A stretch of DNA of 64,000 nucleotides, taken from positions 1 through 64,000 of the forward strand of contig NZ_VITA01000008.1 in assembly GCF_007827695.1 (NCBI RefSeq), written 5' to 3'. Position numbers and translations under genes: made by a program. The notes below the pieces were generated by a model. It saw nothing but the letters and a program-made list of their open reading frames with translations, did no database searches and was not told the origin of the DNA. This document shows, piece after piece, positions 1 to 64,000 of the stretch (positions are counted from its first letter, which is position 1; every line of letters starts with the position of its first letter). This stretch comes from Sinorhizobium medicae (GTDB lineage Bacteria > Pseudomonadota > Alphaproteobacteria > Rhizobiales > Rhizobiaceae).

Positions 1-1
1 T

Positions 2-355
2 GAGGAGACCGAGGTGACGCGCGGGCTGGTCGGTCGCTATGTCGAGACCTACGCCTATGCCGACGGCCGGCTCGATGTGCGGTGGAAAGGCCATTGCCTG
101 CCCTACCGGGTATTCGACAAGGACCAGCGGGTGACGCATGCGGCGATCACCGAGAACAAGCGGCTCGGTGATGTCCTGGCCTACATCAAGGCGCGCCAGG
201 ACGAGCGGCCGGCGCCGAAGGTGAAGACCAACAGCGAGAAGATCGGCTACCGACCGCGTGGCCGCAAGCCGGGCAAGCGGACGGATTTCACCAACGATCC
301 AGCGGTCATTGCCCGACGGCGACAAGCGCTCTCTGAGCTCGATGCGGCGGAATGA
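2..355 (+). CDS. ISNCY-type transposase, C-terminal fragment (cut by window edge)
   Basis: The frame is open from the window edge to a TGA at 353-355, so only the C-terminal part of about 117 residues is seen. The stretch around GRYVETYAYADGRL, LPYRVFDK and ENKRLGDVLAYIK resembles the tail of ISNCY-family transposases, followed by a basic linker (RPRGRKPGKR) and a charged end. The DDE catalytic core would lie upstream, outside the window. The sequence after the stop contains no other transposase piece, so the right end of the element probably lies within the next few hundred bases. I could not define its terminal inverted repeat. Family call is from pattern memory; whether the element is intact is unknown. 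Confidence 0.7.
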   Translation, partial: EETEVTRGLVGRYVETYAYADGRLDVRWKGHCLPYRVFDKDQRVTHAAITENKRLGDVLAYIKARQDERPAPKVKTNSEKIGYRPRGRKPGKRTDFTNDPAVIARRRQALSELDAAE

Positions 356-881
356 CTGGCTGCTGCAACTGTCAAAGCTAAAGCCGAAGGGGTGCCCTTC
401 ACCCGCCCCCTCCCTTCCCTTGCAACCCGGCCCAGCCGGTCCGGTCGGGGGCTTGGCTCAGTGCCAGTGGGGATGTCGCGTGTCGCATTTCTAAATGGTT
501 GGTGAGGCACCCAAAGTGACATTTCAACTTTGCCCAACGGCGGACAGTTCAACATGGCCGCCACACTCCATGTAGCCGGGTGGGTTCAAGGATGAAGTGC
601 GACATTCCAATAAAAACAAAGGCTTCGCCTTGGAGATTTTTGGATGTCGCTTTGCTATTTGCAATTCACCCTTCTCGATCGCCGACGCGCTCATCAGCTT
701 CTCGAACGTAATCGCCGCTGTATTCAGGAAAACTCGGCAGCATGAAAGGTATTGCGCTTCAGCTCACGATAGAGCGTAGATCGCCAACGAGCTGATTTCA
801 TTGCCCATTCCAAGGGCGGGACGACGATTTTATCCCAGCTCGGGTGCTTGATCCGAGTGATCGTCAAGCGCGCGTCTGATA
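356..881. other. Non-coding stretch beyond the transposase
   Basis: No ORF here has a convincing start and codon pattern. The short frames at 597-779 and 247-564 look like chance. Two partly similar strings occur at 518-531 (GTGACATTTCAACT) and about 598-612 (TGCGACATTCC). They might be part of the insertion element's end, but no clear inverted repeat could be assigned. The sequence is less GC-rich than the flanking genes. Confidence 0.4.
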
Positions 882-897
882 TTATACGACCGTATAA
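882..897. promoter_or_regulatory. Perfect operator-like inverted repeat
   Basis: TTATACG at 882-888 and CGTATAA at 891-897 form a perfect 7-bp inverted repeat with a 2-bp spacer. It lies 98 bp before the chosen start of the flavoenzyme gene. Its size and symmetry fit a dimeric repressor site of the GntR/FadR or TetR kind. No matching regulator gene is adjacent, so the regulator is unknown. Confidence 0.55.
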
Positions 898-994
898 CAA
901 TACACTTGCGTCGCGGAAGGTTCACGATATTTTGGCGGCCACCCCACGGCCGCGCCCATGCTGCGGTCCGCAACTCCTTTCAGGATGGCAGGAC

Positions 995-3088
995 ATGTCC
1001 CGAGATCCCCGCTTCGATATTCTCTTCGAGCCCGTCAAGATTGGCCCCGTCACGGCACGCAACCGTTTCTATCAGGTGCCCCACTGTTCCGGCATGGGCT
1101 ACCGCTACCCCAATGCGGAAGCCCATCTGCGCGGCATGAAGGCGGAAGGCGGTTGGGCCGTCGTCTCCACCCAGGAAGCGGAGATTCATCCGACATCGGA
1201 CCTGACACCGGCCAACGAAGCTCGACTCTGGGACGACGGCGACCTGCCGGCGCTCAACGCCGTTACGGAGCGCATCCACGCCCATGGGAGTCTTGCCGCC
1301 ATACAGCTCGTGCATAACGGCCTGCACGTCGCCAACCGCTTCAGCCGGATGATCCCACTGGCGCCCTCACATGCAATTAGCGACAGCCTCGACCCGGTCC
1401 AGGCGCGCGCAATGGACAAGACCGACATCGCCGACATGCGCGGCTGGTATCGCAGTGCCGCATTACGCGCAAAAAGGGCCGGATTCGACATCGTCTATCT
1501 CTATGCCGGCCACGACATGAGCGTGTTGCAGCACTTCCTCTCCCGCCGCCACAACGACCGCAGCGACGAATATGGCGGCTCCTTCGAAAACCGGCTCCGT
1601 CTGTTCCGGGAGATTCTGGATGACGTGCGCGAGGCGATCGGCGACAGCTGCGCGCTTGCCGTGCGCCTTGCCGTCGACGAGCTCATGGGTCCCTCCGGCA
1701 TCACCTGTGAAGGGGAAGGAAAAGACATCATCTCGGCGCTCGCAGAGTTCCCCGATCTCTGGGACGTCAACCTGTCCGGCTGGTCGAACGACAGCCAGAC
1801 GGCCCGCTTCTCCGAGGAAGGCTACCAGGAGCCGTATATACGCTTCGTCAAATCCGTCACGACCAAGCCGGTGGTCGGCGTCGGCCGCTATACATCACCG
1901 GACAGTATGGTTCGGGTTGTCAAGCAGGGCATCGTCGACTTCATCGGCGCCGCGCGCCCGTCGATTGCCGATCCCTACCTGCCGAAGAAGATCGAGGAAG
2001 GCCGCATCGATGACATCCGCGAATGCATCGGCTGCAACATCTGCACCTCCGGCGACAACACGAATGTGCCGATGCGCTGCACACAGAACCCGACGATCGG
2101 CGAGGAATGGCGTAAGAGCTGGCATCCGGAAACCATCGCAATCTCCGTCGCTCCCGAACCTGCCCTCATCATCGGTGGCGGTCCGGCAGGTCTCGAAGCG
2201 GCACGGGCGCTTGCCCAGCGCGGCGTCGATGTCGTGCTGGCGGAAGGCAGCGGCGAATGGGGCGGTCGCGTTGCGCGCGAGTGTCGCTTGCCCGGCCTTT
2301 CGACCTGGGGCCGCGTGCGCGACTGGCGTATCGGCCAACTCAGCACCCGCGTCAACGCCGGACTTTACCTGCACAGCCGCCTCTCCGCCTCCGATGTGCT
2401 GCAATATGGTATTCCCCATGTAGCGATCGCGACTGGCGCGCGCTGGCGCATCGACGGCGTCGGCCGGACACACAGAGTACCACTCGAGTTTCTCTCGCAA
2501 GGCACCCTCGTCTCTCCCGACACCATCCTTTCCGATGGGCCGCAGGCGGTGCCGGCCGGTGGACCTGTCATCGTCTTCGACGACGATTGCTTTTATATGG
2601 GCAGCGTGCTCGCCGAACTGCTCGCCAAGGCCGGCCGCATGGTCACCTTCATCACGCCGGAATCCCAGGTCTCCCCCTGGAGCAAAAACACGCTGGAACA
2701 GGAACGTGTTCAAAAGCGCCTCATCGAACTCGGGGTCGAGATCGTCACGGCCATGGCTCTTGCCGGACGCACGAAAGATCAGCTGGAACTGTCGTGCGTC
2801 TACAGCGGCAGGACCCGTCCGGTCGATTGCGCCACCCTCGTCCCGGTCACTGCCCGCCTGCCCTACGAAACTCTGTGGCTGGAGCTCAAGGCACGCGAAG
2901 AAGAGTGGGCTGACGCCGGCGTCAAAACCGTGACCCGCCTCGGCGACTGTCTCGCGCCCGGCCTGATCGCCGCCGCGGTCTATTCCGGCCATCAATATGC
3001 GCGAAACTTTCAGGAACAGGTCGATAGAGATCAGGTTCCATTCATGCGGGAAGATGTTGCAAGACTATATAATCTTCGCTCGGCGTAG
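995..3088 (+). CDS. Trimethylamine-dehydrogenase-like FMN/4Fe-4S/FAD oxidoreductase
   Basis: A 697-residue flavoenzyme of the NADH:flavin oxidoreductase/TMADH family. These proteins have an N-terminal FMN-binding TIM barrel, a 4Fe-4S site and a C-terminal dinucleotide-binding half, and they oxidatively N-demethylate methylated amines or betaine-derived compounds. The barrel spans roughly residues 1-340. Cys344, 347, 350 and 362 have nearly the spacing of the TMADH cluster. A GGGPAG nucleotide-binding loop lies near residue 394. An upstream in-frame TTG at 848 would place the operator dyad inside the gene, so the ATG at 995 is preferred; it has AGGATGG-like sequence upstream. Rhizobial relatives include StcD-type N-methylproline demethylases. 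The substrate cannot be assigned here. Confidence 0.85.
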   Translation: MSRDPRFDILFEPVKIGPVTARNRFYQVPHCSGMGYRYPNAEAHLRGMKAEGGWAVVSTQEAEIHPTSDLTPANEARLWDDGDLPALNAVTERIHAHGSLAAIQLVHNGLHVANRFSRMIPLAPSHAISDSLDPVQARAMDKTDIADMRGWYRSAALRAKRAGFDIVYLYAGHDMSVLQHFLSRRHNDRSDEYGGSFENRLRLFREILDDVREAIGDSCALAVRLAVDELMGPSGITCEGEGKDIISALAEFPDLWDVNLSGWSNDSQTARFSEEGYQEPYIRFVKSVTTKPVVGVGRYTSPDSMVRVVKQGIVDFIGAARPSIADPYLPKKIEEGRIDDIRECIGCNICTSGDNTNVPMRCTQNPTIGEEWRKSWHPETIAISVAPEPALIIGGGPAGLEAARALAQRGVDVVLAEGSGEWGGRVARECRLPGLSTWGRVRDWRIGQLSTRVNAGLYLHSRLSASDVLQYGIPHVAIATGARWRIDGVGRTHRVPLEFLSQGTLVSPDTILSDGPQAVPAGGPVIVFDDDCFYMGSVLAELLAKAGRMVTFITPESQVSPWSKNTLEQERVQKRLIELGVEIVTAMALAGRTKDQLELSCVYSGRTRPVDCATLVPVTARLPYETLWLELKAREEEWADAGVKTVTRLGDCLAPGLIAAAVYSGHQYARNFQEQVDRDQVPFMREDVARLYNLRSA

Positions 3089-3183
3089 AACCGGGGGCCT
3101 TAAGTCAGCGCGCAAGCAGGTCCCCTACCCTCTGTGCCCATCGTTGCACTTTGGACCAGACGCGGGCGGGAACGCATCTCGCT

Positions 3184-3474
3184 CTAATGCACGGCCGTGC
3201 TCACCATCGGGTACGGGTTCACGGCCCTGAATTGCGAAATCATTGCGGCTGCCTGTTCCAGGACGCGCTCGGCCGCATCCAGTTGATCGCGCGCCAATTC
3301 GTCGGCATGGACGAGAATTGCCTCCGCCATATTGCTCGACAGTGCTGCATAGCGGCCGTCGCCACCGGCAAAGGCTTCGCGAGCCGTGCCTTCAAGCACC
3401 TTGGCGACGTTGGCGAAAATCTCCTCGCGTTCTTCGACGCTGAGGTTCCGGATCGACTTTCTTTCTGCTTCCAT
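3184..3474 (-). CDS. Hypothetical small helical protein
   Basis: A 96-residue, acidic, Ala- and Glu-rich protein with long predicted helical stretches (for example VEEREEIFANVAKVLEG and ADELARDQLDAAERVLEQAA) and no signal peptide or membrane segment. The frame extends upstream to a TTG at 3522, but the ATG at 3474 has a purine-rich GGGTGA just before it and starts the compositionally regular part. I do not recognise a family. It lies 96 bp downstream of usg on the same strand and could share the stress promoter at 3905-3929. Confidence 0.55.
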   Translation of the reverse strand: MEAERKSIRNLSVEEREEIFANVAKVLEGTAREAFAGGDGRYAALSSNMAEAILVHADELARDQLDAAERVLEQAAAMISQFRAVNPYPMVSTAVH

Positions 3475-3570
3475 TTGGTCACCCACTCTAAACCAGACAT
3501 TGTGACGAGCCGAGCGTTCCAAGCCTCGGCTGCCGGTAGCAGCTAAGAAGCCATAATCTGTCTTTCAAGG

Positions 3571-3843
3571 TCAGTGGACGTGGAATTCGCCATCGAGCTG
3601 CCGCCACTCGCTCGGGCCGATCAGGCTCTTGTGGGTGAAGCGCACAGAGTGGAGCGGCCCGTCCAGATTGGCCTGCCAGAAGTCGAGAAATCTGCGCATC
3701 TGGGGGAATTCCGGGGCGACGTCGTAGTCCTGCCATACATAGGTCTGCAGGACGGATTCGAAGTCGGGAATGCGGTAAAGAATGTGCGCCGTTGTCAGGC
3801 CATAGCCGTTGAGCTGACGCTCGAAATCCGATGAAAATCGCAT
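3571..3843 (-). CDS. usg: Usg family protein
   Basis: A 90-residue cytoplasmic protein matching the small Usg family found in Rhizobiales and relatives. The signature is the N-terminal FERQLNGYGLTTAHILYRIPD followed by LQTYVWQDYD and FLDFWQ; the former is cited here only as a position, residues 7-28. The family has been annotated as a possible partner of phosphoribosylanthranilate isomerase, but that role is not proven and no trp gene is nearby. The ATG at 3843 is the only good start. An exact EcfG/RpoE2-type promoter (3905-3929) lies about 60 bp upstream, so induction in the general stress response is likely. Confidence 0.8.
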   Translation of the reverse strand: MRFSSDFERQLNGYGLTTAHILYRIPDFESVLQTYVWQDYDVAPEFPQMRRFLDFWQANLDGPLHSVRFTHKSLIGPSEWRQLDGEFHVH

Positions 3844-3904
3844 GCTAGATCTCCGTCATGTGGTCTGCCGATCGCCGCTGGTCATGTCGGCTCCGGCCTA
3901 CCCT

Positions 3905-3929
3905 AACGCCAATGCGAATTTCTTGTTCC
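3905..3929 (-). promoter_or_regulatory. EcfG/RpoE2-type general stress promoter for usg
   Basis: Read on the minus strand this is GGAAC, 16 bases, CGTT, which is the consensus of the alphaproteobacterial general stress sigma factor (RpoE2 in S. meliloti). The -35 is at 3929-3925 and the -10 at 3908-3905. Predicted transcription starts near 3898, about 55 bases before the usg ATG. Confidence 0.7.
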
Positions 3930-3981
3930 TTTCCAGCCTGTTAGCAGCCAGACAGAAGCGCTGCTATTTTTTTTCGAGGAC

Positions 3982-4012
3982 CTCTTGAAATCAGTTTCCG
4001 GCCCAACCAGAT
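3982..4012 (+). promoter_or_regulatory. RpoH-type heat-shock promoter for groESL
   Basis: CTCTTGAA at 3982-3989, 17 bases, then CCAGAT at 4007-4012. This fits the published S. meliloti RpoH consensus (CNCTTGAA-N16/17-CCANAT). Transcription would begin near 4019, giving a leader of roughly 97 bases before groES. No CIRCE element (the HrcA operator) was seen in the same region. Confidence 0.8.
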
Positions 4013-4115
4013 CATCCCGCGCGAAGTGCTCAAGCGAGGCTTCGCACCCGCCTGGATTGGTCATCCGGTCCGGGTCGGGGAGCTAGATCATCAATGTTTG
4101 TCCACGGAGGAAAAC

Positions 4116-4430
4116 ATGGCGTTCCGACCGCTTCATGATCGTATTCTCGTCCGACGCGTCGAGTCCGAAGAAAAGACCAAAGGCGGCATCATCATTCCCG
4201 ACACTGCCAAGGAGAAACCCCAGGAGGGCGAAGTCATCGCTGTGGGTCCTGGAGCGCGCAACGAGCAGGGCCAGGTCCAGCCGCTCGATGTCAAGGCTGG
4301 TGATCGCATTCTGTTCGGCAAATGGTCCGGCACGGAGATCAAGATCCACGGCGAGGACCTGCTGATCATGAAGGAAAGCGATGTCATGGGTATCATCGAG
4401 GCGCAGCCTGCCGAGCAGATCGCCGCCTGA
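4116..4430 (+). CDS. groES: Co-chaperonin GroES
   Basis: A 104-residue GroES, the heptameric lid of the GroEL folding chamber in the cytoplasm. It starts [14 protein letters not shown] and has the mobile loop ([15 protein letters not shown]) and the conserved [10 protein letters not shown] and [12 protein letters not shown] segments. An upstream in-frame start at 4026 is rejected: the ATG at 4116 has a GGAGG seven bases before it and gives the usual length. It is followed by groEL after 45 bases and is transcribed from the RpoH-type promoter at 3982-4012. Rhizobia often carry several groESL copies; this one is heat-shock type by its promoter. Confidence 0.97.
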
Positions 4431-4433
4431 TGA

Positions 4434-6104
<1,671 letters not shown>

Positions 6105-6117
6105 GCGATCGACCCTG

Positions 6118-6143
6118 GACCCGCCCTGCCCCAGGGGCGGGTC
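6118..6143 (+). terminator. Hairpin after groEL
   Basis: GACCCGCCC (6118-6126) pairs with GGGCGGGTC (6135-6143) around an 8-base loop. A C-rich run rather than a T tract follows, so it may be an inefficient or Rho-assisted terminator. It lies 14 bases after the groEL stop. Confidence 0.55.
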
Positions 6144-6175
6144 TCCCCCCGTTCAGTTCGAGGAGGGAACCCGAC

Positions 6176-6937
6176 TCACGGCTTGGGGTTTGTCTCCTGA
6201 TTCCGGAAGGCGGCCTCTCCCGCGTCGGACACTTCGACCCACTTCTTGTCCGGCTCGGCGTCCTTCACATAGCTGTCGTGCCAATTCCACCACTTGTAGG
6301 CCGGCGTCTGGGGGTAGCCCTCCGGCGACTCTTCCCATACCTCCTGACGCCCTAGCGGAGTGATATCGAGGTAATTCCACGTGCTTCCCATCTGCTCATC
6401 GCCGCGATTGTTGACGAAGTAGGTACGGAACACGCGATCGCCGTCGCGATAGAACACATTCGTTCCATGCCACTCATCCACGCCGAAGTCGGCATCGAAG
6501 CCGTCTGTAAGCGTGAACCACGGCATCTTCCAGCCCATCTGTGCCTTCAGCCGTGCTATTTCCGACTGCGGCGCACGCGAGACGAAGACGAGGGTAGTGT
6601 CCCGGGCGTTCAGATGCGCAACATGCGCCACCTGGTCGGCCACCATCGAGCAACCTCGGCACGCGTGGTCCGGCCAGCCGAACACGCCCGGCTCGAAGAA
6701 GGCACGGTAGACGATCAGCTGACGACGACCTTCGAACAGGTCGACAAGACTGACCGGCCCCGCGGGGCCTTCAAAGGTATACTCTTTCTCCACCGCCATC
6801 CATGGCATCCGACGGCGTTCGGCAGCCAAGGCATCTCGGGCACGCGTGAGCGCTTTTTCCTTTAGCAGCAGTTCTTGGCGGGCGGCCTCCCACGCCTGGG
6901 GCGGAATGACGGGTGGCATATGCATTGATCTTGCCAT
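6176..6937 (-). CDS. DUF899 family thioredoxin-like protein
   Basis: A 253-residue cytoplasmic protein of the DUF899 family, which has a thioredoxin-like fold and no settled function. Diagnostic segments are LLLKEKALTRARDALAAERRR near the N-terminus, the FEGPAGPVSLVDLFEGRRQL strand-turn, and the HACRGCSM motif near residue 90, which has a CxxC pair placed as in a thioredoxin active site. The C-terminus is rich in Trp and Tyr (TWNYLDITPLGR, YKWWNWHDSY). The ATG at 6937 has GGAGG nine bases upstream. It is convergent with groEL. The 230 bases upstream contain no gene I can support. Confidence 0.8.
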   Translation of the reverse strand: MARSMHMPPVIPPQAWEAARQELLLKEKALTRARDALAAERRRMPWMAVEKEYTFEGPAGPVSLVDLFEGRRQLIVYRAFFEPGVFGWPDHACRGCSMVADQVAHVAHLNARDTTLVFVSRAPQSEIARLKAQMGWKMPWFTLTDGFDADFGVDEWHGTNVFYRDGDRVFRTYFVNNRGDEQMGSTWNYLDITPLGRQEVWEESPEGYPQTPAYKWWNWHDSYVKDAEPDKKWVEVSDAGEAAFRNQETNPKP

Positions 6938-7167
6938 GGCTTGACACCTCCGGTTTGCGCGCGCTGCCGCGCCTCATTTGGCGCGTCCCAATCGCTGCTC
7001 GTTTACTGGCTTGTTTCTGTCTTGAGCCAGTCTGGCATCGGAAAGCCGTCTGTGAGAGTAACAAATTTGACGGCATTCCGCCGGAGGCGGTTCCGTCGGA
7101 TATCGCACGTGCGCATCCACGAACGCGTGAGCTATTTGTATACGCGCCTTGACTGCTTGCGGTGCGG

Positions 7168-8466
7168 TCAGATGTCTCGAACGATCGTGAAATAGGCATC
7201 CGTGCCTACCTGACCGCCCTTGAACGCGATTTCGAGTGTCCTGGTGCCGGCCTCCGTGGAAGCCGTACAAAGCGGTGATCCGGGACAGCCAGGCAGCGGA
7301 ACCAGCAGCTCCAGCGCCTGGATTGCCAGCCGCCGAATCGCGTGACTGGAGGTATCGCCGCCGGCAACCACCGCGCGGCGCAAGCCATGGCGCCCGACAA
7401 TCTCGGCAAGGATTCGACCGAGCCCTGAGCCGATGGCATGGCCGCTTTCCGCCGCGCCGCCGTAATCCGCCTGGCCGATCGCCGTGTAGAACAGCGGGCT
7501 TTTCCCGCTGGCGAGCACATCACCCGCGGTCACCAGCGCATTCGCGACGGTCGATTCCTGGTCTTCAACCAGGCTGCGGGGGTCGACGTGAATGCCTTCG
7601 AAGCCGTTTTGCATCGCATGGCGGATCTGCCGTTCGGTGGTAGGCGAGCAACTGCCTGAAACAACCGCGATCGGTCCACGGCTTCCCGGCGGAGAAATAT
7701 TGCGGGGCACTCCCGCAAGCGGCGTTCCGGCCGCTTCCGCCACGAGCGCATATTCCACTCCCGAGGAGCCGACGATGAACGGCGAAACGTCGCGCGAGGC
7801 CCAGATGAGTTGTCCGGCCCGGACCTTGCTCTCTTCGTCCAGCACATCTACGAGCGCCACGGGATTCCGCACTGCAACGGCTTTCAGCTCTTCGATTGCG
7901 GTTTGGCTCTTCAACTGCACGAAATCGACGAGTCCTACCGTTTTCCTCGTCTGGCGCATCAGGTGCTGCCGCAGGTCAGCCTCGTCCGCCGGCGTCACCG
8001 GATGGCGGGCCATGACGGGATGCCGGTCGATCCGGAAGATGTCCGGCCCGAAATGCGCAAACAGATGTCCGAAGGCCGTATAGCGCTTCAACTCCGGCGC
8101 GCCGACGACCAGAAGGGTCGAAGCCTGATCGAAGACCGCCGCGCCGATATCGAGAGCGCGGCCGATGCTTCCGGCTTTGGGACTGGAATCGAACGTCGAG
8201 CAAACCTTGTAATGGCAAAGGACGGACCCTGACTGCTTCATCCACTCGAAGACAGGCGGCAGGTTCCTGTCCATCCATTCGGGCGTTTCGCTGCGGCTGG
8301 TTCCTGCGATCCCAATCGCCTGCCGGTCGGAGAAGCGCGCCGCTAATTCTTCACCTGGAATGTCGGTGAAAAGCACGGTCGGGCAGCCGCGCGTGGCGAG
8401 CGCCTCCATCACGTCCGTGGAACCAGTGAGGTCGTCGCCATAATAGGTCAGCAGAGGCTTGCTCAT
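7168..8466 (-). CDS. Four-carbon acid sugar kinase family protein (OtnK/OiaK-like)
   Basis: A 432-residue kinase of the four-carbon acid sugar kinase family (formerly DUF1537). The N-terminal domain starts with the family signature YYGDDLTGSTDVMEAL, and the C-terminal nucleotide-binding domain contains VVAGGDTSSHAIRRL. Members phosphorylate erythronate, threonate, denovogenate or 3-oxo-isoapionate. Its ATG overlaps the stop of the upstream gene by four bases (ATGA), which implies translational coupling. Because that neighbour resembles a D-apionate lactonase, a 3-oxo-isoapionate kinase role (OiaK) is the best guess. The substrate is inferred from context only. Confidence 0.75.
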   Translation of the reverse strand: MSKPLLTYYGDDLTGSTDVMEALATRGCPTVLFTDIPGEELAARFSDRQAIGIAGTSRSETPEWMDRNLPPVFEWMKQSGSVLCHYKVCSTFDSSPKAGSIGRALDIGAAVFDQASTLLVVGAPELKRYTAFGHLFAHFGPDIFRIDRHPVMARHPVTPADEADLRQHLMRQTRKTVGLVDFVQLKSQTAIEELKAVAVRNPVALVDVLDEESKVRAGQLIWASRDVSPFIVGSSGVEYALVAEAAGTPLAGVPRNISPPGSRGPIAVVSGSCSPTTERQIRHAMQNGFEGIHVDPRSLVEDQESTVANALVTAGDVLASGKSPLFYTAIGQADYGGAAESGHAIGSGLGRILAEIVGRHGLRRAVVAGGDTSSHAIRRLAIQALELLVPLPGCPGSPLCTASTEAGTRTLEIAFKGGQVGTDAYFTIVRDI

Positions 8467-10277
8467 CCGCGCGCCTTCACGTCGAACTCGTAAATCCCAT
8501 ATGCTTCGATGACAACCGGGAGCGCTTCGTCGGCACTTGCCCCGTCAAGCACGACTTCGAGGCGTTCCGGCGAAATATTCGCAACCAGAACGGTGTTTCC
8601 GCCGCAAAGCGCCAGGACCCGAACCGGGTCGGAACTTTCGACCAGACGAGCCCGCGTTCCGGCAAACCGGGACAGGCGGCATGCCGCCCTGAACGCCGGA
8701 TAGCGAATTCCCTCACCGACGACGCCGAACGGTCCCGCCAGCGAACCGAGCGTTAGGACGTCGAGACCCGCACTAGCGACGGCCGCCGCATAGCCGACCA
8801 TCCAGGCAGCGGCGAAAGCCGTCGTCTGGCGGGGATCGTGGGCCGTCATGGTCATCCGTTCCCCGTTCGAATTGGGATTCAGCGCAGCCCCGTAGGGGTT
8901 GCTGCGCATGCCGATCGAGGACGGGCCGATACGATAGGGCAGCCGTTCCGCAAAATCGCGAACGGAGCGGGTGACGAAAGGCAGAGCCTCGAGTGTTTCC
9001 ATGACACTGCGATCGTCCGCGGCGTGCACGAGGGGCGAGGTCGTGTGGGTGATGAAATCCAGCAAATGGACCGGGGGACGCTTGCGGTTCAATTCGGTGA
9101 AATAGCTGAACATGCCACCACCGAGCGGCAGACCTGGGAAGGCCTTTCGCGCCGCCGCGTAAACCTCGTCCAGTGGCGGGCATTCCGGCCAGGCACTGCC
9201 GGGCGGCGTCGATTTGAGATCCGGCGCCGGACTGACGGCAATCGCAGAAAGGACCAGGCCGGCCCTTTCAACCGCGGCAGCCGCCTCGCGCATCTCAGCA
9301 TCCGGCGCCTGCCTGCATGGCAGCACCAATTCCAGTGTGGCCGCGGCGCGATAGACGGACAATAGCTTCGCATAGGCCTCCAGCGCCGTCGAATCATGAC
9401 CCGCAAGCGGGTTGAAATTCAGCACAAGATGCTGGGGGGCGATTTCGCGTAAGGCGTCCAGGGACGCGAATGTCGACGGAAGGTCCTCGGGACGGATGCC
9501 GAGACCGAAAGCCGGGACCCGGCCAGCCTCCGGTCCAAGCGACAGGCGAACCGGCGCGCTGCGTTCCGCGGCACAGATCACGGCCGCCGGCCGCCCGGAA
9601 AAGGTCAGGGTAATGGCCTGCCTGTTGGCGGCACCCGCCGGCACTACATAGGGCCAAGGGAGCGCAAGCGGCCGGACATAGGTCTTGTAGGACGCATCGG
9701 TCCAGTTCCGCTGGTCCTCCATCTCGAATGTGTCGCCTTCCATGCGGCACTCGACGCTGGCGCCGGGAGCGATGGCATGCGTGATCGCACGCATATCCAG
9801 AAAAGGCTGTGACGGTTCGATCAAATCGGGGAAACGCGACTCGCGGACCGTGCCGTCCGTATGTTCCACCGTCGCTGGCTGTCCGGCAACGCCGACGATC
9901 GGGTGCAGAATCGTAAAACCACAGCGATTCGTTCCGAAGTCGGCATCCGCTACGGCATCGGCTTCAAAGACGAGCTTGCCTCCGGAACTGCCGGCTATCC
10001 GGACGCTGATCGCCAGCCGCGCACCCGCCGTGGAGACCGCTTCCGCTTGGTAGGATACGACGAAACTGTCGCCTTGCTCATCGACATCCAGTCCGGAGAT
10101 CCGCAGTGGATAATTGCCCCAGTTCTCGTCACGCACGAGATATGCGATGGCGCGGATCGCTTCGTGACCGTGCCATCGGATCGTTCGCAAGTTGCCCGCC
10201 ACCAATTCTGCGGAAAGCGGGCCGGCTGTAAGAATTCGCTCAGGAGCACGTACCTGATTTGCGGCAATTTCGGTCAT
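8463..10277 (-). CDS. Putative D-apionate lactonase (ApnL-like)
   Basis: A 604-residue protein with no signal peptide. I recall FEMEDQRNWTDASYKTYVRP and LPWPYVVP, near residues 200-235, as typical of the large D-apionolactonase family, whose members open D-apionolactone in degradation of the plant cell-wall sugar apiose. The middle resembles a TIM-barrel glycosidase fold. ATG starts are possible at 10277 and 10334. I chose 10277 because it overlaps the stop of a 10-codon upstream ORF with a strong ribosome site. The downstream sugar-acid kinase supports a catabolic operon, although an oxidoisomerase and a transporter are not seen here. The function is a family-level inference. Confidence 0.5.
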   Translation of the reverse strand: MTEIAANQVRAPERILTAGPLSAELVAGNLRTIRWHGHEAIRAIAYLVRDENWGNYPLRISGLDVDEQGDSFVVSYQAEAVSTAGARLAISVRIAGSSGGKLVFEADAVADADFGTNRCGFTILHPIVGVAGQPATVEHTDGTVRESRFPDLIEPSQPFLDMRAITHAIAPGASVECRMEGDTFEMEDQRNWTDASYKTYVRPLALPWPYVVPAGAANRQAITLTFSGRPAAVICAAERSAPVRLSLGPEAGRVPAFGLGIRPEDLPSTFASLDALREIAPQHLVLNFNPLAGHDSTALEAYAKLLSVYRAAATLELVLPCRQAPDAEMREAAAAVERAGLVLSAIAVSPAPDLKSTPPGSAWPECPPLDEVYAAARKAFPGLPLGGGMFSYFTELNRKRPPVHLLDFITHTTSPLVHAADDRSVMETLEALPFVTRSVRDFAERLPYRIGPSSIGMRSNPYGAALNPNSNGERMTMTAHDPRQTTAFAAAWMVGYAAAVASAGLDVLTLGSLAGPFGVVGEGIRYPAFRAACRLSRFAGTRARLVESSDPVRVLALCGGNTVLVANISPERLEVVLDGASADEALPVVIEAYGIYEFDVKARG

Positions 10278-10306
10278 GCCACCCCATCCATCGCACTCGA
10301 TGTCAT
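10274..10306 (-). CDS. 10-codon upstream ORF, possible leader peptide
   Basis: On the minus strand GGAGGAGG (10319-10312) sits five bases before an ATG at 10306. The ORF reads MTSSAMDGVA and stops at 10274-10276, overlapping the ATG of the putative lactonase as ATGA. The main gene has only a weak ribosome site of its own, so translation may be coupled through this mini-ORF. It is too short to carry protein-level evidence. Confidence 0.35.
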   Translation of the reverse strand: MTSSAMDGVA

Positions 10307-10453
10307 TTGGACCTCCTCCAGCCGTCTTGCTCATTCGAGTAACCGAACTGGTATGATGAGTCAATGATCGTACCTTAGGCGCGTTCTCGACTCATTCCAG
10401 TCCTCGTGACGCAATTGCACTGACCGTGTCCTTCGGTGTAAAAATCCAACAGC

Positions 10454-10478
10454 TTAGAGCGAGCTTATCCCGCTCTAA
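10454..10478. repeat. Palindromic intergenic repeat
   Basis: TTAGAGCG (10454-10461) and CGCTCTAA (10471-10478) form a perfect 8-bp inverted repeat with a 9-base loop. The TTAGAGC core recurs at 13907 and 25084 and resembles dispersed palindromic elements that are common between genes in Rhizobiaceae. It lies in the divergent gap between the lactonase and GFA genes. Confidence 0.5.
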
Positions 10479-10542
10479 ACCGACGACATTCACGAATTAG
10501 GTCGATCCGACCAACATGTCATGACCCTCTAGGAGACGCAGC

Positions 10543-10935
10543 ATGGACCGATACACGGGCGGTTGCCTGTGCGGGAAAGTCCGGATCGTGGCGATAGGCC
10601 CCCCGTACCGGGTCGGCATTTGCCACTGTCTCGACTGCCGCAAGCATCATGGCGCCCTTTTTCACGCTTCCGCGATATTCCCTCAGGATGCGGTGACGAT
10701 CGACGGCGAAACACGCGGCTATGCCAATCGGTTTTTCTGTCCCCGCTGCGGTTCGCCCGTTTTCGGGCGCTCCGGCGATGAAATCGAAGTGAACCTCGGA
10801 TCCCTTGACGCCCCAGATCAGTTGAGACCGACCTACGAACTCTGGACTGCGCGTCGCGAGTCCTGGTTGCCGCCGTTTCCGCTCTCGAAACTATATGAAG
10901 GCGATCGAACCGACACGAGTCGTTTCGAGGAGTAG
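10543..10935 (+). CDS. GFA family (CENP-V/GFA domain) zinc protein
   Basis: A 130-residue protein of the GFA family, named for glutathione-dependent formaldehyde-activating enzyme. Members bind zinc through several cysteines. Visible are GGCLCGKVRI at the N-terminus, CHCLDCRKHHGALF (about residues 28-41) and FFCPRCGSPVFG (about 64-75), giving the expected Cys set. A catalytic role has not been confirmed for most relatives; glutathione adducts are the usual suggestion. The ATG is preceded by AGGAGACGCAGC. It is convergent with the CadC-like regulator, 37 bases apart. Confidence 0.85.
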   Translation: MDRYTGGCLCGKVRIVAIGPPYRVGICHCLDCRKHHGALFHASAIFPQDAVTIDGETRGYANRFFCPRCGSPVFGRSGDEIEVNLGSLDAPDQLRPTYELWTARRESWLPPFPLSKLYEGDRTDTSRFEE

Positions 10936-10972
10936 GCCGCCGAAAGGAGCGGTGGGAGCGCGCGCCGGCGCG

Positions 10973-12490
10973 TCACTCTGGCAAACCGGCCCCGCGATAG
11001 CCGAGGACGAAATGCTCGAGTGTTGCCGCATCGCGGAATGGCTCCGTCGCAGCCCAGTGGCGGATTGTGAAATGCGGATTGCCGACGAGGAATAGCTCGA
11101 CCTCGGCCCGCGCTTCGTCGAGCCGGCCGAGTTGAGCAAGGCTTGCCGCCAGGAAACGGCGTGAACTTGTACGATAAGTCTCGTCCCTGCGCAGCGTCTC
11201 GACAGCGGCCTCGTATTCGCCGGCCGCGTATTGTGCCTGACCGAGCGTCAGATAGTACCAACTCGCCGGAAAAGGGTTCAGCCGGAACGCCCTGCGGATG
11301 TGATCGAGGCCTTCCTCGACCTGACCCGCCAGAACGGTGATGTCGGATAGAGCCGCCCAGGCGTCTGCCTCGTTCGGGTCGAGTTCGACCGCTTTGGCGA
11401 ATTCCGCGTCCGCTTCGGTAAACCTTTGGTCATAGGCAAGAAGGTAAGCCAGGACCCAGCGACAGCCGGCATCGCCGGGGTCGATTGCAACGGCCTTGCG
11501 CGCCAGTTCCAAAGCGATGCCACGCGAAGACACGGTCGGTCCGCCGGAATGTACCAATCCCATCCAGTGGTTTATGGCAAGCCAGCGATAGGCCTCGGCA
11601 TATTCCGGATCGAGCGAAACCGCGCGCGTCAGCATCAGATGCGCCTCCCGCGCCGTCTGAGGCGAATCATCCATCAGCTTGCGTGCTCTGACGCAAAGAT
11701 CGTAAGCCTCGACATTTTTTGGCCGGTTGCGCGGCGTTGGCGCGCGCAGCCGGCCAAGCAGTGCTTTCACGATCTTGCCGGTGACCTCGTCCTGTACAGA
11801 AAAGATATCATCCAGGCTGCGGTCGTAGCGCTCGGCCCATAGATGCTCCCCACTCATCGCGTCGACCAGCTGGGCGTTGATGCGTGCGCGGCCCGCGGCG
11901 CGCCTTGCGCTGCCTTGCAGCAGGTAACGGACGCCCAAATCCCGTGCGATTTCGCGAACTTCCATCGTCTTTGCCTTGTAGGCGAAGACCGAGTTGCGTG
12001 CGATGACGAACAGGCCCGGAGTCCTGGACAAGTCGGTGATGAGGTCCGCGGTCAAACCATCCGCGAAGGACTCCTGATCAGGGTCCTTGCTCAAATTGAC
12101 GAAGGGCAGCACGGCTATCGACGGTTTCTCGGGCAGCGGCAGGGCTTCTCGCTTCGCCCCGCCGAGCTGTTCGACGGACTTCGCGAAGCGATAGCCGACG
12201 CGCGGAACCGTGACGATCCATTCACCGCGGTCGGCGGCAGGGCCAAGCAGCTTCCGCAGCAGGGCAATCTGGACAGTGAGGTTGCCTTCCTCGACAACCC
12301 TGCCCGGCCATGCCGCCTCGATCAGCTCGGCCTTGCTCAGGATTTCTCCGGGCTGTCCGACGAGCGCTGCAAGCAGCTTCACTCCGCGGTAGCCGACGGC
12401 AATATGATCGTCGTTCCGAAGGAGCGTTCCAGCACCCGGATCAAGCACGAAGGGACCGAAGGCAAAGCGCATGCGGGGCATAGGGCGCAT
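10973..12490 (-). CDS. Winged-helix (OmpR/CadC-type) regulator with TolB-like and TPR domains
   Basis: A 505-residue protein. Residues 5-105 form an OmpR/PhoB-type DNA-binding winged helix (FGPFVLD, LLAALVGQPGEILSKAELIEAAWPG, VPRVGYRF). Residues about 125-265 form the TolB-like beta segment typical of CadC/adenylate-cyclase-associated regulators (PSIAVLPFVNLSKDPDQESFADGL). The rest is a TPR array (ALELARKAVAIDPGDA, AEFAKAVELDPNEADAW). There is no receiver domain and no clear membrane helix, so it is probably a cytosolic one-component regulator. ATG starts at 12490, 12481 and 12472 are all possible. It is divergent from the small ORF/MFS pair, which is a likely target. Confidence 0.85.
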   Translation of the reverse strand: MRPMPRMRFAFGPFVLDPGAGTLLRNDDHIAVGYRGVKLLAALVGQPGEILSKAELIEAAWPGRVVEEGNLTVQIALLRKLLGPAADRGEWIVTVPRVGYRFAKSVEQLGGAKREALPLPEKPSIAVLPFVNLSKDPDQESFADGLTADLITDLSRTPGLFVIARNSVFAYKAKTMEVREIARDLGVRYLLQGSARRAAGRARINAQLVDAMSGEHLWAERYDRSLDDIFSVQDEVTGKIVKALLGRLRAPTPRNRPKNVEAYDLCVRARKLMDDSPQTAREAHLMLTRAVSLDPEYAEAYRWLAINHWMGLVHSGGPTVSSRGIALELARKAVAIDPGDAGCRWVLAYLLAYDQRFTEADAEFAKAVELDPNEADAWAALSDITVLAGQVEEGLDHIRRAFRLNPFPASWYYLTLGQAQYAAGEYEAAVETLRRDETYRTSSRRFLAASLAQLGRLDEARAEVELFLVGNPHFTIRHWAATEPFRDAATLEHFVLGYRGAGLPE

Positions 12491-12617
12491 CTATAATCCG
12501 TTTGGATGTTTTTGAAAATTTTTTGGCGCGGCTTAATTACTACGCCGTTCGCGTCCGGCAGAATTCATGCACTTTCCGGTGACGGGCCCGCGGGCCCAAG
12601 CCATTAAGGAGGTTACC

Positions 12618-12713
12618 ATGAATGATACTTTCCAAACCGGAACGGCGAAAGTGCCGCATCCGCATAGCAGCCTGGATATTCTGCGATTCATGGTGAGGTG
12701 GACCGCGAAATGA
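12618..12713 (+). CDS. 31-residue small ORF coupled to the MFS exporter
   Basis: An ATG at 12618 follows an excellent ribosome site (TAAGGAGGTTACC). The ORF encodes 31 residues beginning MNDTFQTGTAKVPHPHSS and ending MVRWTAK, and its TGA overlaps the exporter's ATG as ATGA. Composition is basic and His/Pro-rich in the middle with a short amphipathic C-terminus. It could be a real small protein or a leader that drives translation of the exporter. I recognise no family. Confidence 0.45.
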   Translation: MNDTFQTGTAKVPHPHSSLDILRFMVRWTAK

Positions 12714-13876
12714 CCGCCGAAACCACGACATCCCCGCAAGACGATCGAATCCCCTTGGCCGCGATGGCGGGCATTGTCGCGACGGTTACCGTGTTCGCAT
12801 TGGCACAGGGTCTCACCTATCCGCTCCTCAGCTTCATCCTGGAGCGGCAGGGCACGACCCCCGGCCTGATCGGCTTGTCGGCGGCGATGACTCCGCTGGG
12901 TTTCATCATCTCCGCGCCCTTCATTCCGGCACTGGCAGGGCGCGTGGGCGCGGCCCGGTTCGCGACCCTGTGTTCGGCCCTGGCCGCGTCCACCCTGGTC
13001 GCGATTGCGTGGACGCAGGAGGTCTGGGCCTGGATGCCGCTACGCTTCCTGCTCGGCTTTTTTGCCAATCCGCTCTACGTGATCAGCGAGACATGGCTGA
13101 TCACGATCACGCCCGCCTCACGCCGAGGCCGTGTCATGGGGCTCTATTCATCGATTGTTTCGGCTGGCTTTGCCATCGGCCCGCTTTCCCTCGGCATGGC
13201 CGGCACCGAAGGCTGGCCGCCCTTCCTGGTGGGAATCGTCGCCTTCCTTCTCTGCGGCCTTATCGTGCTTGCGGTCGTGCCGCGGCTGCCGAAGATGCCG
13301 CAGGAAGGCCAGGCGACATCGGTCGGCGGCTTCTTCGCGCTGGCGCCGCTCCTTCTGTTCGCGGTGTTCGCTGCAGCAGCCTTCGAGCAGATCCTGCTTT
13401 CCCTGTTCGCGGTCTACGGCGCCGCTCTCGGCAGCGCCGAGGAGCGCATCGCCTCACTTATAACCTGTTTTATAGCCGGCAACGCCGTGCTGCAGATATT
13501 GCTGGGCCACGCGGCCGAAAAGTTCGGGTCGACGCGGACCATGTTGTTCTGCGCCATGGCTTCGCTGGCGGGATGCCTGCTGCTGCCCTTGATGTTCGGT
13601 TCCTGGCTCATCTGGCCACTCGTGCTCGTCTGGGGCGGCGTCTCGTTCGGCATCTACACCATGTCGCTCATCCAGCTCGGAGAACGGTTTACCGGGCAGG
13701 CCCTTATCGCGGGGAACGCGGCTTTCGCCTTCGTTTGGGGTATAGGCGGCATTGCGGGCTCACCGGCGACAGGACTGGCAATGCAACTGATTGGGTACCA
13801 GGGGCTGCCATTGTCGCTCGGCCTGCTGTGCTGTGTCCTGATAGTATTGCTGCTGGCGGACAGATGGCGGAGCTGA
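12710..13876 (+). CDS. MFS transporter
   Basis: A 388-residue inner-membrane carrier of the major facilitator superfamily with about 12 hydrophobic segments. The loop after helix 2 (PALAGRVGAARF) is a degenerate motif A, and GLYSSIVSAGFAIGPLSLGMAG is a motif-C-like segment of proton antiporters. It resembles sugar- or drug-efflux carriers of the YcaD/YfcJ kind, with no substrate visible. The ATG at 12710 overlaps the stop of the small ORF; an upstream in-frame codon at 12698 lacks a ribosome site. The divergent CadC-like regulator is the likely controller. Confidence 0.85.
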   Translation: MTAETTTSPQDDRIPLAAMAGIVATVTVFALAQGLTYPLLSFILERQGTTPGLIGLSAAMTPLGFIISAPFIPALAGRVGAARFATLCSALAASTLVAIAWTQEVWAWMPLRFLLGFFANPLYVISETWLITITPASRRGRVMGLYSSIVSAGFAIGPLSLGMAGTEGWPPFLVGIVAFLLCGLIVLAVVPRLPKMPQEGQATSVGGFFALAPLLLFAVFAAAAFEQILLSLFAVYGAALGSAEERIASLITCFIAGNAVLQILLGHAAEKFGSTRTMLFCAMASLAGCLLLPLMFGSWLIWPLVLVWGGVSFGIYTMSLIQLGERFTGQALIAGNAAFAFVWGIGGIAGSPATGLAMQLIGYQGLPLSLGLLCCVLIVLLLADRWRS

Positions 13877-13905
13877 TCGCAGCCTCCATCTGCATGCGCT
13901 GCAGC

Positions 13906-13950
13906 CTTAGAGCGGAGCGGGAAAAGTGCGGACGGTTTTCCGCCTGGAAT
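13906..13950. repeat. Rhizobial palindromic intergenic element
   Basis: It starts with TTAGAGCGGAGCGGGAAAAG and continues to TTTTCCGCCTGG. GCGGGAAAA pairs with TTTTCCGC. This is the layout of the TTAGAGC...GGAAAAGTG...GGTTTTCC dispersed element familiar from Sinorhizobium and Mesorhizobium intergenic regions. It may also act as the transcription end for the convergent MFS and SDR genes. Confidence 0.55.
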
Positions 13951-13959
13951 CAACCTTCC

Positions 13960-14715
13960 CTAATGGGCCGTGAAAGCTCCGTCGACCGGGTGATAGCTGC
14001 CGGTAATGAAACTCGCCTGCTCCGACAGCAGGAAACAGACGAGTGACGCGACCTCCTCGGGTTTTCCGCGCCGGCCGAGCGGCTGCAGTGCTTCGAGGCG
14101 CCGCGTTTTCGCAAGTTCCGAGTGCTCCGACAGGAGCGGCGTCTCGATCCAGCCCGGGCCGACCGCATTGATGCGAATGCCCATTCTCGCATACTCAATA
14201 CCGGCCGCCTTGGTGAGCCCCACGACCCCATGCTTGGCTGCCGTGTAGGCGGACGCGGTTGGCAATGCGACGGCGCCCAGAATCGAGGACATGTTGACGA
14301 TGGCCCCGCCTCCCTTTCCGAGCATGGCGGCGATCTCGTATTTCATACAGTAGAACACCCCATTCAGATTGACTTCGATCAGCCTGCGCCAATCCTCGAG
14401 CGGATAGTCCGCGGTCGCTCTGCGTGGGCCCTCGACGCCGGCATTGTTGACCGCCAGATGCAAGCCGCCGCATTCCCGCACGGCGAAAGCGACCATTTGC
14501 TCCACCGCTGCCGAATCGGCAACGTCGACGGTGAAATCCCGAGCCTTCCCCCCATTCGAGCGAATCTCGGCTGCGACGGTGCGCGCCGCATCGGCGTCGC
14601 GGTCGGCAACGATGACTTCAGCGCCCTCACCGCCAAGCTGTCTTGACACTGCGGCGCCGATGCCGGACCCTCCGCCGGTCACGATTGCGATCTTTTCTTC
14701 CAAGCCGAGCTTCAT
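13960..14715 (-). CDS. SDR family NAD(P)-dependent oxidoreductase
   Basis: A 251-residue classical short-chain dehydrogenase. It has the cofactor motif TGGGSGIG near residue 13, the NNAG motif (LAVNNAGVEGP), the catalytic Ser in MSSILGA and the YTAAK catalytic Tyr/Lys pair, then the PGWIETPL loop. The acidic residue at the end of strand 2 (VADRD) points to NAD preference. The ATG at 14715 has AAGGAG nine bases upstream; the longer frame to 14778 lacks one. No pathway partner is adjacent, so the substrate is unknown. Confidence 0.9.
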   Translation of the reverse strand: MKLGLEEKIAIVTGGGSGIGAAVSRQLGGEGAEVIVADRDADAARTVAAEIRSNGGKARDFTVDVADSAAVEQMVAFAVRECGGLHLAVNNAGVEGPRRATADYPLEDWRRLIEVNLNGVFYCMKYEIAAMLGKGGGAIVNMSSILGAVALPTASAYTAAKHGVVGLTKAAGIEYARMGIRINAVGPGWIETPLLSEHSELAKTRRLEALQPLGRRGKPEEVASLVCFLLSEQASFITGSYHPVDGAFTAH

Positions 14716-14882
14716 CGTGCCGCTCCTTATCTCTTTTTTTCCACGGACCAGTCGAGCAGAGGCCCGTTCCGGTCGCAAGAGGATTCATCCTTGCGGTCGT
14801 GTCCGTTGTAAGGCTTGGCCGACACGCGCACCGGTGTTAAACACGAAATCGTAGGGACTCACAAATTACTCAGCAGGTGACA

Positions 14883-15464
14883 ATGGAGAACGATCGCATC
14901 ACGCGCCGGGTACTCGTGCTGGGTAGCCTGGCCCTCTTGGCCTCTGGCTGTGGCTCATTGCGAACGGCCGACAGGCCGCAAACGGCCAGGACCCGTATAG
15001 ATCCGCGATTCCGCAGGCAGCAAGTCGCCTATCCTGGCGGCGAAGCCCCTGGAACGATCGTCGTCAATACGGCGGAACGATATCTCTATTACGTTCAAGG
15101 AGGAGGCTCGGCGATTCGCTACGGCATCGGCGTAGGGGAGGAAGGCCGCACGCTCAAAGGCAGGGCGAAGATCGGCCGCAAGGCAGAATGGCCTTCCTGG
15201 ACGCCGACCGCGAATATGATTCGCCTCAAGCCGCATCTGGCGCAATATGCCGGCGGCGTAAGCGGTGGACTTCACAATCCGCTCGGAGCCGCCGCCCTCT
15301 ATCTTTATCGCGGCGGAAACGACACCATGTTCCGGCTGCACGGAACGAACGAGCCCTGGAGCATCGGCCAGGCCGTATCGAGCGGTTGCATCCGTTTGAC
15401 GAACGAGGATATCGTCGATCTTTACAGCCGTACCCCGGTGGGCACGGCGGTACTGATCGTTTGA
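14883..15464 (+). CDS. L,D-transpeptidase (YkuD) lipoprotein
   Basis: A 193-residue envelope protein. The N-terminus has a lipoprotein signal (VLGSLALLASGC) with the lipidated Cys near residue 24. The YkuD catalytic domain follows, with HGTNEPWSIGQAVSSGCIRL at residues about 155-174 holding the catalytic His, Ser-Gly-Cys and Arg. Such enzymes make 3-3 peptidoglycan crosslinks or attach lipoproteins to peptidoglycan; rhizobia carry many copies. I prefer the ATG at 14883, with AGGTGA just upstream, over the GTG at 14877. A 15-bp inverted repeat lies 51 bases after the stop. Confidence 0.92.
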   Translation: MENDRITRRVLVLGSLALLASGCGSLRTADRPQTARTRIDPRFRRQQVAYPGGEAPGTIVVNTAERYLYYVQGGGSAIRYGIGVGEEGRTLKGRAKIGRKAEWPSWTPTANMIRLKPHLAQYAGGVSGGLHNPLGAAALYLYRGGNDTMFRLHGTNEPWSIGQAVSSGCIRLTNEDIVDLYSRTPVGTAVLIV

Positions 15465-15515
15465 TGGCGTTTCCCCTAATAATTCGGTATAAATGACTAC
15501 GCGCCGTGTGTTCCG

Positions 15516-15560
15516 ACACAGTTGATAACCCAGTAACCATAAAGCGGTTATCAACTGTGT
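15516..15560. repeat. Perfect 15-bp inverted repeat
   Basis: ACACAGTTGATAACC (15516-15530) and GGTTATCAACTGTGT (15546-15560) are exact reverse complements, separated by 15 bases. CCTTTCT follows on the plus strand. It could be a terminator for the L,D-transpeptidase gene, although the AT-rich stem and weak T tract are unusual for one. It could also be a protein-binding site upstream of the small lipoprotein gene. Confidence 0.6.
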
Positions 15561-15653
15561 CCTTTCTGCACTAGGCCCCGGCGCGAATCGCCACTATTAC
15601 TTGAAGTGTTGCCTTCGATAACCCATTCCGACTATTGAGGAAAGGACTTCTTG

Positions 15654-15794
15654 ATGAGCCGAATTCTAGTAGTAATGATTGCGTTGCTTTCTGTCGCCGG
15701 CCTCACCGCGTGTGATACGATCGGCAAGGGTAAGGGTAAGGCCCCACCGCCCGCTGCCGTAGAAACCGTAGAGCCGGCACCTGTATACAAGTAA
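15654..15794 (+). CDS. Small 46-residue lipoprotein
   Basis: The ATG at 15654 follows GAGGAAAGGAC. The protein begins MSRILVVMIALLSVAGLTAC, a textbook lipoprotein signal with the lipobox LTAC at residues 17-20. It is followed by a 26-residue mature part with Gly-Lys repeats (GKGKGK) and a Pro/Val tail ending PAPVYK. Such tiny lipoproteins are common and poorly understood in Rhizobiales. A strong hairpin at 15805-15843 ends the transcript, so it is probably a single-gene unit. Confidence 0.75.
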   Translation: MSRILVVMIALLSVAGLTACDTIGKGKGKAPPPAAVETVEPAPVYK

Positions 15795-15804
15795 GACTGA
15801 CTTT

Positions 15805-15843
15805 GTGCCGTGGGGACGCTCGATAAGTGCTTCCCCACGGCAC
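15805..15843 (+). terminator. Terminator hairpin after the small lipoprotein gene
   Basis: GTGCCGTGGGGA (15805-15816) pairs perfectly with TCCCCACGGCAC (15832-15843), a 12-bp stem with a 15-base loop, 11 bases after the stop. Only GTTATT follows, so the T tract is poor. Confidence 0.65.
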
Positions 15844-15954
15844 GTTATTCAGGGCTAGACCGGCTGTGAGACTGGCGCCTACTGAGCCAAGAACTCGCGA
15901 GAACCGGCCCGGGGTCTGAATCGTCAGAGCTCGGAAGATAATCTGAGTGATGTG

Positions 15955-16539
15955 ATGACGCTTGCACGAGGCCGCATATTCCTTGTGATCCTGGTCGCGC
16001 TGGCGGCGGCAGCATGCCAGACACAGGACAAAAATCCCGAACCTCGCTATGTTTCCAGCAGCCTTCATGGGCCGGCGACACTCGAATCGCAAGCGAGAAG
16101 CCAGGGATATTTCATCGAATTTCGCTCCCGCTACGCGCTGAGCTACGGGCATACCTACGTCATTTATGGGCGCACGAACAAAGCCGGCGCGGTGGTACAG
16201 CGGGCAGTGGCCGGCCTTGCGCCGGCTACGCTCGACCCCACGCCCTATGTCCTCGGTCACTTCGTGCCGGTTCCGGCTGAAACCGGCGCGAGCGACGGCG
16301 ATCTTGAGGAAGAGTACCGCTCGGCTAGCTGGCGTGTGATGCTGAGCCAGGCGGAATACAACGAAGTCGTGGCTTTCATCGAAGAACTGAAAGCGCGGTC
16401 GAAAGTCTGGCACGCGTCGCTTTACAACTGCAATGCCTTCGTCGCGGAAATCGCCCGATCCATGGGCTATAAGACACCCGGCATCTGGCTCAGGCCGCAG
16501 GAATTCATTACGAGGCTTCGGGAGATGAACGGCGGGTGA
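15955..16539 (+). CDS. Putative lipoprotein, possible papain-like fold
   Basis: A 194-residue protein with an N-terminal lipoprotein signal (VILVALAAAAC, Cys near residue 20). The mature part contains YGHTYVIYGR near residues 64-73 and SLYNCNAFVAEIARSMG near 155-171. A conserved His segment with a later NCN-Phe helix is reminiscent of NlpC/P60- or LRAT-like papain folds. In that reading the Cys of YNCN would be the nucleophile, although the order His before Cys would mean a circularly permuted arrangement. This is a pattern-based guess; no family is recognised with confidence. The ATG at 15955 is preferred over a GTG at 15952. Confidence 0.7.
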   Translation: MTLARGRIFLVILVALAAAACQTQDKNPEPRYVSSSLHGPATLESQARSQGYFIEFRSRYALSYGHTYVIYGRTNKAGAVVQRAVAGLAPATLDPTPYVLGHFVPVPAETGASDGDLEEEYRSASWRVMLSQAEYNEVVAFIEELKARSKVWHASLYNCNAFVAEIARSMGYKTPGIWLRPQEFITRLREMNGG

Positions 16540-16708
16540 GGTGACGGCGCAGCGCTCGCAATCCCAAGCGGGCTCCCGTTCAAGCCGAACCACGCAGGGC
16601 AGCATCGGTAAAGAGAGTTCCCGGCCGATCGTTGACGCCAGATCACGTTCATGATCTTAGAAAGATCCGCCTTAAAGCCACTGTGATCCAAGGACTTGGG
16701 AACTGAAT

Positions 16709-17296
16709 ATGTCGCTATCCTCCACCGGCGAGATCGCCTGGGTGCTTGGAATCGTCGCCTGGTACTTCATTCGCCGCCCTTACGAACGCCGGGCGAAGCG
16801 CGTGCGTGTCGTCAGCCACCGCCGTTCGACCTCCGAGATGCTGGGGCTGTCGGCGGCGCTGCTCGGCCTTGCGATCATTCCCGCCTTTTACGTAGCCACA
16901 GGCATTCCGGAGGGAGCCGACCGCCCTGCCCGCATCTGGGCTATCGTGCTCGGCGCTGCGGTTTTCTGCCTGGCCCTGTGGTTTTTTCGCAGAACCCATA
17001 AGGAATTGGGTCGAAACTGGTCGATCACACTTGAGATCCGCGACAAGCACGAGCTGATTCGCCGCGGTCCTTATGCTCTGGTCCGCCATCCCATGTATAC
17101 TTCGTTCCTGCTGATGGGCATGGGCCAGGCTTTCCTGTTGCCGAACTGGGTAGCGGGGCTCGCCGGATTGGCCGGTTTCGCAGTCCTCTTCCTTCTAAGA
17201 GTGGACAAGGAGGAACGCATGATGCTGGAGATGTTTGGCGCCGAGTATCGGGACTACATGGGAACGACCAAACGAATCATTCCGTATATTTACTAG
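16709..17296 (+). CDS. Isoprenylcysteine carboxyl methyltransferase (ICMT/PEMT)-like membrane protein
   Basis: A 195-residue integral membrane protein with about four hydrophobic segments (WVLGIVAWYFI, LGLSAALLGLAIIPAFY, WAIVLGAAVFCLALWFF, and the pair after residue 130). The C-terminal half has the ICMT/phospholipid-methyltransferase signature: RRGPYALVRHPMYTSFLLMG followed by EERMMLEMFGAEYRDYM. It binds S-adenosylmethionine at the membrane surface. Bacterial members methylate lipids or isoprenoid-linked acids, but the substrate is unknown here. The ATG at 16709 has AAGGA upstream. It is followed by the acyltransferase gene after only 7 bases, so the two are co-transcribed. Confidence 0.85.
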   Translation: MSLSSTGEIAWVLGIVAWYFIRRPYERRAKRVRVVSHRRSTSEMLGLSAALLGLAIIPAFYVATGIPEGADRPARIWAIVLGAAVFCLALWFFRRTHKELGRNWSITLEIRDKHELIRRGPYALVRHPMYTSFLLMGMGQAFLLPNWVAGLAGLAGFAVLFLLRVDKEERMMLEMFGAEYRDYMGTTKRIIPYIY

Positions 17297-17303
17297 AGGT
17301 GGC

Positions 17304-18092
17304 ATGATGCGCGGCCGAGCCCTCAAGCTTTCAGCGTCTCGGCGCCTCGTCGGGGATCTGATGCGGTTTTCGATGAAGGTGCCGCGGGTGAGCGTGCAGC
17401 GGCGGATGCAACTCGGACCGCTGCTCAAGGCCCGAGCATCGCTTGAGACGAGGCCGTCCTGGACAGCGCTCTTCCTCAAGGGATACGCCCTTCTCGCTCA
17501 GGAGACTCCTGAATTGCGGCGGGCCTACGTCAAATTTCCCAAACCGCAGCTCTATGAGTATCCGGGAAGTGTGGCATCAATTGCGCATGAACGGGAATAC
17601 GAGGGCGAGCGGGTCGTCCTGCTGACGACGATCAAAAACCCCGAGCGGCGTTCGATCGCCGAACTGGGGGCGTTGATGCAGGCCGCGCGAACCAGTCCGG
17701 TGCTAGAGGTCAAGGAGTTCCGCCGCGCCTTGAAGATCGCCCGCCTCCCCGGCCCGATCAGATGGCTTCTCATGTGGCTCGGCTTGAATATCGGTCGGCA
17801 AAGAGCGCGCCGATTCGGCACCTTTCAGCTCTCGGTCTATTCGGGCCTGGGGGCCGAATCACTTAATCCCCTGACGCCTTTGACCTCCCTTCTCAATTAC
17901 GGCCCGATCGACGTGGACGGCGGGGTGACCGTGCGGATCCACTATGACCACAGAGTCATGGACGGCGCGAATGTCGCGCGTGCCCTTGAGAGGTTCGAAC
18001 GGATACTGAACGGGGAAGTCACCACAGAGTTGGAAGCATTCGAAGGCGGACGTGAGATCACCGCTGCAGCGGCGTCCGGAACGGCGCGATGA
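17304..18092 (+). CDS. Stand-alone 2-oxoacid dehydrogenase E2-type acyltransferase domain
   Basis: A 262-residue protein resembling only the catalytic domain of E2 acyltransferases (chloramphenicol-acetyltransferase fold). It ends with the active-site pattern HYDHRVMDGANVARALERFE near residues 213-232, where His and Asp of DHRxxDG are the catalytic pair. No lipoyl or E1/E3-binding domain is present and no dehydrogenase E1/E3 genes are nearby, so it is not part of a normal complex. An acyl-CoA or acyl-carrier donor is plausible. The start is the ATG at 17304 after AGAGGTGGC. Its stop overlaps the next gene as ATGA, so the two are coupled. Confidence 0.8.
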   Translation: MMRGRALKLSASRRLVGDLMRFSMKVPRVSVQRRMQLGPLLKARASLETRPSWTALFLKGYALLAQETPELRRAYVKFPKPQLYEYPGSVASIAHEREYEGERVVLLTTIKNPERRSIAELGALMQAARTSPVLEVKEFRRALKIARLPGPIRWLLMWLGLNIGRQRARRFGTFQLSVYSGLGAESLNPLTPLTSLLNYGPIDVDGGVTVRIHYDHRVMDGANVARALERFERILNGEVTTELEAFEGGREITAAAASGTAR

Positions 18093-18973
18093 CGGCGCCT
18101 GGTCAAGATCGCCCCGCTGTCGTCGTCATCGGTGCGTCGCGCGGAATCGGCAAGGCCATTGCCGACGTGGCCGCCAGGGATGGCGCGCCGGTCGTATTGG
18201 TGGCGCGTTCGGCCGAGACGCTCGCCACCGCCGCTGACGATATCCGAAAGGCCGGAGGCGAGGCGTATACACTCTCGCTGGATCTGCTGGCTGAAAATGC
18301 GGCCGGCGGTGTCGACGACTTCCTGTCCGCAAACGGCCTGTTCTGCGACGTGCTCGTCAACAGCGCCGGTTTTGGCCTGCGCGGAGGCGCGGCGGTCCTG
18401 CCGCTCGAAGAGCAGCTCGGTCTCGTCGATCTCAACATTCGCGCCCTGACAGAGCTCACCTTGCGCCTCCTCCCGGGAATGGTCGCGCGCCGGCGCGGCG
18501 GCGTCATCAACCTCGGCTCGGTCGCAAGCTTTACGCCCGGCCCTTACATGGCGCTCTACTACGCCAGCAAGGGTTTCGTTCGCTCGTTTTCAGAAGCGCT
18601 GCACCAGGAACTGCGCCGCACCGGTGTGACCGTCACATGCGTGGCTCCCGGTCCGGTCGCAACGGAGTTTCTGTCGACCTCCGGCGCCAATCGCGTCGCA
18701 CTGTTCAAGATCTTGCCCAAGCTCGAGCCGGGCTATGTCGCTGAAAGGGCCTGGCGCGGTTTCAAAGCAGGCCGCCGTCTGGTGATACCCGGCCTCTCGG
18801 CCAAGCTGACGATTCTGTTGGCTACGCTGGTGCCCTCGGCAATCATGCTCCCCCTGATCGGCCGGCTGCAGCGCAGGAGCAAGGATCCTTGCCCCTGCGG
18901 TTCGGGTAGGAGCTACACGGCATGCTGCGGCGCTCGCGGCAGCTCTCGCGACATCTCAACGCAAAGCGGATAG
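18089..18973 (+). CDS. SDR oxidoreductase with C-terminal SEC-C zinc motif
   Basis: A 294-residue protein. Residues 8-225 are a classical short-chain dehydrogenase: GASRGIGKAIAD cofactor loop, NSAGFG, the catalytic Ser in LGSVASF and YYASK. Residues about 230-260 are hydrophobic (LTILLATLVPSAIMLPLI), suggesting membrane attachment. The last 30 residues hold DPCPCGSGRSYTACCGA, a SEC-C motif (CxCx8CC) of the type that binds zinc at the SecA C-terminus. That tail is unusual on an SDR. It is the last gene of a tightly packed operon with the ICMT-like and E2-like genes. The substrate is unknown. Confidence 0.88.
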   Translation: MTAPGQDRPAVVVIGASRGIGKAIADVAARDGAPVVLVARSAETLATAADDIRKAGGEAYTLSLDLLAENAAGGVDDFLSANGLFCDVLVNSAGFGLRGGAAVLPLEEQLGLVDLNIRALTELTLRLLPGMVARRRGGVINLGSVASFTPGPYMALYYASKGFVRSFSEALHQELRRTGVTVTCVAPGPVATEFLSTSGANRVALFKILPKLEPGYVAERAWRGFKAGRRLVIPGLSAKLTILLATLVPSAIMLPLIGRLQRRSKDPCPCGSGRSYTACCGARGSSRDISTQSG

Positions 18974-19036
18974 CGGGGCATCCAGAACCCCGGGCGTAAA
19001 GCAGTTGCCTTTCAGGCGCGCGTTGCGACGGGCTAT

Positions 19037-19062
19037 GTATGAAGATTAAGTAATCTCCATAC
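19037..19062. repeat. Near-perfect inverted repeat between convergent genes
   Basis: GTATGAAGATTA (19037-19048) and TAATCTCCATAC (19051-19062) are reverse complements with one mismatch and a 2-bp centre. The element lies between the ends of the SDR-SEC-C gene and tgt, so it may act as a bidirectional transcription stop. It has no T tract on either side. Confidence 0.45.
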
Positions 19063-19080
19063 GACCTTGATTTTACATGA

Positions 19081-20211
19081 TTACACGGGGGCGAGATCGC
19101 CGCGCTGCCAGCCTTCGATGGTCTCCGCCATGAAATCGGAATAGCGCCCTTCCTCGATCGCCTTGCGGATACCGGCCATCAGCTCCTGATAATAGGCCAG
19201 ATTGTTCCAGCTTAGCAGCATCCCGCCAAGCGATTCGTTTGAACGAATCAGGTGGTGCAGGTAAGCGCGCGAATAGTCGCGCGCCGCCGGACAGGAGGAC
19301 TGTTCGTCGAGTGGGCGCGCATCCTCCGCGTGTCGGGCATTACGCAGGTTGATACGGCCGTAGCGAGTGAAGGCGAGGCCGTGACGGCCGGAGCGGGTCG
19401 GCATGACGCAGTCGAACATATCCACACCATGGGCGACCGACTTCAGGATATCGTCCGGGGTGCCGACGCCCATAAGGTAGCGTGGTTTGTCGGCCGGCAG
19501 GACAGGGCAAGTCACGTCGAGCATATCGAGCATCACCTCTTGCGGCTCACCGACGGCGAGGCCGCCTACCGCATAGCCCTTGAGGTCGAGCTCGTTGAGC
19601 GCCGACGCCGAGCGTTCACGCAGCTTGGGGATATCGCCGCCCTGAACGATGCCAAACATCGCCTTGCCCGGCTGGTCGCCGAAGGCGACCTTGCAGCGCT
19701 CGGCCCAGCGCAGCGACATCTCCATGGCGCGCTCGATTTCGCCGGGTTCTGCCGGCAGCGCGACGCATTCGTCGAGCTGCATCTGAATATCGCTGCCGAG
19801 CAAGCCTTGTATTTCGATCGAGCGTTCCGGCGACATATGATAGAGCGCGCCGTCGACATGGCTCTTGAAGGTCACGCCCTGTTCGTTGAGCTTGCGCAAG
19901 CTCGACAACGACATGACCTGGAATCCGCCGCTGTCGGTCAGGATCGGTCTATCCCAGCGGATGAACTTGTGCAGACCGCCGAGCCGGGCGACGCGCTCGG
20001 CCCCCGGGCGCAGCATCAGGTGATAAGTATTGCCCAGAATGATATCCGCACCCAGCTCGCGGACCTGGTCGAGATACATCGCCTTGACGGTGCCGACGGT
20101 GCCGACCGGCATGAAGGCTGGCGTGCGGATCGTCCCGCGAGGCGTCAAGACCTCGCCGCGGCGTGCATTGCCGTCACTTGAAAGCAGTTTGAATTGAAAC
20201 GCTTCGGTCAT
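19081..20211 (-). CDS. tgt: tRNA-guanine transglycosylase
   Basis: A 376-residue Tgt, which exchanges guanine-34 for preQ1 in GUN-anticodon tRNAs, the step before QueA in queuosine synthesis. Core segments are intact: [32 protein letters not shown] with the catalytic-side Asp, and [13 protein letters not shown] with the nucleophile Asp. The usual zinc site CxCxxC before YSRAYLHHL reads SSCPAAR here, keeping one of three cysteines. The ATG at 20211 directly abuts the queA stop, so the pair is translated together. Confidence 0.97.
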
Positions 20212-21294
20212 TTAGTCTTTCCGGAAGAGCAGGCTCGAATCGCCATAGGAATAGAAACGGTACCCCGTTGCGATCGCATGGGCATAAGCGTCGCGCATTG
20301 TTTCGAGCCCCGCGAAGGCCGAGACCAGCATGAACAGGGTCGATTTCGGCAGGTGAAAATTGGTCATCAGCATGTGGGCCGCGCGGAAGCGGTAGCCCGG
20401 GGTGATGAAAATGCCGGTTGCGCCCGACCAGGCATGTATAGTGCCGTCTTCGGCGGCTGCGCTCTCGACCAGCCGAAGCGATGTCGTGCCGACACAGACG
20501 ACACGGCCCCCGCGTTCCCGCACTGCATTGAGCTTCGCCGCGGTTACTGCATCGACATGGCCGATTTCCTCATGCATCACATGATCGTCGGTATCGTCCG
20601 CCTTGACCGGCAGGAATGTACCGGCCCCGACGTGTAGCGTGACGAAATGCCGCTCAATGCCTGCCTCGTCGAGCATGGCGAACAGGCGATCGGTGAAATG
20701 CAGCCCCGCAGTCGGCGCCGCCACCGCGCCTTCCTCGCGCGCATAGACAGTCTGGTAATCGGTCCGGTCCCGCGCATCGTCGGCACGCTTGGACGCAATG
20801 TAAGGCGGCAGAGGGATGTGCCCGACGGACATGATCGCTTCATCAAGCGAAGGACCCGAGAGATCGAAGCGAAGCGTCACCTCGCCGGCATCGCCTTTCT
20901 CTTCGACCATGGCGTCCAGCGAGCCGAGCAGGCAGGCATTGCCGCCATGCCCGAAGCTGACCCGGTCTCCGGGTTTCAGCCGGCGGGCCGGACGCGCGAA
21001 AGCTTTCCAGCGATCAGGCGCAACACGCATATGCAACGTCAGCGACACGGGCGTGCTGATATGCTCACCCCGGTAGCGAACGCCTTCGAGCTGCGCCGGT
21101 ATGACCTTGGTGTCATTGAAGACCAGCGCATCGCCTTGCCGCAGGAACGACGGCAGATCGAGGACGCCACGATCCTCGAGAACCGGTTCGCCACCGGGAC
21201 GAACGACGAGCATGCGGGCGCTATCGCGCGGGCTTGCGGGCCTCAGCGCTACGGAATCCTCCGGCAGGTCGAAATCAAACAGGTCTACGCGCAT
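20212..21294 (-). CDS. queA: S-adenosylmethionine:tRNA ribosyltransferase-isomerase
   Basis: A 360-residue QueA, which transfers and rearranges the ribosyl part of S-adenosylmethionine onto preQ1-34 of tRNA to give epoxyqueuosine. It begins [19 protein letters not shown] and contains the family blocks [37 protein letters not shown] and [11 protein letters not shown]. The length is normal. It lies downstream of ppiB with a hairpin in the 77-base gap (21318-21349), so it is either read through from the ppi genes or has its own promoter. tgt follows without a gap. Confidence 0.97.
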
Positions 21295-21317
21295 CTAGAA
21301 TATCAGCCAAAAGCAAA

Positions 21318-21349
21318 CCCGCCCCGGCGGCTCGCGCGACTGGGGCGGG
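21318..21349 (-). terminator. Terminator hairpin between ppiB and queA
   Basis: On the minus strand CCCGCCCC (21349-21342) pairs with GGGGCGGG (21325-21318) and is followed by TTTGCTTTTGG. It could end or attenuate the coaD-ppiA-ppiB transcript before queA-tgt. Confidence 0.6.
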
Positions 21350-21371
21350 CGTGTCAGTGCATTAGCGCAAA

Positions 21372-21881
21372 TCAGGCGTCGGCGGCAACCCGCATCGAGA
21401 CGATGGAGTCCGGATCGCGGACCGGTTCGCCGCGCTTGATGGCGTCGATATTCTCCATTCCTTCGACGACCTGACCCCAGACGGAATACTGCTTGTTGAG
21501 CCAGGGAGAGTCGGTGAAGCAGATGAAGAACTGGGAATTGGCCGAATTCGGCATCTGGCTGCGAGCCATCGAGCATGTCCCGCGTACATGAGAAACGTCG
21601 GAGAATTCGGCCTTCAGGTCCGGCTTGGAGGAACCGCCCATGCCGGCGCGCGCCGGATTGAACTGCTCGCCACCGGTCTTGCCGTATTGCACGTCACCGG
21701 TCTGCGCCATGAAGTCGTCGATTACGCGGTGGAAGACCACACCGTCATAGGCGCCTTCGCGTGTCAGCTCCTTGATTCGGGCGACATGGCCCGGAGCCAC
21801 GTCCGGCAGCAGCTCGATCACCACCCTGCCCTTCGTGGTTTCCATTATGATCGTGTTTTCCGGATCCTTGATCTCGGCCAT
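21372..21881 (-). CDS. ppiB: Cytoplasmic peptidyl-prolyl cis-trans isomerase (cyclophilin)
   Basis: A 169-residue cyclophilin without a signal peptide. The catalytic-core blocks are present: VVFHRVIDDFMAQTGDV (with the catalytic Arg), MARSQMPNSANSQFFI and LNKQYSVWGQVVEGM. It accelerates proline isomerisation during cytoplasmic protein folding. The upstream neighbour ppiA is a paralogue with an export signal, 24 bases away, so the two probably arose by duplication and share a transcript. The start is the ATG at 21881 with AAGGAG upstream. Confidence 0.95.
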   Translation of the reverse strand: MAEIKDPENTIIMETTKGRVVIELLPDVAPGHVARIKELTREGAYDGVVFHRVIDDFMAQTGDVQYGKTGGEQFNPARAGMGGSSKPDLKAEFSDVSHVRGTCSMARSQMPNSANSQFFICFTDSPWLNKQYSVWGQVVEGMENIDAIKRGEPVRDPDSIVSMRVAADA

Positions 21882-21905
21882 GATTCTACTCCTTCTGTTT
21901 TCGAT

Positions 21906-22496
21906 CTAACTGCCGACCTTAACGCTGACTATGCGGTCTGGATCGGCAACCGCACCATTATTGGCGTCGTCGCCGAGCTTGATCTTGTCGACATTCTCCA
22001 TGCCTTCCACCACCTTGCCGACGACCGTGTACTGGCCATTGAGGAAGTCGCCGGGTGCGAGCATGATGAAGAATTGGGAATTCGCGCTGTTCGGGTCCTG
22101 CGCTCGGGCCATTCCGACCGTACCGCGCTCAAAAGGAACGTCGGAGAACTCGGCCGGGAGGTCGGGCTTGGACGAACCACCGGTCCCGGCGCGATCAGCC
22201 TGGTAACCGTCCTTCATGTCGCCGAACTCGACGTCGCCGGTCTGGGCCATGAAGCCCTTGATGACGCGATGAAACGCGACATTGTCATATTCGCCGGCGG
22301 CGGCCAGTTCCTTGATCTGCTGCACGTGCTTCGGAGCGATATCCGGACGCAGCTCGATGACGACGGGGCCGTCCTTGAGCTGAACGGTGAGAATGTTTTC
22401 GCCAGACTGCGCCACGGCACCTCCCGCAAAGAAGGCGCCTCCCGTGAAGGTGGCGAGCGCCAAGGCTCCGGCAACAGCGAATTGGAGGATCTTCAT
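21906..22496 (-). CDS. ppiA: Periplasmic peptidyl-prolyl cis-trans isomerase
   Basis: A 196-residue cyclophilin with an N-terminal signal peptide (about residues 1-30, ending GGAVAQ) and therefore periplasmic. The core has VAFHRVIKGFMAQTGDVEFGD, MARAQDPNSANSQFFIM and LNGQYTVVGKVVEGM. It is closely related to the downstream ppiB. Gene order coaD-ppiA-ppiB with gaps of 24 bases suggests one operon. The start is the ATG at 22496 after AAGGAGTTCCA. Confidence 0.95.
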   Translation of the reverse strand: MKILQFAVAGALALATFTGGAFFAGGAVAQSGENILTVQLKDGPVVIELRPDIAPKHVQQIKELAAAGEYDNVAFHRVIKGFMAQTGDVEFGDMKDGYQADRAGTGGSSKPDLPAEFSDVPFERGTVGMARAQDPNSANSQFFIMLAPGDFLNGQYTVVGKVVEGMENVDKIKLGDDANNGAVADPDRIVSVKVGS

Positions 22497-22520
22497 TGGA
22501 ACTCCTTGCGTGATGTAAGC

Positions 22521-23012
22521 TTACTTGCGCTTGGCCTGAAGCGCCTGATGAACCGCGCCGGGGACGAAAGCGCTGACGTCACCGCCCATGGCCGCGATCT
22601 GCCGAACCAATGTGGCCGTAATGGGCCGGGAGGCAGTACCCGCCGGCAGAAAGAGGGTCTGAATGTCGGGAGCCATCTGCCGGTTCATGCCCGCCATCTG
22701 CATTTCGTAGTCAAGGTCGGTTCCGTCACGAAGCCCTCGAACGAGCAGCCTTGCGCCATGCTTTCGCGCAGCATCGACCACCAGATTGTCGAAGGATACG
22801 ACGGAAATGTCCACTGCCCTCTCCGGTAGCGTTTCCACGAGGGCCGCACGAATGAGGTCCGCCCTTTCATCGAAGGAGAAAAGCGGCGCCTTGCCGGGAT
22901 GGGCTCCTATCGCGACGATGACCTTCGCTGCGACGTTCAATGCCTGTACGAGTACATCGAGATGCCCGTTGGTGATCGGATCGAAGGAGCCGGGATAGAA
23001 AGCCGTGGTCAT
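22521..23012 (-). CDS. coaD: Phosphopantetheine adenylyltransferase
   Basis: A 163-residue CoaD, which adenylates 4'-phosphopantetheine in the penultimate step of coenzyme A synthesis. The nucleotidyltransferase motif [16 protein letters not shown] is at residues 5-20, and the second block [21 protein letters not shown] and the ISSxxVR-like TATLVRQIA follow. The frame extends to 23066, but the ATG at 23012 gives the standard N-terminus. It heads the coaD-ppiA-ppiB(-queA-tgt) minus-strand group. Confidence 0.96.
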
Positions 23013-23186
23013 CGCGCCAGTTTCCGTTTGGTGAAGCCTTTTGTCATGGACGGCGCCGAACCGCAAGGGTTGTACTATCCTGCTCTTGTTCCTTGGGAAA
23101 CAGCGGCGGCAAAGGGCTGAATGCTAGATGAACGCAACGTTCAAGAAGGTTTTACGCGGCAAGCGGTAATGTCGAACCAAGTAGCG

Positions 23187-23211
23187 GGAACTTTTTCGAG
23201 TATACGCCGTT
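23187..23211 (+). promoter_or_regulatory. EcfG/RpoE2-type promoter for the small ORF at 23235
   Basis: GGAAC at 23187-23191, 16 bases, then CGTT at 23208-23211: an exact general-stress sigma factor promoter. The predicted start near 23218 leaves a 17-base leader that contains the AAAGGAG ribosome site of the next ORF. Confidence 0.75.
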
Positions 23212-23234
23212 TAAATCGGCGAAAGGAGACGGCC

Positions 23235-23393
23235 ATGGGACTTGCTCTGTTTTCGATGGCGATGTTCATCGCGATGGTCGCTGCAACGATCAATGCGTTG
23301 CGAGATGAGACCCGTGACCGTGCAACCGTTCTGTTGCCGGTGGCCGCGCGCCGCAGGCGCAACCAGTCGAATCATCATCGTTTGCCACGCTGA
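23235..23393 (+). CDS. Stress-promoter-driven 52-residue small membrane protein
   Basis: A 52-residue protein that starts MGLALFSMAMFIAMVAATINAL, a single hydrophobic helix, followed by a basic tail (RRRRNQSNHHRLPR). This layout suits a small single-pass inner-membrane protein with its tail in the cytoplasm. The ATG at 23235 is preceded by AAAGGAGACGGCC, and an exact EcfG-type promoter lies just upstream. It is probably induced by starvation or stress through the general stress response. No family recognised. A structured region with a terminator follows (23408-23515). Confidence 0.65.
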   Translation: MGLALFSMAMFIAMVAATINALRDETRDRATVLLPVAARRRRNQSNHHRLPR

Positions 23394-23407
23394 ACCAATG
23401 CCTCCAG

Positions 23408-23515
23408 GAAACTTCTCGCCGGAAGTTTCAAAATAAGCGATCCCATTTCTTCCCCTGATGTGATCGCTCTGTAAGCCGGACGGTCTCCCCTGCCCGTCCG
23501 GCTTTCTTTTTCTTC
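23408..23515 (+). ncRNA. Structured RNA region: candidate sRNA or stable 3' UTR
   Basis: Three hairpins follow each other in 108 bases: GAAACTTC/GAAGTTTC (23408-23429), AGCGATC/GATCGCT (23436-23468, with CTTCCCCT in its loop) and the terminator AGCCGGACGG/CCGTCCGGCT (23474-23503) with a T-rich tail. The C/U-rich loop resembles the anti-Shine-Dalgarno loops of AbcR-type sRNAs. It could be an independent sRNA or a processed 3' end of the stress-induced small ORF mRNA. I see no independent promoter. Confidence 0.45.
23474..23515 (+). terminator. Intrinsic terminator
   Basis: A perfect 10-bp stem, AGCCGGACGG with CCGTCCGGCT around a 10-base loop, is followed by TTCTTTTTCTTC. This is the strongest plus-strand terminator in the window outside the AbcR genes. 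Confidence 0.85.
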
Positions 23516-23618
23516 AATGATGCAGCATTGCGACTGCCTCGAGCAGAGGTCTGCCTCAAGCGATCATGAACCGCCAAACGCTTCTCACACGGCCGATCCG
23601 ACCTGAAAACATCATGAT

Positions 23619-25020
23619 CTAAGACGCAGCCGGCACCCTGCTGACCGATCGAAGCAGTCGAAAGAAGCGCCAGTTGAGCAAGAGCGCCGCCGATGCAAGG
23701 CCAAGGACGAAGCCGAACCACACGCCGACACCGCCGAAATTCAGCGGGAAAGCAAAGATCCAGGCGCAGAAGAAGCCTATCGGCCAATAGGCGATCATCG
23801 CCAGGATCATCGGCACTGTTGTGTCCTTCAACCCGCGCAGCATACCAGCGGCGATCGCCTGAAGGCCATCTACGAGCTGGAAGGCGCCGGCAATGACGAT
23901 CAGCGGTCCGGCAAAGGCGAGAACTTCGGCAGCATCCGGTCGCCTCGTATCGAGATAGAGCGACGCGAGATCATGCGGAAACAGCGCGAAAATCGTGCTG
24001 CCGACGGCAGCAAAGCCGATGCCGAGCGTTAGCACCGCAACCGCGGCACGCTTCACGCCGACCATGTCGCCGCTGCCATAGGCCAAGCCGATCCGCACCG
24101 TTCCGGCCTGTGCCAGCCCAAGAGGGATCATGAAGGCGATGGAGGCGAACTGGAGCGCTATGCCATGGGCTGCCAGTTCTATGGTGCCGATCGTGCCCAT
24201 CAGCAGCGAGGCGACGGTAAAGAGGCTCACTTCGGCGAGAATTGTAATCGAGATCGGAATGCCGAGATAGATCACCTCGCCAAAGGCCGGCCAGTCCGGT
24301 CGCCAGAAGCGGACGAAAAGCTCATAGCGGTGAAGTTCCGGTTGCCGGCGGATATAGCCGATCGTCAGGGCCGCGCCGAGCAGCGCTACGCCAAGGGCGG
24401 CAACGGCCGCGCCGAAGATCCCCAGTTCCGGAAAGCCGAAATGGCCGAAAATGAGAACGTAACAAAGCGCGGCATTCAGAACCAGGGTCACGAGCGTTAC
24501 ATAGAGGATCACCCCCGCCCGTTCGAGGCCGCTCAGGAATGCTCTGAGCACCATGAACAGAAGGCTCGGGAAGATCGCCCACTGGGCTATATGGAGATAT
24601 TCCCCGGCAAGCCGCGACTTCGGGTTCCTGTCCGGCAAAGAGGAGGATCGGCTCGGCCATCCAGAGGATCGGCGCCGTCAGTACGCCGTAAAGCAGCACC
24701 ACCCACATGCCCATCCGCACCGAACGCCGGACGGAGATATGGTCGCCCCGCCCCTGCGCCTGAGCGACCATCGGGACCACTGCATTGGCAAACCCGCTGC
24801 CGAAGATGAAGATCGTGAAAAAGACCTGGGTCGCAAGGATGATCGATGCAAGCTGGGTCGCCCCCAACTGACCGACCATGAGCACGTCCGTGGTATTGAT
24901 CGCCAGCTGCGCGAGCTGCGCGCCGATGAAGGGCACACCCAGATAAAGGCTCGCACGAAAATGCGTGGCCCACGAATTGTCGCCCTGCGGAAGCACGAGA
25001 TCTTTGGTCGCAGTCAGCAT
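23619..25020 (-). pseudogene. MATE-family multidrug exporter, interrupted by a frameshift
   Basis: Two overlapping frames together encode one MATE (NorM-like) exporter of about 465 residues. The first frame runs from the ATG at 25020 and holds the N-terminal half (LYLGVPFIGAQLAQLAINTTDVLMVGQLG, described by position, residues 20-48). The other frame resumes from about 24617 to the stop at 23619. At 24611-24617 the minus strand reads GTCGCGGCTTGCC; restoring one CG pair (GTCGCGCGGCTTGCC) would rejoin the halves as EVARLAGEYLHI. So a 2-base loss in a CG repeat breaks the gene. A sequencing error is possible. The intact protein would export drugs or metabolites by cation antiport. Confidence 0.85.
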
Positions 25021-25177
25021 GAAGAATCCTGGCTCTGCAGCGGCAGTGGACAAAATAGGTAAAGCAAGAAGAACGATCGAATTAGAGCACCACCGGGACT
25101 TGCGCCAGCGGTAATGGCGCGGCTGCTCAATTTTTCATCGATCGATCAACATAATTGATCAATCTGAAGGCATGAAA

Positions 25178-26443
25178 TCAGGATGATGCCTCCGCTATGC
25201 CGGGCACCCCATCCCGATAGGTGCCACCCCGTCCGGTGCGGACCTTGGCAAGGAATATCAGCAATGCGGCGATGATCAGGCAGCCGGCCACCGCATAGGG
25301 AGCCCCGGAAAAGGCATAGGTGGCGGCGGGGTTAGTGAAATAGGCAAAAATCTGCGTAAACATCAGAGGTCCGATGATCGTCGTCATGCTCGATATACTG
25401 GTGAGCGCGCCTTGCAATTCGCCCTGTGCGGAGGGCGGGACATGGACCGACGCTATGCTGCGGAGCGGCGGATCGGCAAGGCTTTCAAGCGCGGTCGCGA
25501 CGATCACAGCATATACCATCCAGCCTTCCCAGGCAGCAGCATAGCCGGCCATTCCGAGAGCCGTGAATGTAAGCCCGAGCGCGGCCGTTCGCCTTTCTCC
25601 CAATGCCGGGACGACGCGCGGCAGTACCAGCGCCATGACGATTGCGCCGCCGACGCCGAAAATCCCCAATGAAAGCCCGATCTGCCCTTCGCTCCACCCA
25701 TAGCGATAGGAAGCGACGAAGGACCAGACGGCGGGGTAGACGGCGTGCGCCAGCCAGTAGAGGAAGAAGACGAGGCCCACCCAGCCGATACCCGGGTAAT
25801 GACGCATCTGCTTGAGCGCGCCGAACGGATTGGCCCGGCGCCATTCGAAGCGACGCCGATTGGCCGGATCGAGCGTTTCCGGCAGGAGAAAGGCACCCAT
25901 GACGAAATTGAGGAACGACAGCGCTGCGGCACCATAAAAGGGCACCCTTGGTCCCAGTTCCCCAAGGACACCTCCTATGACCGGGCCCAGTGCAAAACCG
26001 GTTCCGAAGGCAATGCCGATCAGCCCGAAGTTCTTGGCGCGGTTTTCGTCATTGCTGACATCGGCGATGTAAGCGGACGCGGTGCCGAAACTCGCGCCGC
26101 TGATCCCGGCAAGGCTGCGCCCGATGAAAAGCATCCAGTAGCTCGTCGCAAGCGCGCAGATCAGGTTGTCGATAGCGAAGGTCAGCACGGAGGCCAAAAG
26201 GATCGGCCGGCGCCCGAATCGGTCGCTCAGATTCCCGATGAGCGGCGCGAAGAAGAACTGCATCGCCGAATAAACGAGCAGCAGCCAGCCGCCGTCGATT
26301 GCCGCTTCACCAACATCCGCCCCCGTCAATTCCTCGAGATAGCTCGGCAATACAGGGACAATGATGGCGATACCCATAATATCGAGGAAGAGGATCATAA
26401 AGACGAGGAAAAGACCGCGCTTCACAAATTTCTGGTCGATCAT
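25178..26443 (-). CDS. MFS transporter, Tet(A)-like
   Basis: A 421-residue inner-membrane antiporter with about 12 transmembrane segments. It has the motif A loop GNLSDRFGRRPILL after helix 2 and the motif C region GTGFALGPVIGGVLGELGPR in helix 5, which are hallmarks of the TCR/tetracycline-type drug:proton antiporters. Many chromosomal relatives do not confer tetracycline resistance, so the drug is not assigned. No adjacent TetR-type repressor is visible. It and the broken MATE gene form a pair of exporters on the same strand, 157 bases apart. Confidence 0.88.
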   Translation of the reverse strand: MIDQKFVKRGLFLVFMILFLDIMGIAIIVPVLPSYLEELTGADVGEAAIDGGWLLLVYSAMQFFFAPLIGNLSDRFGRRPILLASVLTFAIDNLICALATSYWMLFIGRSLAGISGASFGTASAYIADVSNDENRAKNFGLIGIAFGTGFALGPVIGGVLGELGPRVPFYGAAALSFLNFVMGAFLLPETLDPANRRRFEWRRANPFGALKQMRHYPGIGWVGLVFFLYWLAHAVYPAVWSFVASYRYGWSEGQIGLSLGIFGVGGAIVMALVLPRVVPALGERRTAALGLTFTALGMAGYAAAWEGWMVYAVIVATALESLADPPLRSIASVHVPPSAQGELQGALTSISSMTTIIGPLMFTQIFAYFTNPAATYAFSGAPYAVAGCLIIAALLIFLAKVRTGRGGTYRDGVPGIAEASS

Positions 26444-26599
26444 GAGCTCCCCCCTGTCTGCCGGAGCGGAGACAGACCGTGAACAAAGTTACCAGTTTAG
26501 GTGTAACAACTTGCCTGAGCCGAAACAATACGTGAACATCTCAAAGTATTTGATCGTGACGATCGAGCGCGCTGATATTTCGTATTCGCCGGCACTCCA

Positions 26600-27508
26600 T
26601 CACCGCCCCGCCTGCCGCTGCTCGGACTTCAAGAAATCCACAAAGGCGCGGAGAGGTGCCGGCAGATGTCTGCGACCCGCATAATAAAGAAACGGCCCGG
26701 GAAAACTCGTTTCCCAGGCGTCAAGGACCGTAATCAGTCGCCCGGCCTCGATTTCCGGCTTCAGGAATTCTTCGAATGTGCGGATCACCCCCAGTCCGTC
26801 CACAGCCGCGCTGATTTCGAGCTCGATCGTGTTGGCGAGTACGGTTGAGGGTGGCGCGATGATTATTGTCGCGTCTCCCTCGCCGAACTCCCATGGCAGC
26901 ATCACGCCATTCTGAAAGCGATGGCGCACGGTTGCGTGCTCGAGGAGATCACGCGGATGCTGCGGTTCGCCTCGGCGGGCAAGATAATCCGGGGCCGCCG
27001 CAGTGATGTAGCGCTGTACGCGCGGCCCCAGGGGAATTGCGATCATATCCTTCTCGACCCGCTCTTCGTATCGCACGCCGGCGTCGAACCCCGCGGCAAG
27101 GACATCGATGAAGCCATCCTCGGCGGTCACCTCCAGCGTGATCGCCGGATGCGCTTTCATGAAGCGGCCGACGAGCGGCGGCAGAATAACCCTTGCTACG
27201 ATGGTCGGAACGTTCAGCCGCAATGTGCCCGCGGGGCTGTCGCGCTCGCTCGCGACCTGGTCGAGCGCCCCGGCAATCTCGCCGAGCGCAGGCGTCAAAC
27301 GTTCGAGCAAGCGCTTGCCCGCTTCCGTCGGCGTGACGCTGCGCGTGGTGCGGTTGAGCAATCGGACGCCGAGTTTTGCCTCCAGCCGCCGCAAGGCTTC
27401 GCTGAGCGCAGAAGCGGAAACGCCGCGCTTGCGCGCGGCCGTGCGAAAGCTGCGCTCGCGTGCAACTGCGGCGAAAGCATCGAGATCGGCAAGAGGCAGG
27501 TCGTTCAT
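26600..27508 (-). CDS. LysR family regulator
   Basis: A 302-residue LysR-type transcription factor. Residues 4-63 form the winged helix-turn-helix (LDAFAAVARERSFRTAARKRGVSASALSEALRRLE region, LLNRTTRSVTPTEAG). Residues about 90-295 form the effector-binding domain (GTLRLNVPTIVARVILPPLVGRF, VRYEERVEKDMIAIPLGP). It is divergent from the aldo/keto reductase gene with a 117-base shared promoter region, the standard arrangement for a regulator and its target. The ligand is unknown. Confidence 0.93.
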   Translation of the reverse strand: MNDLPLADLDAFAAVARERSFRTAARKRGVSASALSEALRRLEAKLGVRLLNRTTRSVTPTEAGKRLLERLTPALGEIAGALDQVASERDSPAGTLRLNVPTIVARVILPPLVGRFMKAHPAITLEVTAEDGFIDVLAAGFDAGVRYEERVEKDMIAIPLGPRVQRYITAAAPDYLARRGEPQHPRDLLEHATVRHRFQNGVMLPWEFGEGDATIIIAPPSTVLANTIELEISAAVDGLGVIRTFEEFLKPEIEAGRLITVLDAWETSFPGPFLYYAGRRHLPAPLRAFVDFLKSEQRQAGR

Positions 27509-27625
27509 TGTGCGAAAACCAGAACAAGCCGTTTGGCTTGCCGGTGATTATCGCACAGCGCCGTTCGAAGTAAACATCTACCGACGCAAGCGGCCACGGC
27601 ACGGCCTCAACTAAGGAGAAATGAG

Positions 27626-28624
27626 ATGCGTATGATTCCGCTCGGAAATTCCGGCCAGAAGGTATCGTCGATCGGGCTCGGCTGCATGGGCATGTCGGAT
27701 CTGTACGGTCCATCGGACCGCGCCGAAAGCATCGCCACCATTCATGCGGCAATCGATGCGGGCATCACCCTGTTGGACACCGGCGACTTTTACGGCATGG
27801 GGCATAACGAGATGCTGATCGGGGAGGCGCTGAAGGGACGTCTTCGCGACCAGGTCCAGTTGAGTGTCAAGTTCGGCGCATTGCGCGATGCGTCGGGCAC
27901 ATGGCTCGGCTACGATGCACGGCCCAAGGCGGTGCGCAACTTTCTCGCCTATACGCTGCAGCGCCTGGGAGTCGACTATATCGATGTCTATCGCCCGGCC
28001 CGCCTCGATAGCGATGTACCCATAGAGGATACCATCGGCGCCATCGCGGACTTGGTGAAGGCCGGCTACGTGCGCCATATCGGTCTCTCCGAAGTAGGCC
28101 CGCAAAAGATAAGGCGCGCTGCCGCCGTTCACCCCATCTCGGACCTGCAGATTGAATATTCCCTGATTTCACGCGGCATTGAGGATGAAATCGTGCCGGT
28201 GTGCCGCGAGCTCGGCATCGCCGTCACTGCCTATGGCGTGCTTTCGCGAGGCCTGATCAGCGGCCATTGGCAGAGGGGTGATGCGAAGAGCGGCGACTTC
28301 CGTGCGATGAGCCCCCGATTCCAGGAAGGAAATGTCGAGCGGAACCTCGCCTTGGTGGAGGCGCTCCGGCGCATCGCCGATGCCAAAGGCGTCACCGTCG
28401 CGCAAATCGCCATTGCCTGGGTGGCCGCCCAGGGAGAGGACATCGTGCCTCTCATCGGCGCGCGCCGCCGGGATCGTCTCGCCGAAGCACTCGGTTCCCA
28501 GGCAGTTGACCTGGATGCCGGCGACATCTCTGCGATCGAAAGCGCCGTGCCAAAGAACGCCGCTGCCGGCGCGCGCTATCCGGAAGCGCAGCTTGTACAC
28601 ATGGACAGCGAGCGGCAGAAATGA
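27626..28624 (+). CDS. Aldo/keto reductase
   Basis: A 332-residue NADPH-dependent TIM-barrel reductase of the Tas/YdhF-like group. It begins with IPLGNSGQKVSSIGLGCMGMSD. The catalytic Asp-Tyr pair lies in LLDTGDFYGMGHNEMLIG near residues 50-67; the catalytic Lys region VKFGAL and the C-terminal cofactor segment VPLIGARRRDRLAEALGS are also visible. It reduces aldehydes or ketones; the true substrate is unknown. The ATG has AAGGAGAAATGAG upstream. The divergent LysR gene is the probable regulator. A hairpin at 28634-28659 ends the transcript. Confidence 0.93.
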   Translation: MRMIPLGNSGQKVSSIGLGCMGMSDLYGPSDRAESIATIHAAIDAGITLLDTGDFYGMGHNEMLIGEALKGRLRDQVQLSVKFGALRDASGTWLGYDARPKAVRNFLAYTLQRLGVDYIDVYRPARLDSDVPIEDTIGAIADLVKAGYVRHIGLSEVGPQKIRRAAAVHPISDLQIEYSLISRGIEDEIVPVCRELGIAVTAYGVLSRGLISGHWQRGDAKSGDFRAMSPRFQEGNVERNLALVEALRRIADAKGVTVAQIAIAWVAAQGEDIVPLIGARRRDRLAEALGSQAVDLDAGDISAIESAVPKNAAAGARYPEAQLVHMDSERQK

Positions 28625-28633
28625 ACAGCGGCG

Positions 28634-28659
28634 CCGGACCGGGGATGGCCCCGGTTCGG
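28634..28659. terminator. Bidirectional hairpin between convergent genes
   Basis: CCGGACCGGGG (28634-28644) pairs with CCCCGGTTCGG (28649-28659) with one wobble and a 4-base loop. It lies 10 bases after the reductase stop and 9 bases from the end of the metallopeptidase gene. No T tract on either side. Confidence 0.6.
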
Positions 28660-28667
28660 CCACGCGG

Positions 28668-29603
28668 TCAGACACCGCCGGAGAAAGTGTCGCAATCCGA
28701 CATCTTGCCGCTGTCGAAACCGCGCTTGAACCATCGCCTCCGCTGTTCGGACGTGCCGTGGTTGAAACTCTCCGGGACGACATAACCTTGCATGCGCTTC
28801 TGCAAAGTATCGTCGCCGATCTGGGTGGCGGCATTCAATGCCTCCTCCAGATCGCCGCGCTCCAGAAGGCCCTTCTGTTCCGTGTATTTGCCCCAGATTC
28901 CTGCAAAGCAGTCCGCCTGCAGCTCGACGCGAACCGACATCTGGTTCGACTCGGCCTCGCTCATGCGCTGCCGCATCTCGTTGAATTTGGGCAATACGCC
29001 GATCAGGTTCTGAACGTGATGACCAACCTCGTGCGCTAGCACGTAGGCCTGGGCGAAATCGCCGGAGGCTTCGAATTTCTGCGCCAGCTCGTCGAAGAAG
29101 CCCATATCGAGATAGACCCTACGATCGCCGGGGCAATAGAACGGACCCGAGGCGGAAGAGGCAAAGCCGCAGGCCGAGCGGACCGAGCCGCTGAACAGCA
29201 CCAGCCGAGGTTCCTCGTACTGCTCGCCGCTCGCCTGAAAAATGCCGTTCCAGGTGTCTTCCGTTTCCGCAAGCACCGTGGCCATGAAGGCTTTCATCTC
29301 TTCTTCCTCGGCCGTGCCCTGCGGCGCTCCGGACCCGTCGCTCTGCTCGAAGCCCGGCATGTTCGCCGGGCCACCGCCTTCAAGCACCTGCAGCATGTCG
29401 ATACCCATCGCCTTCAGAACGAAATAGAGAATAACGAGGAATATGAGCGTGCCGAAACTCATGCCGCCGCCGGCGCGGCGCATGCCGCCGCCGCCCGGCA
29501 GGCGGAATCCACCGCCTCGGCCGAAGGGGTTGCCTCCTCCGCGCGGGCCGGCTCCGCGCTGATCCTCGATGTTTCCAGACTGGCGGCGGCCCTTCCATTC
29601 CAT
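28668..29603 (-). CDS. Neutral zinc metallopeptidase (YpfJ family)
   Basis: A 311-residue protein of the YpfJ/KPN_02809 putative neutral zinc metallopeptidase family. A Gly/Arg-rich N-terminus (RGGGNPFGRGGGFRLPGGGGM) precedes a transmembrane helix (LIFLVILYFVLKAMGI, about residues 60-75). The catalytic domain has AYVLAHEVGHHVQN (HExxH) near residue 185 and conserved Cys pairs (CGFASSASGPFYCPGDRRVYLD). Its natural substrate is unknown. The ATG at 29603 begins the conserved MEWKGRRQSGNIEDQRG segment; the longer frame to 29687 is not supported. Confidence 0.9.
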   Translation of the reverse strand: MEWKGRRQSGNIEDQRGAGPRGGGNPFGRGGGFRLPGGGGMRRAGGGMSFGTLIFLVILYFVLKAMGIDMLQVLEGGGPANMPGFEQSDGSGAPQGTAEEEEMKAFMATVLAETEDTWNGIFQASGEQYEEPRLVLFSGSVRSACGFASSASGPFYCPGDRRVYLDMGFFDELAQKFEASGDFAQAYVLAHEVGHHVQNLIGVLPKFNEMRQRMSEAESNQMSVRVELQADCFAGIWGKYTEQKGLLERGDLEEALNAATQIGDDTLQKRMQGYVVPESFNHGTSEQRRRWFKRGFDSGKMSDCDTFSGGV

Positions 29604-29821
29604 GATCTGTCCTCCAGAAGGCGTCGCCTCTACTTTAGCGCGCTGAGTGATTTTATAAGCCCGGGCGGCAATCCTTGTAAAACGCAATCGCGGTCACGCG
29701 GTTGCATGCAGCGCATCGTTTTGTCGGGCCGATCATGCAAGCCTCCCAAGGGCAGCCGGGCAGGATTGACGCTTTCATCCTGTTCCGGTCCAATGGAATG
29801 CTGAGAATGGGAGGACCAAGA

Positions 29822-30856
29822 ATGAAGGCATTGCGTCTGGAGTCGGTGGGCGCTATCTCGGTGCGAAATGTCGACATCCCCAAGCCCGGACCTGACGATC
29901 TGCTCGTCAAGGTGGAAGCTTGCGGCATCTGCGGTACCGATCGCCACCTCCTGCATGGCGAGTTTCCGTCGACACCCCCGGTCACGCTCGGACACGAGTT
30001 CTGCGGGATCGTCATGGAAGCGGGGAGCGCTGTCAAAGACATCGCACCGGGTGCGAGGATCACCGGAGATCCCAATATCTCATGCGGACGCTGCCCCCAG
30101 TGCGAAGCGGGCCGGGTCAATCTTTGCCGGAACTTGCGCGCGATCGGCATTCATCGCGATGGCGGCTTTGCCGAATACGTGCTGGTGCCGCGGAAGCAGG
30201 CGTTCGAAATTCCGCTTACGCTCGATCCCGCCCATGGCGCCTTCTGCGAGCCCCTCGCCTGCTGCCTGCATGGCATCGACGTATCGGGGATCAAAGTCGG
30301 TTCGACCGTGGCAATCCTGGGCGGCGGCGTCATAGGCCTGCTGACGGTTCAGCTCGCCAGGCTTGCCGGGGCAGCGAAGGTCGTTCTCTCGACAAGACAG
30401 GCATCGAAGCGCCGTCTGGCTGAAGAGATCGGCGCCACCGCCACGGTAGACCCCTCGGCCGGCGACGTGGTCGAGGCTATCGCTGGTCCGGCAGGCCTCG
30501 TCCCCGGGGGCGTCGACGTCGTTATCGAGTGCGCGGGCGTTGCGGAAACCGTGAGACAGTCGACGCGCCTCGCCAAGGCCGGCGGCACGGTCGTCATCCT
30601 CGGCGTGCTGCCGCAAGGAGAAAAGGTCGAAATCGAGCCCTTCGACATCCTCTTTCGTGAGCTTCGCGTGCTCGGTTCCTTCATCAATCCTTTCGTCCAT
30701 CGCCGCGCTGCCGACCTCGTGGCCTCCGGCGCGATCGAAATCGACCGCTTGATTTCGAGGCGCATATCCCTCGACGAAGCGCCGCACGCGATCTCGAATC
30801 CCGCCGCTGCCGGCGAGGTGAAGGTACTGGTCATCCCGTCGCGCGAGCCGGCGTAG
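29822..30856 (+). CDS. Zinc-dependent alcohol/sugar-alcohol dehydrogenase
   Basis: A 344-residue medium-chain dehydrogenase. The catalytic-zinc ligands are in CGICGTDRHLLHGEFP and GHEFCG near residues 37-63, and the structural-zinc Cys cluster is CGRCPQCEAGRVNLC near 88-102. The NAD-binding Rossmann loop is AILGGGVIGLLTVQLARL. It resembles sorbitol/threonine dehydrogenase-like enzymes, with no substrate assignable. The ATG at 29822 follows GGGAGGACCAAGA; the frame extends upstream to 29702 without a ribosome site. It stands alone between the metallopeptidase and carB. Confidence 0.92.
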   Translation: MKALRLESVGAISVRNVDIPKPGPDDLLVKVEACGICGTDRHLLHGEFPSTPPVTLGHEFCGIVMEAGSAVKDIAPGARITGDPNISCGRCPQCEAGRVNLCRNLRAIGIHRDGGFAEYVLVPRKQAFEIPLTLDPAHGAFCEPLACCLHGIDVSGIKVGSTVAILGGGVIGLLTVQLARLAGAAKVVLSTRQASKRRLAEEIGATATVDPSAGDVVEAIAGPAGLVPGGVDVVIECAGVAETVRQSTRLAKAGGTVVILGVLPQGEKVEIEPFDILFRELRVLGSFINPFVHRRAADLVASGAIEIDRLISRRISLDEAPHAISNPAAAGEVKVLVIPSREPA

Positions 30857-31006
30857 CAGCAATAGCGCCCAAGCTCGCGGACCTTGGTTCGAAAGCGCTG
30901 CCAAATATCTGCGCATTCTTGTCGATTCCGGAATTTTCGGGGTTTCGCTGGCGAAAACATTTGCCTATAAGCCGCTTCTAGCCTGAAAAGACCATCAATG
31001 CGCGAC

Positions 31007-31039
31007 CCGGCCGGTGACCTCCCAACCTGGCCGGTTTTT
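31007..31039 (+). terminator. Terminator-like hairpin in the carB leader
   Basis: CCGGCC (31007-31012) pairs with GGCCGG (31029-31034), extended inward by a GU pair and a GC pair, and TTTTT follows directly at 31035-31039. It lies 26 bases before the carB ATG, so it would stop transcription entering carB unless bypassed. A possible -10 element CTATAA is at 30964-30969. Confidence 0.55.
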
Positions 31040-31065
31040 CGCGCAGCTAGAACGGATGATTGCCC

Positions 31066-34557
<3,492 letters not shown>

Positions 34558-34578
34558 ACGGGACAGCTTCATTCTTCT

Positions 34579-34613
34579 GAACGCAGTCTGAACGCTCGGT
34601 TCAGGCTGCGTTC
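34579..34613 (+). terminator. Long hairpin after carB
   Basis: GAACGCAG + CTGAAC (34579-34593) pairs with GTTCAG + CTGCGTTC (34599-34613), one T/G mismatch and a 5-base loop, 21 bases after the carB stop. No long T tract follows. Confidence 0.65.
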
Positions 34614-34688
34614 CTAGGCGGCATGGTTCCATGTTCCAGGACGCGCGCAAGGCGGTAAGGCCTGGGACGCACCGGATTGGGGCATGAC

Positions 34689-35000
34689 ATGCAGCTTTAT
34701 TTCTTCGATCTCCATTGGGATGACGAGTGTTTCGCCGACGATGAGGGTATCCTCCATTTCGACGAAGGTTCGGCGCTCTATTACGGCCAGCGTATCGCCG
34801 ACCGAATCGGCCGCGACGTGGATTACGGCTCGCTGAAGGTCAGGGTAAGGTCGGAGGCGGGCGTGATGCTTGCGGCACTCACGCCATCCCAAGGCCGCGG
34901 CGTCGAACAGGATGCCCTTCTCGGCCGCAACCGCTCCCTTGCCGCTACGGCATATTTTGGTGAACCTTGCCCTCGCATCGGGCCAGCCGCAGGGTCGTGA
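34689..35000 (+). CDS. DUF6894-like small protein
   Basis: A 103-residue acidic protein beginning MQLYFFDLHWDDECFADDEGILHFDEGSALYYGQ (residues 1-34, given here only as a landmark). The N-terminal YFFD strand and the DDEG segment resemble the small DUF6894 family frequent in Rhizobiales; the function is unknown. The Ala-rich helix and C-terminal PCPRIGPAAGS are not conserved as far as I can tell. Its 3' end overlaps the 3' end of the convergent exporter gene by 56 bases, so the true end of one of the two may be shorter. Confidence 0.5.
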   Translation: MQLYFFDLHWDDECFADDEGILHFDEGSALYYGQRIADRIGRDVDYGSLKVRVRSEAGVMLAALTPSQGRGVEQDALLGRNRSLAATAYFGEPCPRIGPAAGS

Positions 35001-36423
35001 TCCCGAAGAAGACCGATGCTGCCGCAAGAGTTGCGCCAACTGCAAAGACACCCAGTAATGCCGCCGATATCACCCGATTGCTGGCGCCCTCATCGAAACC
35101 TCCGGCATTGGCCACGGCTCCGAAGACCGCCGCGCCGATCGCGTAACCGGCCGATTGCAGCGTCGGAAGCAGCGCGGAGGTCTTGTCGCGTTCCTCTATG
35201 GTCGAGACGTTCATCAGCAGCTGGCTCAGCGTCCCCCAGCAAAGGCCGAAACCTGCTCCGATTGCAGCCTGGCTGATGAAGACGAGCTTGTATTCGCCGG
35301 TTCCGACGGCCAGCGCCAAGCCAACGAGGCCGAGGCATAGCATCAACGGACCGGTCCAGACGATCTGCACGCGCATCTCATGAGAGCGGAGGCTCGCGAT
35401 GAGTATCGCCGTCAGGCTCCAGGATATGGCCATCAAGGCGTTCGAGAAGCCAGCCGCAGTCGGGCCGAATCCCCATAGCTGTTGCAGGGCGTAGACGAGG
35501 TAAACGGAGCCCGAGGCTTGCGCCAGCGGCATCAGAAGGATGACCCAGAGCCCGGCCCCGAGCGAGTGGGTGGGCGAAAAGGCTCCGAAAGGAAGAATAG
35601 ACTGCCGCGATCGGCGGTCGAGTCGGACCGTGCTGACGAACACAGCGATCGCTGCCGCCAGCAAACCCGCCATCGCATAATCGTTGGTCGCCGTGCTTGA
35701 AAGCGAGACTAGCAAGATCCCGACGCCGAAAGTCACCAGACGCAGCAGGGGAATCGATCCGGCAGACCCTCCCGGGCTTTGCGCCGGCTGGCGCACGATC
35801 GCGACGACGAGCACAACGAAGATTGCGGCCGCAGGTATGTTGACGAAGAAGGCCGCGCGCCACGACCAGTATTCCGTCAGCAAACCGGATATGAGCGGGC
35901 CGCCGAAGGCGGCACCAGCCCACACGATCGCTTCCGCTCCGAAGATCTTGGGCACCAGCCGTTGCGGGAAAAGCTCCGGTATCAGCGCGTAGCATAGAGC
36001 TGCAATGACGCCCTCGCCCAGCCCCTGGAGAACCCTCCCGGCAAGAACCTGAGGCATGCTGCTCGCCATCGTAGCGATGATCGTGCCCGTAGCGAAGACG
36101 AGTGCCGCCGCAACCAGTGTGTTGCGTGCGCCGAATCGAGCTTTCTGATTCGCCGCCAGCGCGCCACCGACGATGGCGAAAACGAGATACAGCGTGAACG
36201 CCCAGGACAAGAGGGAGGCTCCCCCGAACTCGACAACGGCTGTGGGCAGCGCCGTCGACACGAAGAACTCGTTGAAGGCAAAAAGCGCTACGCCAAGGCA
36301 CAGTGTCACCGTCGCCGCCAAGTGACGCGGCTGCAGCAGCTCGCTCCAGCGCCCATCCTCCGCGTTGGTAACAGTCTGCTGCGCCGGATCGGCCATTGAC
36401 GATTTCTCTTCGGCTAAACTCAT
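34945..36423 (-). CDS. MFS transporter, DHA2-like exporter
   Basis: A 492-residue inner-membrane carrier with about 14 hydrophobic segments, the size of the DHA2 drug:proton antiporters. The motif A loop after helix 2 is altered (ANQKARFGARNTLV). RVLQGLGEGVIAALCYALIPELFP and GPLISGLLTEYWSWRAAFFVNIPAA are family-typical. The ATG at 36423 is preceded by AGGGACCGAATC; a Met at 36396 is the main alternative. It is divergent from greA. No regulator gene is adjacent and the substrate is unknown. Confidence 0.85.
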   Translation of the reverse strand: MSLAEEKSSMADPAQQTVTNAEDGRWSELLQPRHLAATVTLCLGVALFAFNEFFVSTALPTAVVEFGGASLLSWAFTLYLVFAIVGGALAANQKARFGARNTLVAAALVFATGTIIATMASSMPQVLAGRVLQGLGEGVIAALCYALIPELFPQRLVPKIFGAEAIVWAGAAFGGPLISGLLTEYWSWRAAFFVNIPAAAIFVVLVVAIVRQPAQSPGGSAGSIPLLRLVTFGVGILLVSLSSTATNDYAMAGLLAAAIAVFVSTVRLDRRSRQSILPFGAFSPTHSLGAGLWVILLMPLAQASGSVYLVYALQQLWGFGPTAAGFSNALMAISWSLTAILIASLRSHEMRVQIVWTGPLMLCLGLVGLALAVGTGEYKLVFISQAAIGAGFGLCWGTLSQLLMNVSTIEERDKTSALLPTLQSAGYAIGAAVFGAVANAGGFDEGASNRVISAALLGVFAVGATLAAASVFFGITTLRLARCEGKVHQNMP

Positions 36424-36621
36424 GATTCGGTCCCTATCGATTTCCGTGGACCAGCACTGATACGACCTCAATCACGGTTGAGGTAAAGAGGTTTCCCCGC
36501 CGAATTTCACCTTTACAAGTACGGGCTGGAGTCCGGCGTCCGGCGCTGATCCGCCGCGCGAGGATCGAAAAATCTGGCTTTCGAACTGCCGTTTCTGTTA
36601 TAAGGTCGGTTCGGTTGTTTG

Positions 36622-36660
36622 AACGGTTCCGGTGCTTGCGCTCCGGAGGCCGTTTTCTTT
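36622..36660 (+). terminator. Terminator-like hairpin in the greA leader
   Basis: AACGG...CCGG (36622-36632) pairs with CCGG...CCGTT (36643-36654) around a 10-base loop, and TTCTTT follows. It lies about 55 bases before the greA ATG and is oriented toward greA. The upstream gene is divergent, so this is a leader element rather than the end of another gene. Confidence 0.5.
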
Positions 36661-36712
36661 TGCGCTGGCGCTGCCGAAAGGCGGCGCCGCGTGCTTGATG
36701 AAGGATAATGAA

Positions 36713-37189
36713 ATGGTCGACAAAGTGCCCATGACACAGGGTGGATTCGTCAATCTGCAGGAGGAGCTGCGTTGGCGCCAGCAGGAAGAACGCCCGCGCA
36801 TCATCGAGGCGATCGCCGAGGCCCGCGCCCATGGTGACTTGTCGGAGAACGCCGAATATCATGCGGCCAAGGAAGCGCAGAGCCATAACGAGGGCAGGAT
36901 CTCCGAACTCGAGGACCTGATCGCGCGCGCCGAAGTCATCGATCTTTCGAAAATGTCCGGATCGAAGATCAAGTTCGGCGCCAGGGTGAAGCTCGTCGAC
37001 GAGGATACGGAAGAAGAAAAGACCTACCAGATCGTCGGCGATCAAGAGGCAGACGTCAAACAGGGACGCATTTCCATCTCTTCTCCGATCGCCCGCGCGT
37101 TGATCGGCAAGGAAGTCGGCGATTCGATCGAAGTCAATGCTCCTGGTGGTTCCAAGGCGTATGAGATTCTCGCCGTCCAATGGGGCTGA
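36713..37189 (+). CDS. greA: Transcription elongation factor GreA
   Basis: A 158-residue GreA that rescues backtracked RNA polymerase by stimulating transcript cleavage. The N-terminal coiled coil holds the tip acidic pair within [18 protein letters not shown] (about residues 34-51). The C-terminal FKBP-like domain has [21 protein letters not shown] and [17 protein letters not shown]. The ATG at 36713, with AAGGAT upstream, gives the normal length; in-frame starts at 36632 and 36698 are rejected. A terminator-like hairpin lies in its leader. lpsB follows after 85 bases on the same strand. Confidence 0.97.
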
Positions 37190-37274
37190 CCTGCTTTTCG
37201 GGGGTGCGCCGGTCCCGCCGCGCTGCCCCTCCTCCCCTAAGGTTGATGGTCGCAGGCGCAAGGAGCGCGCACAG

Positions 37275-38330
37275 GTGGTGGATATCCGCGACGTCGAGGT
37301 GATCGCGCCGAACTTCAAGCGGCGCCTTTCCGGCGTTACCTCGTCAATCATCCAGCTGGTGCCTGTGCAGCGTGCCCTTGGGCAGAAGATCGCGGTTCTC
37401 GGGCCTGGACTTCCAAAGAGCTTGCCGTCGGTTCGCTTTCGCGATCTGATCCGCCTCTGGAAGAGGCCGCCGGGACGGCGGTGCCGAGTCTGGCATGCGC
37501 GCCGCAATGTCGAGATGCTGCCGGCCGTTCTCCTCCGCGACCTGCTGCGGATGAAGATCAGGATCGTCTTTACCTCCGCTTCGCAGCGCCGGCATACCGG
37601 ATGGAGCAAGTTCCTTATCGGCCGCATGGACGCGGTTATCGCCACCAGTGCCAGGACGGCCGCCTATCTCGAAGTGCCGAACACCGTTATCCTGCATGGA
37701 ATTGATACGCAGCGCTTTCAACCGCCTTTCGACAAGGCGGAGGCGAAGCAGGCGCTCGGCCTCGATCCTGCGAAGAAATTCGTCGGATGCTTCGGGCGCG
37801 TACGCCGCCAGAAAGGAACAGACCTGTTCGTCGACAGCATGATCGCCCTCCTGCCCGGCCGTCCGGGCTGGGGTGCAATCGTTGCCGGCCGTGCCACCGG
37901 TCCCCACGCGGCCTTCGAAACCGAACTGAAGGAACGCGTCGCAAAGGCCGGACTCGCCGACCGAATCCTCTTTGTCGGCGAGCATACGAATATTCCCGAT
38001 TGGTACCGCGCTCTCGACCTCTTCATCGCACCGCAGCGATGGGAAGGCTTCGGCCTCACGCCGCTGGAAGCCATGGCGACCGGGGTGCCGGTGGTGGCAA
38101 CCGATGTCGGCGCCTTTTCGGAACTCGTAACAGTCGGGAACGAAGAAACCGGCCTCATCGTTGCAGCCGACGATCTCACCGCAATGGTCGGCGCGGCAGC
38201 CGCCTACATGGACGACCTGCCGCGGCTTGCGGCCGCCGGCGCCAATGGTCTTGCGCGGACGGCAAAGAACTTCGCCATCGAAGGGGAAGCACGCGCGATC
38301 GGCGCGGTTTACGACAGTCTTACGCGCTGA
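37275..38330 (+). CDS. lpsB: LPS core glycosyltransferase LpsB
   Basis: A 351-residue GT4-family glycosyltransferase matching rhizobial LpsB, a mannosyl/glucosyl-type transferase that builds the lipopolysaccharide core and is needed for normal symbiosis in S. meliloti. The GT4 signature is clear: VGCFGRVRRQKGTDLFVDSM near residue 190, then PQRWEGFGLTPLEAMATGVPVVATDVGAFSELV (residues ~265-297) with the EGFGLTPLEA nucleotide-sugar loop. The start is a GTG at 37275 preceded by AGGAGCGCGCACAG; GTG at 37278 is also possible. It is cytoplasmic, acts at the inner membrane, and is convergent with lpsE. Confidence 0.9.
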   Translation: MVDIRDVEVIAPNFKRRLSGVTSSIIQLVPVQRALGQKIAVLGPGLPKSLPSVRFRDLIRLWKRPPGRRCRVWHARRNVEMLPAVLLRDLLRMKIRIVFTSASQRRHTGWSKFLIGRMDAVIATSARTAAYLEVPNTVILHGIDTQRFQPPFDKAEAKQALGLDPAKKFVGCFGRVRRQKGTDLFVDSMIALLPGRPGWGAIVAGRATGPHAAFETELKERVAKAGLADRILFVGEHTNIPDWYRALDLFIAPQRWEGFGLTPLEAMATGVPVVATDVGAFSELVTVGNEETGLIVAADDLTAMVGAAAAYMDDLPRLAAAGANGLARTAKNFAIEGEARAIGAVYDSLTR

Positions 38331-38359
38331 TCCGAAGCAATCCCAGGAAATGGATTGGC

Positions 38360-39382
38360 CTACGTCTTCGAAGCAAAGAGCCGCAGATAGGCGTCGGTGA
38401 TTGCTTCCTTCGAAAACTGGCGGATGAGCGTCTCGTGTCCACGCTCGGCAAGGCGCGTGCCGAGTGTGGGGTCGGCGACGATCTGCCCGATGGCGTGTGC
38501 AAAGCCCTCCGCATCGCCGATCTCGACCATCACGCCGTTTTCGCCGTCGCGCATGAACCATTTCGGCCCCTCGGATCGGGTCGATACGACGGGCGTCCCC
38601 TGTGCCCAGGACTCGAGGATAACATTGCCAAGCGGTTCGTGACTGGACGACATCGCAAAAATATCGGCGGCAGCGAGATAGGGCCTCGTATCTTTCTGCC
38701 AGCCGGCGAAGCGAACCCGGTCGGATACGCCGAGGTCAGACGAGAGCTTGTGCAGATTGTCGCCCTCCTCACCGTCGCCGAGCAGCCAAAGATAGACGCC
38801 CGGCAGTCTGGCCACCGCTTCGATCAGCGTATGGAACCCCTTGCGTTCGACGAAACGTCCCATGGACATCACGACGGGCGCATCGGCCGGCGTGTCCAGT
38901 TTCGCCCGGTCTACCGCCTCGACACGCCCGGTCGCGGTGAAATTGGAGATGACCCTGACTTCCCTCGTCCAGCCGAGATCACGCACGCGCTCGGCAATGC
39001 CCGGTGTATTGCAGACGATACAGTCCGTGTTTCGGAAGTAACTGAGGCGAGTCGGGTAATCGCCGAGACGCGAGATCTTGAATGCGCCTCTATAGTTTGG
39101 CATCAGCTCGCTTGCCCGCGGCGCCCAGGCCATCAGGACATCGGGCTTCTCGCGCCGCGCCATATGCTTCACCTTCAAGGGCAGAAGAATTCGATCGAGT
39201 GAGAGATTGCGGAAATGGCTTTCCCTGATCTTCGCGACGCCTTCGATGTCGCGCCGCCAGCTGCGTCCAGGACGGATGGTTGCTGTCTGCTCCACTCCAC
39301 GTTCCGCAAGCGCATTGACGAGATGCACGAAGAACCGTTCGGCACCGCCATCCTTGCCGAAATGAAAATGGCTGACCTTCAT
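38360..39382 (-). CDS. lpsE: LPS core glycosyltransferase LpsE
   Basis: A 340-residue GT4 glycosyltransferase of the LPS core cluster. The N-terminal half starts MKVSHFHFGKDGGAERFFVH; the donor-binding half has VMSMGRFVERKGFHTLIEA and SSSHEPLGNVILESWAQGTPVVSTRSEGP (residues ~240-268). It overlaps lpsD by four bases and is clearly its paralogue, sharing the HFGKxGGAERFFVxLVNAL start. Gene order lrp-lpsC-lpsD-lpsE is as in S. meliloti. The exact sugar and linkage are not visible from sequence. Confidence 0.85.
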   Translation of the reverse strand: MKVSHFHFGKDGGAERFFVHLVNALAERGVEQTATIRPGRSWRRDIEGVAKIRESHFRNLSLDRILLPLKVKHMARREKPDVLMAWAPRASELMPNYRGAFKISRLGDYPTRLSYFRNTDCIVCNTPGIAERVRDLGWTREVRVISNFTATGRVEAVDRAKLDTPADAPVVMSMGRFVERKGFHTLIEAVARLPGVYLWLLGDGEEGDNLHKLSSDLGVSDRVRFAGWQKDTRPYLAAADIFAMSSSHEPLGNVILESWAQGTPVVSTRSEGPKWFMRDGENGVMVEIGDAEGFAHAIGQIVADPTLGTRLAERGHETLIRQFSKEAITDAYLRLFASKT

Positions 39383-40410
39383 CGCCGTGCGACGCTCCTG
39401 GCGAAAAGATCGAGATAAGCGTCGGTGATTGCCTTTTCGGAAAAGCGCGCCCGCAGGGTTTCGCGGCCGGCGGCGCTTAGTCGCTCGCGAAGCGCAGGAT
39501 CATCGCGCAGCCGGCGGATGGCCTCGGCAAGCCCTCTGTCGTCACCGCAATCGACCATGAGAGCATCACCATCATGCGTCATAACCCAGGACGGGCCCTC
39601 CGCGCGTGCGGCTATCGTGGGTTTTCCGGCGCCCCATCCTTCGAAGCAGACATTGCCGAGAGGCTCATGCGATGAATTGATGACGAAGGCGTCGCCGGCC
39701 GACAGAAAACCATAGGCGTTTGTCTGCCAACCGGTGAAGCGGACGCGATCGCGAAGCCCGAGTTCGTCTGTGAGCCGTTCGAGCTGTTCTCTATCCGGAC
39801 CGTCCCCGACGAGCCACAGATAGGTGTTCTCCACTTGTTTCACTGCTCGGATAAGCCCGTCGAAGCCCTTTCGCTTCACGAAGCGTCCCATTCCGACCAC
39901 GACGAAGGCATCCTCCGGCGTCTGCAAATCGGCCCGCGCAACGGGCGGGACAGGCTCTGCGCGGGTGAAATTAGCGATCACCTCGATGTCGCGGTTCCAG
40001 CCAAAATCGCGAACCTTGGCGGCAATATCAGGCGTGATGCAAACGAGGGTCTCGACATTGGTGTAGTAACCGAGATGTTCGGGATAATCTCCCAGCCGAG
40101 ATATGCGATAGGCCTTGGCATGGGCCGGCATGAACCGGCTGGCCCGCAACTGCCACGCCATTATGATGTCCGGTTTGAACTCGCGAAGAACCTGGTTCAA
40201 CCTCCATTTCAAAAGGAAACGAGACAGCGAAATGCGCCGGAAAACGCCTTCATAGATCGTCGCGCTCTTTTCTATGTCCCTGCGCCAGCTGCGGTCCGGC
40301 CGGATCAGCGCCCGTTGTTCGACGCCCCTCTCATGCAGTGCATTGACGAGATTGACGAAGAAGCGCTCAGCTCCGCCTTCCTTGCCGAAGTGAATATGCA
40401 TAATTTTCAT
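39379..40410 (-). CDS. lpsD: LPS core glycosyltransferase LpsD
   Basis: A 343-residue GT4 glycosyltransferase, paralogue of LpsE. It starts MKIMHIHFGKEGGAERFFVN and has the donor-site segments VVGMGRFVKRKGFDGLIRA and SSHEPLGNVCFEGWGAGKPTIAARAEGPSW (about residues 240-270), where the expected Glu of the E-x7-E pattern is placed in CFEGW. Its stop overlaps the lpsE start (ATGA), so translation is coupled. It lies 18 bases after lpsC in the lrp-lpsC-lpsD-lpsE transcript. Confidence 0.85.
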   Translation of the reverse strand: MKIMHIHFGKEGGAERFFVNLVNALHERGVEQRALIRPDRSWRRDIEKSATIYEGVFRRISLSRFLLKWRLNQVLREFKPDIIMAWQLRASRFMPAHAKAYRISRLGDYPEHLGYYTNVETLVCITPDIAAKVRDFGWNRDIEVIANFTRAEPVPPVARADLQTPEDAFVVVGMGRFVKRKGFDGLIRAVKQVENTYLWLVGDGPDREQLERLTDELGLRDRVRFTGWQTNAYGFLSAGDAFVINSSHEPLGNVCFEGWGAGKPTIAARAEGPSWVMTHDGDALMVDCGDDRGLAEAIRRLRDDPALRERLSAAGRETLRARFSEKAITDAYLDLFARSVARR

Positions 40411-40428
40411 GCTGAATCCTTTGATCGA

Positions 40429-41241
40429 TCAGCGCGAAAGCGCGTCGTCGACATTCGGGCGCGCCTCCAGGGCGTGCCGCTGATAGATCTTCGCTGCCGT
40501 CAGAAAGGCATAGACCGCTCCGGTCATAGCTTCGATGAAGCCTGACAGACCGCAGCGCCAGAGACCGTTGCGGAAATAGAGCCTCAGAAAGTAGATCGGC
40601 GGGGCGAAGACGAGTTTGTAGAACCGTGGTCGCTTGCCGGATTCGACCTGCTGGTCCGCTTTCAACGTCGAATATTTGTTTTCCTTCAGGATCTGTTCGT
40701 CCATGACCAGCGGACGGAAATGAAGGAGGCTGCCGGTGCGCGCTTTGCCGACGTTTCCATCGGGCACGATGCCTTCATGGACTTTCTGGCTAAGATCGTA
40801 GCCCCCCCTGCCACGCCGGATCAGCCGCAAATTCCGCCGCTCCCGCACGTTTTCGGGGGTATAGCCATAGCCGATCAGATAGGGGCGACGCGCCACGCGC
40901 CAGCCGACGATCTCGTCTGATGTTGCGAGCAGTTCGGGCAGCAGATTTCGCAGCGCCCCGTCCAGCCTCTCGTCCGCATCGATATTGAAGCACCAGGGCT
41001 CACTGCACTGCTCGAGCGCGAACTGCTTCTGTCCGGCATAACCGCGCCAGGGCTCGTGCATGAAACGAATCGGCCAACCCGCGTCGATATAAGACTGCAC
41101 CAAGGCGGCAGTGCCGTCCGTCGATCCGGAATCGACGATCACGATTTCGGCGCATTGTTCGAGGCTCTCGATGCAGTTGCCGAGATAGGCCTCTTCGTTC
41201 AGGCAGATGATGAAGGCTGAAAGCGGAAGCTTAGCTGTCAT
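40429..41241 (-). CDS. lpsC: LPS core glycosyltransferase LpsC (GT2 family)
   Basis: A 270-residue GT2-family enzyme resembling LpsC and KdtX/WaaE-type transferases. The nucleotide-sugar fold has SAFIICLNEEAYLGNCIESL and IVIVDSGSTDGT at residues 9-50, then the metal-binding FNIDADERLD (DxD) near 90 and the C-terminal helix KLVFAPPIYFLRLYFRNGLWRCG (residues ~215-237). It acts at the inner membrane, adding sugar to the LPS core. The ATG at 41241 fits the GT2 N-terminus; the frame extends further upstream without support. It follows lrp by 97 bases on the same strand. Confidence 0.88.
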   Translation of the reverse strand: MTAKLPLSAFIICLNEEAYLGNCIESLEQCAEIVIVDSGSTDGTAALVQSYIDAGWPIRFMHEPWRGYAGQKQFALEQCSEPWCFNIDADERLDGALRNLLPELLATSDEIVGWRVARRPYLIGYGYTPENVRERRNLRLIRRGRGGYDLSQKVHEGIVPDGNVGKARTGSLLHFRPLVMDEQILKENKYSTLKADQQVESGKRPRFYKLVFAPPIYFLRLYFRNGLWRCGLSGFIEAMTGAVYAFLTAAKIYQRHALEARPNVDDALSR

Positions 41242-41338
41242 AGGGCCGTCCCGCATTCGCTCTCGTCCTGGAAGCCGGTCGAAACGGCAGTCCGCAAGAC
41301 CTTGGCTTGTGGTGCCGGGTGGGAACCCGCTCTGCACC

Positions 41339-41809
41339 TCAGATTTCTACCTGACATGCGTCCTTCACTTGCCGGATCGTCAGCATCGTCCGCACCGTAT
41401 CGACATTCTCGGTGGCGGTCAGTTCTTCAATAACGAAATCCTGAAAGCTCGCAAGGTTCTCGGCCACGCACTGCAGCAGAAAGTCCGACTCTCCGGACAC
41501 CATCCAGGCCTCGCGAACAAGCGGCCATGAGGCGGTGCGGGCGGCAAAGGCCTTCAGATTGGCGTCGGACTGGTGCTTCAGACCGACCATGCAGAAGGCA
41601 ACGAGATCATATCCAAGCGCGGCGGCATTCAGAAGCGCGCGATAGCCCCGGATGACGCCGGCCTCCTCGAGCTTGCGAACCCGGCGCAGGCAGGGAGGTG
41701 CCGAAATCCCCACCCTCTCGGCCAGTTCCACATTCGTCATACGGCCGTTATCCTGCAGTTCGCGCAGTATTTTCATATCGATGGCATCGAGCTCGACGCG
41801 TACGACCAT
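41339..41809 (-). CDS. lrp: Lrp/AsnC family regulator heading the lpsCDE operon
   Basis: A 156-residue feast/famine regulator. Residues 5-60 are the helix-turn-helix (LDAIDMKILRELQDNGRMTNVELAERVG region, PPCLRRVRKLEEAGVI). Residues 70-150 are the RAM effector-binding domain, including AWMVSGESDFLLQCVAENLASF. It heads lrp-lpsC-lpsD-lpsE, known in S. meliloti as lrp3-lpsCDE and reported there to be controlled by LsrB. The start is the ATG at 41809. It is divergent from trxB across a 438-base region with a 10-bp inverted repeat, a likely site for shared control. Confidence 0.9.
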   Translation of the reverse strand: MVVRVELDAIDMKILRELQDNGRMTNVELAERVGISAPPCLRRVRKLEEAGVIRGYRALLNAAALGYDLVAFCMVGLKHQSDANLKAFAARTASWPLVREAWMVSGESDFLLQCVAENLASFQDFVIEELTATENVDTVRTMLTIRQVKDACQVEI

Positions 41810-42070
41810 TGCCCATATCCCCAATCATGTCGGCCTTGCTTGCGGCAAAGGCCTTTTGTCCGCCGATCGATGGACGACGGTACGATACCGTAGCGCCGAT
41901 CCCTTCGCGCCGAAGGCGCCGCGTCAGCGGCGCCTGATCCGGGCGCTGTCTCCTTCCCTTGGGTAGCACGTAATCGAATACCGAAACGAGAGCGCTCGCA
42001 TCTGCATGCACAAAATCCTTGTGCCGTCCCGCGCGGTCGCGTCTTATGGCGGTTGGGCGGTTCAAAACCG

Positions 42071-42190
42071 ATGCAAATATGCCCGATCTGGTGTCAAATC
42101 GACGCTGCCCACGCAACCACTTGTGTGTATCAGATCGCGCGCCCTTGAAAGTGCGCGTTGTGAATACCTAAAGTAAGGCAATATTTGCAT
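42071..42190. promoter_or_regulatory. Widely spaced 10-bp inverted repeat in the lrp-trxB region
   Basis: ATGCAAATAT (42071-42080) and ATATTTGCAT (42181-42190) are exact reverse complements 110 bases apart, both on the trxB side of the intergenic region. The rest of 41810-42247 holds no gene. The pair could bind two dimers that loop the DNA, as Lrp- or LysR-type proteins do. This is a sequence observation without proof. Confidence 0.4.
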
Positions 42191-42247
42191 GATTGGATTG
42201 CACCGGACGAGGCTGCCCGGCCAACCCGGCGGACGAAGGACAAAAGC

Positions 42248-43222
42248 ATGACTGCGCGCCACACGAAAGTGCTGATTATCGGTTCCGGCCCTGCCGGTTA
42301 TACCGCCGCCATCTACACGGCGCGGGCCATGCTTTCGCCGGTGCTTATCGCCGGCATGGAACAAGGCGGCCAGCTGATGATCACCACCGACGTGGAGAAT
42401 TATCCCGGCTATGCCGATCCGGTCCAAGGCCCCTGGATGATGGAGCAGATGCTGAAACAGGCGATCCATGTCGGCACGGAGATCGTCAACGATCTCGTAA
42501 CCGACGTCGACCTCTCCGTCCGCCCCTTCCGCATAAGAACGGATAGCGGCACGGATTGGACGGCAGACGCGTTGATCATAGCCACCGGCGCCAAAGCGAA
42601 GTGGCTCGGCATCGAAACGGAACCGACCTTCATGGGTTTCGGCGTATCCGCCTGTGCCACCTGCGACGGGTTTTTCTACCGCAACAAGGATGTCATCGTC
42701 GTGGGCGGAGGCAACTCGGCGGTGGAGGAAGCACTGTATCTCTCCAACCTGGCCAAGACGGTGACCGTGGTTCACCGGCGCGACGCTTTTCGCGCGGAGA
42801 AGATTTTGCAGGAGCGCCTGTTCTCGAAGCCGAACGTCAAGGTGATCTGGGATCACGAGGTTCTGGAATATCTCGGGACGCCGGCAAAGCCCCCGATGCC
42901 GGCCTCGGTAAACGGTGTAAAGCTTCGTAACACCAAGACCGGCGAAACATCGGAAATGGTCATCGACGGGGTTTTCGTGGCGATCGGTCATGCGCCCGCC
43001 GTCGAGCTCTTCAAGGGTAAACTTCGCCAGAAGCCCAACGGCTATCTCTGGACCGCGCCGGATTCGACGGCGACCGATGTGCCCGGCGTCTTCGCCGCCG
43101 GCGACGTCACCGACGATATCTATCGTCAGGCCGTTACAGCGGCCGGCATGGGTTGCATGGCGGCGCTTGAAGCGGAGAAATATCTGGCGGGTCATATGCC
43201 CGTCGCAATCGCAGCCGAATAG
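42248..43222 (+). CDS. trxB: Thioredoxin-disulfide reductase
   Basis: A 324-residue NADPH-dependent thioredoxin reductase. It has the FAD-binding GSGPAGYTAAIYTARA near residue 12, the redox-active CATCD (Cys136, Cys139), the NADPH loop GGGNSAVEEALYL near 162, and the second FAD motif GVFAAGDVTD near 282. It keeps thioredoxin reduced in the cytoplasm. The ATG at 42248 gives the standard N-terminus. It is divergent from lrp and followed by lsrB, a redox-responsive LysR regulator, an arrangement known from Sinorhizobium and Agrobacterium. Confidence 0.96.
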   Translation: MTARHTKVLIIGSGPAGYTAAIYTARAMLSPVLIAGMEQGGQLMITTDVENYPGYADPVQGPWMMEQMLKQAIHVGTEIVNDLVTDVDLSVRPFRIRTDSGTDWTADALIIATGAKAKWLGIETEPTFMGFGVSACATCDGFFYRNKDVIVVGGGNSAVEEALYLSNLAKTVTVVHRRDAFRAEKILQERLFSKPNVKVIWDHEVLEYLGTPAKPPMPASVNGVKLRNTKTGETSEMVIDGVFVAIGHAPAVELFKGKLRQKPNGYLWTAPDSTATDVPGVFAAGDVTDDIYRQAVTAAGMGCMAALEAEKYLAGHMPVAIAAE

Positions 43223-43347
43223 AAGTTGCGAATCAGAGCGCGCGCCAGGATTGGGGGCGTGGGCTCTGCTGGGCGCGGGATGAGGAAAGTATGGGCGGTC
43301 TTTCCGCCCGCATCCCGCCCTGACCAATTAGAAACGATCGCGTTCAT

Positions 43348-43370
43348 GATTTGGGTCTCCGACCTAAATC
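43348..43370. promoter_or_regulatory. LysR-type dyad upstream of lsrB
   Basis: GATTTGGGTC (43348-43357) and GACCTAAATC (43361-43370) are reverse complements with one mismatch and a 3-bp centre, 71 bases before the lsrB ATG. LysR regulators usually bind such dyads upstream of their own genes, so this is a candidate LsrB autoregulatory site. Confidence 0.45.
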
Positions 43371-43441
43371 GACGTGATCCAGGGAACAGATGCATCGGTC
43401 GTCTCCGGAGAAACCTGGCAGCTCTCTCCGGCCGAGCCTTT

Positions 43442-44350
43442 ATGGGGGACTCTATGTCGCTGGACTGGGACAAACTTCGCATTTTTCATGCGGCGGCTGA
43501 AGCTGGCTCGTTCACGCACGCGGCAGACAAACTCCATCTATCACAGTCGGCAATCAGCCGTCAGGTCAGTTCGCTCGAGCAGGACGTCGGCATCAAGCTC
43601 TTCCATCGGCATGCCCGCGGCCTGATCCTCACTGAACAGGGTGAAATGCTTTATCGCACGGCTCACGACGTGCTGATGAAGCTCGAAAGCGTCAAGGCCC
43701 AGCTCAGCGAAACGACCGACAAGCCGAGCGGCAAGTTGCGCATCACGACCACCGTCGGGCTCGGCCAGGGCTGGCTGACCGACAAGATCCAGGAATTCAT
43801 GTCCTTGTACCCGGAGATCCAGGTGCAGCTCATCCTCGACAATGAAGAGCTGGACGTGAACATGCGTCATGCGGACTGCGCCATAAGGCTGCGGCAGCCG
43901 CAGCAATCGGATCTCATCCAGCGCAAGCTCTTTACCGTGCACATGCACGTCTATGCCGCACCGTCCTACATCAACAAGTTCGGCGAGCCGCAATCTCTTG
44001 ACGATCTCGACAATCACCGGATCATCACCTTCGGCGAACCGGCGCCGAACTACCTGCTCGATGTGAACTGGCTTGAGATTGCCGGACGCGACTCGGATAA
44101 TCCGCGCATATCGCACCTGCAGATCAACAGCCAGACGTCGATCAAGCGGGCCTGCCTGCTCGGCATCGGTATCGCGATGCTTCCGGATTACATCGTCGGC
44201 CGCGATCCGGGCCTCATTCAACTGCCGATCAGCGCCGACATTCCATCCTTCGATACCTATTTCTGCTACCCGGACGAGCTGAAGAACGCGGCGAAGCTGA
44301 AAGTCTTCCGCGACTACATCGTTTCCAAAGCGAGAAACTGGAACTTTTGA
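43442..44350 (+). CDS. lsrB: LysR family redox/symbiosis regulator LsrB
   Basis: A 302-residue LysR regulator. The helix-turn-helix is LRIFHAAAEAGSFTHAADKL and SQSAISRQVSSLEQD near residues 12-50; the effector domain runs from about residue 95. LsrB of S. meliloti is needed for oxidative-stress resistance and LPS gene control (lrp3-lpsCDE), and senses redox through cysteines. Counting from the ATG at 43442 (MGDSMSLDW) puts Cys at 146, 238 and 275, which matches numbering I recall for LsrB. The alternative ATG at 43454 would shift it by four. The recalled numbering should be treated with caution. It sits between trxB and the AbcR RNAs. Confidence 0.88.
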   Translation: MGDSMSLDWDKLRIFHAAAEAGSFTHAADKLHLSQSAISRQVSSLEQDVGIKLFHRHARGLILTEQGEMLYRTAHDVLMKLESVKAQLSETTDKPSGKLRITTTVGLGQGWLTDKIQEFMSLYPEIQVQLILDNEELDVNMRHADCAIRLRQPQQSDLIQRKLFTVHMHVYAAPSYINKFGEPQSLDDLDNHRIITFGEPAPNYLLDVNWLEIAGRDSDNPRISHLQINSQTSIKRACLLGIGIAMLPDYIVGRDPGLIQLPISADIPSFDTYFCYPDELKNAAKLKVFRDYIVSKARNWNF

Positions 44351-44356
44351 CGGTTT

Positions 44357-44385
44357 GGCAATTGCCCGAATTTCGGGCAATTGCC
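44357..44385. terminator. Perfect 29-bp palindrome after lsrB
   Basis: GGCAATTGCCCGAA, one T, then TTCGGGCAATTGCC: 14-bp perfect arms, 7 bases after the lsrB stop. It is probably the lsrB transcription end, although no T tract follows. Because the centre is a single base, the hairpin would need to open its tip. Confidence 0.6.
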
Positions 44386-44520
44386 ATAATCCGCGCTAAC
44401 GCGCTGTTACGACTGTATTATTTTCCAGGATGATCGATTCTGTCGAGAGCTTTGATTGTCGAGAGCCGCAAAAACAGGCAGGGATGCGCAAACGGCATGG
44501 CTGTCATGCATATTAAATGA

Positions 44521-44549
44521 TTGCCGGCAGCCCAAAAAAACAGCATACC
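44521..44549 (+). promoter_or_regulatory. Promoter of the first AbcR-type RNA
   Basis: TTGCCG (44521-44526), 17 bases, CATACC (44544-44549). The predicted start at 44556 has the same context (AGCTG) as the second copy. Confidence 0.5.
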
Positions 44550-44555
44550 GAACTC

Positions 44556-44675
44556 AGCTGATGCATCTTGGTGGCTTCTCCTCCCAGTGCCACCGCAGCA
44601 GCTGTTCCCCTCTGGAGGTTTAAATTACCTTCACAACTATAAGGGCCCAAGTTCTTCTTGTGGCCCTCTTTTTTT
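44556..44675 (+). ncRNA. abcR1: AbcR-type trans-acting small RNA, copy 1
   Basis: About 120 nt. It has a 5' stem GGTGGC/GCCACC with the loop TTCTCCTCCCAGT, the shared segment CAGCAGCTGTTCCCCTCTGG, and a terminator (AGGGCC at 44642-44647 with GGCCCT at 44662-44667, then T7). This is the alpha-r15/AbcR family, encoded in tandem between lsrB and an arsR gene in S. meliloti (SmrC16/SmrC15). The C/U-rich loop pairs with ribosome sites of transporter mRNAs to repress uptake systems, with Hfq. Which copy is AbcR1 and which AbcR2 is uncertain; I used length and order. Confidence 0.88.
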
Positions 44676-44725
44676 CCTTGTGAATGCCTCACATCCCTCA
44701 GTTGATAAAATATTGGAGGCGGCTA

Positions 44726-44754
44726 TTGAAAGCGACCACGGCCCTGCCCATATC
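44726..44754 (+). promoter_or_regulatory. Promoter of the second AbcR-type RNA
   Basis: TTGAAA (44726-44731), 17 bases, CATATC (44749-44754): a good sigma-70-type promoter with a predicted start at 44761 (AGCTGG). The separate promoter implies independent control of the two copies. Confidence 0.6.
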
Positions 44755-44760
44755 AGTTTC

Positions 44761-44876
44761 AGCTGGTGCATATAGCGGCTTTCTCCTCCCCAGCCGCTGC
44801 AGCAGCTGTTCCCCTCTGGAGGTTTGAAACCTTCACAACTGAAAGGGCCCAAGTTTTCTTGTGGCCCTCTTTTTTT
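44761..44876 (+). ncRNA. abcR2: AbcR-type trans-acting small RNA, copy 2
   Basis: About 116 nt and clearly a duplicate of copy 1. The 5' stem is GCGGCT/AGCCGC instead of GGTGGC/GCCACC, so pairing is kept although the bases differ, which is strong evidence for a conserved structure. The loop TTCTCCTCCCC and the segment CAGCAGCTGTTCCCCTCTGG are maintained. The terminator is AGGGCC/GGCCCT followed by T7 ending at 44876. It has its own promoter. The function is as for copy 1: base-pairing repression of uptake-system mRNAs. Confidence 0.88.
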
Positions 44877-44935
44877 GCACGTTTTTCCCGGCCTCCGTGG
44901 TGGTCCATGCTGCAATCACAGCGTTGTGACTTTTC

Positions 44936-44986
44936 ATATCGGAATTTACCGATATATATTTCGATTAAACCAAATATACCGAAATA
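44936..44986. promoter_or_regulatory. Operator region of the ArsR-type repressor
   Basis: ATATCGG (44936-44942) and CCGATAT (44949-44955) form a perfect 7-bp dyad with a 6-base centre. TATTTCG (44957-44963) and CGAAATA (44980-44986) form a second, wider dyad ending three bases before the arsR ATG. The local AT-rich sequence contrasts with its surroundings. Autorepression by the ArsR protein is likely. Confidence 0.6.
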
Positions 44987-44988
44987 CG

Positions 44989-45279
44989 ATGGATAGAGAT
45001 GAAATTCTAAAAGCGCTGGCGCATCCGACGCGCGTGGAGATTCTAACCTGGCTGAAGGAGCCGCAGGCTCATTTCTCGGGCCAGGAGCATCCGTTCGACA
45101 TGGGCGTGTGTGCCGGGCAGTTCGAGAGGTGCGGCCTCTCGCAGTCTACGGTCTCGTCGCACCTGGCTGTGCTGCAGCGCGCTGGTCTGGTGTCGAGCCG
45201 CCGCGTCGGCCAGTGGGTCTTCTACAAGCGCAATGAGGAGACGATCGCCGAATTTCTAAAGACGATCGGCAATCTCTGA
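44989..45279 (+). CDS. ArsR family winged-helix repressor
   Basis: A 96-residue repressor. The winged helix-turn-helix spans LKALAHPTRVEILTWLKEP and CGLSQSTVSSHLAVLQRAGLVSSRRVGQWVFYKRNEE (residues ~49-84). There are Cys residues in MGVCAGQFERCGLSQ, just before the recognition helix, that could sense electrophiles or a metal. The ATG at 44989 has no strong ribosome site and lies three bases after the dyad. nemA follows after 50 bases, so the repressor very likely controls it and itself. In Sinorhizobium the same gene borders the abcR pair. Confidence 0.88.
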   Translation: MDRDEILKALAHPTRVEILTWLKEPQAHFSGQEHPFDMGVCAGQFERCGLSQSTVSSHLAVLQRAGLVSSRRVGQWVFYKRNEETIAEFLKTIGNL

Positions 45280-45329
45280 TCAACCCTTTTTCCCCCCAAA
45301 GCCTCAATCCGCTACGGAAAGGACAATCC

Positions 45330-46451
45330 ATGGCCTCTCTCTTTGACCCGATTTCGATCGGTGACATCGTACTCAAGAACCGCGTCGTAATGGCACCTCT
45401 GACCCGGAACCGTTCGCCCCAGGCCGTGCCCAATGATCTCAACGTCGCCTATTACGAGCAGCGCGCATCCGCCGGCCTGCTGATCACCGAGGCGACGGCA
45501 ATAAGTCACCAGGGCCAGGGCTACGCAGACGTGCCGGGCCTCTACAAGCCGGAAGCCCTAGCCGGCTGGCGCAAGATCACCGATGCCGTTCACAAAGCCG
45601 GCGGCAGGATCGTCGTGCAGATGTGGCATGTCGGGCGGATCTCGCATGAGTCGCTTCAGCCGCAGGGCGGCAAGCCTGTTGCGCCGTCGGCCATCCGTGC
45701 CAAATCGAAGACCTATCTGATCAACCCCGATGGAACCGGGACCTTTGCCGAAACCTCCGAACCGCGAGCGCTCGAATTGGCGGAAATCCCCGGCATCGTC
45801 GAGGATTATTGCAAGGCCGCCCGCGCCGCGATCGAGGCGGGCTTCGATGGCGTCGAGATTCATGCTGCCAACGGCTATCTGATCGACCAGTTCCTGCGCT
45901 CCGGCTCAAACGAACGCACGGACGCCTATGGCGGCTCGATCGAGAACCGCGCCCGCTTCCTCTTCGAGGTCGTAGACGCCGTTACCGGGGAGATCGGCGC
46001 CGGTCGGGTGGGAATCCGCATCTCTCCCGTGACCCCTGCAAACGACGCTTTCGATCCGGATCCGCAGCCCCTCTTCACCTATGTCGTCGAAGGACTGGCT
46101 CGTTACCCGCTCGCATATGTGCACGTCATCGAAGGCGCCACGGGCGGAGCACGCGATCACCAGCAGGGCGATCGGCCCTTCGACTACGCAGCCCTGCGTA
46201 ACGCCTATGCAGCAGCCGGGGGTAAGGCGGCCTGGATGACGAACAACGGTTACGATCGCGATCTGGCGCTGAGGACCGTCGAAAGCGGCGAAGCCGACCT
46301 CGTTGCATTCGGCAAACCCTTCATCGCCAACCCGGACCTCGTACGCCGGCTTAGAGACAATGTGGCCCTGAATGCACCGGATCAGGCAACCTTCTATGGC
46401 GGCGGTGCCAAAGGCTACACGGACTATCCGTCGCTCGAAAACGTCGCCTGA
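45330..46451 (+). CDS. nemA: Old yellow enzyme family alkene reductase
   Basis: A 373-residue FMN-dependent TIM-barrel reductase of the NemA/XenB group, which uses NADPH to reduce activated C=C bonds and nitro groups of electrophiles such as N-ethylmaleimide. Family blocks: NRVVMAPLTRNRS with the FMN-contacting Thr, QMWHVGRISH, GFDGVEIHAANGYLIDQFLR with the His-Ala-Asn substrate/FMN site, TDAYGGSIENRARF and FGKPFIANPDLVRR. The start has AAAGGACAATCC upstream. It is co-transcribed with arsR and ends at the hairpin 46478-46504. Confidence 0.93.
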   Translation: MASLFDPISIGDIVLKNRVVMAPLTRNRSPQAVPNDLNVAYYEQRASAGLLITEATAISHQGQGYADVPGLYKPEALAGWRKITDAVHKAGGRIVVQMWHVGRISHESLQPQGGKPVAPSAIRAKSKTYLINPDGTGTFAETSEPRALELAEIPGIVEDYCKAARAAIEAGFDGVEIHAANGYLIDQFLRSGSNERTDAYGGSIENRARFLFEVVDAVTGEIGAGRVGIRISPVTPANDAFDPDPQPLFTYVVEGLARYPLAYVHVIEGATGGARDHQQGDRPFDYAALRNAYAAAGGKAAWMTNNGYDRDLALRTVESGEADLVAFGKPFIANPDLVRRLRDNVALNAPDQATFYGGGAKGYTDYPSLENVA

Positions 46452-46477
46452 TATCGATTGAGAGATCGCCATGAGGA

Positions 46478-46504
46478 AAGGGCCCGCTCAGCAGGCGGGC
46501 CCTT
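46478..46504 (+). terminator. Hairpin after nemA
   Basis: AAGGGCCCGC (46478-46487) and GCGGGCCCTT (46495-46504) form a perfect 10-bp stem with a 7-base loop. It ends four bases before the ATG of the next gene, so it also covers that gene's ribosome-site region. Confidence 0.7.
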
Positions 46505-46508
46505 CACG

Positions 46509-47327
46509 ATGCGAATCGATTATGCTGCACGGATGTTCACATCCTTCATTGATAAATGGGCTCTCGACCCCGCCGGTGAGCCCATCCTCACGCGGACGAG
46601 CCGCCTGCTGCCCGTTCGTTGGCGTGGCTTGCCGGCCATGCTCAAGGTGGCAGACGAGCCGGAGGAGATATCCGGTGGGCGGTTGATGAAATGGTGGGAT
46701 GGCCACGGTGCCGCAAGGGTTTACGCCGCAACCGACAACGCGATCCTTATCGAGCGATCTGACAGCCGACGATCGCTTTTTCACATGGCGATGACCGGCA
46801 GCGACGATGCCGTGACCCGGATCATCTGCAGGACGGTTGCCTCGCTGCATGCACCACGTCCATCGCCGCCGGCGGGTTTAGCACCGCTCGAACGCTGGTT
46901 CCAGGCGCTTGCCCCCGCAGCCCGCATCCACGGGGGCGTTCTCGGGACCTGCGCGGATGCTGCGCGGTTTCTCTTTTCCGCTCCCGGTGCGCCGGTCGTC
47001 CTGCATGGCGACATTCACCACGGCAATATTCTCGATTTCGATGACCGGGGCTGGCTCGCCATCGATCCGAAAGGGCTCCTCGGCGAACGCGGTTTCGATT
47101 ACGCCAATCTCTTCTGCAATCCGGAGCTTCCGCTCGGAACTTTTCCAGGGCGTCTGCATGGGCAGCTTGCGGTCGTCGCCCATGAGGCGCGCCTTGAGCC
47201 GAGGAGGCTCCTGCATTGGATAGTCGCCTATGCCGGCCTGTCCGCCGCCTGGTTTCTTGGTGACGGCGAAAACCCAGAGAGCACTTTGACCATCGCCGAG
47301 ATTGCCGCCGCGGAGCTGCACGGCTAG
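46509..47327 (+). CDS. Aminoglycoside/hydroxyurea phosphotransferase family protein
   Basis: A 272-residue kinase-like protein of the APH(6)/hydroxyurea kinase family (streptomycin 6-phosphotransferase type). The catalytic loop is VLHGDIHHGNILDFDDRG (HGD...N) near residues 166-183, followed by the metal-binding WLAIDPKGLLGERGFDYANLF. The family phosphorylates aminoglycosides, but many chromosomal members have no resistance role. The ATG at 46509 is immediately after a 10-bp hairpin and lacks a ribosome site; an ATG at 46533 (MFTSFIDKWALDP) is an alternative that keeps the conserved part. Confidence 0.82.
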   Translation: MRIDYAARMFTSFIDKWALDPAGEPILTRTSRLLPVRWRGLPAMLKVADEPEEISGGRLMKWWDGHGAARVYAATDNAILIERSDSRRSLFHMAMTGSDDAVTRIICRTVASLHAPRPSPPAGLAPLERWFQALAPAARIHGGVLGTCADAARFLFSAPGAPVVLHGDIHHGNILDFDDRGWLAIDPKGLLGERGFDYANLFCNPELPLGTFPGRLHGQLAVVAHEARLEPRRLLHWIVAYAGLSAAWFLGDGENPESTLTIAEIAAAELHG

Positions 47328-47362
47328 GCGACAACGGAGAAAATCGCCGTCAGGAGGCCGAT

Positions 47363-47872
47363 ATGAAAATCAGGGACGCCATTGAGACCGACCTCCCGGC
47401 AATTTGCGCCATCTACAATGATGCCGTGGCGAATACGACGGCGATCTGGAACGAGACCCTTGTCGATGTCGCCAATCGAGCCACATGGCTTGACGCGCGC
47501 AACTCTGCCGGATTGCCCGTGCTTGTCGCGCTGTCCGGCACGGGCGAAGTTGTCGGCTATGCCTCTTTCGGCGAGTGGCGTGCCTTTGATGGCTACCGGC
47601 ACACCGTGGAGCACTCGGTCTACGTCCGGTTGGACCAGCGCGGGGGCGGCATAGGCCGGGCGCTGATGCTTGAACTCATCGGCCGGGCCGAAGGGCTTGG
47701 CAAACACGTAATGATCGCGGGGATAGAATCGGGAAACCTGCCGTCGATCCGCCTCCATGAGCAATTGGGCTTTCGGCAGACCGGGCATATGAAGGAGGTG
47801 GGCACGAAGTTCGGCCGCTGGCTCGACCTTACCTTCATGCAGCTGATCCTGAGCAGCGGCTCACCTGATTGA
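47363..47872 (+). CDS. GNAT N-acetyltransferase, phosphinothricin acetyltransferase-like
   Basis: A 169-residue GCN5-related acetyltransferase of the Pat/Bar (MddA-like) group. It has the N-terminal IRDAIETDLPAICAIYNDAVANTTAIWNE, then VVGYASFGEWRAFDGYRHTVEHSVYVRLDQRGGGIGRALM (positions ~64-103) with the acetyl-CoA-binding QRGGGIGRAL loop, and GNLPSIRLHEQLGFRQTGHMKEVG. Relatives acetylate methionine sulfoximine or phosphinothricin. The ATG has AGGAGG seven bases upstream. It follows the phosphotransferase by 35 bases, so both may be on one transcript. Confidence 0.9.
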   Translation: MKIRDAIETDLPAICAIYNDAVANTTAIWNETLVDVANRATWLDARNSAGLPVLVALSGTGEVVGYASFGEWRAFDGYRHTVEHSVYVRLDQRGGGIGRALMLELIGRAEGLGKHVMIAGIESGNLPSIRLHEQLGFRQTGHMKEVGTKFGRWLDLTFMQLILSSGSPD

Positions 47873-47944
47873 AGCCAGAACTGACGATTTCTCGCCCGCA
47901 GCGGAAATGCTATCTATGTGCAATCGTTCGTCGCTGAGGGCCGC

Positions 47945-48931
47945 ATGATCGGGCACGAAAACACAGGTACAATCAGCATCTGGAGCATCCGAAACAAGCG
48001 TTTGCTGCGCTTTGCCGCAACCATGTTCTCTGCCGCGGCGCTGATCTTCGCCGATCAATATCGGCTCGCCGAGGCTCGCACCGACGCGCCAGCTCCGCCG
48101 AAAAAATGCTTGTATTCGGGAGTGTCGTCAGAAAACCCATCCCTTCGTCTCTGCATCAGCCCCGATAATTTCTCTCGCGACGTCTGCACCATTATTGAAC
48201 ACTATGCCAAGGCGAACGACCTGCCTGCCCCTTTCTTTGCCCGGCTGATCTGGCGCGAAAGCCTTTTCCAGCCCGACGCCATCAGCCCGAAGGGCGCGGA
48301 GGGGATTGCCCAGTTCATGCCCGGGACGGCAAAGCTGCGCGGGTTGTCGGACAGTTTCAACGCTGTGGCGGCCCTCGGCAAATCGGCGGAATATTTAAGC
48401 GAGCTCAAGTCGCGTTACGGCAATCTTGGCTTTGCGGCGGCGGCCTATAATGCTGGCGAGGCCGGCCTCGAGCGCTTCCTCGAAAAAGACCGGCTGCCCT
48501 ATGAAACGCGGGATTACGTGCTGGCGATCACGGCCTACTCGGTCGAGGACTGGCGCGACAATCCACCGAAATCGCTCAATATCGAACTCGACAAGGAAAA
48601 AAGCTTTCTCGACGGCTGCGTTGCACTCGCCGACACGCGGCGCCTGCGCGAGCTGGTGGTCGCCGACGAAGCCGTCTGGGCGCCCTGGGGGATTCAACTT
48701 TCGGCGCACTACCAGAAATCCGTGGCGCAACGCTTGTTCATGAATGCCGTGAAAAGATTGCCAGCGCCGATCAACAGCGAAAAGGCGGTTCTTGTTCGGG
48801 AGCGCAACGGCAGTTTCGGAGGCAGACGCCGCTACGCCGCCCGCATCGGCCGGCAGACACGTGCCGAAGCCGATCAGCTTTGCGCCGCTATCCGCAAGAG
48901 CGGCGGTGCCTGCATCGTCTTCAAGAACTGA
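47945..48931 (+). CDS. Lytic murein transglycosylase (SLT domain)
   Basis: A 328-residue envelope enzyme. Residues 18-45 look like a signal peptide/anchor (LLRFAATMFSAAALIFADQYRLAEA). The SLT catalytic domain runs from about 80 to 195: FFARLIWRESLFQPDAIS holds the catalytic Glu105, followed by GAEGIAQFMPGTA and AAAYNAGEAGLERF. It cleaves peptidoglycan glycan strands, forming 1,6-anhydro ends. The last 45 residues (LVRERNGSFGGRRRYAARIGRQTRAEADQLC) resemble a degenerate SPOR-like peptidoglycan-binding repeat. The ATG at 47945 is chosen over a GTG-type codon at 47918. It is convergent with gyrA. Confidence 0.88.
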   Translation: MIGHENTGTISIWSIRNKRLLRFAATMFSAAALIFADQYRLAEARTDAPAPPKKCLYSGVSSENPSLRLCISPDNFSRDVCTIIEHYAKANDLPAPFFARLIWRESLFQPDAISPKGAEGIAQFMPGTAKLRGLSDSFNAVAALGKSAEYLSELKSRYGNLGFAAAAYNAGEAGLERFLEKDRLPYETRDYVLAITAYSVEDWRDNPPKSLNIELDKEKSFLDGCVALADTRRLRELVVADEAVWAPWGIQLSAHYQKSVAQRLFMNAVKRLPAPINSEKAVLVRERNGSFGGRRRYAARIGRQTRAEADQLCAAIRKSGGACIVFKN

Positions 48932-49051
48932 CGGGCCCGATTCCTGTGCCTTGCCTAGCGGAGGCAACCGAGAAGCGTCATAACGGCTATATCGGTTGGT
49001 TTACAAGGCTCCTCTCCCGGAAGCGCGACAGGCGCGCAGGCCCATAAAAAG

Positions 49052-49080
49052 AGGCCCGCCGCTGGACCAGCGGCGGGCCT
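49052..49080 (-). terminator. Terminator of gyrA
   Basis: AGGCCCGCCGCT (49052-49063) and AGCGGCGGGCCT (49069-49080) form a perfect 12-bp stem with a 5-base loop. Read on the minus strand it is followed by CTTTTTATGG, a good T tract, 21 bases after the gyrA stop. It may also stop the opposing transglycosylase transcript. Confidence 0.9.
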
Positions 49081-49101
49081 GAAACTCATCTTCCGGCCCG
49101 A

Positions 49102-51897
49102 TCACTCCTCCGGCGTCGACGTGGGCTCCGGTGGGAGCTCCGGCTGCGCCATAACGCCTTCGGCGCCTACGGCCTCAATCTCCTCGTCGCCATCCGGCTC
49201 GCTGATCCGCTCGACCGAAACGACCTTCTCGTCCTTGGCGGTCGAGAAAATGGTCACACCCTTGGTGGCGCGGCTCGCGAGGCGAATGCCTTCCACCGGC
49301 ACGCGGATGAGCTGACCGCCATCCGAGACGAGCATGATCTGGTCGTTGTGCTCGATCGGGAAAGCCGCGACGAGTTCGCCGATTTCCGCCGTCTTCGACG
49401 TGTCGGTGGCGCGAATGCCCTTGCCGCCGCGGCCGGACGTACGGAAGTCGTAGGACGAGGAGCGCTTGCCGAAGCCCTTCTTCGAGACGGTGAGGATGAA
49501 CTGCTCGCGCGCCTTCAATTCCTCGTAACGCTCATTGGTGAGTTCGCCGCCATTGGTGACTTCCTCGCCGACAAGGACGATTTCCTCTTCTTCACCCGTC
49601 ACGGCGCGACGCTCTGCGGCAGACCGTTTCAGATAGGCGGCACGCTCCCAAGGTTCGGCTTCGACATGAGCGACGATCGCCATGGAGATGATCCGGTCGC
49701 CGTCGCCGAGCGAGATACCGCGAACGCCGATCGAGTTGCGACCGGCAAAGACGCGCACATCGGCGACGGGGAAGCGGATGCACTGGCCCAGTGCTGTCGT
49801 GAGCACCACATCGTCGAACTCGGTGCAGGTGTCGACCGACAGGATTTCGTCGCCCTCCTCCTCGAGCTTCATCGCGATCTTGCCGTTGCGGTTGACCTGG
49901 ACGAAGTCGGAGAGCTTGTTGCGGCGGACCGTGCCGCGGGTCGTCGAGAACATGACGTCGAGGTTTTGCCAGGTCGTCTCGTCCTCGGGCAGCGGCATGA
50001 TCGTGGTGATGCGCTCACCCGGCTCCAGCGGCAGCATATTGATCAGGGCCTTGCCGCGTGATTGCGGCGTGCCGATCGGAAGCCGCCAGACCTTCTCCTT
50101 GTAGACGATGCCCCGCGAGGAGAAGAACAGAACCGGTGTGTGAGTATTGGCCACGAACAGCCGGGTAACGAAATCTTCGTCGCGGGTGGCCATGCCGGAG
50201 CGGCCCTTGCCGCCGCGGCGCTGCGCGCGATAGGTCGTGAGCGGCACGCGCTTGATGTAGCCGAGATGGGACACGGTCACGACCATGTCCTCCTGCGCGA
50301 TCAGGTCTTCGTCGTCCATGTCGGGACCGCCTTCGGCGATCTCGGTGCGGCGCGGAGTGCCGAACTCGTCACGGACGGAAGTAAGCTCGTCCTTGACGAT
50401 CTGCATGATGCGGAGCCGCGACGAAAGGATATCGAGGTAATCCTTGATCTCATCGCCGATCTTATTGAGCTCGTCCCCGATCTCATCGCGGCCGAGTGCC
50501 GTCAGACGCTGCAGGCGGAGTTCGAGGATGGCGCGGGCCTGTTCCTCGGAAAGGTTGTAGGTAGCGTCGTCGTTGATCCGGTGCCGCGGATCGTCGATCA
50601 GCCGGATGAGCCCATCGACGTCGTGGGCCGGCCAGCGGCGTTCCATCAGTTGTTCGCGCGCGGTCTGCGGATCCGGCGCCTGGCGGATCAGCTTGATCAC
50701 CTCGTCGATATTCGCGACGGCGATCGCAAGACCGACCAGCACATGCGCCCGCTCGCGCGCCTTGCGCAGCAGGTATTTCGTACGCCGGCTGACGACTTCC
50801 TCGCGGAAGGAGACAAAGGCACGCAGCATGTCGAGCAGACTCATCTGCTCCGGCTTGCCGCCGTTCAACGCGACCATATTGCAGCCGAACGAGGTCTGCA
50901 GGGGCGTGTAGCGGTAAAGCTGGTTGAGGATGACTTCGGCATTGGCATCGCGCTTCAGTTCGACGACGACGCGATAGCCCTGGCGGTCGGACTCGTCGCG
51001 AAGATCGGAAATGCCTTCGATCCGCTTGTCGCGAACGAGCTCTGCCATCTTTTCGATCATCGTCGACTTGTTCACCTGATAGGGAATCTCGGTGATGATG
51101 ATCTGTTCGCGATCTCCGCGCATCGGCTCGATATGGGCGCGCCCGCGCATGATAACGGAGCCGCGGCCCGTCTCGTAGGCCTGACGGATGCCCGAACGGC
51201 CGAGGATCAGGGCTCCGGTCGGAAAATCCGGCCCTGGGATGATCTGCATCAGCTCCGGCAGCTCGATGGCGGGATTGTCGATCAATGCGATACAGGCGTC
51301 GATGACTTCGCCGAGATTATGAGGCGGAATATTGGTCGCCATGCCAACGGCGATGCCGCCAGCGCCGTTGACGAGCAGGTTCGGGAACTTTGCCGGAACG
51401 ACGACCGGCTCGTGCAGGGTGCCGTCGTAGTTGTCCCGGAAATCGACCGTTTCCTTGTCGAGGTCGTCGAGCAGCGAATGTGCCGCCTTCTGCAGCCGGC
51501 ATTCGGTATAACGCTCAGCCGCCGGCGGATCGCCGTCGACCGAGCCGAAATTGCCCTGGCCGTCGATCAGCGGCAACCGCAGCGACCAATCCTGCGCCAT
51601 GCGTGCCAGCGCGTCGTAAATCGCCGCGTTGCCGTGCGGGTGATATTTACCCATCACGTCACCGGTGACGCGAGCGCATTTTACGTATTTCTTGTTCCAG
51701 TCGATGCCGAGCTCGCTCATCCCATAAAGGATGCGGCGGTGAACGGGTTTGAGACCGTCGCGCACATCGGGAAGCGCGCGCGACACGATCACGCTCATGG
51801 CGTAATCGAGATACGACCGCTGCATTTCCTCGATGATGGAAATCGGCTCGATGCCTGGCGGATTTTTTCCGCCGCCGGGGGTGCTTTGCTCAGTCAA
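49102..51897 (-). CDS. gyrA: DNA gyrase subunit A
   Basis: A 931-residue GyrA, the DNA breakage-reunion subunit that with GyrB introduces negative supercoils. The catalytic Tyr lies in [14 protein letters not shown] near residue 130, and the beta-pinwheel GyrA-box is QRRGGKG. The start codon is TTG at 51897 (TTGACTGAG), as recalled for S. meliloti GyrA; the next Met is only at residue 25 ([13 protein letters not shown]). In the quinolone region the sequence is [10 protein letters not shown], with Ala at the E. coli Ser83 position and Asn for Asp82. The C-terminal tail is long and acidic. Confidence 0.98.
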
Positions 51898-52192
51898 TGG
51901 CGATCACGATCTTTGTTCAGAATCAGTCGGGTTTTTATAGCCGAATGCGGCTCGCAGCGCCAATTTTCGGCCGGTGTTTTGAACAGTCTTTTGCCGCTGG
52001 AGCGGGCTTTTCTAGGGCAGCGGCAGTGAATTGGGAAGAGCGCGCAAAGAAAGCTGCGTGCCTTGGGGTCGCGCTGGTTTAAGCCATTGCGCAGCACTTG
52101 GCTACCCGCTCTTTCCAAGCTTGCCGCGCTTGCCTAACAATGCGGGCACGCTACCGGGAAAAGCCGGGGCAAAAATCCGGAAGGGGACACGG

Positions 52193-52822
52193 ATGTTCGA
52201 TGTCGATCTCTTGATCAATGCGCTGACGACGCTGCTCGTCACGCTCGATCCGCCCGGCCTTGCGCCGATCTTCTTGAGCCTGACCGTCGGCCTGAATCGG
52301 CAGCAACGGTTTCAGGTGGCGACCCGTGGCTCGCTCATCGCCTTCTTCATCCTCGCCGCCTTCGCTCTCTTCGGTGACGGCATCCTCGGCCTGCTCGGCA
52401 TCTCGATCGGCGCCTTCCGCATTGCCGGCGGCATGCTGCTCTTCTGGATTGCTTTCGAGATGATTTTCGAGAAGCGTCAGGAGCGAAAGGAAAAGGCCGG
52501 GGAGACGGCGATCACGAAGGACCACCTTCACAACATTGCGGTTTTTCCGCTGGCGCTGCCCTTGATTGCAGGACCCGGGGCGATTTCGGCAACCATGCTC
52601 CTCGGAAGCTCCTTTCCCTCGGCGGTCGAGCGAATGCAGCTTATCGTCGTCCTTGCGGCATCGATGGCCATATTGTTCCTGGCGCTGGTGATCGCCGATC
52701 GTATCGACCGGTTCCTCGGCGTGACCGGGCGCGCGATCCTCACCCGCCTCCTCGGCGTCATCCTTGCGGCACTCGCCGTACAATTCGTCGTGGATGGCGT
52801 GCGCTCGGCGTTTCAGGTCTGA
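52193..52822 (+). CDS. MarC family integral membrane protein
   Basis: A 209-residue protein with six hydrophobic segments of the MarC/UPF0056 family (LLINALTTLLVTLDPPGLAPIFLSL, ALFGDGILGLLGISIGAFRIAGGMLLFWIA, AVFPLALPLIAGPGAISATMLL; given as landmarks). The PLALPLIAGPGAIS segment is the family signature. The function is unknown despite its name, which derives from the mar locus, where it has no proven role in drug resistance. The ATG at 52193 gives the family start; the long 5' frame to 52031 is not supported. It is next to gyrA in Sinorhizobium. Confidence 0.92.
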   Translation: MFDVDLLINALTTLLVTLDPPGLAPIFLSLTVGLNRQQRFQVATRGSLIAFFILAAFALFGDGILGLLGISIGAFRIAGGMLLFWIAFEMIFEKRQERKEKAGETAITKDHLHNIAVFPLALPLIAGPGAISATMLLGSSFPSAVERMQLIVVLAASMAILFLALVIADRIDRFLGVTGRAILTRLLGVILAALAVQFVVDGVRSAFQV

Positions 52823-53155
52823 ACGAAGCGCCACCATTCACGCCCTGGATGCAGCAGCCGGTAACGATGCCCCGAGAAGCTCATCGAGAGATGCCAAAGC
52901 TGCGGCGCGATAGTTGCCCCAAGGCGCAATATCGCTGCGGCTCGCCATGCGGTAGATTGCTCGCCATGAGTGCCGCTCGCAATCCATGACGGACGCTCTG
53001 GACCCTATTGCCGACCGAAAGGTTTCGCATCGCATTATTATCGCTTCAGTTGTTTTCTTGATTTCAGATTGAATACGCGACCGGCGCCCATTGAATTCCG
53101 CCGTGCGCCTGAGTGAATCACCGTTCGGCCGGAGATCTCAACGGAGGACTCTGAA
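52823..53155. other. Gap between MarC and the sulfatase gene
   Basis: A 333-base region without a supported gene. A 65-codon minus-strand frame (52838-53035) has no recognisable domain or ribosome site and is treated as chance. The AT content rises toward 53050-53080, where a promoter for the sulfatase gene is likely, but no consensus element could be fixed. It may contain the left border of the inserted periplasmic module. Confidence 0.35.
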
Positions 53156-54820
53156 ATGAATCGTAGAATTATCTGCGGCGTTGGAGCATTGGCTGCTTCC
53201 ACCGTCCTTTGGGGCGCGCTTGCCCCAGTGCAAGCTCAGGAGACGAGAAAGCCCAACATCCTGTTCATCGTGTCCGACGATACCGGCTACGGCGATCTCG
53301 GCCCTTACGGCGGCGGCGAGGGCCGCGGCATGCCTACGCCGAACATCGACAAGCTGGCGGATGAAGGCATGACCTTCTTTTCCTTCTACGCCCAACCAAG
53401 TTGCACGCCCGGCCGCGCTGCCATGCAGACCGGGCGCATTCCGAACCGCAGCGGCATGACCACGGTCGCCTTCCAGGGCGAGGGCGGTGGGCTGCCGGCA
53501 GCCGAATGGACGTTGGCGTCTGTGCTGAAACGCGGCGGGTACCAGACCTATTTCACCGGCAAGTGGCATCTCGGCGAGGCAGACTACGCGCTGCCGATCG
53601 CACAGGGCTACGATGAAATGAAATATGTCGGCCTCTATCATCTCAATGCCTACACTTATGCGGACGCAACCTGGTTCCCGGACATGGACCCGGAACTCAG
53701 GGCCATGTTCCAGAAAGTGACGAAAGGCTCGCTTTCCGGCAAAGCCGGCGGGGAGGTGACGGAGGACTTCAAAATCAACGGACAATACGTCGACACTCCC
53801 GTGATCGACGGTAAGCCCGGTGTCGTCGGGATCCCGTTCTTCGACGGCTATGTCGAAAAGGCGGCAATCGAATTCCTCGATGCCGCCGCCAAAAAGCCGG
53901 ATCAGCCGTTCTACATCAACGTGAACTTCATGAAGGTGCACCAGCCGAATCTTCCTGCCCCGGAGTTCCAGCATAAGTCCTTGTCAAAGACCAAATATGC
54001 GGACTCCGTCGTGGAGCTCGACACGCGCATCGGCAGGATCCTGGACAAGCTGCGTGAAACCGGCATGGACAGGAACACCCTGGTTTTCTACACGACCGAC
54101 AACGGGGCCTGGCAGGACGTCTATCCCGACGCCGGCTATACGCCGTTTCGCGGTACCAAGGGCACCGTGCGCGAGGGCGGCAATCGCGTTCCCGCCATCG
54201 CGGTCTGGCCCGGCAAGATCAAGCCGAGTTCGAAGAATCACGACATCGTCGGCGGCCTTGACCTGATGGCGACGTTCGCGGCAGCCGGCGGCGTCCCGCT
54301 TCCTGACAAGGACCGCGAAGACAAGCCGATCGTCTTCGACAGCTACGACATGTCGCCGGTTCTTCTCGGCACCGGCAAGTCGGCGCGCAAGTCCTGGTTC
54401 TACTTCACCGAGAACGAGTTGACGCCGGGCGCCGCCCGTGTCGGCAACTACAAGGCGGTGTTCAACCTGCGGGGTGACAACGGGCAATCGACCGGAGGAT
54501 TGGCAGTCGATTCCAATCTCGGCTGGAAGGGGGCGGAGAGCTATGTGGCGACAGTCCCGCAGGTCTTTGATCTCTGGCAGGATCCGCAGGAACGCTACGA
54601 CATTTTCATGAACAACTATACGGAGCACACCTGGACGATGGTGAGCATCAGCAACGCCATCGAGGAGTTGATGAAGACCTATGTGCAGCATCCGCCGCGC
54701 AAGCTGCAGAGCGAATCTTACAGCGGACCGCTTACGATCACCAGTTACCAGCGCTTTGAGTGGGCGCGCCAGCAACTTGGGAAGGAAGGCGTGAACATCC
54801 CGCTACCGACAGGCAACTGA
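53156..54820 (+). CDS. Exported arylsulfatase (Cys-type)
   Basis: A 554-residue sulfatase with a signal peptide (residues 1-28, LAPVQAQ). The metal-site Asp pair is in FIVSDDTGYGDLGPYG at 41-42, and the formylglycine-forming motif is CTPGR at 83-87, the CxPxR type that is converted to formylglycine before catalysis. KWHLGEADYAL and YTTDNGAW complete the active site. It hydrolyses sulfate esters in the periplasm; the substrate is unknown. It needs a maturase (FGE or anSME) that is not in the window. The ATG has GGAGG nine bases upstream. It heads a group of three periplasmic proteins. Confidence 0.92.
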   Translation: MNRRIICGVGALAASTVLWGALAPVQAQETRKPNILFIVSDDTGYGDLGPYGGGEGRGMPTPNIDKLADEGMTFFSFYAQPSCTPGRAAMQTGRIPNRSGMTTVAFQGEGGGLPAAEWTLASVLKRGGYQTYFTGKWHLGEADYALPIAQGYDEMKYVGLYHLNAYTYADATWFPDMDPELRAMFQKVTKGSLSGKAGGEVTEDFKINGQYVDTPVIDGKPGVVGIPFFDGYVEKAAIEFLDAAAKKPDQPFYINVNFMKVHQPNLPAPEFQHKSLSKTKYADSVVELDTRIGRILDKLRETGMDRNTLVFYTTDNGAWQDVYPDAGYTPFRGTKGTVREGGNRVPAIAVWPGKIKPSSKNHDIVGGLDLMATFAAAGGVPLPDKDREDKPIVFDSYDMSPVLLGTGKSARKSWFYFTENELTPGAARVGNYKAVFNLRGDNGQSTGGLAVDSNLGWKGAESYVATVPQVFDLWQDPQERYDIFMNNYTEHTWTMVSISNAIEELMKTYVQHPPRKLQSESYSGPLTITSYQRFEWARQQLGKEGVNIPLPTGN

Positions 54821-54831
54821 TCCGTCCAACC

Positions 54832-54858
54832 ACGGCCCCGGCGAGAAGCCGGGGCCGT
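54832..54858 (+). terminator. Hairpin after the sulfatase gene
   Basis: ACGGCCCCGGC (54832-54842) pairs perfectly with GCCGGGGCCGT (54848-54858) around GAGAA; TTTCGTC follows. Partial read-through into the HAD gene is plausible, since the gap to its ATG is only 57 bases. Confidence 0.75.
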
Positions 54859-54915
54859 TTCGTCGTCCGGGCGACGGTCGCAAGACCGCGCCGATCGCCA
54901 ATGGAGGTGCCCGCA

Positions 54916-55929
54916 ATGTTTTCGGCGTATAATTTCTTTCAACTGGCTCGCCGTGCCACGGCCGGCGCAGCGATCTACCTTCTTGCCCTTGCGCCTTTGC
55001 ATGCACAGTCGGATCCCCTGCCCTCGTGGAACGACACCGCTCCGAAGGCGGCGATTGTCGCTTTCGTCGAAAAGGTGACCATGGAAAGCTCGCCCGACTT
55101 CGTTCCGGAATCGGAGCGCATCGCCGTCTTCGACAATGACGGCACGCTGTGGGTCGAGCATCCGGCTTACACACAGTTCGCCTTCGCGCTCGACCGGGTC
55201 AAGGCCGAGGCACCAGCGCATCCGGAGTGGAAAGACACTCAACCCTTCAAGGCGGCACTCGAGGGCGACATGAAGGCCCTTGCTGCAGCAGGCGAGAAGG
55301 GCCTTGTCGAGCTTATCATGGCGACCCATGCGGGTATGACCAGCGACGAGTTCCAGAAGGTCGTTTCCGACTGGATCGCGACCGCGCGCGACCCCAGATT
55401 CGAGAAGCCCTATACCGAGCTTGTCTACCAGCCGATGCTTGAACTGCTCACCTATCTGCGCGCCAACGGTTTCAAGACCTATATCGTGTCCGGAGGGGGC
55501 ATCGAGTTCATGCGCCCGTGGGTCGAACAGGTCTACGGCGTGCCTCCCGAGCAGGTGCTGGGCTCATCCATAAAGACGCAGTTCGAGATGCGTAACGGCA
55601 CCCCGACCCTGTTCCGCCTGCCTGAAGTGAACTTCATCGACGACAAAGCGGGCAAGCCGGTCGGCATCAACGCGCATATCGGCCGCCGCCCGATCGCCGC
55701 CTTCGGCAATTCCGACGGCGACCTCGAAATGCTGCAATGGACGACATTGGCAGGCGAAACCGCCCGCTTCGGCATGATCATTCACCACACTGACGCAGAT
55801 CGCGAATACGCTTACGATCGGGACACCGAGTTCGGACGTCTGGACAAGGCGCTTGATGCGGCGGCGATAAACAAATGGACCGTTGTCGACATGAAGGCGG
55901 ACTGGAAGCAAGTCTTTCCAGACAAATAA
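54916..55929 (+). CDS. Exported HAD-family phosphatase
   Basis: A 337-residue haloacid-dehalogenase superfamily phosphatase with an N-terminal signal peptide (residues 1-30, LAPLHA). Motif I is AVFDNDGTLW, residues 70-79, with catalytic Asp73 and Asp75; motif II is YIVSGGG; motif IV is AFGNSDGDLEMLQW. It resembles phosphoserine-phosphatase-like acid phosphatases, here in the periplasm. The substrate is not assignable. The ATG at 54916 has GGAGGTGCCCGCA upstream; the longer frame to 54760 overlaps the sulfatase gene and is rejected. It lies between the sulfatase and cytochrome genes on the same strand. Confidence 0.88.
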   Translation: MFSAYNFFQLARRATAGAAIYLLALAPLHAQSDPLPSWNDTAPKAAIVAFVEKVTMESSPDFVPESERIAVFDNDGTLWVEHPAYTQFAFALDRVKAEAPAHPEWKDTQPFKAALEGDMKALAAAGEKGLVELIMATHAGMTSDEFQKVVSDWIATARDPRFEKPYTELVYQPMLELLTYLRANGFKTYIVSGGGIEFMRPWVEQVYGVPPEQVLGSSIKTQFEMRNGTPTLFRLPEVNFIDDKAGKPVGINAHIGRRPIAAFGNSDGDLEMLQWTTLAGETARFGMIIHHTDADREYAYDRDTEFGRLDKALDAAAINKWTVVDMKADWKQVFPDK

Positions 55930-55972
55930 GGTTGCGGGCCGAAGGCTCGGCGCTTTCACGAAGGGAGCATTG

Positions 55973-58381
55973 GTGAGCGCAGGTTCGACGAAACCGCCGC
56001 TGATGTCGGCCACGTCTCCGGCCGAGGTTTTCCGTCGCGTCTTTTCGGGCGCTATCCGCTATCTGCCAAAACTCGGCATCCGAGTCCTCCGCCCGCATTT
56101 GTGCCTTCGACGTGCGGCGCTTCGTTGGATGGCTTTGGCGCTCTGTTGCGTGCTTACGCTCTTCGGAACTGCGGCTGCGGCAGAAGAGAGGAAGGCTCCG
56201 GGCGACCCGCTGATCGCAATTCATGACGGCTTCGCGGACGAGAAAACCTGCTCATCCTGTCATGCCGAACAGGCGGCCGCTTTCGCCGCGTCGCATCACG
56301 CGAGGGCGATGGCTGTCGCCGATGAACAGTCGGTACGGGCAGACTTCAACGGCACCCGGTTCGAGGACGTCGGTATCGCAGCGGACTTCTTTCGCCGAGA
56401 TGACCGCTTCTTCGTCCGCACCGAAGGGCCGGATGGCAGGCAATCGGATTACGAAGTCAAATATACATTCGCCTATGAGCCTCTACAGCAGTACCTGATC
56501 GATCTCGGCGGCGGCAGGCTGCAGGCTCTCGACATCGCCTGGGATACGCGAAAGCAGACCTGGTTCTGGCTGGGCGAAGGCAGCGCGGCAAAACCGGGCT
56601 CCACATTTCATTGGACGGGGCCGTTCTACCGCTGGAACCGCACCTGCATCGACTGTCATTCCACCGACCCACGGGCCAATTTCCAGCCGCAGGCGAACGA
56701 GTACAAGTCGTCCTATGTGGCGACCGGCATCGGCTGCCAGTCCTGCCATGGCGGCGGCGCAAAGCACGTCGAATGGGCCAAGACCAAAGCGGGAGGTGTC
56801 TCGGCGGACATGGCAGATCCAAGCCTGGCGAAGGTCGACGTGAACACCTGCTTCGCCTGCCACGCGCGGCGCACCAGACTTGTCGACGGCTACCGGCCGG
56901 GAGGAGCCTTTCTCGACCATTTTTCCCCCGCGTTGCTTCGCAGCGACCTATATTTCCCGGACGGACAGATCCTCGACGAGGTTTTCGAATACGGCTCCTT
57001 CCAGCAGAGCAAGATGGCAAAGGCCGGCGTCACCTGTTTCGACTGCCACAGGGCACACGAAGGTACCGTAAAGGCCGCCGGTAACGCGCTGTGCACCCAA
57101 TGTCACGCCGAGACCGCGCCGGAGCGTTTTGCCAGCAACGATCCGAGCGGCGCGTTCGATACGCCCGCACACACGCATCACCCCGAAGGCTCAGCTGGCG
57201 CTCTTTGTGCCAACTGCCACATGCCGGAACGTACCTACATGAAGGTGGACCCCCGGCGCGACCACTCTTTCGTGATCCCTCGCCCCGACCTTTCCGCGAT
57301 CTACGGCACCCCGAATGCATGCATCGCATGCCATGTCGGCAAAACGAATGCGTGGGCGTCCGAGAGTATGGACGAATGGTATGGAAAGGGATGGCGTGAA
57401 CGCCCGACAATCGCCCATGCCTTCGCAGCAGCGGCGCGGGATGATGCTGCCGCAATAGAGAAGCTGCGCGGATTTCTGGCCGACCGCCAGCAACCGGGCA
57501 TCGTCAGGGGCAGCGCAATCGGAGAAATGACAAGGCTCGATGGGGCAGCCGCGGCCGCGGACGTCAGAGTGGCCGCGGCGGACCCCGATCCGCTCGTCCG
57601 GCTGGGAGCAGCCGAGGCGGCTGCCAACCTGCCGCCCGAGCTGCGGCCAGACGTGATCGGCGGCCTGCTTGGCGACGAAACCCGAGCTGTCCGGGTGGCC
57701 GCCATCAGGGTCCTTGGCGCCACTCCCTCACTGGAGCTTCTCGGCGATCGACGGCGGGCCTTCGAGGCCGCCGCCGGCGACTTGCGCGGCTTTGTCCAGG
57801 CCAACGCGGACAGCGCCGAGGCGCAAGGCACCTACGGGTCGTTCCTGTTCGAGCAGAGGCGCACGGACGAGGCGGAAAAGGCATTCCGGCAGGCGATCAC
57901 CCTTGATCCGACGTTTTCGGGCGCGCGCATCAACCTTGCCGAGCTCTATCGCGCCAGCGGCGACAACGAGAAATCGGAACAGGCTTACGCCGAAGCAGTC
58001 GCGGCCAATCCGGATCTGGCAGACCTTCGCTATGGACATGGCCTGTCGCTTGTCCGTCAAAAGGCCATGCAGGAAGCGATCGAGGAGTTGGGAGCGGCAG
58101 TGCGTCTGGAACCCGCCAATACTCGATACAGGATGACGGCGGCCATCGCGCTCGATGCGGTCGGCCGAACGGAGGACGCTTTCGGACTGTTCGATCCGGC
58201 CGATGCGGGTGGTACGACAGATGCCGATCTGCTCGGCACTGCCATTCAAATCGGGCTCAAACTTGGACGCTATGCCGAGACGCTCGCTTTTGCCGAAGCG
58301 CTCGCCCAGCTTCGGCCCCATGACCCGCGGACCGCAGAACTCGTCAGGCAATTACAGGATGCAGTTCGACAGGGCAGATAA
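55973..58381 (+). CDS. Octahaem cytochrome c fused to HEAT and TPR repeats
   Basis: An 802-residue exported protein. A hydrophobic signal/anchor lies near residues 50-70 (ALALCCVLTLFGTAAAAEE). Eight CXXCH haem-binding motifs follow within 360 residues (CSSCH, CIDCH, CQSCH, CFACH, CFDCH, CTQCH, CANCH, CIACH, in that order). The C-terminal part has HEAT-like Ala-rich repeats (about 500-600) and TPRs (about 620-770). It resembles cytochrome c554/NrfA-type multihaem proteins with added scaffold repeats, uncommon in rhizobia. The likely start is GTG at 55973 (AAGGGAG upstream); TTG at 55970 is possible, and an ATG at 56129 would keep the signal peptide. The role and redox partner are unknown. Confidence 0.9.
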   Translation: MSAGSTKPPLMSATSPAEVFRRVFSGAIRYLPKLGIRVLRPHLCLRRAALRWMALALCCVLTLFGTAAAAEERKAPGDPLIAIHDGFADEKTCSSCHAEQAAAFAASHHARAMAVADEQSVRADFNGTRFEDVGIAADFFRRDDRFFVRTEGPDGRQSDYEVKYTFAYEPLQQYLIDLGGGRLQALDIAWDTRKQTWFWLGEGSAAKPGSTFHWTGPFYRWNRTCIDCHSTDPRANFQPQANEYKSSYVATGIGCQSCHGGGAKHVEWAKTKAGGVSADMADPSLAKVDVNTCFACHARRTRLVDGYRPGGAFLDHFSPALLRSDLYFPDGQILDEVFEYGSFQQSKMAKAGVTCFDCHRAHEGTVKAAGNALCTQCHAETAPERFASNDPSGAFDTPAHTHHPEGSAGALCANCHMPERTYMKVDPRRDHSFVIPRPDLSAIYGTPNACIACHVGKTNAWASESMDEWYGKGWRERPTIAHAFAAAARDDAAAIEKLRGFLADRQQPGIVRGSAIGEMTRLDGAAAAADVRVAAADPDPLVRLGAAEAAANLPPELRPDVIGGLLGDETRAVRVAAIRVLGATPSLELLGDRRRAFEAAAGDLRGFVQANADSAEAQGTYGSFLFEQRRTDEAEKAFRQAITLDPTFSGARINLAELYRASGDNEKSEQAYAEAVAANPDLADLRYGHGLSLVRQKAMQEAIEELGAAVRLEPANTRYRMTAAIALDAVGRTEDAFGLFDPADAGGTTDADLLGTAIQIGLKLGRYAETLAFAEALAQLRPHDPRTAELVRQLQDAVRQGR

Positions 58382-58453
58382 GTGGCTTCCTCGCGGACGT
58401 CGTCGGCCCGCAACGAAGCGGGCCGATGATCGCAGCGTTGCTGCCGTCGTCGA

Positions 58454-58966
58454 TCAGAACGGAATGTCGTCGTCGAGATCGCGCGAGAAGTTGCCGCCCT
58501 GGTTCGACTGGCCGCCCGACCGGGCGCCTGACGATTGCCCCCGCGACTGATCGTATTCCTCGTATCCGCCGCCTCCGAGATCGCTGCCGCCGCGGCTCGC
58601 ACCGCCGCCCTCGCCGCGGCCGTCTAGCATCGTCAGCGTCGAATTGAAGCCCTGCAGGACGATCTCGGTCGAATAGCGGTCATTGCCGTTCTGGTCCTGC
58701 CATTTGCGGGTCTGCAACTGGCCTTCGATATAGAGTTTGGCGCCCTTTTTCACATATTGCTCGATGACTTTGCAAAGACCCTCGTTGAAGACGACGACAG
58801 TATGCCATTCCGTCTTCTCCCGGCGCTCGCCGGAGTTACGGTCGCGCCAGCTTTCGGAGGTGGCAATTCTGAGATTGGCAATCGGCCGGCCATCCTGCGT
58901 GCGCCGGATTTCCGGGTCGGCCCCGACATTTCCGATCAAGATCACCTTGTTGACGCTACCAGCCAT
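58454..58966 (-). CDS. ssb: Single-stranded DNA-binding protein
   Basis: A 170-residue SSB that coats single-stranded DNA in replication and repair. The OB fold begins [17 protein letters not shown] and includes [30 protein letters not shown] (residues 30-59). A Gly-rich linker ([18 protein letters not shown]) leads to the acidic partner-binding tail DDDIPF. It is divergent from uvrA; the region between holds a LexA box that may control both. The ATG at 58966 gives the standard start. Confidence 0.97.
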
Positions 58967-59110
58967 GTCGCTTTTCCCGTTTTTGCCGCCGGACCGCGAG
59001 CCCGGCTCTCCAATGTCTCACGAGCGAACACCTTAGCGGCCCGCTGCCGCCGATACGCCCCGCTTCGCGCAAATATCCACAGTTGATTTGGCTTGGACGA
59101 AGCTGACTTT

Positions 59111-59125
59111 GTTCTTTTTTTGTTC
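59111..59125. promoter_or_regulatory. LexA (SOS) box between ssb and uvrA
   Basis: GTTC (59111-59114), seven bases, GTTC (59122-59125): an exact match to the alphaproteobacterial LexA operator GTTC-N7-GTTC. It is about 128 bases before uvrA and 145 bases before ssb, and probably puts uvrA, and perhaps ssb, under DNA-damage control. Confidence 0.8.
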
Positions 59126-59252
59126 TAGTATCTCTCTATTATTCTGTCAACCGAATCGCAATTGAGCCGCCTCTTTTGCCGATTGCGCCTCGACATGGGC
59201 GCAGCCGTCATTACATAGGGGCATTCAACCGACATTCAAAGCTGGCCTTCCG

Positions 59253-62174
<2,922 letters not shown>

Positions 62175-62305
62175 TGCTTCGCCGTGCTGCGCAAAGCGGG
62201 TGGTGTTTCCGGTTCGATTTGGCCAAGCTCTGCGGCATGATCCTGCGCGACGTTCGCGTGACTGATAAAGCACTGCGCTGAAAGAAAGCTTCGAGGAGGA
62301 AAAGC

Positions 62306-63109
62306 ATGGCAAGTTCGGGTAGGATCCGTGCCGGTATCGGCGGTTGGAATTTCGAACCCTGGGAAGGCAGCTTCTACCCGGATGGCCTTCCGAAGAAACG
62401 GCAGCTCGAATTTGCCGGCAAGGAACTGCGGACGATCGAGGTCAACGGCACCTATTACAGTTCGCAGAAGCCGGCGACCTTTGCCAAATGGGCGGCGGAG
62501 GTTCCGGACGGTTTCATCTTTTCCCTGAAGGCCAGTCGCTTCGTGACGAACCGCAAGATTCTCTCGGAAGCAGGCGAATCGATGGAGCGGTTTTTGACGC
62601 AGGGGCTTACCGAACTCGGCGACCGCCTCGGGCCCATCCTCTGGCAGTTCGCGCCGACCAAGAAGTTCGATGCGGAGGATTTCGAGGGATTTCTGAAGCT
62701 CCTGCCGGACAAGCAGGACGGCCTGAAGCTTCGCCACGTGGTCGAGGTTCGCAATCCCAGTTTCCAGGCGCCGGAGTTCGTGCAGCTCCTCGAAAAATAC
62801 AAGGTGGCCGTCGCGCTCGCAGAGCACGCGGACTACCCGATGATTGCCGATGTCACCACCGATTTCATCTATGCGCGTCTGCAGAAGGGGAGCGACGAGG
62901 TGAAGAGCTGCTACCCGCCGAAGGACCTCGACCACTGGGCCAAGCGACTGAAGGCCTTTGCCGCCGGTGACGAGCCGGGGGATCTGGAGAAAAGCGCGCC
63001 GGCGCGCAAGCCGGAGAAGACGCCTCGCGACGTCTTTGCCTTCTTCATCACCTCAGGCAAGATCAATGCGCCGAACGGAGCAAGGGAATTGCAGAAGCGC
63101 GTGGACTAG
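62306..63109 (+). CDS. DUF72 family protein
   Basis: A 267-residue protein of the DUF72 (YecE-like) family, predicted TIM-barrel. Typical segments: RIRAGIGGWNFEPWEGSFYPDG at the N-terminus, EVNGTYYSSQKPATFAKWAAEVPDGFIFSLKASRFVT (residues 39-75), GPILWQFAPTKKF and VEVRNPSF. The biochemical role is unknown; relatives are linked to Fe-S or tRNA-linked processes only by context. The Lys/Arg-rich C-terminus (PARKPEKTPRDVFAFFITSGKINAPNGARELQKR) is usual for the family. The ATG at 62306 follows GAGGAGGAAAAGC. Confidence 0.9.
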   Translation: MASSGRIRAGIGGWNFEPWEGSFYPDGLPKKRQLEFAGKELRTIEVNGTYYSSQKPATFAKWAAEVPDGFIFSLKASRFVTNRKILSEAGESMERFLTQGLTELGDRLGPILWQFAPTKKFDAEDFEGFLKLLPDKQDGLKLRHVVEVRNPSFQAPEFVQLLEKYKVAVALAEHADYPMIADVTTDFIYARLQKGSDEVKSCYPPKDLDHWAKRLKAFAAGDEPGDLEKSAPARKPEKTPRDVFAFFITSGKINAPNGARELQKRVD

Positions 63110-63649
63110 GCCCTGCGGCAGGCAGGACGTGGGTGCATGCGCCCGCTCGAAACTTGCCATAACATAAGGCCTGGCACTCCGGCCGACCACGGTCGGGCGA
63201 TCAACCAATCCGAATCGGTCTCGAGCAGTCACATCGCGGCGCCATTCGCAATCGCGGGTGGCACCCAATACCGTCTCGTACCCGCTTTTTCATCCATAAA
63301 AAATTTGAATTTCCGCCTGCCGCTGCGTCGGCTTGGCAGGCAAGTGTTGGAAGTCCCTGATTTTCAATGGCTTGAGCGATGTCCCCGTTTTCCACAGTCC
63401 ATCCACACAAGATATAGCGCTCAAACTTCCGTCACAAACCACCCCTTGACGCCCACGGGCGATTCACGGTTAATGGATTTCACGTTGCGACGGCGGCGGA
63501 CCGGGAAGTTTTGAGGCCGGTTCAAACCCCTAAATCGTCGGTTCCGATATGCGGCCTGAGCGGATAACCCCGAGCGGCTGCAGTGGCGGAATTTTGCGCG
63601 AGATTCGGGCGCCTAAGTGGCATTTCGGGCTGGCGTAAAGAGCCTGTTA
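63110..63649. other. Long non-coding region upstream of nrdJ
   Basis: About 540 bases with no supported ORF on either strand; the short frames have no ribosome site or domain. A possible promoter is CTTGAC at 63445-63450 followed 17 bases later by GGTTAA. There is no B12 box (GCCACTG) in the sense direction, so I see no cobalamin riboswitch. The stretch holds AT-rich patches near 63290-63310 and 63395-63420. Its length suggests a complex promoter for nrdJ. Confidence 0.4.
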
Positions 63650-63696
63650 ATACTATATTTAGTGTTTGCAGCCAGCATCACCACAAGATACAGGAT
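63650..63696 (+). promoter_or_regulatory. Tandem NrdR-like boxes upstream of nrdJ
   Basis: ATACTATATTTAGTGT at 63650-63665 matches 14 of 16 positions of the NrdR box (ACACTATATATAGTGT). A weaker box, CCACAAGATACAGGAT at 63681-63696, begins exactly 31 bases later, the usual three-turn spacing of NrdR pairs. They lie 114 bases before the nrdJ ATG. Confidence 0.65.
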
Positions 63697-63809
63697 TACC
63701 CACGTGCTGGGTTTCCTCGCATCGAAAGAAATTTGAAGCTGGCTGCGAGAACCATCGCGGCCGGGCTGGGTTAACTGCGCTTTGGCGCATGACAACAAAG
63801 GACGGGACA

Positions 63810-64000
63810 ATGAGGATCGAGCGTCGATTCACGAAGGCCGGGCAATCCGCCTATGCCGAAATAGAATTCCGCAAGGCGACGAGTGAGATCAAGAACCCGG
63901 ACGGGTCGGTGGTCTTTCGTCTCGCGGATATCGACGTACCCGCGCAGTTCTCGCAGGTCGCGGCCGACATCCTCGCCCAGAAGTATTTCCGCAAGGCGGG
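63810..64000 (+). CDS. nrdJ: Vitamin B12-dependent ribonucleotide reductase, N-terminus (cut by window edge)
   Basis: The ATG at 63810 (after AAAGGACGGGACA) opens a frame running off the window. The visible residues start MRIERRFTKAGQSAYAEIEFRKA and continue through RLADIDVPAQFSQVAADILAQKYFRKAG, the N-terminal segment of class II (adenosylcobalamin-dependent) ribonucleotide reductase NrdJ. The enzyme makes deoxyribonucleotides. It is the only class used by S. meliloti as far as I recall, which makes cobalamin essential there. Only about 63 residues can be seen. The tandem NrdR-like boxes upstream fit control by NrdR. Confidence 0.9.
   Translation, partial: MRIERRFTKAGQSAYAEIEFRKATSEIKNPDGSVVFRLADIDVPAQFSQVAADILAQKYFRKA

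Follow-up and report, generated by a model that had tools for sequence, protein, structure and literature searches.

Positions 53156-58381 of the window, the 64,000-nucleotide stretch of Sinorhizobium medicae DNA analysed here, hold three genes for exported proteins in a row, all on the + strand: a Cys-type sulfatase, a HAD hydrolase and an octahaem c-type cytochrome. Cytochromes of this kind are linked to sulfatases in two phyla. From sequence comparison, we judge the chances about even that the cassette is a sulfatase encoded together with its own periplasmic maturation system, which would convert the sulfatase cysteine to formylglycine.

The cassette and its insertion between marC and ssb

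The genes, their flanks (which we take to be marC and ssb) and the inserted segment are as follows.

52151-52822, + strand: left flank, presumably marC
52824-58403, no strand: inserted segment in the marC-ssb interval, from blastn against four empty sites
53156-54820, + strand: exported Cys-type sulfatase, 554 aa, PSCTPGRAA (CTPGR motif), Sec-like signal peptide
54916-55929, + strand: exported HAD-fold hydrolase, FDNDGTLW (DNDGT), relative of PDB 4ovy, start taken from related proteins
55973-58381, + strand: 802-aa octahaem c-type cytochrome carrying HEAT and TPR repeats, GTG start
58454-58966, - strand: right flank, presumably ssb

In profile searches, the first gene product matched PF00884 (1e-46, 160 bits against a cut-off of 25) as well as PF14707, and with its C/S-x-P/A-x-R motif it belongs to the S1 sulfatases. 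The second belongs to the HAD superfamily, matching PF12710 above the cut-off (3.3e-14) and carrying DxDGT; its start lies at 54901 or 54916 (342 or 337 aa), the shorter form being favoured by three of four related proteins. The third matches cytochrome and TPR families as well as HEAT_2, the last of these best over residues 508-581. Domains, motifs and signal therefore confirm the original prediction of an exported sulfatase, an exported HAD protein and an eight-haem cytochrome fused to HEAT/TPR repeats. The same searches found no match to the FGE domain (PF03781) or to the radical SAM domain (anSME) in the three cassette proteins.

Against the two closest empty sites (L314 and L315), blastn homology stops at 52823 and restarts at 58404 and, judged against these sites, 52824-58403 stands in place of about 13 bp; another two such sites put the ends of the insertion within 50 bp of the same points. 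In the genus, 33 genomes were matched, three of them yielding no marC locus. At 27 of the 30 remaining loci ssb directly follows marC and the cassette is absent, while two (G000 and G022) carry it and one (L337) is undecided within 1.5 kb. The cassette is thus inserted in a conserved neighbourhood of a Sinorhizobium-type chromosome, as had been predicted, and the ancestral presence in Sinorhizobium that would have contradicted this is not what the loci display. With a GC content of 0.619 against 0.611, the cassette does not stand out from the window, so the argument for acquisition from composition was dropped and the insertion is argued from the empty sites only.

The cassette is also found elsewhere in rhizobia, S. 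meliloti pSymA being among the places, with the cytochrome gene at NC_003037 943419-945806; SMa1682 and SMa1683 probably are the pSymA HAD and sulfatase, a match made by product names in papers, not by coordinates. The three genes occur together at 14 of 16 distinct rhizobial loci (counting one with only parts of two genes and two with broken frames), and are therefore not mostly separate there. The cytochrome has relatives in 150 plasmid records, 127 of them from Rhizobium or Sinorhizobium, which does not agree with the earlier view that multihaem cytochromes are rare in rhizobia, though only 7 of the 33 species genomes of the genus have such a cytochrome.

Architecture of the octahaem cytochrome

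The cytochrome has exactly eight CXXCH motifs, at residues 93, 225, 255, 293, 355, 374, 412 and 450. Other rhizobia, other Pseudomonadota and one Bacteroidota have full-length relatives that also carry eight CXXCH, and the architecture is therefore not due to chance. Its parts are listed below.

56228-57391, + strand: OcwA/MccA-like cytochrome domain, about residues 86-473 (model of residues 78-480; OcwA Z 21.8)
56309-56569, + strand: beta-sheet domain between haem 1 and haem 2, about residues 113-199, PLQQY motif
56645-56659, + strand: haem 2 motif CIDCH, residues 225-229, its haem predicted to be open from ligand counts and OcwA/MccA
57416-58378, + strand: HEAT repeats followed by TPR repeats, about residues 482-802

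A structure search with the full-length model was dominated by TPR matches, OcwA being the sole cytochrome among the 50 matches listed, and the cytochrome domain was consequently folded alone. The domain model aligned with OcwA (6i5b) over 332 residues (Z 21.8, rmsd 3.4) and with MccA (4rkm) over 282 (Z 9.6, rmsd 4.5); hydroxylamine oxidoreductase matched only weakly (Z 4.3). The modelled fold, together with the beta-sheet domain that lies between the first two haems, places the domain with the OcwA/MccA type in the NrfA superfamily, with eight haems as in MccA. It differs from both relatives in the HEAT/TPR arm, in the linkage to sulfatases and in having a domain with no free cysteine.

Exactly six histidines outside CXXCH, and one methionine, are invariant in 51 sequences. 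By ligand count, these residues would fit six bis-His haems, one His-Met haem and one open haem, which is predicted to be haem 2. The haem-2 copper of MccA is held by cysteines. In FGE, an oxygenase that uses copper, there is a Cys pair, which was read in PF03781 sequences here. In the cytochrome all 16 cysteines after residue 59 sit in CXXCH; with no free cysteine in the domain, an MccA-like copper site at haem 2 is ruled out, as is one of the FGE kind.

Linkage of the cytochrome to sulfatases

Outside rhizobia, 33 of 48 cytochrome loci had a sulfatase in the fetched stretch (up to 20 kb), as against none of 12 control stretches from the same genomes, and in 23 of the 48 it lay within 1 kb of the cytochrome; the other 15 had none in the stretch. 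Neighbours at these 48 loci were called with a self-built profile, not Pfam, and the chance of a PF00884 gene in a random 20-kb stretch is about 2.8%. At six of seven distant plasmid loci, one of them from Bacteroidota, an arylsulfatase adjoins the cytochrome or lies one or two genes away. The linkage extends to two phyla, recurs across contexts and orientations, and involves partner sulfatases of several subfamilies (CTPGR, CTAGR and an 800-residue CSPTR form).

A HAD profile match was found near the cytochrome at only 5 of the 48 loci, and a fixed three-gene module was rejected as the general arrangement. The grouping originally proposed holds for rhizobia, where the three genes travel together; in general the recurring unit is the cytochrome-sulfatase pair, with the HAD as a rhizobial, occasional partner.

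Complementarity with FGE and anSME

Among 40 cytochrome genomes, in which every FGE candidate was scored, canonical FGE was found in 6, anSME over the cut-off in 8 and neither in 26; the PF03781 hits of the 34 FGE-less genomes were checked for the Cys pair. The host genome itself has FGE. In a phylum sample of 398 genomes, 47 species carry one sulfatase family with a score of at least 500 bits, and FGE or anSME is present in all 20 of those without the cytochrome and in 11 of the 27 with it (Fisher p 9e-6). Of 28 sampled species with the cytochrome and this sulfatase family, 12 have FGE or anSME in addition. Shuffling FGE within families gave p 0.50, that is, no signal of complementarity within families. 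The complementary occurrence therefore exists between families and is carried by between-family differences.

The test took in all 100 rows of the sulfatase family, all 26 anSME rows over the cut-off and 40 of 73 FGE rows, namely those from genomes that carry the sulfatase family plus certain further ones. The survey scored at most three sulfatase candidates per genome, which undercounts copies, and at most four FGE candidates, so that a low-ranked FGE could escape outside the 40 cytochrome genomes; the Cys pair of FGE rows outside the cytochrome genomes was checked in part, and some of these rows (e.g. G688) align partially.

Members of the sulfatase family change partner among FGE, anSME and the cytochrome: on a tree of 60 of them, supported branches require the cytochrome label to have been gained or lost 10 times or more. 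A pair test on this tree gave a median p of only 0.06, with rows partly selected for an FGE or anSME neighbour, and 51 of the 100 listed family members have none of the three within 6 kb.

Active site and export of the partner sulfatases

Sulfatases on the cytochrome side are Cys-type in all 41 readable copies (of 43), while the anSME-side copies are Ser-type (5/5); both the anSME-side and the FGE-side stretches were picked for that neighbour. In seven genomes with the cytochrome and neither FGE nor anSME, 30 of 35 sulfatase rows were readable and all 30 were Cys-type, from several subfamilies. Tat signals were present in 5 of 17 FGE-side sulfatases versus 1 of 38 on the cytochrome side (p 0.009); Sec-like signals also occur in 10 of the 17 FGE-side proteins.

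A strict expectation, that FGE-less genomes should have no cytosolic sulfatase, failed, since choline sulfatase is present in 5 of 34 FGE-less cytochrome genomes (12 of 23 genomes with FGE have it), and this argues against exclusivity. Four of these copies were read; all are Cys-type with a clear signal peptide in none, which would put them out of reach of a periplasmic system. The choline sulfatase of S. meliloti works unmodified, however, according to PMC6189696.

A proposed haem-based maturation and its alternatives

In the proposed mechanism, the sulfatase would leave via its Sec-like signal with the active-site cysteine still unmodified and would be held by the HEAT/TPR arm of the cytochrome. 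The cytochrome, as putative maturase, would draw two electrons from the cysteine to give formylglycine, with open haem 2 as the likely contact and the row of haems leading the electrons off; the HAD would be an accessory hydrolase. The link to formylglycine, at first flagged as speculation, gains comparative support from the sulfatase linkage, the complementarity with FGE and anSME, the interchange of partners on the tree and the Cys-type active sites on the cytochrome side; the scarcity of Tat signals there and the OcwA/MccA fold also speak for it. Counting against it are the absence of a within-family signal, the weak pair test, the species that have FGE or anSME besides the cytochrome (the host genome with its FGE among the cytochrome carriers), the cytochrome loci without a sulfatase, the family members with no maturase gene nearby, the choline sulfatases, the Sec-like signals on the FGE side and the domain's want of a free cysteine. 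The wider proposal is a third, haem-based and O2-independent formylglycine system, in which an exported octahaem cytochrome would bind sulfatases by HEAT/TPR repeats, convert their cysteine in the periplasm, with an open haem as the site, and replace FGE or anSME in many Proteobacteria. We put it forward tentatively, with the balance tilting somewhat against it.

Alternatively, the cytochrome could be a redox enzyme that helps to break down certain sulfate esters by acting on the substrate or product of the sulfatase. Its solved relatives by fold do handle small molecules: according to PMC6703420, OcwA is a nitrite reducer that also reacts with hydroxylamine, and MccA, with copper at haem 2, reduces sulfite. 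The hydrolase (HAD) of the rhizobial cassette would also suit such a pathway. We nevertheless regard it as unlikely, because the cytochrome adjoins such differing sulfatase subfamilies and because the frequent absence of both FGE and anSME is not something it predicts.

The cytochrome might instead serve only as electron acceptor or scaffold in a maturation machine with a different protein as catalyst, for example one from the neighbouring MoxR-DUF58-VWA-BatD operon. Such genes do lie near the cytochrome at some of 59 loci (MoxR at 15, DUF58 at 15, VWA at 16, BatD-like at 13), and in Aureibacter the cytochrome gene is preceded by genes for cytochrome b and a Rieske protein; within the local neighbourhood, however, most of the 59 loci lack such genes, and we consider this arrangement improbable. 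Least probable is that the cytochrome serves respiration or extracellular electron transfer and is a mere passenger beside sulfatase genes. The nearest solved fold, OcwA, is presented in PMC6703420 as a terminal reductase, but the recurrence of the linkage over contexts and orientations and the fusion of the haem domain to HEAT/TPR repeats both speak against a passenger.

Relation to known systems and significance

Sulfatases depend on formylglycine, a rare modified residue that, to our knowledge, only two unrelated enzymes make. FGE (SUMF1, PF03781) resembles the cytochrome in that, in other genomes, it adjoins members of the same sulfatase family, and in the reaction outcome proposed here; it is an unrelated protein and, unlike FGE, the cytochrome is exported and has haem motifs. 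Likewise unrelated, anSME/AtsB (radical SAM, TIGR03942) adjoins the same sulfatase family and would share O2 independence, whereas its partner sulfatases are Ser-type. We know of no octahaem cytochrome of the cassette type in E. coli, and such a protein would therefore not explain the third maturation activity of that organism. The likeness to that activity (Benjdia 2007, as cited in PMC6189696) is that Cys-type sulfatases are modified there by machinery termed elusive.

Among the papers listed in open-licence PMC searches, none described a link between such a cytochrome and sulfatase maturation, in line with the earlier description of an undescribed system. Should the maturation reading fail, the cytochrome would still be a widespread companion of sulfatases with no known role; the novelty of kind holds for the maturation reading only. 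If that reading is true, a multihaem cytochrome working in the periplasm would add a new type to the protein-modifying enzymes; it would account for sulfatase activation in many bacteria without FGE or anSME and would offer a new route for putting aldehyde tags on proteins.

A three-gene cassette inserted beside marC

Gene reading of the window bore out the originally predicted positions of three consecutive genes for exported proteins, which we took as a single cassette:

53156–58381 (+), cassette, comprising in order:
sulfatase, 554 aa, CxPxR motif CTPGR, Sec-like signal peptide
HAD protein, DNDGT motif, matching 4ovy (1e-131)
cytochrome, eight CXXCH motifs followed by HEAT and TPR repeats
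52824–58403, inserted segment containing the cassette

The solved chain nearest to the sulfatase is 7aj0 (1.7e-69). The flanking genes we take, from their sequence, to be gyrA and marC upstream and ssb and uvrA downstream.

Homology to the two closest empty sites ends at 52823 and restarts at 58404, with about 13 bp replaced, and two further empty sites place the insertion ends within 50 bp. Among 30 marC loci read in the genus, marC continues to ssb in 27 (in one of these at about 1.1 kb), the cassette lies beside marC in the window's genome and in G022, and one locus is undecided. Since the site is empty in 27 loci and filled in two, the block entered downstream of marC; two close species then either inherited it from a shared ancestor or passed it from one to the other. 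The GC content of the block gave no signal of foreign origin. We regard both the insertion and the linkage of cytochrome and sulfatase, described below, as solid.

Distribution in rhizobia

The full cytochrome type occurs in 7 of 33 genus genomes (E 5.3e-130 or better), most other rows being TPR matches. The window's own genome holds it twice (contigs C8 and C21); the whole cassette is duplicated at G000:C21:41002-43407, with a 78% identical cytochrome. A genome scan yielded nine full relatives, in Ensifer USDA 6670, R. giardinii, S. psoraleae, three Phyllobacterium, two Rhizobium strains and one further Rhizobiales, the two remaining loci matching the TPR part only.

The neighbourhood search proposed with the original prediction found all three genes in 14 of 16 distinct rhizobial loci (window included, duplicates merged), counting L048, with only parts of the sulfatase and HAD genes, and L008 and L011, with broken reading frames. 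The HAD gene was not found at locus L046, and L049 is a cytochrome fragment. L048 and L049 belong to one genome (G027) and may point to loss within the genus. At L005 and L047 the HAD gene adjoins a 32% sulfatase relative, and L009 has both sulfatase kinds.

The cytochrome is also present in 150 plasmid records, 125 covering more than 80% of its length. On pSymA of S. meliloti 1021 it is preceded by a sulfatase and a HAD gene, which we infer to be SMa1683 and SMa1682. Published tables give elevated values for SMa1682, there a nonspecific acid phosphatase, in a phaR mutant (PMC12542648) and reduced values for SMa1683, there an arylsulfatase, in a tolC mutant (PMC2912261).

Linkage of cytochrome and sulfatase beyond rhizobia

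A profile of the cytochrome domain matched 9 of 385 Alphaproteobacteria and 35 of 398 Pseudomonadota species, all above 430 bits save three partial frames. Neighbours were fetched for 48 of the matched loci and for 12 control stretches from the same genomes. A sulfatase is present in 33/48 cytochrome loci versus 0/12 controls (within 1 kb in 23 and within 3 kb in 30), a PF00884 gene being expected in about 2.8% of random 20-kb stretches; the fetched stretches of the other 15 loci contain no sulfatase. On seven distant plasmid loci, read from annotation, an arylsulfatase adjoins the cytochrome or lies one or two genes off in six (Methylocystis, Methylosinus, two Pseudoalteromonas, Vibrio and Aureibacter, where it is split), while none is near it in Qingshengfaniella. 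Gene orientations and sulfatase subfamilies vary among loci, and the HAD gene occurs in 5 of the 48 fetched loci.

A MoxR ATPase gene lies near 15 of 59 cytochrome loci (DUF58 near 15, VWA 16, BatD-like 13). At L127:700-8311, L118, L138 and others the cytochrome is followed by MoxR ATPase, DUF58, DUF4381, two VWA, BatD-like and LysR-like genes, in an order shared by several genomes outside the class. In Aureibacter (L056:8096-9865) the octahaem cytochrome comes immediately after genes for cytochrome b and a Rieske protein, a hint as to where its electrons go.

Complementarity with known sulfatase-activating enzymes

The leading reading is that the cytochrome would convert the active-site cysteine of the sulfatase into formylglycine in the periplasm, a task otherwise performed by FGE (PF03781, canonical when its cysteine pair is present) or the radical SAM enzyme anSME. 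All 40 cytochrome genomes encode PF00884 proteins, a family that also includes non-sulfatases. Canonical FGE occurs in only six (G000, G507, G511, G706, G720, G054); no PF03781 match read in the remaining 34 has the cysteine pair, and G625 and G747 have no such match. An anSME exceeds the cut-off in 8/40, and 26/40 have neither enzyme. At L257–L260 (G642, G574, G471, G717) FGE-like proteins lacking the pair adjoin anSME, some 10–20 kb from the cytochrome.

Across the phylum sample the cytochrome-side sulfatase family occurs in 51/398 species and FGE in 60/398. A further search for anSME covered the 23 species that have this sulfatase but lack the cytochrome, five of which exceeded the cut-off; partners in the 51 species are as follows.

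Partners in the 51 species with the sulfatase family
With cytochrome (28): alone 16; plus anSME 7; plus FGE 5
Without cytochrome (23): FGE only 17; anSME only 5; none 1

The sole species with none of the three, G588, has a weak sulfatase match (309 bits). Among the 47 species at 500 bits or more, FGE or anSME is present in 20/20 without the cytochrome versus 11/27 with it (Fisher 9e-6). This complementarity is not independent of ancestry: the signal lies between families, and permuting FGE inside each family yields p 0.50. When pairs were compared on the sulfatase tree, about five of nine went in the expected direction and none in the opposite one, the others showing no difference (median p 0.06, on rows partly chosen for their neighbour). 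FGE or anSME also accompanies the cytochrome in 12 of the 28 species; the window's genome is among them, and the cassette would therefore not be its only maturation route.

Both this overlap and the 15/48 loci with no sulfatase in their stretch count against the maturation reading. So does choline sulfatase, found in 5/34 cytochrome genomes without FGE (12/23 genomes with FGE). Four read at L302–L305 are Cys-type without a clear signal peptide; canonical FGE is absent from their genomes, as is any anSME above the cut-off. According to PMC6189696 the choline sulfatase of S. meliloti works without modification, which may or may not excuse these exceptions.

Interchange of partners

One of FGE, anSME and the cytochrome, never two of them, lies within 6 kb of 49 of the 100 listed sulfatases; the other 51 have none so close. 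In stretches that had been chosen for their neighbour, FGE-side copies carry CTAGR in 14 (three unread) and cytochrome-side copies are Cys-type in 41 (two unread), while all five anSME-side copies read are Ser-type. At these five loci (L342–L346) serine replaces the cysteine nucleophile of the family. A tree of 60 copies needs 12 partner changes (minimum possible 2); for the cytochrome label alone, supported branches force no fewer than 10. Labels nonetheless cluster more than under shuffling, as related copies would be expected to. In seven genomes with the cytochrome and neither maturase (G625, G747, G703, G721, G748, G652, G274), 30 of 35 fetched sulfatase rows, part of each genome's complement, were readable; all 30 are Cys-type, from several subfamilies.

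Tat signals occur on 5/17 FGE-side versus 1/38 cytochrome-side copies, a difference that fits FGE acting before export and the cytochrome after; counting against this argument, Sec-like signals are found on 10/17 FGE-side copies as well.

Fold and proposed mechanism

Structure prediction, also suggested originally, gave a full cytochrome model of mean pLDDT 87.9 (cytochrome-domain model 85.8). The fold of the predicted domain resembles that of OcwA (Z 21.8, rmsd 3.4, 332 aligned), with further matches to an undecahaem cytochrome (Z 13.5) and to MccA, the octahaem sulfite reductase (Z 9.6, rmsd 4.5, 282 aligned). According to PMC6703420, OcwA carries two open haems besides six with bis-His and one with His-Met ligation; its haems 1–4 and 6–9 align with MccA, in which haem 2 is the active one, and a beta-sheet domain is common to both. 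The cassette family, with eight haems, likewise has a beta-sheet domain (113–199). In 51 rows exactly six further histidines (109, 265, 362, 400, 403, 431) and Met 348, 417 and 423 are invariant; haem 2 is predicted to be open. The cytochrome domain has no free cysteine to hold copper.

Mechanistically, the sulfatase thiol would lose two electrons to the haems, giving a thioaldehyde that would then be hydrolysed to aldehyde and sulfide. No precedent is known for such thiol-to-aldehyde chemistry at haems. Taken globally, a role of the cytochrome in sulfatase maturation accounts best for linkage, complementarity, interchange and fold together, and we judge its chances to be about even.
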